A stretch of DNA of 26,442 bases from Candidatus Hydrogenedentota bacterium (GTDB lineage: Bacteria; UBA8481; J006). Both the position numbers and the translations under genes were made by a program. How positions within the stretch are numbered: position 1 is the first letter of the stretch; each line of letters begins with the position of its first letter. The stretch covers positions 1 to 26,442 of the forward strand of contig RFFU01000116.1 of assembly GCA_003697085.1 (NCBI GenBank), given 5' to 3'. Under the pieces are notes generated by a model. The model had not been told where the DNA came from, ran no database searches, and was given only the letters and a program-made list of their open reading frames with translations. Of this stretch, positions 1-26,442 are shown in pieces.

Positions 1-831
1 CTCCCGGCTCTTCTTGCGCAGCTGCGGACGTTGTATCGTCCTCGCGGCGGCACGCGCCAAGGCCTCCCAACGTTCCCGTTCCGGCGTTCCTTCTTCTCTC
101 CGTTCCGCCAGCAATTTCAAAAAGACCTCCTCCAAACGCTCGTCCTCCGAGGAGAGAAGTTCTTCCATTCGACCCATCGCGACGAGTTCGCCGTTGTCGA
201 GAATCCCCACGGTATCGCAGAGTGCCTCGGCGATCTCCAGCAGATGGGTGGACATAAAGATCGCCGCACCCCGTTCGGTCTCTTCGAGAAAGATATCTTT
301 GACGGTCCGAGCGGCCGGAGGGTCCAGTCCGATGAGGGGTTCGTCCACGACGATCAGCGAAGGCCTCGGAAGAAGGGCTCCGCAGATCGAAAGTTTTTGA
401 CGCATTCCGAAAGAATAGGATTCGATGAAGTCCTTTCTTCGTTCCGAAAGAACGAATCGTTCCAGCAGTTCTTCCGCGTGCTTCTTCCAGTCCGAAAGGT
501 GATAGAGATCGGCGATGAGTTCGAGATATTCCTCGCCGGTGAGTTTCGGATAAAGAAACGGCGAATCGGGAATGAAGCCGGTTCGTCTTTTCGCCTCGAG
601 TGGTTCTTCCACGACGTCAAATCCGGCGACGAGGATTCTTCCTACTGTGGGTTCGAGGATTCCCGTGACCATCCGCATCGTTGTTGTTTTCCCGGCGCCG
701 TTGGGCCCGAGAAATCCGAAGATGGACCCAGGGGGTATCTCCAGTGAGAGGTCGCGAACCACGGGGCGCCCTCGGAAGCGCTTGGAAACATTCTGGATAA
801 CAAGAAGGTTCGAAGCGCGTTTTTCTTTCAT
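1..831 (-). CDS. ABC transporter ATP-binding protein (ABC-2 exporter type), 3' end cut by the window edge
   Basis: Cytoplasmic ATPase subunit that would power an ABC-2 type membrane exporter. The 277 codons visible show, in order, Walker A GPNGAGKT (residues 42-49), a family-typical variant signature SFGMRQK (about 140-146, in place of LSGGQ), Walker B LIVVDEP (159-165), a D-loop GLD and the H-loop STH (His196). This is the layout of the drug, Na+ or gliding-type ABC-2 ATPases of about 300 residues, so only a short C-terminal piece is missing. The ATG at 831 is the only good start before the P-loop domain, although no clear Shine-Dalgarno sequence precedes it. It is divergent from the OmpA/VWA gene. 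The permease partner, expected downstream, lies outside the window, and the substrate cannot be told. Confidence 0.93.
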   Translation of the reverse strand, partial: MKEKRASNLLVIQNVSKRFRGRPVVRDLSLEIPPGSIFGFLGPNGAGKTTTMRMVTGILEPTVGRILVAGFDVVEEPLEAKRRTGFIPDSPFLYPKLTGEEYLELIADLYHLSDWKKHAEELLERFVLSERRKDFIESYSFGMRQKLSICGALLPRPSLIVVDEPLIGLDPPAARTVKDIFLEETERGAAIFMSTHLLEIAEALCDTVGILDNGELVAMGRMEELLSSEDERLEEVFLKLLAERREEGTPERERWEALARAAARTIQRPQLRKKSRE

Positions 832-944
832 TGGAGCAATATACCGAAGAAAGCCCTCGATGAAAATAGCGGCTCGGATTCTCTAAATTAAACGACCGCT
901 TCGGGACGGCTCGGAGTTTTCGGTCCTGTTCGAAAATTTGTTCC

Positions 945-972
945 TTGCACTCCTTCCCATCACCCATAGAAT
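945..972 (+). promoter_or_regulatory. Candidate sigma-70 promoter of the OmpA/VWA gene
   Basis: TTGCAC at 945-950 and TAGAAT at 967-972 are separated by 16 bp. This puts a start point near 979, about 27 nt before the ATG at 1006, with AAGGAG at 993-998 inside the leader. The match is by eye only. Confidence 0.45.
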
Positions 973-1005
973 GCTCGAGAGAATCGGGAAAGAAGGAGAG
1001 GTTTG

Positions 1006-2241
1006 ATGAAGAGAGGACAAGGTCTGGGATTGGCGGGACTGGTATTGTTTCTGACGGTGCTAGCGACACCGGTTTTCGCCGCGCCGGCATCGGCTCCGGC
1101 AAAGGAAAAGGGAAATATCCTCTATCGCGAGATCCATTTCGCCCTGAACAAGGCGGATTTGAGCGCCGAAGCGCGCACGGTGCTGGACGAGGTTGCGGGC
1201 ATTCTGGCGAAGAATCCCAAGGCCGACGTGAACATCATTGGAGCCACCTGCGACATCGGTCCTGCCGCGTATAACAAATCTCTTTCGCTGAAAAGAGCCG
1301 AGGCGGCGAAGCAATACTTGATTCGAAAGGGAATTTCGGCGGACCGAATCGCCACGGCCGCGGTTGGCGAGGAAAAACCGCGTTACGATAATTCTGATCC
1401 CGAGAAAAAGAAGGGCAATCGCCGTGCGGAAATCTTCATCCGTCTTCCGGAAAAGAAAGAAAACAAGGAGATCATTCTCTCCTCCTACGTCACGGTCGTG
1501 AACGATGATGGCGAAGTAATTCCGAATCTCCCCGCCTCCAATTTTTCCGTCGTCCACGGAGGGAAGAAGCGGGAAATCGTCAAGGTCGTCTTTGAAGGCG
1601 ATAACGCTCCGGTCTCCACCGTCCTGGCCCTCGACAAAAGCACGACGATGGGCCCGGCGATGAACGAACTCAAGAAAGCGGCAAAGCTCTTCATCGATAA
1701 CAAGAAGCCCAACGATGAGATTCAGATCGTCGCATTCAGTTCGGATATCCTGGCGGGAAGCGGTTTCACGACGGATGCCGAGGCGCTTAAAGCGGCGGTG
1801 GATCAATTGAAACCGGGAGGATACACTCGGTTATATGATGCCCTTAAAACAGGCGCGGCCCTGCTGGCGGCCAAGGAACCCCCTCGCCTCCTTGTACTTA
1901 TGACGGATGGGAAAGATGAGAGCGGTTTGGACAAGCCCGGCAGCAAGGCGACGCTCGACGAAGCCCTCGGACTCGCCCGCAAGAACCACGTCACCGTCAT
2001 CACGATCGGCCTGGGAAAAGATATCGATTTCGAGGTGCTCGATACGATCGCCATTGCGACCGACGGGAATTTCTTCTACGCCCCCACGCCGGAAAAACTT
2101 TCTGAAATCTACGGAAACATCTCGCGTGGAATCCTCCACGGGCGTTACCGGATCGATTTCAAGACGGACGAGGAATCCGCGAAAAAAGGCGGAATCGTGG
2201 CCGTCAAGACCGCCCAAGGAACCATCGTCGGCTACAAATGA
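1006..2241 (+). CDS. Exported OmpA-like / von Willebrand factor A domain protein
   Basis: Envelope protein of 411 residues. It begins with a signal peptide (basic MKRGQ, hydrophobic core, likely cleavage after VFA near residue 25). An OmpA C-terminal-like peptidoglycan-binding domain follows (about 37-146). It keeps the Asp of the TDxxG site, the pattern NKSLSLKRAEAAKQYL and the closing NRRAEIFI. Next is a short beta segment (VTVVNDDGEVIPNLPASNF) like the start of the VWFA-related domain described from Acidobacteria (TIGR03436). The VWA domain has a near-canonical MIDAS (DKSTT near residue 208; TDGKDES near 300). The ATG at 1006 fits AAGGAG at 993-998; a TTG at 1003 in the same frame is less likely. 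Inference: a cell-wall-anchored protein that binds a ligand or partner through a metal ion. It stands alone. Confidence 0.88.
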   Translation: MKRGQGLGLAGLVLFLTVLATPVFAAPASAPAKEKGNILYREIHFALNKADLSAEARTVLDEVAGILAKNPKADVNIIGATCDIGPAAYNKSLSLKRAEAAKQYLIRKGISADRIATAAVGEEKPRYDNSDPEKKKGNRRAEIFIRLPEKKENKEIILSSYVTVVNDDGEVIPNLPASNFSVVHGGKKREIVKVVFEGDNAPVSTVLALDKSTTMGPAMNELKKAAKLFIDNKKPNDEIQIVAFSSDILAGSGFTTDAEALKAAVDQLKPGGYTRLYDALKTGAALLAAKEPPRLLVLMTDGKDESGLDKPGSKATLDEALGLARKNHVTVITIGLGKDIDFEVLDTIAIATDGNFFYAPTPEKLSEIYGNISRGILHGRYRIDFKTDEESAKKGGIVAVKTAQGTIVGYK

Positions 2242-2574
2242 AATAAGGGCTCTTCGCTGGAACTTGTGGGTAATCGAACGGCAAAATTCGAGATTCGAAG
2301 GAGATTCGAAGCACAAAATTGATGTTATCCATAAATTTGATCGATGAATGTACTTTTTTCGGAAACCTGCCGGAACCACTGGAAATGAGGGTAACCTATC
2401 CGACTGCCTGGCGTGACCTGGCGATGGCGACTTCAAGAATGAGATTTAAGAATTGTTTCGAATTTTGAAATTCGTCTTTTGATTTCTCATAAACTCATTC
2501 ATTGCCAGAGAAAAGCAGTAATCTCCCACCCACAAACTTTGCTCATGATCCAATCAATAAATCGAAGGTGAACG
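2242..2574. other. AT-rich intergenic stretch with short TTCGAA-type repeats
   Basis: There is no credible gene in these 333 bases. AGATTCGAAG occurs twice (2291-2300 and 2302-2311), spaced by one helical turn, inside a stretch with several TTCGA words. A 16-bp interrupted palindrome CGAATTT-TG-AAATTCG lies at 2459-2474. TTGAAA (2465-2470), 17 bp, CATAAA (2488-2493) is a plausible weak promoter for the methyltransferase. Base composition is clearly more AT-rich than the flanking genes. Confidence 0.5.
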
Positions 2575-3192
2575 ATGGCGCCGGATTCCGAATGGTTGAA
2601 GAAAGAATTTTCCTACGGTTACGACAGCGGTGAGGTGCGGACGCCGGAACCGGACGAAGTAAGGCGTCGCGAAGAGGAAAAGATCGGAGGGTCCTATTAC
2701 CGCATCTATCGAGAACTCATTGTCCCGAATGTGCGGAAGGACTCGCACGTCTTGGAACTCGACCCCGGCCGGGGCAGTTGGACTCGGGCCATCCTGGATC
2801 TCGTTCCTTACGGCGAAGTTCATACAGTGGATTTTCAGGATGTCACGAAGTGGCTCGACCCCGGCGATTATCACGGACGCCTGGTATGTCACCAGGTCTC
2901 TGAAAATGATTATTCGGAATTACCGAGGGAGTTTTTCGATTTCTTCTGGTCCTTCGGCGTTTTGTGTCACAACAACCTCGCCGATATCAAAACGATTTTG
3001 AAGAAGGCCAAACCTCTTCTGGTCAAGGGTGCGGTCTGTATCCATCAGTATGCCGACTGGGAAAAATTGGATAAGTACGGATGGGAGAAGGGCGCGATTC
3101 CGGTGGAGTTTCAGCAACGCGTGGATGACGAAATCTGGTGGCCCAGAAATTCGCGCGCCGAGATGGCGAAGTTGATCGAAGAAGCGGGATAG
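2575..3192 (+). CDS. SAM-dependent methyltransferase, apparently damaged (in-frame amber, altered glycine motif)
   Basis: A class I (Rossmann) methyltransferase of 205 residues as it stands. The SAM motif I is HVLELDPGRGSWTRAIL (residues 58-74). The usual first glycine of E-x-GxGxG is Asp63, which may weaken SAM binding. Motif IV/post-I features are recognisable (VHTVDFQ; FDFFWSFGVLCH). Translation stops at TAG 3190-3192 right after EEAG. The same frame then continues for 27 codons to TAA 3274-3276 and reads IIEIDCNLVKRDSIAIFE, which looks like the last beta strands of the fold. The start ATG 2575 is preceded by GAAGG at 2564-2568. The target substrate is unknown. Two independent lesions suggest a recent pseudogene, but a sequence error at the TAG cannot be excluded. 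Confidence 0.8.
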   Translation: MAPDSEWLKKEFSYGYDSGEVRTPEPDEVRRREEEKIGGSYYRIYRELIVPNVRKDSHVLELDPGRGSWTRAILDLVPYGEVHTVDFQDVTKWLDPGDYHGRLVCHQVSENDYSELPREFFDFFWSFGVLCHNNLADIKTILKKAKPLLVKGAVCIHQYADWEKLDKYGWEKGAIPVEFQQRVDDEIWWPRNSRAEMAKLIEEAG

Positions 3193-3276
3193 AGAATTAT
3201 CGAGATTGACTGCAATCTCGTGAAACGTGATTCCATCGCAATCTTCGAAAATCCGGGCAACGAAGACGGAGGCTAA
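3193..3276 (+). pseudogene. Severed C-terminal tail of the methyltransferase
   Basis: These are 27 sense codons in the same frame as 2575-3192, downstream of an amber codon and ended by TAA at 3274-3276. The residues alternate in beta-strand fashion (RIIEID, DSIAIFE), as in the final hairpin of class I methyltransferases. One base change in the TAG (for example to TAT or TTG) would restore a 232-codon gene of normal family length. Confidence 0.6.
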
Positions 3277-3637
3277 AAAGGGCAAGAGGTAAAAGGAAAA
3301 AACTGAACGGGAAACGGCAACGGGAAACGTTCAACGGCCAACGGTAAACCATGGCTGGTCACTACGTTTTCCGTCCCCTTTTTCTTTTTGCCTTTCCCTT
3401 CTTCCTTTTCCCTTTTGCCTTTTGCCTTCTTCTCTTCCGTGTCCTTCCGTGTGCTCCGTGGTTTTTCCGTTCACAGTTCTCCGTTCACCGTTTTTCGTTT
3501 CTTTGCCGCATTCCTTTGGAACGCCGACCCGTCCTTTCGCAGACAAGAGTGTCTGCGCTCCACGCTTCCCTTTCACTTTTTCCTTTTGACCTTTGCCTTC
3601 TTCTCTTCCGTGTCCTCCGTGGTTCCGCGGTCGCTGC
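3277..3637. repeat. Composite intergenic repeat patch 1 (pyrimidine heptads plus CCGTG units)
   Basis: Low-complexity DNA made of recognisable modules. At 3304-3345 there are AACGGGAAACG-type repeats (two copies of AACGGGAAACG), with related inverted words (CCGTTCACAG, CCGTTCACCG) at 3467-3492. At 3366-3440 the plus strand is almost pure pyrimidine, with CCTTTTG/CCTTTTT heptads. CCGTGTCC..CCGTGTGCTCCGTGG follows at about 3438-3462. A second pyrimidine run and CCGTGTCCTCCGTGGTTCCGCGG lie at 3566-3630. A hairpin sits between the two halves. The patch lies at the convergent 3' ends of the methyltransferase and membrane protein genes and has become the last ~45 codons of the latter. Short ORFs in it read as Lys/Arg/Glu/Gly-rich nonsense and are not genes. 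Confidence 0.75.
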
Positions 3638-5068
3638 TATCCGAACACCGCGTTTCTCTTCGAGGTACGGAGCTAAGATCCAAGGATCGATCACCGAAAC
3701 GCGATCGCCGGGACCGGCGGGCTGAAATTCCGATGCGCGGAACGCATAATAGTCATTCCTGGGATCGCGCAAGTATCGGATACTGCCGTACCAGTTTACA
3801 GCCCCAAGAAGAAGAGGAATCAAGAGGAGGATCGGAACGGCGATGCGGCTCTTCCGTACGATCGGCTCAATCGGTATCCCCTCGGCCAGAAGAAGCAGAA
3901 ACGGCACCATCGGCGCGATCCAGAACTCGACATTCTCCGGCTCCCACCAGGAAAAAAAGAGCGCGTACGGCAGAAGCCAGGCCGCCAGTCCTCGGCTCCA
4001 CGCGGAAGCGAAAAATCTTCTCGTCATCTCCTTGGGCACGGCGCGGCGCGCCGCCAGCAGGAAGACAATCGTTCCCAACATCCCGAAAAACACCGCGGCC
4101 AGCAGAAGTGCCGCACGCTCTCTCGGCATACTCTGAACAAGAAAACGCTCGTCCTCCAGATAATGCCTCCCGTCGCCGAAGTTTCCCATTAGTCGAAAGA
4201 GGAAATGCCCGCCGACGAAGAAGCGTCCCGTCCCCACGGCCATCCGCGGAATCGTCGTGGCCGACCAATGTCCCAGTCCTCGTTGCGTGTGGAGGTATGA
4301 CGTCATCCAAGAGGCGGCGGTTCCTGAATCGGATCGGCCCGCGGCCCGTCCCGTCGAGATCACCCAAAAATAACCCGCGCCGACGAGAAGGGTGAAGACG
4401 AGGCACCAGCCTAGAAAGGCCCGAAGCCTCCGCCTCCCAAGAAGAACAGCCGGAGTAAAAACAAAAAGGAGATTCGTCTGATGAAAAAAAACAGCAAAGG
4501 CGGCGGCAATTCCGGAAAAGAAGATCGAACTTCGAGGCGGAGACGCGTCTCCCGCGCTTGCGCCGGACGCGTTCGCTCCCCTCCCATCGAACGCCTCACC
4601 ACGGCGCGGCCGAAAAAGCAACCGATACGAAACAAGCAAGAACGGGAGCGGAAAGATATAAACTTCCACCGTCGAAGAATAGAACCACGGGCCGAAGGAA
4701 AGGGCGAAAATTCCTGAATAGAAAACCGCCGTGAAAAGTCCGAACCGATCAGCAAGGATGAAAAAAAGCGCCGCAACCGTGGCTGCTCCGAAGAAGGCAT
4801 TGAGGAGTTCAAAGCGAGCGACGAGATCTCCCCCAAGAAGCCGCCAGAAAAGGCGCCCCAGTGGTGAAGGAAGCAGGTGGTGCGGGTGCCAGAGGCCGGA
4901 CCCGGTCCGCATCGCTCGTACGTAATAGATGCCGTCGTGAGCCGCTCCGAGATTCGGAGAAGCGGAAGAATGATAGAGAAGAAAAACTGCGATGCCGTAA
5001 ACCAAGGCTCCGATCGCGAAACCGCCCCTTCCCCTTCCCGCCTCTTCCTCCGGGCCGGTCATCTCCAT
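3485..5068 (-). CDS. Polytopic membrane protein, probable GT-C-type glycosyltransferase, C-terminus overwritten by a repeat
   Basis: A 527-codon integral membrane protein with an Asp near the first loop (AAHDGIYYVRAM), then WHPHHLLPSPLG, and about ten hydrophobic segments. This arrangement is typical of GT-C fold lipid-linked sugar transferases (GT39/ArnT/TMEM260-like). The assignment rests on architecture and not on a diagnostic motif. The last credible native sequence is near IDPWILAPYLEEKRGVRI. From about residue 481 (position 3628) onward the protein is translated repeat DNA, including SADTLVCERTG read from the 3538-3557 hairpin. The native end has therefore been lost or replaced. The ATG at 5068 has GGAAGG 7 nt upstream. 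It lies 69 nt behind pfk and is probably cotranscribed. A role in cell-surface glycan or lipid modification is inferred. Confidence 0.7.
   Translation of the reverse strand: MEMTGPEEEAGRGRGGFAIGALVYGIAVFLLYHSSASPNLGAAHDGIYYVRAMRTGSGLWHPHHLLPSPLGRLFWRLLGGDLVARFELLNAFFGAATVAALFFILADRFGLFTAVFYSGIFALSFGPWFYSSTVEVYIFPLPFLLVSYRLLFRPRRGEAFDGRGANASGASAGDASPPRSSIFFSGIAAAFAVFFHQTNLLFVFTPAVLLGRRRLRAFLGWCLVFTLLVGAGYFWVISTGRAAGRSDSGTAASWMTSYLHTQRGLGHWSATTIPRMAVGTGRFFVGGHFLFRLMGNFGDGRHYLEDERFLVQSMPRERAALLLAAVFFGMLGTIVFLLAARRAVPKEMTRRFFASAWSRGLAAWLLPYALFFSWWEPENVEFWIAPMVPFLLLLAEGIPIEPIVRKSRIAVPILLLIPLLLGAVNWYGSIRYLRDPRNDYYAFRASEFQPAGPGDRVSVIDPWILAPYLEEKRGVRIAATAEPRRTRKRRRQRSKGKSEREAWSADTLVCERTGRRSKGMRQRNEKR
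3538..3557. repeat. Perfect hairpin CGCAGACA-AGAG-TGTCTGCG
   Basis: Eight-base perfect arms with a 4-nt loop, embedded in repeat patch 1. A related, decayed copy on the opposite orientation lies at about 26163-26182 (CGCGGACACTCTCCTCTGCG) beside repeat patch 3. The flanks also match in part (GGAGCG/GGAACG before, CGAAA after). No T run follows, so this is not a classical terminator. It looks like a small mobile or propagating hairpin element. Confidence 0.65.
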
Positions 5069-5137
5069 CCTCGGCCCTTCCGCCTCACGGCCCTTTTTCG
5101 GATAGAGTCGGAGAAAACTCCGCGGAGCCGAAGAACC

Positions 5138-6283
5138 TCAATCGCCAAAGGTCAGCCCGATCGAGCGGGCCGTCCGGATCATTCCCTCCGTCTTATGAAC
5201 CCGGTGATACGTCCGAATGGCCTCCTCGATCGGAACGGAGGTTATCTCGGGAGTCCGCAGGCTCACCATTCTTCCGAACTCGCGCCGCGCCGCCAAATGA
5301 ACGGCATAGGCCCCGAATCGGGTAGCCAGAATCCGATCGAAGGCGGTCGGGCTTCCCCCGCGTTGGAGGTGTCCCAGAACCGTGTATCGAATCTCGTTCT
5401 CGATCCTTCCCCCGAGTTCGCCGGCCAACCAGGCCGCGATCCCCCCGAGGCGTTTCTTCCCCTTCGGCGTCGTGTACGTCAATTCCGCCTTGCGCCCCTT
5501 CGGCCGTGCTCCCTCCGCAACAACGATGATATGAAAGCGCGCCCCCGTCGATTCCCGAAGTCGAATGTGCTCGACGATCTTTCCGATCGAGAACGGGATC
5601 TCCGGAATGAGAATAATGTCCGCTCCACCGGCGATTCCCGCCGCCAATGCGATCCAACCCGCTCCTCGTCCCATCACCTCGAGAATCATCACGCGGTCGT
5701 GGCTCTCCGCGGTCGTCGTGAGTCGATCCAACGCTTCCGTCGCAATCGTGACGGCCGTGTCGAACCCGAAGGTGTAATCCGTCGCCGCAAGATCGTTGTC
5801 GATCGTCTTCGGAACCCCCACGACCGGAAATCCGTATTTCTGGAACTCCGAAGCCACGTAAAGCGACCCTTCACCTCCAATCGCGATCAAGGCATCGATT
5901 CCGTACTCGTTGAGCGCGCGCACTCCATTCCAGAGCAGTTCCTTCCGCCGCTTCGCCGTTCCCCTCTCGAAAAAAGCGTGATACTCGCCGGTGTTCCGCG
6001 TCCCTAGGATCGTTCCTCCCCGCGGAAGAAGGCCGCGGACGGAAGCCATATCCAGAGGAAAGATCCCGCCGTCCATCAATAACCCCTCGAACCCTTCCCG
6101 AACTCCAAAGACCGACATCCCATATTGCAGGATCGCCGTTTTCACGGCCGCGCGGATGACGCCGTTGAGCCCCGGAGCATCGCCGCCGGATGTCAGCAGC
6201 GCAATCCTACGGACCCGCTCCCGCACAATTCGCTGATCCTCCTTCTTCTTTTCGGGAGACTTTTTCTTCAACCTTCGGCTCAT
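5138..6283 (-). CDS. pfkA: 6-phosphofructokinase (PfkA family, atypical Gly/Lys donor-site signature)
   Basis: Phosphorylates fructose 6-phosphate to fructose 1,6-bisphosphate in glycolysis. The 381 residues carry the donor loop GGDAPGLN (33-40), GGEGS (136-140), the catalytic PKTIDNDL (158-165), MGRGAGW (204-210), and the C-terminal substrate segment VLGHLQRGGSPTAFDR. Gly at the position equivalent to E. coli Gly104 suggests ATP use. Lys in PKTIDND, equivalent to E. coli Gly124, is typical of PPi-dependent and mixed-substrate enzymes. Donor choice therefore cannot be read off with certainty. A Lys/Arg-rich N-terminal extension of about 25 residues precedes the Rossmann strand. ATG 6283 has GAGGGGA about 9 nt upstream. 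It is first in a two-gene minus-strand unit and divergent from the histidine kinase. Confidence 0.95.
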   Translation of the reverse strand: MSRRLKKKSPEKKKEDQRIVRERVRRIALLTSGGDAPGLNGVIRAAVKTAILQYGMSVFGVREGFEGLLMDGGIFPLDMASVRGLLPRGGTILGTRNTGEYHAFFERGTAKRRKELLWNGVRALNEYGIDALIAIGGEGSLYVASEFQKYGFPVVGVPKTIDNDLAATDYTFGFDTAVTIATEALDRLTTTAESHDRVMILEVMGRGAGWIALAAGIAGGADIILIPEIPFSIGKIVEHIRLRESTGARFHIIVVAEGARPKGRKAELTYTTPKGKKRLGGIAAWLAGELGGRIENEIRYTVLGHLQRGGSPTAFDRILATRFGAYAVHLAARREFGRMVSLRTPEITSVPIEEAIRTYHRVHKTEGMIRTARSIGLTFGD

Positions 6284-6329
6284 CGATTTTTCCCCTCACT
6301 TTCTTTTCAAAACTTCCCGCGCGACACCG

Positions 6330-6371
6330 GAGTATCTCTCGGACGTCCCGCCCCTACAACCGAGTATCTCT
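6330..6371. promoter_or_regulatory. Pair of GAGTATCTCT direct repeats, 32 bp apart, in the divergent pfk / kinase gap
   Basis: GAGTATCTCT occurs at 6330-6339 and again at 6362-6371, start to start 32 bp, or about three helical turns. Both are preceded by CCG or CGG. They lie 47-88 bp upstream of the pfk start and about 160-200 bp upstream of the kinase start. This is what a dimeric regulator site would look like, but no protein can be named. Confidence 0.4.
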
Positions 6372-6528
6372 TAGGGCCCGCATTTCCTTTTCCGATCTCG
6401 CCGCGCCCCTTCTCGATCTCCTTCCGTCCCACTCCCCGCAAAGGCGCCTTCCCGGCGATACAACCGGATCTCATCCTATAACGCGAACTTCTTGCCTGCA
6501 ACGATATCCCGGAGTTACACTCGCGCTG

Positions 6529-7266
6529 ATGACGACGACGTTGCCTAAATCACCGACACCGGAAAAACTGGCCGCGCTCGGAAGCCTCACGGCCGGGCTC
6601 GTCCACGAACTTCGCAACCCCCTCAACGCAATCCGAGCCAATCTCCAACTGCTCGAGGAGGACACGGAGCGGAATGAAGGAGGCGAGGGGCCGCAGACGC
6701 GGCGCGTGCGAAGGATACTGCGCGAAGTCGATCGGCTCGACACGATCCTGACCGACTTTCTTGCCTTTGTGCGAGAACCAAAACTTCAACCGCGCCCCTT
6801 TGATCTCGCCGATCTCCTCCAGGAAATCGTGACGCTCTTGACGCCGCAGGCGGATGCCGAGGGAGTAACGATTCTGTCCGAGTTGAAGGAAGAAATCCTG
6901 ATTTCCGGAGATCGCGAATCCCTCAAACAGGCCTTGATGAACCTCGCCGTCAACGCGCTTCAGGCGATGGAGGGCTCTTCGAGCGGAACCTTGATGATCC
7001 GCCTCTCTTCTCACCCCACCCACGCGGATTGCGTTCTGATTCAAATGACGGATACGGGACGAGGTATCCCGCCGGACGTCCTTCCGCGCATCTTTGAACC
7101 GTTCTTTACCACGCGCGACGAGGGCACCGGCATCGGACTTTCGGTGGTGAAGCGGATCATCGAGGCGCACGGCGGTTCGCTCCATTGTGAAAGCGAACCC
7201 GGCCGGGGTACGTCTTTCTCCATCACGATCCCCCGCACTCGAATTTCGGAGAGGACCGATGGCTGA
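6529..7266 (+). CDS. Cytosolic histidine kinase without a sensor domain (NtrB/ZraS-like catalytic core)
   Basis: Autophosphorylating kinase of a two-component system. It is only 245 residues long and begins almost at the H-box, GLVHELRNPLNAI, with phosphorylatable His26. The N-box (LMNLAVNALQAM, 137-148), G1 (DTGRGIPP, 175-182), F-box (FEPFFTT) and G2 (EGTGIGLSVVKR) all follow. There is no transmembrane segment, PAS, GAF or HAMP domain, so input must come from a partner protein or from the DHp domain itself. The ATG at 6529 is chosen because the same frame upstream is non-homologous. GGAG at 6511-6514 is rather distant (14 nt). It overlaps the regulator gene by 8 nt, which indicates translational coupling. 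Confidence 0.9.
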   Translation: MTTTLPKSPTPEKLAALGSLTAGLVHELRNPLNAIRANLQLLEEDTERNEGGEGPQTRRVRRILREVDRLDTILTDFLAFVREPKLQPRPFDLADLLQEIVTLLTPQADAEGVTILSELKEEILISGDRESLKQALMNLAVNALQAMEGSSSGTLMIRLSSHPTHADCVLIQMTDTGRGIPPDVLPRIFEPFFTTRDEGTGIGLSVVKRIIEAHGGSLHCESEPGRGTSFSITIPRTRISERTDG

Positions 7267-8620
7267 AGTCCTCGTCGTCGATGACGATACCGCTTCGCGC
7301 GACGTAATCGTGGAGGCGCTGGAGCGCGAAGGCCACAAAGTCGCCGGCGCCAAGAGCGGAGCGGAAGCACTCGAGAATATCAAAGCGCGCAACTATGACC
7401 TCATCGTCACGGATCTCGTTATGCCCAACATCGATGGATTTCGCATACTCGACGAGGCCCGATCACTCGACCCCGCACCGGAAGTGGTCATCTTGACGGG
7501 ATACGGGAGCGTTGAATCCGCCGTCGACGCGATGAAGCGAGGCGCCTTCCAATATCTCAATAAACCCGTCAACATCGCGGAACTGCGGGAGGTCTGCCGC
7601 AAGGCCCTCGAACGTCATCAACTCGCCCGGGATAACCTTCAACTCCGCCGAACGGTCGATGAACGTTTCGGGTTCGAACAGATCATTGGAAACTCCCCGC
7701 CGATGCTCAAACTCTTTCAGACTATTCGGCAGGTCGCTCCGACCTCAGCCAATGTTCTCATCACCGGCCCCAGCGGAACCGGCAAGGAATTGATCGCCCA
7801 CGCTATCCACAACAACTCTCCGCGCAAAAAGAAACCGTTCCTCGCCTTCAACTGTGGAGCCTTGACGGAATCCCTCATTGAATCCGAACTCTTCGGCCAT
7901 GAACGCGGCGCCTTCACGGGGGCTGTCGGCGACCGCAAAGGCTACTTCGAACTCGCCGACGGCGGGACTCTCCTGCTCGATGAGATCGGGGATATGCCCC
8001 TTCACACGCAGGTCAAACTCCTCCGCGTCCTCGAAACCCAGTCCTTCTTCCGCGTTGGCGGTGTGCGAAAGATCGAGGTCGATGTTCGCGTGCTGGCGGC
8101 TACCAACGCCGACCTCGAATCCCTCATCGCCGAGAATCGCTTCCGCCAGGACCTCTACTTTCGTCTCAAAGTCCTCACCCTCGATGTCCCTCCTCTCTCC
8201 GCGCGCTCCTCCGATATTCCCCTTCTCCTCAATCACTTTCTCGAACAGTTCGGCGAACGTCACGGAAAACCAGGTCTTACGATTGAGTCGGAGGCCGTCC
8301 GCGCTTTGGTAAATTACTCCTGGCCGGGCAACGTCCGCGAACTGAAAAACCTCGTCGAAAACCTCGTCATCACAGCTACCTCTTCCCGTATCACGCTTCA
8401 AGACCTTCCGCCGACCATCTCCGGACGCGACGCCGTCTCCTCCTCCGGTCGCTTCTATTTCGAAGATGGAATGACGATGGAGGAAATTGAACGCGAAGCC
8501 ATCCGCATCGCACTGGAGCGAACCGGAGGAAATAAGAAACGTGCTGCAGAACGTCTCGGAATGAGTCTCCGGACCTTCCACAGAAAAGTGAAAAATTTGG
8601 CAGGAACCGAAAAGAAATGA
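7259..8620 (+). CDS. NtrC-family sigma-54-dependent response regulator
   Basis: Bacterial enhancer-binding protein of 453 residues that remodels sigma-54 RNA polymerase at -24/-12 promoters. The receiver domain (1-115) has the acidic pocket DDD (8-10), phospho-site Asp52, Thr80 and Lys102. The AAA+ domain (about 138-365) has Walker A GPSGTGKE (170-177), the sigma-54 contact loop GAFTGA (217-222), Walker B GGTLLLDEIGD (235-245) and an arginine-finger region. A Fis-type helix-turn-helix closes the protein (GGNKKRAAERLGMSLRTFHRKV). Every functional motif is intact. ATG 7259 follows GGAGAGG and overlaps the kinase stop. Two excellent sigma-54 promoters within 3 kb downstream are its obvious candidate targets. 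Confidence 0.96.
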   Translation: MAEVLVVDDDTASRDVIVEALEREGHKVAGAKSGAEALENIKARNYDLIVTDLVMPNIDGFRILDEARSLDPAPEVVILTGYGSVESAVDAMKRGAFQYLNKPVNIAELREVCRKALERHQLARDNLQLRRTVDERFGFEQIIGNSPPMLKLFQTIRQVAPTSANVLITGPSGTGKELIAHAIHNNSPRKKKPFLAFNCGALTESLIESELFGHERGAFTGAVGDRKGYFELADGGTLLLDEIGDMPLHTQVKLLRVLETQSFFRVGGVRKIEVDVRVLAATNADLESLIAENRFRQDLYFRLKVLTLDVPPLSARSSDIPLLLNHFLEQFGERHGKPGLTIESEAVRALVNYSWPGNVRELKNLVENLVITATSSRITLQDLPPTISGRDAVSSSGRFYFEDGMTMEEIEREAIRIALERTGGNKKRAAERLGMSLRTFHRKVKNLAGTEKK

Positions 8621-8696
8621 TGTCATTTTGGCGTTATTTCTCTCGCGGAAACCGTGCGTTCTTATTGATTTTACGAGAGTTATGTCTATGACTTCA

Positions 8697-8711
8697 TGGC
8701 ACGCTCATTGC
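8697..8711 (+). promoter_or_regulatory. Sigma-54 (-24/-12) promoter for the receiver-protein / dnaK unit
   Basis: TGGCACG-CTCA-TTGC fits the sigma-54 consensus TGGCAC-N5-TTGC at every defined base. GG of -24 is at 8698-8699 and GC of -12 at 8710-8711, so transcription should begin near 8722. It starts 76 bp after the stop codon of the NtrC-type activator. CTCTCG (8640-8645) and CGAGAG (8674-8679) form an inverted pair upstream, but no convincing enhancer site was found. Confidence 0.85.
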
Positions 8712-8736
8712 CCCTCATCCCCTCCGATTTCAAGAA

Positions 8737-8761
8737 CCGCCCGGAATTTCAATCCGGGAGG
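8737..8761 (+). promoter_or_regulatory. Stem-loop in the leader of the sigma-54-driven transcript
   Basis: CCCGGA (8740-8745) pairs with TCCGGG (8753-8758) around a 7-nt loop. Two more pairs lie outside one mismatch. It lies between the predicted start point (about 8722) and the ribosome site GAGGGTG (8774-8780), so it could affect message stability or translation. Confidence 0.4.
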
Positions 8762-8785
8762 CGTGAAGAGAACGAGGGTGTAACG

Positions 8786-9271
8786 ATGGTGCGGTCGATT
8801 CTCATTGCGGAAGACGAGGAATTGAGCCGCAACACGTTGGCTGAAGCATTCGAGCGAAGCGGGTATCGGGTTGAAACAGCGCCCGACGGAATCACGGCGC
8901 TGGAGCGAGCCTGTCGCCCGCACGTTCATCTCGGCATCTTCGATTACCAAATGCCGGGCCTGGACGGGCTCGAGGTTCTTCGCCGGGTAATGGAACGCAG
9001 AGAGGATCTTCCGGTCCTCATTATGACCTCGGCTGCGGAAAACCGCATCCGCCGCCGGGCCTTGGAGCTGGGAGCCCGAGCGTTCTTTCCAAAGCCGATC
9101 GATCTTCGGCGTCTGCGGAAGACGGTCGTATCATTGATCGGCGAGGAGTTGTCGCTGGCGCTCTACGACGACGGTTTTTCGTCCATCTCGATCCGAACAG
9201 GATCGAGTGAAATTACGATTCAGTCGCGCTCTCTTCCGGATCCATTTCCAGGCGGTTCGAAGGAAGAATAG
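8786..9271 (+). CDS. Receiver-domain-only response regulator with a 40-residue tail
   Basis: A single CheY-like receiver domain (residues 4-120). It has the acidic residues ED/E (9-11), phospho-acceptor Asp53 in [11 protein letters not shown], Thr81 and Lys103 (FFPKPID). No DNA-binding or enzymatic output domain follows, only about 40 residues ending in a Pro/Gly/Ser/Glu-rich tail. It could be a phosphate sink, a phosphorelay intermediate or an allosteric partner, possibly of the sensorless kinase upstream. ATG 8786 has GAGGGTG at 8774-8780. An upstream in-frame ATG at 8696 overlaps the sigma-54 promoter itself and is rejected. dnaK starts 82 nt downstream without an obvious promoter of its own, so the two are probably cotranscribed. 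Confidence 0.88.
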
Positions 9272-9353
9272 CGTTCTCTGCGGAACTAAGGTTTCGTTCG
9301 AGAAGAAACGATACGGAATGGCGGAAACGCCCCGCTCAAGAGGAGGTAGAAAA

Positions 9354-11300
9354 ATGGGAAAGATCATCGGAATTGATCTTGGAACAACAAATTCTTGCGT
9401 CTCGGTTCTCGAGGGAAGCGAGCCGACGGTCATTCAGAACGCGGAGGGAGGTCGGACCACGCCCTCCGTCGTCGCTTATACGAAGGACGGCGAACGTCTC
9501 GTCGGCCAGGCCGCAAAACGCCAGGCCGTCGTCAATCCCGAGAATACCATCTTTTCGATCAAGCGTTTTATGGGACGGCGGTACGATGAGGTGGGAGAGG
9601 AGATCAAACGTGTTCCCTACAAAGTCGCCCGGCACGACAACGGAGATGCTCATGTCGAGATTCGCGGGAAGCGGTACAGCCCTCCCGAGATTTCGGCGAT
9701 GATTCTTCAGAAGATGCGCCAGACCGCGGAAGATTATCTTGGGGAAAAGGTAACGGAAGCGGTCATCACGGTGCCGGCCTACTTCAATGACGCCCAACGG
9801 CAGGCGACCAAGGATGCCGGAAAGATCGCGGGACTCGAGGTGCGCCGAATCATAAACGAACCGACCGCCGCCGCGTTGGCCTACGGACTCGATAAGAAGA
9901 AGGATGAAAAGATCGCCGTCTTCGACCTCGGCGGCGGAACTTTTGACATCTCCATCCTCGAGATCGGCGAAGGCGTGGTCGAGGTGAAATCGACCAACGG
10001 CGACACCCACCTCGGCGGCGACGATTTCGACAACGTCCTCGTGGATGAACTCGCCGAGAATTTCAAGAAGGAAACGGGCGTGGACATCCGCCAGGATCGT
10101 ATGGCGCTCCAACGCCTCAAGGAAGCCGCGGAAAAGGCCAAGTGCGAACTCTCCACCTCGATGGAGACGGAAGTGAATCTGCCGTTCATCACGGCCGACG
10201 CCACCGGGCCCAAACATCTCGTTCAAAAGATCACCCGCGCTCAATTCGAACGTCTGGTGGAACCTCTGGTCGAGCGAACGGTGGAACCGTGTAGGAAGGC
10301 CTTGGAAGACGCCGGGTTGAAGGCCTCCGATATCGACGAAATCGTCCTTGTCGGCGGCGCGACTCGGATGCCGATCATCCAGGAAAAGGTGAAGCAGATT
10401 TTCGGTAAGGCTCCCAATAAATCCGTCAATCCCGATGAGGTCGTGGCAATGGGAGCCGCGATTCAAGGGGCCGTTCTCTCCGAAGACCCCAACGTGAAGG
10501 ACATACTGCTCCTTGACGTGACCCCGTTGTCTTTGGGTGTGGAGGTCGAAGGAGGATTGATGAACGTCATGATTCCAAGAAACACGACGATCCCGACCAA
10601 GAAATCCCAAGTTTACTCCACGGCCGCCGACAATCAACCGCGGGTGGAGATCAACGTCCTCCAAGGGGAACGCCCGATGGCGAAGGACAACAAATCTCTG
10701 GGCCGCTTCATCCTCGACGGAATTCCGCCCGCCCCGCGGGGAATCCCGCAGATCGAGGTCACCTTCGATATCGATGCCAACGGCATCATCCACGTCACGG
10801 CCAAGGACAAGGCCACCGGGAAGGAGCAGAGCATTCGCATCGAGGCTTCCTCGGGACTGACGAAGGAAGAGATCGACCGTGCGGTACGCGAAGCCGAGGC
10901 GCATGCCGAGGAAGACCGCAAGGCGCGGGAGGAAATTGAGACGATCAACCAGGGGGACCACGAGGTTTACGCCACCGAGAAATCCCTCAAGGAGCTCGGG
11001 GACAAGATCGGCGCGTCCGAAAAGGAAGCCATCGAAAAGGCCTGCGAGGCCGTCAAGAAGGCGGTCGAGGAGCGAAACGCGGCGGAAGTGCGCCGCACGC
11101 TCGAGGAATTGCGCAAGGTTCGAGACGAGGCGGTGGCGAAGGCCTATCAGGCTCAACAGGCAGCGGGAAGCTCCGGAGGTGGATCCGACGCCTCCGCTGC
11201 GCAAACTCCACCACCGGCGGATCATTCCACCGAAAAAGGCTCGCAAGAAGGAGGCGGAAGCGGTAAAGTCGTTGATGCCGACTTTGAAGTGAAGTCTTGA
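9354..11300 (+). CDS. dnaK: Molecular chaperone DnaK (Hsp70)
   Basis: ATP-driven cytosolic chaperone of 648 residues, normal family length. The nucleotide-binding domain has [10 protein letters not shown] (5-14), [11 protein letters not shown] (169-179), [10 protein letters not shown] (189-198) and [10 protein letters not shown] (331-340). The interdomain linker [13 protein letters not shown] (383-395) leads to the substrate-binding domain and a helical lid. The C-terminus is a Gly/Ser/Pro-rich linker ending [10 protein letters not shown], close to the usual conserved DADFEEV tail. ATG 9354 has AGGAGG 7 nt upstream. Neither grpE nor dnaJ is adjacent, and no CIRCE element (TTAGCACTC-N9-GAGTGCTAA) is visible. 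With the sigma-54 promoter before the preceding gene, this suggests non-standard control. Another dnaK may exist elsewhere in the genome. Confidence 0.98.
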
Positions 11301-11419
11301 ACGATAGGAACGGAAAAGGAGAAGGAAGAGGAGGAGGAGAAGGGCGGGCGAAGCCCGAAGCGTTCCGCACTTCACAAGATCGATGTCGGATCGGTGTCCG
11401 AGACGTTTTTTCGGTTTCA

Positions 11420-11435
11420 TGGCACGATCCTTGCT
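11420..11435 (+). promoter_or_regulatory. Sigma-54 (-24/-12) promoter of htrA/degP
   Basis: TGGCACG-ATCC-TTGCT is a full match to the extended sigma-54 consensus TGGCACG-N4-TTGCW. GG of -24 is at 11421-11422 and GC of -12 at 11433-11434, giving a start near 11446 and an 86-nt leader before the ATG at 11532. It shares the flank TTCATGGCACG with the promoter at 8697. TCGGA (11386-11390) and TCCGA (11397-11401) form a small inverted pair just upstream. GGAAAC-GG-GTTTCC (11471-11484) is a hairpin in the leader. Confidence 0.88.
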
Positions 11436-11531
11436 GCTTTTCCGATGGAGCGGTTTCGTTTCTGGGAAGGGGAAACGGGTTTCCTCATCCTCGCGCGCGG
11501 GCCGCTTGATTTCATCGAGGAGGTTGACATT

Positions 11532-13052
11532 ATGAACGGATCCCGTACCCGAACCGGTTTTCTTGCGAAACTGCTTGCGGCGCTCTTCGTCGCCGCGTTC
11601 CTCTTTACGCTCGCCGCGGCGACTCATTACGCCTACAGCGCCTTCTTCGCCGATCCGCAAAAGGCAACCGCCGTTTCCTCCGCCTTCGACCCCGCTCTCT
11701 CGAGCGGCACCGTCGCCGATCTCCAATCCGCTATTGTTCGCGCCGCGGAGAAGGCTATGCCCGCCGTCGTCGCAATTTCAACCAAATCCGTCGAACGGGT
11801 TCGTCCCTATACCTCGCCCTTCGCCAATGATCCTTTCTTCCGCCATTTCTTCGGGGACGACTTCTTCTTCGGTTCCCCTTATCCTCAGGACCGTATCCGC
11901 CAGGGTCTGGGTTCCGGCGTTATCGTTGACGGCTCCGGAATCGTGCTCACGAATCATCACGTCATCAACGATGCCGACGAAATTGTCGTCACGCTGGCCG
12001 ACGGTCGCGAGTACGCCGCTGAAACGGCGGGGTCCGACAAACGTACGGATATCGCCGTCCTTAAACTCAAAGACGTCGATGGAACGCTCCCCTCCGCTCC
12101 CTTGGGCAACTCCGATGACCTCAAGGTCGGCATGTTCGTGCTCGCTATCGGAACCCCGTTCAGCAAGACGATGTCGCAGACGGTGACGATGGGAATCATC
12201 TCCGCCCTCGGGCGAAGCGGCTTGCGAATCGAGGAGGTCGAAAACCTGATTCAAACGGACGCCGCCATCAATCCGGGAAATTCCGGAGGGCCGCTTGTCA
12301 ATATCCGCGGCGAGGTCGTCGGAATAAATGCCGCGATCATCACCGGAGGCGGTCAGGGTAACAACGGGATCGGATTCGCAATCCCCATCAATACCGCCCG
12401 CCACGTCTATCGCTCGATTCTCAAACACGGTCGCGTCATTCGCGGCTACCTCGGTGTCTCTATCCAGAACCTCAACGAGGAACTCCGCAAAAAACTCGGC
12501 CTTCCGGACCCCCAAGGAGCCCTCGTCACCGAGGTGAAGGAGGGCACACCGGCCGACGAGGCGGAACTCGAACCGGGGGATGTCATCGTCGAATGGGACG
12601 GCCAAAAGATTCGAAACACCTCGCAGCTCCTCGAAGCCGTCTCGACGACCGAAATCGGAAGAAAGGTCAAGGTCGTCTTCTACCGTGACGGAGAACGAAG
12701 ATCGACGGTTGTCACCGTTGTCGAGCATCCGGAATCCGGAAAGGGAATCCGATCGAAGACGCTGGGCGGCCAGAGCGAGATTGAAAAACTCGGTGTGATC
12801 GTCAAGGAAGTCGAGGGAGAGGAAGCCGAAAAGTACGATGCCGATCCCACAGGGTGCGTCGTCGTCGTCTCCGTCAATCCCAATTCGTTGGCCGAGGAGG
12901 TTGGAATTCGTCCCGGAACCTGCATCCTCCAGGTGAATCGACATCCGATCCGTACCATCGACGATCTCCAGGAGGCTCTCGAGGACGCCGACAGCGCCAT
13001 TCTGCTCCTTCGCTACCGCGGCTCGAATCGGTTTGTCGCCGTCACATTTTGA
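11532..13052 (+). CDS. degP: Periplasmic serine protease, HtrA/DegP family
   Basis: Envelope quality-control protease/chaperone of 506 residues. It has a basic N-terminus and a hydrophobic signal or anchor (11-30), then a trypsin-like domain with catalytic His143 (LTNHHVI), Asp173 (RTDIAVL) and Ser251 (GNSGGP). A Phe/Asp-rich LA-loop segment (about 97-118) lies between strands. PDZ1 (about 305-395) has GYLGVSIQ, and a more divergent PDZ2 (about 415-505) ends the protein at VAVTF. The ATG at 11532 has GAGGAGG 8 nt upstream. The longer open frame back to 11394 spans the sigma-54 promoter and is not coding. Its stop codon overlaps the -35 box of the cysDN promoter. It likely degrades misfolded envelope proteins under sigma-54/NtrC-type control. 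Confidence 0.96.
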   Translation: MNGSRTRTGFLAKLLAALFVAAFLFTLAAATHYAYSAFFADPQKATAVSSAFDPALSSGTVADLQSAIVRAAEKAMPAVVAISTKSVERVRPYTSPFANDPFFRHFFGDDFFFGSPYPQDRIRQGLGSGVIVDGSGIVLTNHHVINDADEIVVTLADGREYAAETAGSDKRTDIAVLKLKDVDGTLPSAPLGNSDDLKVGMFVLAIGTPFSKTMSQTVTMGIISALGRSGLRIEEVENLIQTDAAINPGNSGGPLVNIRGEVVGINAAIITGGGQGNNGIGFAIPINTARHVYRSILKHGRVIRGYLGVSIQNLNEELRKKLGLPDPQGALVTEVKEGTPADEAELEPGDVIVEWDGQKIRNTSQLLEAVSTTEIGRKVKVVFYRDGERRSTVVTVVEHPESGKGIRSKTLGGQSEIEKLGVIVKEVEGEEAEKYDADPTGCVVVVSVNPNSLAEEVGIRPGTCILQVNRHPIRTIDDLQEALEDADSAILLLRYRGSNRFVAVTF

Positions 13053-13078
13053 CAGAGCGAAGTTTGCAAGAGTATAAT
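13049..13078 (+). promoter_or_regulatory. Consensus sigma-70 promoter of cysDN
   Basis: TTGACA (13049-13054) and TATAAT (13073-13078) are perfect boxes with an 18-bp spacer. The -35 box overlaps the htrA stop codon (13050-13052). Predicted start is near 13085, giving a leader of about 65 nt before cysD. Confidence 0.8.
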
Positions 13079-13149
13079 CCGCTTCCTGATTCGCTCCTGG
13101 AACGAAAAACGAGGCGGAGCGACTACCTGAAAGGAATCGAGGCACGGCG

Positions 13150-14052
13150 ATGACGCGACGGGTTCTCTCGAACCTCGAAACGCTCGAGGCGGAAAGCATC
13201 CATATTATGCGCGAGGTGGCGGCGGAATTTGAACGCCCCGCGCTTCTCTTCTCCGGTGGCAAGGACTCCATCTGCATGCTCCGCATCGCCGAAAAAGCCT
13301 TCCGCCCCGGCCCCTTCCCTTTTCCCCTTCTCCATATTGATACGGAGCATAATTTCCCGGAATTGATCGAATTTCGAGATCGGAGAGCCGAGCAATTGAA
13401 GGCGAAATTGATCGTCCGCAGTGTCGGCGAAGCCATCCGGAAGGGAATCGCCGTCGAAACCCCCGGGGAAACGAGTCGAAATATTTTACAAATACCAACG
13501 CTTCTGGCCGCCATCGAGGAGTTCAAGTTCGATGCGCTCATTGGGGGAGCGCGGAGAGACGAGGAAAAGGCGCGGGCCAAGGAGCGTATCTTCTCGTTTC
13601 GCGACGCTTTCGGACAATGGGAGCCGAAGGAACAACGGCCGGAACTGTGGAACATTTATAACACCCGCGTCAACCCCGGAGAACATATGCGTGTCTTCCC
13701 TCTCTCCAACTGGACCGAACTCGACGTCTGGGAATATATCTCCCGCGAAAAACTTGAAATTCCAAGTATTTATTTCGCCCACGAACGCGAGGTCGTCCGC
13801 CGCGACGGCCAGTGGCTTCCCGTCAGTGATCTTCTCCCGCTCAAACCCGGCGAAACGTCCCATCGGCTCAGTGTTCGTGTCCGGACTATCGGCGATATCT
13901 CCTGCACGGGATGTATCGAATCGAAGGCGAGAACGGTCGAGGAAATCCTTGCCGAGATCGCCGCGGCCCGCGTGACCGAACGCGGCGGCCGCGCCGACGA
14001 CAAACGATCCGAAGCCGCGATGGAAGATCGGAAACGCGAAGGATACTTCTGA
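13150..14052 (+). CDS. cysD: Sulfate adenylyltransferase subunit 2 (CysD)
   Basis: Catalytic subunit of ATP sulfurylase, which makes adenosine 5'-phosphosulfate from ATP and sulfate with CysN. The 300 residues match the family throughout: [19 protein letters not shown], the PP-loop SGGKDS (35-40; usually SIGKDS), [59 protein letters not shown], the CTGC near the C-terminus, and a final [11 protein letters not shown] 13150 has GAGG 7 nt upstream. The TGA stop overlaps the cysN start by one base (TGATG), so the two subunits are translationally coupled. Confidence 0.97.
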
Positions 14053-15326
14053 TGAAGGAAGAAGTCTCCCCTCCGCAACGTGAAATTCAGCTCCTGCGCT
14101 TCACAACCGCCGGCAGCGTCGATGACGGAAAAAGCACACTCATCGGCCGCCTCCTCTACGACAGTAAGTCGATCTTCGAAGATCAGATGGAGGCGCTGGA
14201 ACGTTCAAGCGATTTGACGGGGGCGGGCCGTATCAACCTCGCCAACCTCACCGATGGTCTCCGCGCCGAACGCGAACAGGGCATCACCATCGACGTGGCC
14301 TATCGCTATTTCTCCACTCCCCGCCGCCGTTTCATTATCGCCGACACCCCCGGCCACGAACAGTACACCCGAAATATGGTCACCGGCGCTTCGACCGCCA
14401 ACCTCGCCGTTATCCTCGTCGATGCCCGCAAGGGCGTCGTCACCCAGACCAAGCGCCACACCATTATCGCTTCCCTGCTCCAAATCCCTCATATCGTCCT
14501 CGCCGTCAATAAGATGGACCTGGTCGGGTACGACGAGGACGTCTTCCGGCGAATTCAGAAGGAGTTTCGCGAATTCTCCGGCGGTCTCGGAGTTCGCGAC
14601 GTGCGCGTCATTCCCATCTCCGCGCTCGAAGGTGATAACGTCGTCGAACGCTCGACGAATATGCCGTGGTATCAGGGACCACCTCTGCTGGAATATCTCG
14701 AACGACTTCACTTCGAGGAAGATCGAAATCTGAAGGATTTTCGGTTTCCCGTGCAGTACGTCATCCGCGACGAACCCGACTTCCGGGGTTTCGCTGGTTC
14801 GGTCGCGTCCGGCGTCGTTCACACCGGGGACAGAATCGTCGTCCTTCCCTCGCGAATCGAAACGCGCGTTCGTGGAATCGCGACTTACGATGGCGAACGT
14901 GAGGAAGCCTTTTGCCCGCAAGCCGTTACCCTCTTGCTCGACGACGAAATCGATATCTCTAGAGGTTCGATGTTCGTTCATCCCGATAACCTTCCGACGG
15001 TTGCCTCCGAATTCGACGCCGTGATCTGCTGGATGAATGAATCCCCCCTCAACCTCGCTCGAAAGTACTACATCAAACACACCACCCTTACCGTGCTTGC
15101 CAAGATTCAAACTCTCTTTCATCGCCTCGATGTTAATGACCTCTCGACCCATCCCGCCGATACCCTCGCACTTAATGAAATCGGCAAGGTGAGAATCCGC
15201 ACCGCCAAGCCCCTCTTCTTCGATCCGTACCGAGGACACCGACAAACGGGAAGCTTCATCCTCATCGATCCCGCTACCAACGCCACCTTGGCCGGCGGTA
15301 TGATCGAGCAGTCCTCGAGCGATTAG
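14052..15326 (+). CDS. cysN: Sulfate adenylyltransferase subunit 1 (CysN GTPase), without fused APS kinase
   Basis: Regulatory GTPase subunit of ATP sulfurylase; GTP hydrolysis drives APS synthesis. The 424 residues show the elongation-factor-like G motifs GSVDDGKS (21-28), [12 protein letters not shown] (73-84), DTPGHEQ (98-104) and NKMD (153-156), followed by two beta-barrel domains. The protein ends about where stand-alone CysN ends. There is no APS-kinase (CysC) domain as in NodQ-type fusions, and no cysC, cysH or transporter gene follows in the window. The start overlaps the cysD stop; AAGGA at 14038-14042 is the likely ribosome site. APS could feed assimilation or sulfation; context does not decide. 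Confidence 0.96.
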
Positions 15327-15410
15327 CCGCTCGTTCGAATCCGTTTGGATGGGGGGCCCCGAATTGCCGCGCCCGAACAGATCGAAAATCCTTCTCGAAT
15401 CGGAATTCGA

Positions 15411-15690
15411 TCAGAGCGCCCCCCCTTTCTCAATTGGAACGCGGCGGCAGGGAATCTCCGTCGGGAAGCCCTTGACCCGCAAGGATTCGATCTCCCCCGC
15501 CTCCGGCGGCTTCTCCCTCAAGGCCGCGAAGAACTTTTCGGAAACGAGACATTCGTCCGGCCGGGCCTCCGAAACGAGCCGGCTGGCGAGGTTGACATCG
15601 GACCCGATCACGGTGAGATCACGCCGCGAATGCCGTGCTCCCACGTCGGCCAGAATCGCTTTACCTTTAGAGACATCGTTTCTAGGTCGA
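15411..15690 (-). pseudogene. C-terminal remnant of a class III adenylate/guanylate cyclase domain
   Basis: In a frame different from the upstream membrane protein, about 90 codons read KGKAILADVGARHS, then DLTVIGSDVNLASRL, then LVSEKFFAAL and end LRVKGFPTEIPCRRVP. These are the last third of a class III cyclase domain, with the conserved Asn and Arg of NLASRL. The first two thirds, with the metal-binding aspartates (usually FADIxGFT), are missing, so it cannot be catalytic. The join to the membrane-protein frame lies between about 15670 and 15705 and needs both a deletion of roughly 100 codons and a frame change. There is no start codon or ribosome site of its own that makes sense. Confidence 0.7.
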
Positions 15691-16387
15691 CTGAATCGTA
15701 TTCGCGGGCAAGAAAGGCGACGTTGACCCCGATCCAGACGAGAATCCCCGCGACACTCAGCACCACTTGAAGCAGAACGCGTTTGGTTCCGAAACCCAGT
15801 GGAAGGGAAAGATAGGCATCCAGGGCTGGGGAAAAGATGGTTCCGATACTGAGTCCGAATGCCAAGAGAAGAAGAAGAAGAAGAAGAAGAAGAAGAAACC
15901 CGGGCCATCGAAATGCCTCGATCAAGGGAACCACCGTCAGACTGTTTCGCCCGCCGAAACCATCCGGCCGAAAAGAATGCGCTCGCTGGTCTTCCGTCCA
16001 GACCTCCTTGCCGTCCCTGGTCGTGATCCTGTACTTGTAAGCGTGCGTTCCCTCCGGAAGAGTGAGTCTGATGCGGTAAGTTCCACCCGGGAACTCTCTC
16101 ATGCGGTAGCGGTCATGGGCGCCTTCGGGAATCTTCCAGTTGTTGAAGGAACCAAGAATTTCGACGTGATCGATCCGGGGTGACTCGGCGAATCCCTCTC
16201 GATGCAAATTGGCCCGGTAAACCGCGTCGGAAGGATCGAAGACGAAAGTCAGAGCGCGGTGACGTAGCGGCTCCGTAAACGAATCGAAGAGTGTGAAGTA
16301 ATTGACGAGAAGAACAACCGCCGATAGAAACAAGACCCAATGAAGAAGACGAGCAAGTGGTTTTTCAATGAAAAGACGTGACCCCAT
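15608..16387 (-). CDS. Membrane protein with an extracytoplasmic CBM48/AMPK-type glycogen-binding domain; 5' part of a broken cyclase gene
   Basis: 259 codons. TM1 (about 14-33) is followed by an outside domain (72-153) with the AMPK/CBM48 pattern VEILGSFNNWK, then GGTYRIRLTLPEGTHAYKYRI and a D/W-containing end (VWTEDQRAHSF). TM2 (159-180) contains eleven consecutive Leu encoded by a GAA/CTT microsatellite. TM3 spans about 203-225. After REYDSVD the frame reads arbitrary residues, while cyclase homology resumes in another frame (15411-15690). The ancestral product was presumably a membrane cyclase gated by a carbohydrate-binding module, or a similar receptor. ATG 16387 has GAGG 13 nt upstream, a poor fit. 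Probably a pseudogene in its present form, although the truncated membrane part may still be made. Confidence 0.6.
   Translation of the reverse strand: MGSRLFIEKPLARLLHWVLFLSAVVLLVNYFTLFDSFTEPLRHRALTFVFDPSDAVYRANLHREGFAESPRIDHVEILGSFNNWKIPEGAHDRYRMREFPGGTYRIRLTLPEGTHAYKYRITTRDGKEVWTEDQRAHSFRPDGFGGRNSLTVVPLIEAFRWPGFLLLLLLLLLLLAFGLSIGTIFSPALDAYLSLPLGFGTKRVLLQVVLSVAGILVWIGVNVAFLAREYDSVDLETMSLKVKRFWPTWEHGIRGVISP
15868..15897. repeat. Trinucleotide microsatellite, ten GAA units
   Basis: Ten uninterrupted GAA units on the plus strand (CTT on the coding strand) lie within the second transmembrane segment of the CBM48 membrane protein. Changes in copy number would lengthen or shorten a poly-Leu helix without shifting frame. 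Confidence 0.9.
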
Positions 16388-16873
16388 GCCCCAATTCTAA
16401 CCTCAAATGCGGCGGTTGGTTTGACATTTTTTCTCTTCCCCCTCTTCTTCCTCTCTTCTGCCCTCAACCCTGCCCTCGCCTTCTTCCTTTTGACTTTTGC
16501 CTTTTGACTTTTGACTTTTGCCTTTTTGATTTTTTCCTTTCCTTTTTCCGTGTGCTCCGTGGTTCCCCTCCCTTCCGTGTCATTCCGTGTTTTCCGTGGT
16601 TCCTCTTCCCCTCCGTGCCTTTCCGTGTGTTCGGTGGTTCGTTCCTCTTCCGTGCCATTCCGTGTGCTCCGTGATCCCTTTCCTTCCGCCTCTTTCGTGT
16701 CTTCCGTGGTCCCGCGGCGCGAAATTGACAAAATGTAAGAACGACCCCCTTTTTTCACAGGATTTCCACTGGGTTTTTTGCTCTCCTTCTCCTTCTGATG
16801 TGCCAACTGTAAACTTCAATACGTTGCACAAGCGTAAGAAGCATTTCTACACGGTAAGGAACGAGGCTGAACG
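16388..16873. other. Long divergent intergenic region, mostly repeat
   Basis: About 290 of the 486 bases are repeat patch 2 (16430-16717). The remaining part next to the serine hydrolase gene has TTGCAC (16824-16829), 18 bp, TACACG (16848-16853), a weak promoter candidate. No gene is supported; Ser/Pro- or Lys/Glu-rich short ORFs are translated repeat. Confidence 0.6.
16430..16717. repeat. Composite repeat patch 2, five tandem CCGTGG units with 35-38 bp period
   Basis: The left half (16430-16547) is pyrimidine-rich, with ACTTTTG/CCTTTTG heptads. The right half has CCGTGG-like cores beginning at 16557, 16594, 16632, 16669 and 16704, that is, five imperfect units of 35-38 bp. Each unit has one or two CCGTGT boxes before the CCGTGG box and a CCTC/TTCC spacer. 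The end CCGTGGTCCCGCGGCG matches the end of patch 1 (CCGTGGTTCCGCGGTCG), giving a shared boundary. Heptads then CCGTG units is the same module order as in patch 1. It lacks the constant repeat and unique spacers of a CRISPR array. Confidence 0.8.
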
Positions 16874-18007
16874 ATGCGGCTTCATAAAAATGTCTTTCTT
16901 ATCCTTCTTTCCGCGGCGCTCTTCTTTGCGTCGCCCTACTCCTCTTTCGATCATTCTTCCAAAAACCTCGTCTTCTCAAAGGCCCACGCGCTGACCCGCA
17001 CGCTTCCTTCTAATCTCGAAGCCAGAATTTCCCTTTCCTCCACCTCATCGTCCCCCTCGCCATATCTCGTCCGGTCCGAAGCAATTCCCCTTTTCCAGTC
17101 CTCCCTCGACTCGCTCCTTCCTTCCTTTCGCTTCCGTCCGTTTGCCGTAACGGCGCGGCCTCGCATGCGAATCTTCCCCCTTCCCTTCGAAAAAGCCGCT
17201 CCCCCGGTTATTCCTCCCTCCTATCGCTCCATCCTCACCCGCCTTCTCGCCGATTCCCCGGCCAAGGTCTCCGTCGTCGTTTGTGATCCGAGAAACGGCT
17301 GGCGTTTCGAATACGGAAGCGATGAGATCGTCCGCGCCGCCAGCGTCATCAAACTTCCCATCCTCGTCGCACTCTTCCGAATGGCGGAACGCGGCGAGAT
17401 CACGTTGCAAACCCGATACCACCTTCGCGAGAAAGATAGAACGGGCGGAAGCGGGCGGTTGCGCTTTCTTCCTTTTCGCCATCGAACCTTCTCCCTTCGT
17501 GAACTCGCCGAACGGATGATCCGCGACAGCGACAACACCGCCACCAACGCAATCATCCGCATCGTCGGTAATAAGAAATTAAACCGGGAATTTGTAAGGA
17601 TGGGGTTTAAGTCAACCCGCCTCCGTCACCGAATTCTCGCCTCCCCCAAGGACAATCCAACAACGGCCGAAGAAATATCCCGCCTGCTCCTCGAACTGGA
17701 GAATCCGACCTCGGGCCGAAACCTTCTGTATTCCGATACGTCCCGTCGCGAGCTTCTCGCGATCCTCGAAACCTGTTCGAACAGAGAGCGCCTGGCGCGA
17801 TATCTTCCGGAATCACTTCCCGTCCCGCACAAGACCGGGACACTGCGAGACGTCGTCCACGACGCGGGGATTCTTCCGACCCGCGGCGGTCCGCTTGTCG
17901 TCGTCGCCCTCACCACGCAGGTTCCGCGCCGCCGGGACGCCGCCCGCTGGATCGCCCGCCTCGGCGGCACACTCTACAGCCTCGGAGCCCTCCAAACTCT
18001 CCGCTGA
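16874..18007 (+). CDS. Secreted serine hydrolase of the class A beta-lactamase fold
   Basis: Periplasmic or secreted acyl-serine enzyme of 377 residues. A hydrophobic signal (6-20) is followed by about 95 residues of Ser/Pro-rich linker and then the catalytic fold. Nucleophile motif SVIK (157-160), SDN (219-221) and KTG (320-322) are all present and well spaced. The omega-loop Glu166 motif (ExxLN) of true class A beta-lactamases is not recognisable; the equivalent stretch reads ASPKDNPTTAEEIS. Deacylation of beta-lactams would then be slow, and a D,D-peptidase-like or esterase role is more likely than resistance. ATG 16874 has a GAGG just upstream. It is convergent with the helicase gene. Confidence 0.85.
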   Translation: MRLHKNVFLILLSAALFFASPYSSFDHSSKNLVFSKAHALTRTLPSNLEARISLSSTSSSPSPYLVRSEAIPLFQSSLDSLLPSFRFRPFAVTARPRMRIFPLPFEKAAPPVIPPSYRSILTRLLADSPAKVSVVVCDPRNGWRFEYGSDEIVRAASVIKLPILVALFRMAERGEITLQTRYHLREKDRTGGSGRLRFLPFRHRTFSLRELAERMIRDSDNTATNAIIRIVGNKKLNREFVRMGFKSTRLRHRILASPKDNPTTAEEISRLLLELENPTSGRNLLYSDTSRRELLAILETCSNRERLARYLPESLPVPHKTGTLRDVVHDAGILPTRGGPLVVVALTTQVPRRRDAARWIARLGGTLYSLGALQTLR

Positions 18008-18148
18008 GTTCCCTCACGGAAAAGAAGCATGGGGCCTTTCGAAACGAAGGAGAGCACCGTATGTATCGCCCCCCCTTTCCGTCGCTCCCATTCCCCGTAC
18101 CGCCTCTTCCCTTGGACAATCTGACCCGTTCCCGTTTTCAATAAAATT

Positions 18149-19399
18149 TCAACGCCCCTTACGCAAGAGTCGTCGACGCCGGACAAATCCGGGCCGCGAC
18201 CGGCCTCGATCCGCTCCAATTTCCTTCAGCAAAATATCGCAGGTCTTCGGTTCGAAACCCGCGAAAACCCGGCGCTCCAGTCGCTTTCCGAAGGTTTCCT
18301 CGATCCGCCGGATTTTTTCGAGATCCTTGGTTCCGACGAGCGAGAGAGCGACTCCGGAAGCCTCCGCTCGAGCCGTGCGCCCGATCCGATGAACGTAATC
18401 CTCCACCGTTTCCGGAAGATCGAAGTTGATGACGTGGCTGATCCCCTCGATATCCAGGCCACGCGAGGCGACATCGGTGGCGACGAGAACCCGTATCCTT
18501 CCGCTTCGAAAATCCCGGAGGGCCCGGTTGCGAACGGACTGAGAGCAATCGCCGTGAATGACTCGCACGGAATGGCCCTTTCGCCTCAGATAGCGCTCCA
18601 CCGCATCGGCGGCCCGCTTGGTTCCCGTAAAGATCAGAACCTGGTCCGTCGTCTCCGAGCGAACAATGTGGTCCAACAACATCTCCTTGTATTGAAAATC
18701 GACGGGACAGAGGATCTGTTCGATTTTCTCGGCTGGGGTCACCGGCGGAGCCACTTCGACACGCACGGGATCGATGAGGAAATCCCGCGCCAATCGTTCG
18801 ACCTCTGGAACGAGCGTGGCGGAAAAGAGCAAGGTTTGCCGTCTTCGCGGAAGGGAACGCATGATCCTACGCACGTCGGGAATGAACCCCATATCGAGCA
18901 TCCGATCCGCTTCGTCCAACACGGCGATCTCGATCCGCCCGAGTTGCAGCGCGCGTTGCCGGTACAGATCAAGAAATCGTCCCGGTGTGGCGACAACGAG
19001 ATCGCATCCGGCCTTCAAAAGGGAAATCTGCCGTCTCATCGACGCCCCGCCGACCACGACCACGACCCGACACTTCAAATTCTTGCCGTAGGCCTCGAGA
19101 AACTCACCGACCTGCTGCGCCAGTTCCCGTGTCGGAGTCAGCACCAACGCGCGCGGATCGTGAGCAAACGTGGTAGCACGCAGACGTTCGAGAATGGGAA
19201 TGCCATAGGCCGCCGTTTTCCCGGTCCCTGTTTGGGCCGAGCCGAGAAGGTCGCGTCCCGCCAAAGCCATCGGAATCGCCGCCGCCTGAATCGGCGTCGG
19301 TCGCTCGTATCCCCGCTCCCGTAACGCGTCCAAAATCTCCGTGGGAAGTCCTAAATCCTCGAATTCATTCTTTCCGTTTCGTTGCTTCTTTCTTTTCAT
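18149..19399 (-). CDS. DEAD-box ATP-dependent RNA helicase (RhlE-like)
   Basis: ATP-dependent RNA unwinding or RNP remodelling enzyme of 416 residues. The Q-motif (F upstream, then RPTPIQ), motif I AQTGTGKT (55-62), Ia PTRELAQQ (89-96), Ib TPGR, II DEAD (162-165), III SAT (193-195), IV VLIFTGTKR, V ATDVASRGLDI and VI HRIGRTAR are all intact. A short Arg-rich tail (RPGFVRRRRLLRKGR) could bind RNA. ATG 19399 (MKRKKQRNG) is preferred. An in-frame ATG at 19423 has no ribosome site and overlaps a TATGAT that could be the -10 box. Likely roles are ribosome assembly or mRNA decay; none of the flanking genes points to one. Confidence 0.95.
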   Translation of the reverse strand: MKRKKQRNGKNEFEDLGLPTEILDALRERGYERPTPIQAAAIPMALAGRDLLGSAQTGTGKTAAYGIPILERLRATTFAHDPRALVLTPTRELAQQVGEFLEAYGKNLKCRVVVVVGGASMRRQISLLKAGCDLVVATPGRFLDLYRQRALQLGRIEIAVLDEADRMLDMGFIPDVRRIMRSLPRRRQTLLFSATLVPEVERLARDFLIDPVRVEVAPPVTPAEKIEQILCPVDFQYKEMLLDHIVRSETTDQVLIFTGTKRAADAVERYLRRKGHSVRVIHGDCSQSVRNRALRDFRSGRIRVLVATDVASRGLDIEGISHVINFDLPETVEDYVHRIGRTARAEASGVALSLVGTKDLEKIRRIEETFGKRLERRVFAGFEPKTCDILLKEIGADRGRSRPGFVRRRRLLRKGR

Positions 19400-19694
19400 T
19401 GTTCCGGTGTTCGCCGCGATCATACACGAAACGCGCCGCTACAAAAAGCCGTTTCCGACTTCTTCGCCACGATGCGGCATTATTCTTTCCCCGAGTTTCC
19501 ACGGAACTCTGAATCCGGCGCGCGCCGAACGACGGTTGCCCCGATTCAAAAGGAAGCATTCCTGCCCACACTGCGTCCCTGTTCCCGTTTCCATCCCCTC
19601 TCGCGCTCCGTCATCCGAAGATTTGCATCCCTTTGTTTCGAGAACGGATTTTGCCTTTTTCGTCCAATCCGCTATTCTTTCCCCTGATGTGAAA
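19400..19694. other. Divergent intergenic region between helicase and small membrane protein
   Basis: No gene is supported. It holds a perfect 12-bp palindrome CGGCGCGCGCCG (19516-19527). A plus-strand promoter candidate is TTGCCT (19651-19656), 16 bp, TATTCT (19673-19678). Confidence 0.4.
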
Positions 19695-20132
19695 ATGGAT
19701 CTTGTTTCCAAAATTCTTCGGGAAATTCAAACGTGGCCGGAATGGATTCTGTGGGTTCTGGCGGTGTTTCTCGCCGGTATGATCGGTCAGTTCGGGAAAT
19801 CACTTACCTTGGCATTCCTTGCGCACGCGAAAAGGCGAATCGCGGCGAAGACCCCGACTCCATCCTCCGATACCACCGAATCGCCTCGCGGTCACACGGC
19901 CTCCGCCCCTTCCCTACGATCTTCCGTGTCCGCTCCAACCTCCCCCGATCGAAAGCCCCTTTCCTCCCACAAAGACGAATATCAGCCCCGGGAAGAAATC
20001 TCGTCCGTAACTTCTCTTTCCTCGTCGGGGCCTCTTCTTTCCAAAGAAGAGCTCAAGGCCGCCAAAAAAGCCGCCAAGACGATGAAAAAGATCCTGAAAA
20101 AAGGAGCCAAGGGAACCCGAAAACTCTTTTGA
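19695..20132 (+). CDS. Small membrane-anchored protein with Ser/Thr/Pro linker and Lys-rich tail, unrecognised
   Basis: 145 codons. One hydrophobic segment (about 16-43, interrupted by GQFGKS) is followed by a basic stop-transfer KRR, then a low-complexity linker rich in Ser, Thr and Pro (about 52-108). The Lys/Ala-rich amphipathic helix at the end contains KEELKAAKKAAKTMKKILKK. The positive-inside rule places the tail in the cytoplasm, where it could bind nucleic acid or acidic lipid. No family is recognised. The start at 19695 follows a weak site; GTG at 19689 is possible. Coding status rests on the plausible protein architecture and the placement between two flanking genes. Confidence 0.55.
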   Translation: MDLVSKILREIQTWPEWILWVLAVFLAGMIGQFGKSLTLAFLAHAKRRIAAKTPTPSSDTTESPRGHTASAPSLRSSVSAPTSPDRKPLSSHKDEYQPREEISSVTSLSSSGPLLSKEELKAAKKAAKTMKKILKKGAKGTRKLF

Positions 20133-20179
20133 GAACCGCTCGACTCCCCGCCATTCCGGTCATCTCTCCGTTGCTGTCT

Positions 20180-21151
20180 TCACCTTGCTCTGCCCGCATG
20201 GTCCCGCGCTTCCTCGATCAACGAAGCTCCGAGCGATTTCGCTTCCTGCGCCAAGGAATCCAGATTCGCATTCTCCGCCAACGCCTCGAGAAAAGGTTCC
20301 TTCGAGTGAGGGCCCAGCGGGCTCAGAAGCCGCGCGACCAACTCCAGCAGCCGCGCGTGGCTTACGCTCCGGCAAATCTCCAGCAACTGATTTCTCTTGA
20401 TGTCCCCCAAGCCGGCGACCTCCTCCGGACGCAGAGTCTTGAGAAAATCCTCCCATCCCGCTTCGATATTCACCGTCGGGGGCTGATCCGAATCGAGACT
20501 CACCGCTCCAAAGTCGCCTGTCGTTCCCGATTGGCCGCGTTCCTGAAGTTTCGCGTCCAGATATCGGGAATAAACCTCGCGCTCATTGGCCAACATATTG
20601 TAACTGACGGTGTAACTCTTCGTCAGAACCCTCCAGACCCGGAACAACCCGCGGAAAGGCCCCACGGACTGCTTTGCGGCATAGAACTCGCCGTTTCCGC
20701 GGCTGGAAAAATGGAGCCAGAGGGAAAAGAGACTGTCGCGGCGCATCAGCATTGTTTGTCCAAGGTAATTTTCGAGCTCCGTGATGACGACGTCACGAGG
20801 CAGAAAAACACCTTCTTGGGAAGCCAATTCCCCCATGAAATGCGCGGCATCCAGCGCTTCACAACACCGCTTCACCGCCAAACGGTACTGGCGATCTTGA
20901 TACAACGCCACGAACTTGAAGAACTCCGCCTCGAAATCCCAGAGGTTGAGCGACCGGGCTTTTCGGATCGCCGCTCCGAAATAGTCCAAGGCCTGATCCA
21001 GCATTCCTGCGGTCGCGGCATTGATCCCGGAACGGACCAAAAGGCGACGCGATTGCTCCGCCATATCGTGCGGACTGAACGACCGATTCGACTCGTTTTC
21101 CTCGTTCTCCTCCACGGTCCCTCTCACTCCCCCGCTGTTCCCTTTCTCCAA
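20180..21151 (-). CDS. Unrecognised alpha-helical protein, TPR-like N-terminal half
   Basis: Up to 323 codons with no signal peptide or membrane segment. The N-terminal half (about 35-115) has paired helices with TPR-like residue spacing (AGMLDQALDYFGAAIRKA; FKFVALYQDRQYRLAVKRCC). A segment of 120-200 is rich in aromatic and basic residues. The C-terminal 90 residues contain further amphipathic helices (LLELVARLLSPLG; FLEALAENANL). I recognise no family. The longest frame starts with TTG at 21151, which lies at a TATA-like stretch. GTG at 21127 or 21115 (after GAGAGGG) are equally possible starts, and an acidic, poorly conserved-looking N-terminus makes a later start likely. It is convergent with the small membrane protein, with a 47-nt gap. 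Confidence 0.65.
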   Translation of the reverse strand: MEKGNSGGVRGTVEENEENESNRSFSPHDMAEQSRRLLVRSGINAATAGMLDQALDYFGAAIRKARSLNLWDFEAEFFKFVALYQDRQYRLAVKRCCEALDAAHFMGELASQEGVFLPRDVVITELENYLGQTMLMRRDSLFSLWLHFSSRGNGEFYAAKQSVGPFRGLFRVWRVLTKSYTVSYNMLANEREVYSRYLDAKLQERGQSGTTGDFGAVSLDSDQPPTVNIEAGWEDFLKTLRPEEVAGLGDIKRNQLLEICRSVSHARLLELVARLLSPLGPHSKEPFLEALAENANLDSLAQEAKSLGASLIEEARDHAGRAR

Positions 21152-21327
21152 CCAATTCTATATATCGAGAAAAAAAAAGAAACCCTCCTTTTTACATAGG
21201 AATTCCTGGAAAACCGACCGCCCCTCGTTGCCAAACCATCCCAGGGCTTTACCTGATCTCGCCCTTTCCCCTTCTCTCTCCTTTCCCGCTTCGACAACAC
21301 ATCAACCATCCGCTCACGGCGCCGTAC

Positions 21328-22764
21328 CTACACCGAGGTTCTCATCTCCTTCCATCGCCCGTATTTCTCCCTCAACCACTCCGCGCCCGCGCCTTCGACC
21401 TCCCTCCACTTGGGAGCACTCAACCGGGGGCCGCCGCGGCTGATCTGAACAATCCGGGCCAAGCCCCGCAAGGTCGCTTCCGGATCATCGAGCAGTCGAA
21501 ACGTCTTTTCCGGAAAAAGAGCCGCCAGCCCCGAGGGAATCAACGGGTCCGCGATGCCGCCTCCCGAAAGAAAAATCGTCTCGGCATTCTCCGCGATCTC
21601 CTCGATCTGCTCGGCCAACCGAAAGACGATTCCTTCCCTGATAAGCCGTGGGCGGTCGGCTTCTTTGTATTCTCCCTGGAACGGATCGACCGGCGCCGGG
21701 CACCACCACGGCGCTCCGATCATCCCTCGATCCGGAATACAGAATCCATCCGGAGCGGGATCGCGCTCCGGCCAAGCCTCCTCGACCACGCGAAACTCCT
21801 CGAGCCTGTTCCCCGTCCCGTTGACCGTTCCTTCCTGCATCAAAAGACGTTCCTCCCCCCCGTTCCTCTTCCAGCGAACGAGCGAGCGCAGGTAGCGATC
21901 GCGACTCCCGCGCAAGACCGTGCCTTCGCGGGAAATTTCCTTCCCGATTTCCGCGTTCCTGAGAGGGGCCAGGGTGAACGCGCCCGTTCCAATATTGACC
22001 AAGACGGGCGGCTCGTCGACGTCCCAAAGCGCCAGATACGCCGCGGCCTGATCCCCGACGATCGCCCCGCAAGAAAGTCCTTCTCGAAGGCGAACGATCT
22101 CCCCCGCATCGGGCAGAATCCGCGCCAAAGGAATCCGCTCCAATCCGAACCACTCTCGAAGCCACCCGTTCCATTCTCCGGACTTCAGATCCGCCAAAAG
22201 CGTGCGGCCGGCAACGGAACTTCCGGTGACGAACACTTCCCCTCCCGCGATATGATTCAGAAAGGCTGTATCGAGCGTTCCGACGCGGGCCGTTCCGGAA
22301 ACAAGCCTCTCTTCCAAGTCCGGGTTTTCGTCCAGGACCGTCCGCAGTTTCGGAGCGAAGTAATGAGGAGAGAGAAGAAGCCCCGTGACGGAACGCAGCC
22401 ACTCTTCCGATTCCCGCCCAAATCTCGAACCAGAACGTCTCTGCGCAATCCAATCCTGGGCTCTCGTATCCTGCCAAGAGATCAGCGGCGTCAGCGGTCT
22501 CGCCGTCTCCGCCTCCCAAACGAGAAAACTCGAACGTTGCACGGCCAGGCCCAAAAGCGATTCTCTTCCATCGGAAACGATCAGCCGCTCGAGAAGACGT
22601 ACGGCGGCGAGAAGGTACCCAGCCGCGTCCGATTCGACTCGATCTCCCTCGCTCCGCAATTCCGGAGCCCTTTCGGAAAGCGCCGCCGTTACCTCCCCTC
22701 CCTCGACCCGCCACCCTTTGAGCCGGGTCGTCCCCAGGTCGAGCAGAACCACGCGGTCAATCAT
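21328..22764 (-). CDS. FGGY-family carbohydrate kinase
   Basis: ATP-dependent sugar or polyol kinase of 478 residues in the hexokinase/actin superfamily. The phosphate-1 loop LLDLGTTRLKG (7-17), a glycerol/xylulose-kinase-like substrate segment (SSFLVWEAETARPLTPLISWQDTRAQDW), GAIVGDQAAAYL, the phosphate-2 loop LVNIGTGAFTLAP, and an adenosine motif LSGGGIADPL support the call. The substrate cannot be decided. The N-terminal DLGTTRLKG differs from the usual DxGTTSxR. The start ATG at 22764 is preceded by a pyrimidine-rich leader with no Shine-Dalgarno sequence, unusual for this window. It follows the glycosyltransferase gene by 55 nt and may be in one operon with it. Confidence 0.85.
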   Translation of the reverse strand: MIDRVVLLDLGTTRLKGWRVEGGEVTAALSERAPELRSEGDRVESDAAGYLLAAVRLLERLIVSDGRESLLGLAVQRSSFLVWEAETARPLTPLISWQDTRAQDWIAQRRSGSRFGRESEEWLRSVTGLLLSPHYFAPKLRTVLDENPDLEERLVSGTARVGTLDTAFLNHIAGGEVFVTGSSVAGRTLLADLKSGEWNGWLREWFGLERIPLARILPDAGEIVRLREGLSCGAIVGDQAAAYLALWDVDEPPVLVNIGTGAFTLAPLRNAEIGKEISREGTVLRGSRDRYLRSLVRWKRNGGEERLLMQEGTVNGTGNRLEEFRVVEEAWPERDPAPDGFCIPDRGMIGAPWWCPAPVDPFQGEYKEADRPRLIREGIVFRLAEQIEEIAENAETIFLSGGGIADPLIPSGLAALFPEKTFRLLDDPEATLRGLARIVQISRGGPRLSAPKWREVEGAGAEWLREKYGRWKEMRTSV

Positions 22765-22819
22765 GAGAGAAGAGGGAGGAAATCACCCCATCGCGCCCCC
22801 TCGTTTCTCTCTCGAAAAA

Positions 22820-23596
22820 TCACTCCGCGGAAAGCGACGGCGGCCTTGGAATCTTCCACTGGATCACTTCCTGCAACATCTCGAGGAGGTAGATCGCTCC
22901 CCAGGTGAAATGACGGCACTTTCCTTCACCACCGACCCGCGCCGGCTCATCCCCCGGAATCTCGGCAATCCTCTTCCTCGCCTTGGCGGCGCGCATCGAA
23001 AGGAGAGGAATGATGCAGATCATATGTCCGAAGATCCGTTCCACGATCCGATCCTCGAAGATTCCCAGTTCCTCAAACAATTCCCGCCGGATCGCACGGT
23101 ACATGATCATAGCATCGGTGTAACTCCCTCCGAAGAGAAGATTGATCAGGCCTGTAAAAACCTTGTTCCCCAGCCTGGTAATTGCCGTATCGTCCTCGCT
23201 TCGCGCTCCCGGAAGATACCGCGACAGGATCACCATATCGTGGCCTTCCTTCATCTTCTTGACGAGCCGGGGGATATCCGAGGCGACCGAATTTCCATCC
23301 GGACTGAAAAAGATCACGATCTCCCCTTCGATCCTCGGATACGCTTCACGATAGGCGTTCCGTAAGCCGGGGTTCTTCTGAATCAGAACCTCATAACCGC
23401 TCTCACGGGCATACTCGATCGTTCCATCCGTCGAGCCGCCGTCGACGACGAGAATCTGATCGACCCAGGTGGGATCGATCTGAGGCATAACCGCGCGCAT
23501 TCCCTCGATCTCGTTGTAACTGAAAACCAGAAGCGTCGTCCTCACATCCTGATGTTTCCTCTCTTCTCCCCCCGATACCGCGTCTCCCGACATCAT
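22820..23596 (-). CDS. Family 2 glycosyltransferase (GT-A), dolichyl-phosphate-sugar-synthase-like
   Basis: Transfers a sugar from a nucleotide-sugar donor, probably to a lipid phosphate or surface glycan. 258 residues: strand-1 TLLVFSYNEIEGM, nucleotide site VVDGGSTDGT (51-59), metal-binding equivalent of DxD in FFSPDGNS (96-103), then SRYLPGARSEDD and a hydrophobic LINLLFGGSYTDAMIMYRAI. This matches the polyprenyl-phosphate transferase branch. No C-terminal membrane helices are present, so the enzyme is cytosolic or peripheral. It has two adjacent ATG codons (23596 and 23593). A long leader with a strong hairpin lies upstream. It is probably cotranscribed with the FGGY kinase. Confidence 0.9.
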   Translation of the reverse strand: MMSGDAVSGGEERKHQDVRTTLLVFSYNEIEGMRAVMPQIDPTWVDQILVVDGGSTDGTIEYARESGYEVLIQKNPGLRNAYREAYPRIEGEIVIFFSPDGNSVASDIPRLVKKMKEGHDMVILSRYLPGARSEDDTAITRLGNKVFTGLINLLFGGSYTDAMIMYRAIRRELFEELGIFEDRIVERIFGHMICIIPLLSMRAAKARKRIAEIPGDEPARVGGEGKCRHFTWGAIYLLEMLQEVIQWKIPRPPSLSAE

Positions 23597-23905
23597 CTCT
23601 TCGGTTCATCCTACGGGAACCTTCCTCGAACGGCAAAGAGAACCTTCGGCGCCGCGGAGAACGAAAATCGCCTCCTTTCCTTGCCGCCGAAGAACGGCCG
23701 GCAAGGTCGTAATCCCTACGCCTTGTCATCCAGGGAACGTATGCGCCACAACGGAAAAAGTACGATCGGGGCAACTTGACTTCCAACACATTCCATCCCA
23801 TTCTCGCGTTAACGACTCTCATTACGCGCCTCCTAGACCGCTCCACCAAGGTCGGACCTATCATTCTGTCGGCGTGGGCGAGGAAAGCAGGCCGGGAGGA
23901 GAAGA
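23597..23905. other. Divergent gap between glycosyltransferase and DUF167 gene
   Basis: About 309 bases without a supported gene. Apart from the stem-loop at 23679-23706, I see only weak promoter-like words (TTGACT at about 23777). No repeat unit is shared with the other gaps. Confidence 0.4.
23679..23706 (-). promoter_or_regulatory. Strong stem-loop in the 5' leader of the glycosyltransferase
   Basis: CCTTGCCG-CCG pairs with CGG-CGGCAAGG: 11 bp with a single bulged base and an AAGAA loop. It lies 83-110 nt upstream of the start codon on the transcribed strand. Just after it, on the minus strand, comes AAAGGAGGCGATTTTC, a ribosome-site-like word with no start codon in register. It could be a leader structure, a protein-binding site or a terminator of unannotated transcription; no T run follows. 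Confidence 0.4.
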
Positions 23906-24127
23906 ATGAAACGAATCACAATACTGGCGAAACCGGGGTGCCGGAGAGATTCCGTTGAGCCTCAATCGGATGGAACATTCGTGGTCCGCGTCCGCGCGAA
24001 GCCGGAGAAGGGCCGAGCCAACGAGGCCATCGCGGCGGCACTCGCCCGATACTTCGGAATCCCCAAACGTTCCGTACGAATCATAACAACGCGCTCCCGG
24101 CGAAAGATCGTCGAGATCGATTCCTGA
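23906..24127 (+). CDS. DUF167 / YggU family protein
   Basis: A 73-residue member of the small, widely conserved DUF167 family (E. coli YggU, human C15orf40), of unknown function. The family core is clear: a strand-rich start (ITILAKPGCRRDSVE), then FVVRVRAKPEKGRANEAIAAAL, FGIPKRSVRII and SRRKIVEID. Length is somewhat short because the usual N-terminal extension is absent. ATG 23906 has GGGAGGAG upstream. It is followed by a hairpin-rich gap and stands alone here. Confidence 0.93.
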   Translation: MKRITILAKPGCRRDSVEPQSDGTFVVRVRAKPEKGRANEAIAAALARYFGIPKRSVRIITTRSRRKIVEIDS

Positions 24128-24456
24128 TTGAGATCGATCAGCAGCGGGGAACCGAGCGCGCCGCACCTCGAATAGGAGCAAGGGACAGAGACAGGCGCAG
24201 GCATCTTGCCTGCAAAGAAGGCCGCCGTGGCGCAGGCATCCTGCCTGCTGGAAGACGCCCCCGAGGTGCCGGCGTTGTGCCCGCTTCAACAAATTTCCAG
24301 GGAAACTCTGCGGCGGTGGAGCAAGATTCCTTCGACGAAGGTCTTCTCACAACGGCTCGACCGTTATAAAGTAACTTCGCTGCAAACGGCATGTTTGGCA
24401 TTCTCGAGAAGAACCTCTTTTTCGATTTTCCGTTTTTTTTGACAAGGACAGAGATT
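24128..24456. other. Intergenic gap with repeated hairpins
   Basis: The first half carries the GCAGGCA hairpin cluster. A short perfect inverted repeat CCTTCG-A-CGAAGG lies at 24329-24341. TATAAA near 24365 is a possible -10 box. Pyrimidine-rich sequence runs up to the next start codon. No gene is supported. Confidence 0.5.
24190..24292. repeat. Cluster of two perfect and one degenerate GCAGGCA hairpins
   Basis: GCAGGCA-TCT-TGCCTGC at 24197-24213 and GCAGGCA-TCC-TGCCTGC at 24232-24248 are perfect 7-bp stems 35 bp apart. Each is preceded by GGC. A degenerate third word (GCCGGCG-TTGT-GCCCGC, about 24266-24282) follows at a similar distance. The pattern parallels the CGCAGACA hairpins at 3538 and 26163, suggesting a common class of small hairpin repeat. 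No T run follows, so they are not standard terminators. Confidence 0.65.
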
Positions 24457-25233
24457 ATGGCGCGATACAAACCGAATACGGACCTGGATCGGCGGACGGA
24501 GGAAGCCGGTCGGGAAACGGAAGAAAACTATGTTCAAATGTTGGAAGAGTCCGGAGACGGCGCGTGGATCGAGAACGTCTTCGTGGACCTCAAAGAACTC
24601 GTTGATCGGCGGTTCGCTTGTTGCACGCGGAAATGTTTAGCGCGAGGTGCACGAAAGGTTTCCGGCCTCTCCTGTTGCGCGCATTTCGATGTCTCCGTCT
24701 CTCCGCGGGAACGAGACCGTATCCTGGCGATGCCGGGGTTGCTGGAGTTCCTTCGGGACCGCAAACCCGGGATGAAGCGAAGCGGACTACAGGAGTTCTT
24801 CTTTCGAGACGAAAATTACGCTCTCACGCTGGAGAAGGATCCCGCCGGGAATTGCGCCTTCGGATACTTCGACGAGGAAGGAGAATTCTTCTGCGGTATT
24901 CACGCTCTCGCGTTGAAACGAAATCTCGACGTCCGCCGTTACAAGCCCGCCGTGTGTCAACTCTTTCCGCTCTCGTACGTGGAACTTCCGGAAGATCGTT
25001 ACCTCCTTTCGGCCATTACCGAATCCAGCGCGGCGGCGGTCTTGGAAGACCCCGACGATTATCAGCCGATCTCCTGCATCACGAAACGTTGGCCGGGTGA
25101 TCCTCCGCTTTACATCGGAATGAGATCGGCGATCGTTTCGCTTTTCGGCGAGGTTTTCTTCCGCCGCCTCGATGACTTGGCGCGAAAGCGCCTCGTTCAA
25201 AGACAAGAGCACGGGAAGGCGAAGAATGCCTAA
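24457..25233 (+). CDS. Cysteine-cluster protein (DUF3109 / YkgJ-like)
   Basis: 258 residues with four groups of cysteines: FACCTRKC, GLSCCAHFD, GNCAFGYFDEEGEFFCGIH and YKPAVCQLFPL. The last three follow the DUF3109/YkgJ pattern (Cys cluster, CxY/F...CxIH, then RYKPxxCxLFPL), a family proposed to bind zinc or an iron-sulfur centre; its biochemical role is not established. Further Cys lies in ISCITKRW. No signal or membrane segment is present, so it is cytosolic. The ATG at 24457 lacks a strong ribosome site. It overlaps the Crp/Fnr gene by 8 nt, so the two are translationally coupled and perhaps functionally linked (redox or metal sensing is speculative). Confidence 0.8.
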   Translation: MARYKPNTDLDRRTEEAGRETEENYVQMLEESGDGAWIENVFVDLKELVDRRFACCTRKCLARGARKVSGLSCCAHFDVSVSPRERDRILAMPGLLEFLRDRKPGMKRSGLQEFFFRDENYALTLEKDPAGNCAFGYFDEEGEFFCGIHALALKRNLDVRRYKPAVCQLFPLSYVELPEDRYLLSAITESSAAAVLEDPDDYQPISCITKRWPGDPPLYIGMRSAIVSLFGEVFFRRLDDLARKRLVQRQEHGKAKNA

Positions 25234-25954
25234 GAGGAAGGCCTCGAAGTCTACTACGATTCCGGAAAAGGACCTTGCTCGGGTTCTCCGTAGGATCCCG
25301 TTTTTCGAGGATCTCTCGTTTTCCCGATTGCGGCGGTTGGCGAAGGTGGGGCGTACCGAACGCTTTTCCCGTGGAGATACGATCATTTCGGAGGGCGAAG
25401 CGGGAGACACGCTCTTCGTTCTTCAAAGCGGTTACGTCAAGGTCGAACATTACGACTCCGTTTCGCGCCGGAGAAACATTCTGGCGATTCTCGAACCGGG
25501 AGATTGTTTCGGCGAGATCGCCGCGACTACGAAGCTGAAACGCACCGCCACCATCCGAGCGCTCACGGATGTCGTCGTCTTTTCCATCGACGGAACGAGC
25601 TTCAATGTTATGCTTCGGGACAATCCTCAAATGACGCTGACCATTATGCGCTCGCTGGCGCGCAAACTCTATGAAGCCGACCGTATGATCGAAACGCTTG
25701 TCTTCCGCACCGTTCACGCTCGCACCGCGCGAAAGATCCTCGAACTGGCGAAACAGTTCGGTGTCAAGGAATCCGGAGGCAAGACCCGCATCGCGCTTAC
25801 GCTGACACATTACGATCTGGCGGAGATCGTCGGCGCCAACCGGGAGACGATCTCGAGGGTCATAAAGGATTTCCGCGCGGACGGCTGCCTCGAGTACGCG
25901 AAGAAGACCATCCTCATCACGGATATGAACCGCCTCTTGGCGTGGATCCACTGA
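25226..25954 (+). CDS. Crp/Fnr-family transcriptional regulator
   Basis: DNA-binding regulator of 242 residues. The cyclic-nucleotide-binding beta-roll (about 25-120) has FSRGDTIISEGEAGDTLFVLQSG. Its phosphate-binding cassette is FGEIAATTKLKRTATIRA, with Arg106 and Thr107 at the positions that contact cyclic phosphate in Crp. A dimer helix follows. The helix-turn-helix is TLTHYDLAEIVGANRETISRVIKDF (192-216), in which NRETISR is the recognition helix typical of Crp. It has no N-terminal Fnr cysteines, so no 4Fe-4S cluster is expected. ATG 25226 has GGAAGG 7 nt upstream and lies inside the end of the Cys-cluster gene. Binding of cAMP or a similar ligand is inferred. It is followed directly by repeat patch 3. 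Confidence 0.94.
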   Translation: MPKRKASKSTTIPEKDLARVLRRIPFFEDLSFSRLRRLAKVGRTERFSRGDTIISEGEAGDTLFVLQSGYVKVEHYDSVSRRRNILAILEPGDCFGEIAATTKLKRTATIRALTDVVVFSIDGTSFNVMLRDNPQMTLTIMRSLARKLYEADRMIETLVFRTVHARTARKILELAKQFGVKESGGKTRIALTLTHYDLAEIVGANRETISRVIKDFRADGCLEYAKKTILITDMNRLLAWIH

Positions 25955-25968
25955 ACCTGCGCAAAGAA

Positions 25969-26156
25969 AACCACGGAGAACAAGGACCAACACGGAACGG
26001 AAAGAACCACGGAAAACATGGAAGAAAATAAACCACGGAACACACGGAATGCACGGAAAGAGGGAGGGCAAGCGCAAGAGCAAGGACAAAGGCAGGGGCA
26101 GGAGAAAGGAAAAAGGAAAAAGGAAAAAGGAAAAAGGAAAAAGGGAAAAGGAAAAT
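25969..26156. repeat. Composite repeat patch 3 (inverted relative to patches 1 and 2)
   Basis: CCACGG cores begin at 25971, 26007 and 26033, followed by ACACGGAATGCACGGAA. They are the reverse complement of the CCGTG units of the other patches. The purine heptads GGAAAAA, four in tandem at about 26106-26134, and further AAGGGAAAAGG follow. Module order is the mirror image of patches 1 and 2, so the whole composite is inverted as a block. It begins 17 nt after the Crp/Fnr stop codon. Confidence 0.8.
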
Positions 26157-26230
26157 ATGGAACGCGGACACTCTCCTCTGCGAAAAACGGTGGAGAAAAG
26201 GAGGCGGATGGATTCGATCGCGGACTGTAG

Positions 26231-26250
26231 GGGCGACCGGCCGGTCGCCC
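26231..26250. repeat. Perfect 20-bp palindrome
   Basis: GGGCGACCGG is followed at once by its reverse complement CCGGTCGCCC. It has no loop and would form a cruciform or a dimeric protein site. It stands between patch 3 and the TCATTCCGAG element. Confidence 0.8.
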
Positions 26251-26260
26251 TCCCCCATTG

Positions 26261-26417
26261 TCATTCCGAGCCAGGCGGAGCAAAGCGACGCCGACGAGGA
26301 ATCCCCCGAGATTGCTGACAAACGCCTCGTTCTCCCTCGCCCTACGGGGGAGAGGGTTGGGGTGAGGGGGGCGTATTGGCACCACGGGGCGGGATACCCT
26401 GTGGAGGGGATTCCTCG
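26261..26417. repeat. Paired inverted GAGGAATCCCC elements flanking a GGGGTGAGGGG element
   Basis: CGAGGAATCCCC (26295-26306), the end of an element beginning TCATTCCGAG (26261), recurs inverted as GGGGATTCCTCG (26406-26417). Between them is CTCCCTCGCCCTACGGGGGAGAGGG followed by TTGGGGTGAGGGG (about 26332-26370), itself able to fold. The two arms could form a long hairpin around it. The right side runs off the window. Confidence 0.6.
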
Positions 26418-26442
26418 CGGAGCCTGTCCCGAGCGAATGCGA

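Follow-up and report, generated by a model that had tools for sequence, protein, structure and literature searches.

Five genes in the same direction make up the locus at 6529-13052 of the window, by which we mean the whole stretch of 26,442 nucleotides analysed here (contig C9 of a 3.2 Mb draft genome, 94.6% complete). They encode a histidine kinase, an NtrC-type activator, a receiver-only protein, DnaK and HtrA, and these names, given by a first-pass annotation from the letters alone, are in agreement with the domain and family profiles. Comparison within the phylum comprised the source genome and one relative, G001, which belongs to the same order and another family (its contig matches Candidatus Hydrogenedentes bacterium CG07_land_8_20_14_0_80_42_17); relatives were sought through the NtrC protein, which yielded this one genome of the group, the rest being NtrC relatives in other phyla. 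The features are:

6529..7266, plus strand: histidine kinase core, HisKA and HATPase domains, 245 aa (domain profiles; ortholog with 55% identity in G001)
7259..8620, plus strand: NtrC-type response regulator, REC, AAA sigma-54 interaction and Fis HTH domains (domain profiles; ortholog with 65% identity in G001)
8644..8663, plus strand: weak terminator-like hairpin 3' of the activator gene (pattern only)
8697..8711, plus strand: sigma-54 -24/-12 site, TGGCACG-CTCA-TTGC (exact pattern match; predicted transcription start near 8723)
8786..9271, plus strand: receiver-only protein, 161 aa (domain profiles; partial ortholog, 50%, directly 5' of dnaK in G001)
9354..11300, plus strand: dnaK (profile search, TIGR02350 over cut-off)
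11386..11411, plus strand: hairpin and T-run, probable dnaK terminator (pattern only)
11420..11434, plus strand: sigma-54 -24/-12 site, TGGCACG-ATCC-TTGC, then T (exact pattern match; predicted transcription start near 11446)
11532..13052, plus strand: htrA/degP, Do family, trypsin-like domain and two PDZ domains (profile search, TIGR02037 over cut-off)

The genes and their counterparts in G001

The domain profile search found no sensor domain in the 245-aa kinase, and the G001 ortholog shares its short N-terminus. The start of the activator gene overlaps the end of the kinase gene (7259 and 7266). The activator is intact and has all three parts that define the NtrC family (REC, the sigma-54 interaction AAA domain and a Fis-type HTH) as well as the GAFTGA motif, and it scores below the curated NCBIfam cut-offs for NtrC (451 vs 559), ZraR (403 vs 760), GlrR (369 vs 763) and PspF (279 vs 444). 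The phospho-acceptor residues are retained in the translation of the receiver-only protein, and dnaK is single-copy in the source genome. The two hairpins come from a terminator scan which overall finds no more hairpins than shuffles do.

Two gene pairs are kept in G001, kinase-activator and receiver-dnaK, the latter with 50% and 76% identity. The contig with kinase-activator breaks off in short tandem repeats soon after the pair, and the contig with receiver-dnaK begins inside the receiver gene, the region 5' of it lying outside the assembly. The same gene order as in the window is therefore possible but unproven, since both pairs terminate at contig breaks. The repeats (CAATTTGCACTTTC-like) occupy L093 1-150, at the end of G001:C155, just downstream of the activator gene. 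A flagellin gene stands 3' of dnaK in G001, and htrA was not found in this genome, which is 86% complete.

The two -24/-12 sites and their genomic setting

The first-pass annotation had proposed that the window holds only two matches to TGGCACG-N4-TTGC, both within 3 kb of the activator, one preceding the receiver-only gene and dnaK and the other htrA. These observations hold: the matches at 8697 and 11420 are exact and no other exact match occurs, the second lies 2.8 kb from the activator stop, and their positions and orientation are as described. Both sites are intergenic and in promoter orientation, the first between the activator and receiver genes (a gap of 165 bp) and the second between dnaK and htrA (231 bp), with 89 bp and 112 bp, respectively, from the first base of the site to the start codon; in each, GG and GC stand ten bases apart 5' of a gene, as in -24/-12 promoters. 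Matches with up to two mismatches are at chance level in the window (6 vs 5.6 expected), and a search for a shared activator-binding element 5' of both promoters gave none above shuffled sequence. No sigma-70-type promoter was found from 6200 to 13049 with a strict consensus scan, which misses weak promoters. A perfect promoter of this type, TTGACA-18-TATAAT, is found directly 3' of htrA (13049-13078, plus strand), before cysD-like and cysN-like genes.

A scan of the whole genome, as the earlier annotation had suggested, gave five exact sites in 3.2 Mb, all 5' of genes in promoter orientation, the other three preceding glnA, a pilin-like (GFTLLEM) gene and a TPR-protein gene. Neither the exact sites (5 vs 3 for the reversed pattern) nor a looser motif (8 vs 14 for the control) are enriched in number, and since the counts show no excess yet every exact site precedes a gene, the evidence for the sites is their position and not their number. 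Genes for glutamine synthetase (glnA) and pilins are classical sigma-54 targets, and the motif thus works as a marker in this genome despite its count. The gene rpoN, on whose presence the earlier proposal depended, is there and complete, with the AID, CBD and DBD domains (three Pfam domains), and about ten good sigma-54 activators are encoded. HrcA was not found in the source genome or in G001, and no sigma factor of the source genome is over the RpoH family cut-off (best 145 bits vs 323). The grpE-dnaJ genes are located elsewhere in the genome, without a sigma-54 site.

Sigma-54-like sites at dnaK in other genomes

The survey covered the sequence 5' of 106 dnaK genes, for the most part a single gene from each family (105 genes without the window); eight fetched regions were left out because the dnaK start was unrecognised. 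An exact site occurs within 1 kb of 5 of the 105 genes, against 0 in shuffled sequence (first-order Markov), and a site with at most one mismatch occurs in 18/105, against 0.65 in such sequence; at one mismatch, one site was found on the opposite strand and one with the reversed pattern. Within 200 bp the near-exact sites number 12/105 against 0.07 expected, each of them 50-99 bp 5' of the dnaK start codon. Several of the more distant sites stand 5' of hsp20-dnaK operons. In G013 and G161, two genomes of one family, the longest conserved block in the aligned dnaK upstream region is CGGCACT..CTTGCAC, with two mismatches to the sigma-54 consensus. Predicted sigma-54 sites 5' of dnaK are accordingly not peculiar to the source genome and recur in many bacterial lineages. 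A CIRCE pattern was also tried and proved uninformative, with 0 matches near the surveyed dnaK genes even beside hrcA.

The neighbourhoods of 20 sigma-54-type dnaK loci (17 with at most one mismatch, three with two) were compared with those of 20 controls; cases were picked by their site and controls taken from the top of the ranking without one, and one control, L365, proved to carry a sigma-54-like site further upstream. The gene for HrcA lies beside dnaK in none of the sigma-54-type loci and in 6/20 controls (p = 0.02). The difference for htrA near dnaK (5/20 vs 1/20, p = 0.18) is not significant, and there is none for Hsp20 (6 loci in each group of 20). Most sigma-54-type dnaK loci of other genomes do not have NtrC nearby.

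Several single loci resemble the window. In an unrelated genome (L328, G137:C8:32000-48500, minus strand) an exact site is followed by hsp20, dnaK, grpE, htrA and clpB in an apparent operon; the order is site, dnaK, htrA in L334, dnaJ, htrA, site, dnaK, clpB in L341, and site, hsp20, grpE, dnaJ, htrA in L344, where a later site precedes hsp20, dnaK and clpB. Receiver-only genes stand ahead of dnaK in two further unrelated genomes, in L345 (8940-9368, minus strand) behind a weaker sigma-54-like site with two mismatches, and in L365 (9768-10193, minus strand) with a weaker site with one mismatch and a 269-aa protein in between.

Other arrangements were also observed. L329 (53-7006, plus strand) encodes a protein of 1644 aa that resembles a protein kinase at its N-terminus and ends in an NtrC-type domain; a second AAA-like ORF follows, and both lie 5' of dnaK and its exact sigma-54 site. 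In Acidobacteria bacterium Mor1 (L102 9977-15022, plus strand) NtrC, a receiver-only protein, HtrA and a second NtrC are encoded consecutively, with a weak sigma-54-like site (two mismatches) 5' of the receiver gene. G025 has two dnaK genes (L098, L099), one beside hrcA and grpE and the other behind a sigma-54-like site, possibly a split of heat-shock control between paralogues.

Control of the locus and relation to known systems

Receiver-dnaK and htrA are each predicted to have a sigma-54 promoter, and the prediction is well supported, given the position of the sites, the presence of rpoN, the failure to find HrcA or an RpoH over the cut-off, and the recurrence and footprint in other genomes. 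As to what drives them, we lean towards a local proteostasis switch, in which both promoters would be gated by the kinase and NtrC, with the receiver damping the kinase. The sensorless kinase would phosphorylate the adjacent activator, and activated NtrC would remodel sigma-54 polymerase at the two -24/-12 promoters, the first transcribing receiver-dnaK and the second htrA; such a switch would substitute for control of dnaK by RpoH or HrcA, neither of which was found in the source genome. The receiver-only protein, which would be made together with DnaK, probably accepts phosphate from this kinase and so brakes the response, and kinase activity may be set by DnaK or by the amount of misfolded protein. 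We infer that the promoters are used and that the adjacent activator acts on both of them, as well as the signal and the part of the receiver in feedback; that the adjacent pair controls both promoters is plausible.

The local switch is favoured by the exact sites in both gaps, the placement of all five genomic sites before genes and the complete rpoN, by the results for HrcA, RpoH and sigma-70-type promoters, and by the two pairs kept in G001. It is also favoured by the near-exact sites close to dnaK in the survey with the within-family footprint, by the sigma-54 clusters of dnaK and htrA in L328, L334, L341 and L344, and by the receiver-only genes before dnaK in L345 and L365. It is weakened by the number of activators, the failure to find a shared binding site, a grpE-dnaJ without a sigma-54 site, and the finding that G001 keeps kinase and activator without a detectable htrA.

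Cells normally require a basal level of DnaK, and this need lends weight to tandem control, in which sigma-54 would add inducible expression to that from weak sigma-70-type promoters. There is a precedent for it in Chlamydia hrcA-grpE-dnaK (PMC8762339), and we regard it as possible for the source locus, but the strict scan detected no sigma-70-type promoter upstream of receiver-dnaK or htrA; tandem control is in any case compatible with the local switch. We find it rather unlikely that both promoters depend on sigma-54 and are driven by another activator, with the adjacent pair serving something else or only receiver-dnaK. The many activators in the genome, the absence of a detected shared binding site, the scarcity of NtrC near sigma-54-type dnaK loci elsewhere and the pair in G001, where no htrA was found, are in line with it, whereas the pair is adjacent to the promoters and in the same direction, and both pairs persist in G001 with contig breaks oriented as expected of one locus. 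That the sites are chance matches, dnaK and htrA using sigma-70-type promoters, would fit the lack of numerical enrichment, a promoter scan that misses weak promoters and the basal need for dnaK, but is very improbable: each of the two short gaps holds a correctly oriented exact match of 11 bases, the remaining three exact sites likewise stand 5' of genes, glnA included, and positional enrichment 5' of dnaK in other genomes is strong.

Returning to the local switch, it is tempting to speculate, while holding it doubtful in this full form, that lineages without HrcA and RpoH have a self-contained sigma-54 heat-shock system, in which a sensorless kinase would read the folding load through DnaK, NtrC would induce dnaK and htrA across two compartments, and the co-induced receiver would drain phosphate from the kinase as a brake; on this reading the receiver-dnaK order in unrelated genomes would make it a third general way to regulate dnaK, beside RpoH and HrcA. 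The source locus, with the genes for DnaK and the envelope protease HtrA both behind predicted sigma-54 promoters and next to a likely control switch, is real and not unique; in other families, too, an appreciable fraction of dnaK genes has a canonical sigma-54 promoter sequence at the right distance, with hrcA not beside dnaK. If this is borne out, many poorly studied bacteria rely on activator-gated sigma-54 transcription for their response to protein damage, and the source locus supplies two targets together with a candidate activator and a candidate brake.

In the standard picture RpoH or HrcA governs dnaK, and sigma-E or Cpx governs degP. ZraSR, GlrKR and PspF resemble the source locus as systems in which sigma-54 activators answer stress with local targets, but their targets are not dnaK or htrA and the window activator scores below their cut-offs; ZraS and GlrK are moreover membrane sensors, unlike the window kinase with no sensor domain found. 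The text on the Desulfovibrio vulgaris sigma-54 regulome mentions neither dnaK nor htrA. In Chlamydia trachomatis hrcA-grpE-dnaK has a sigma-54 promoter, and AtoS-AtoC are a kinase and an NtrC-type activator (PMC8762339), but that promoter is in tandem with a sigma-66 promoter and there is repression by HrcA, which was not found in the source genome, and AtoC is the sole activator and not adjacent by design (PMC8762339). A 2025 survey reports enrichment of predicted sigma-54 promoters for the DnaK, GrpE, DnaJ, GroEL and IbpA groups in Planctomycetota and Bacteroidota (PMC12316311), phyla with which our survey genomes may overlap; its predictions are by group, and the text searched has no HtrA and no link to a local activator or receiver-only gene. 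For Flavobacterium psychrophilum, 5'-end-mapped sigma-54 promoters (motif SM4) are published on dnaK, grpE-dnaJ, groESL, clpB, htpG, lon and skp, an envelope chaperone; the regulon is described in terms of protein quality control and the response to envelope stress, and none of the three candidate activators is assigned (PMC9723704). That species belongs to another phylum and has a sigma-54 promoter on grpE-dnaJ, where the source genome has no site, and its promoter list, as far as examined, contains neither htrA nor a receiver-only leader (PMC9723704), both of which the source locus has.

The open-licence papers searched gave no instance of htrA under sigma-54 control, of a dedicated activator encoded alongside, or of a leading receiver-only gene. 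The joining of Hsp70 and a periplasmic protease under sigma-54 had been called unusual by the first-pass annotation; the joining stands as a prediction, but the word needs softening, as the arrangement recurs in several unrelated genomes and is preceded by the TSS-mapped F. psychrophilum proteostasis regulon (PMC9723704) and by wider predictions (PMC12316311). Given the mapped promoters on dnaK and other chaperone genes in F. psychrophilum, the source locus is a variation on a known theme: sigma-54 control of chaperones is already known, and the newer parts are the adjacent activator, htrA as a target and the leading receiver gene.
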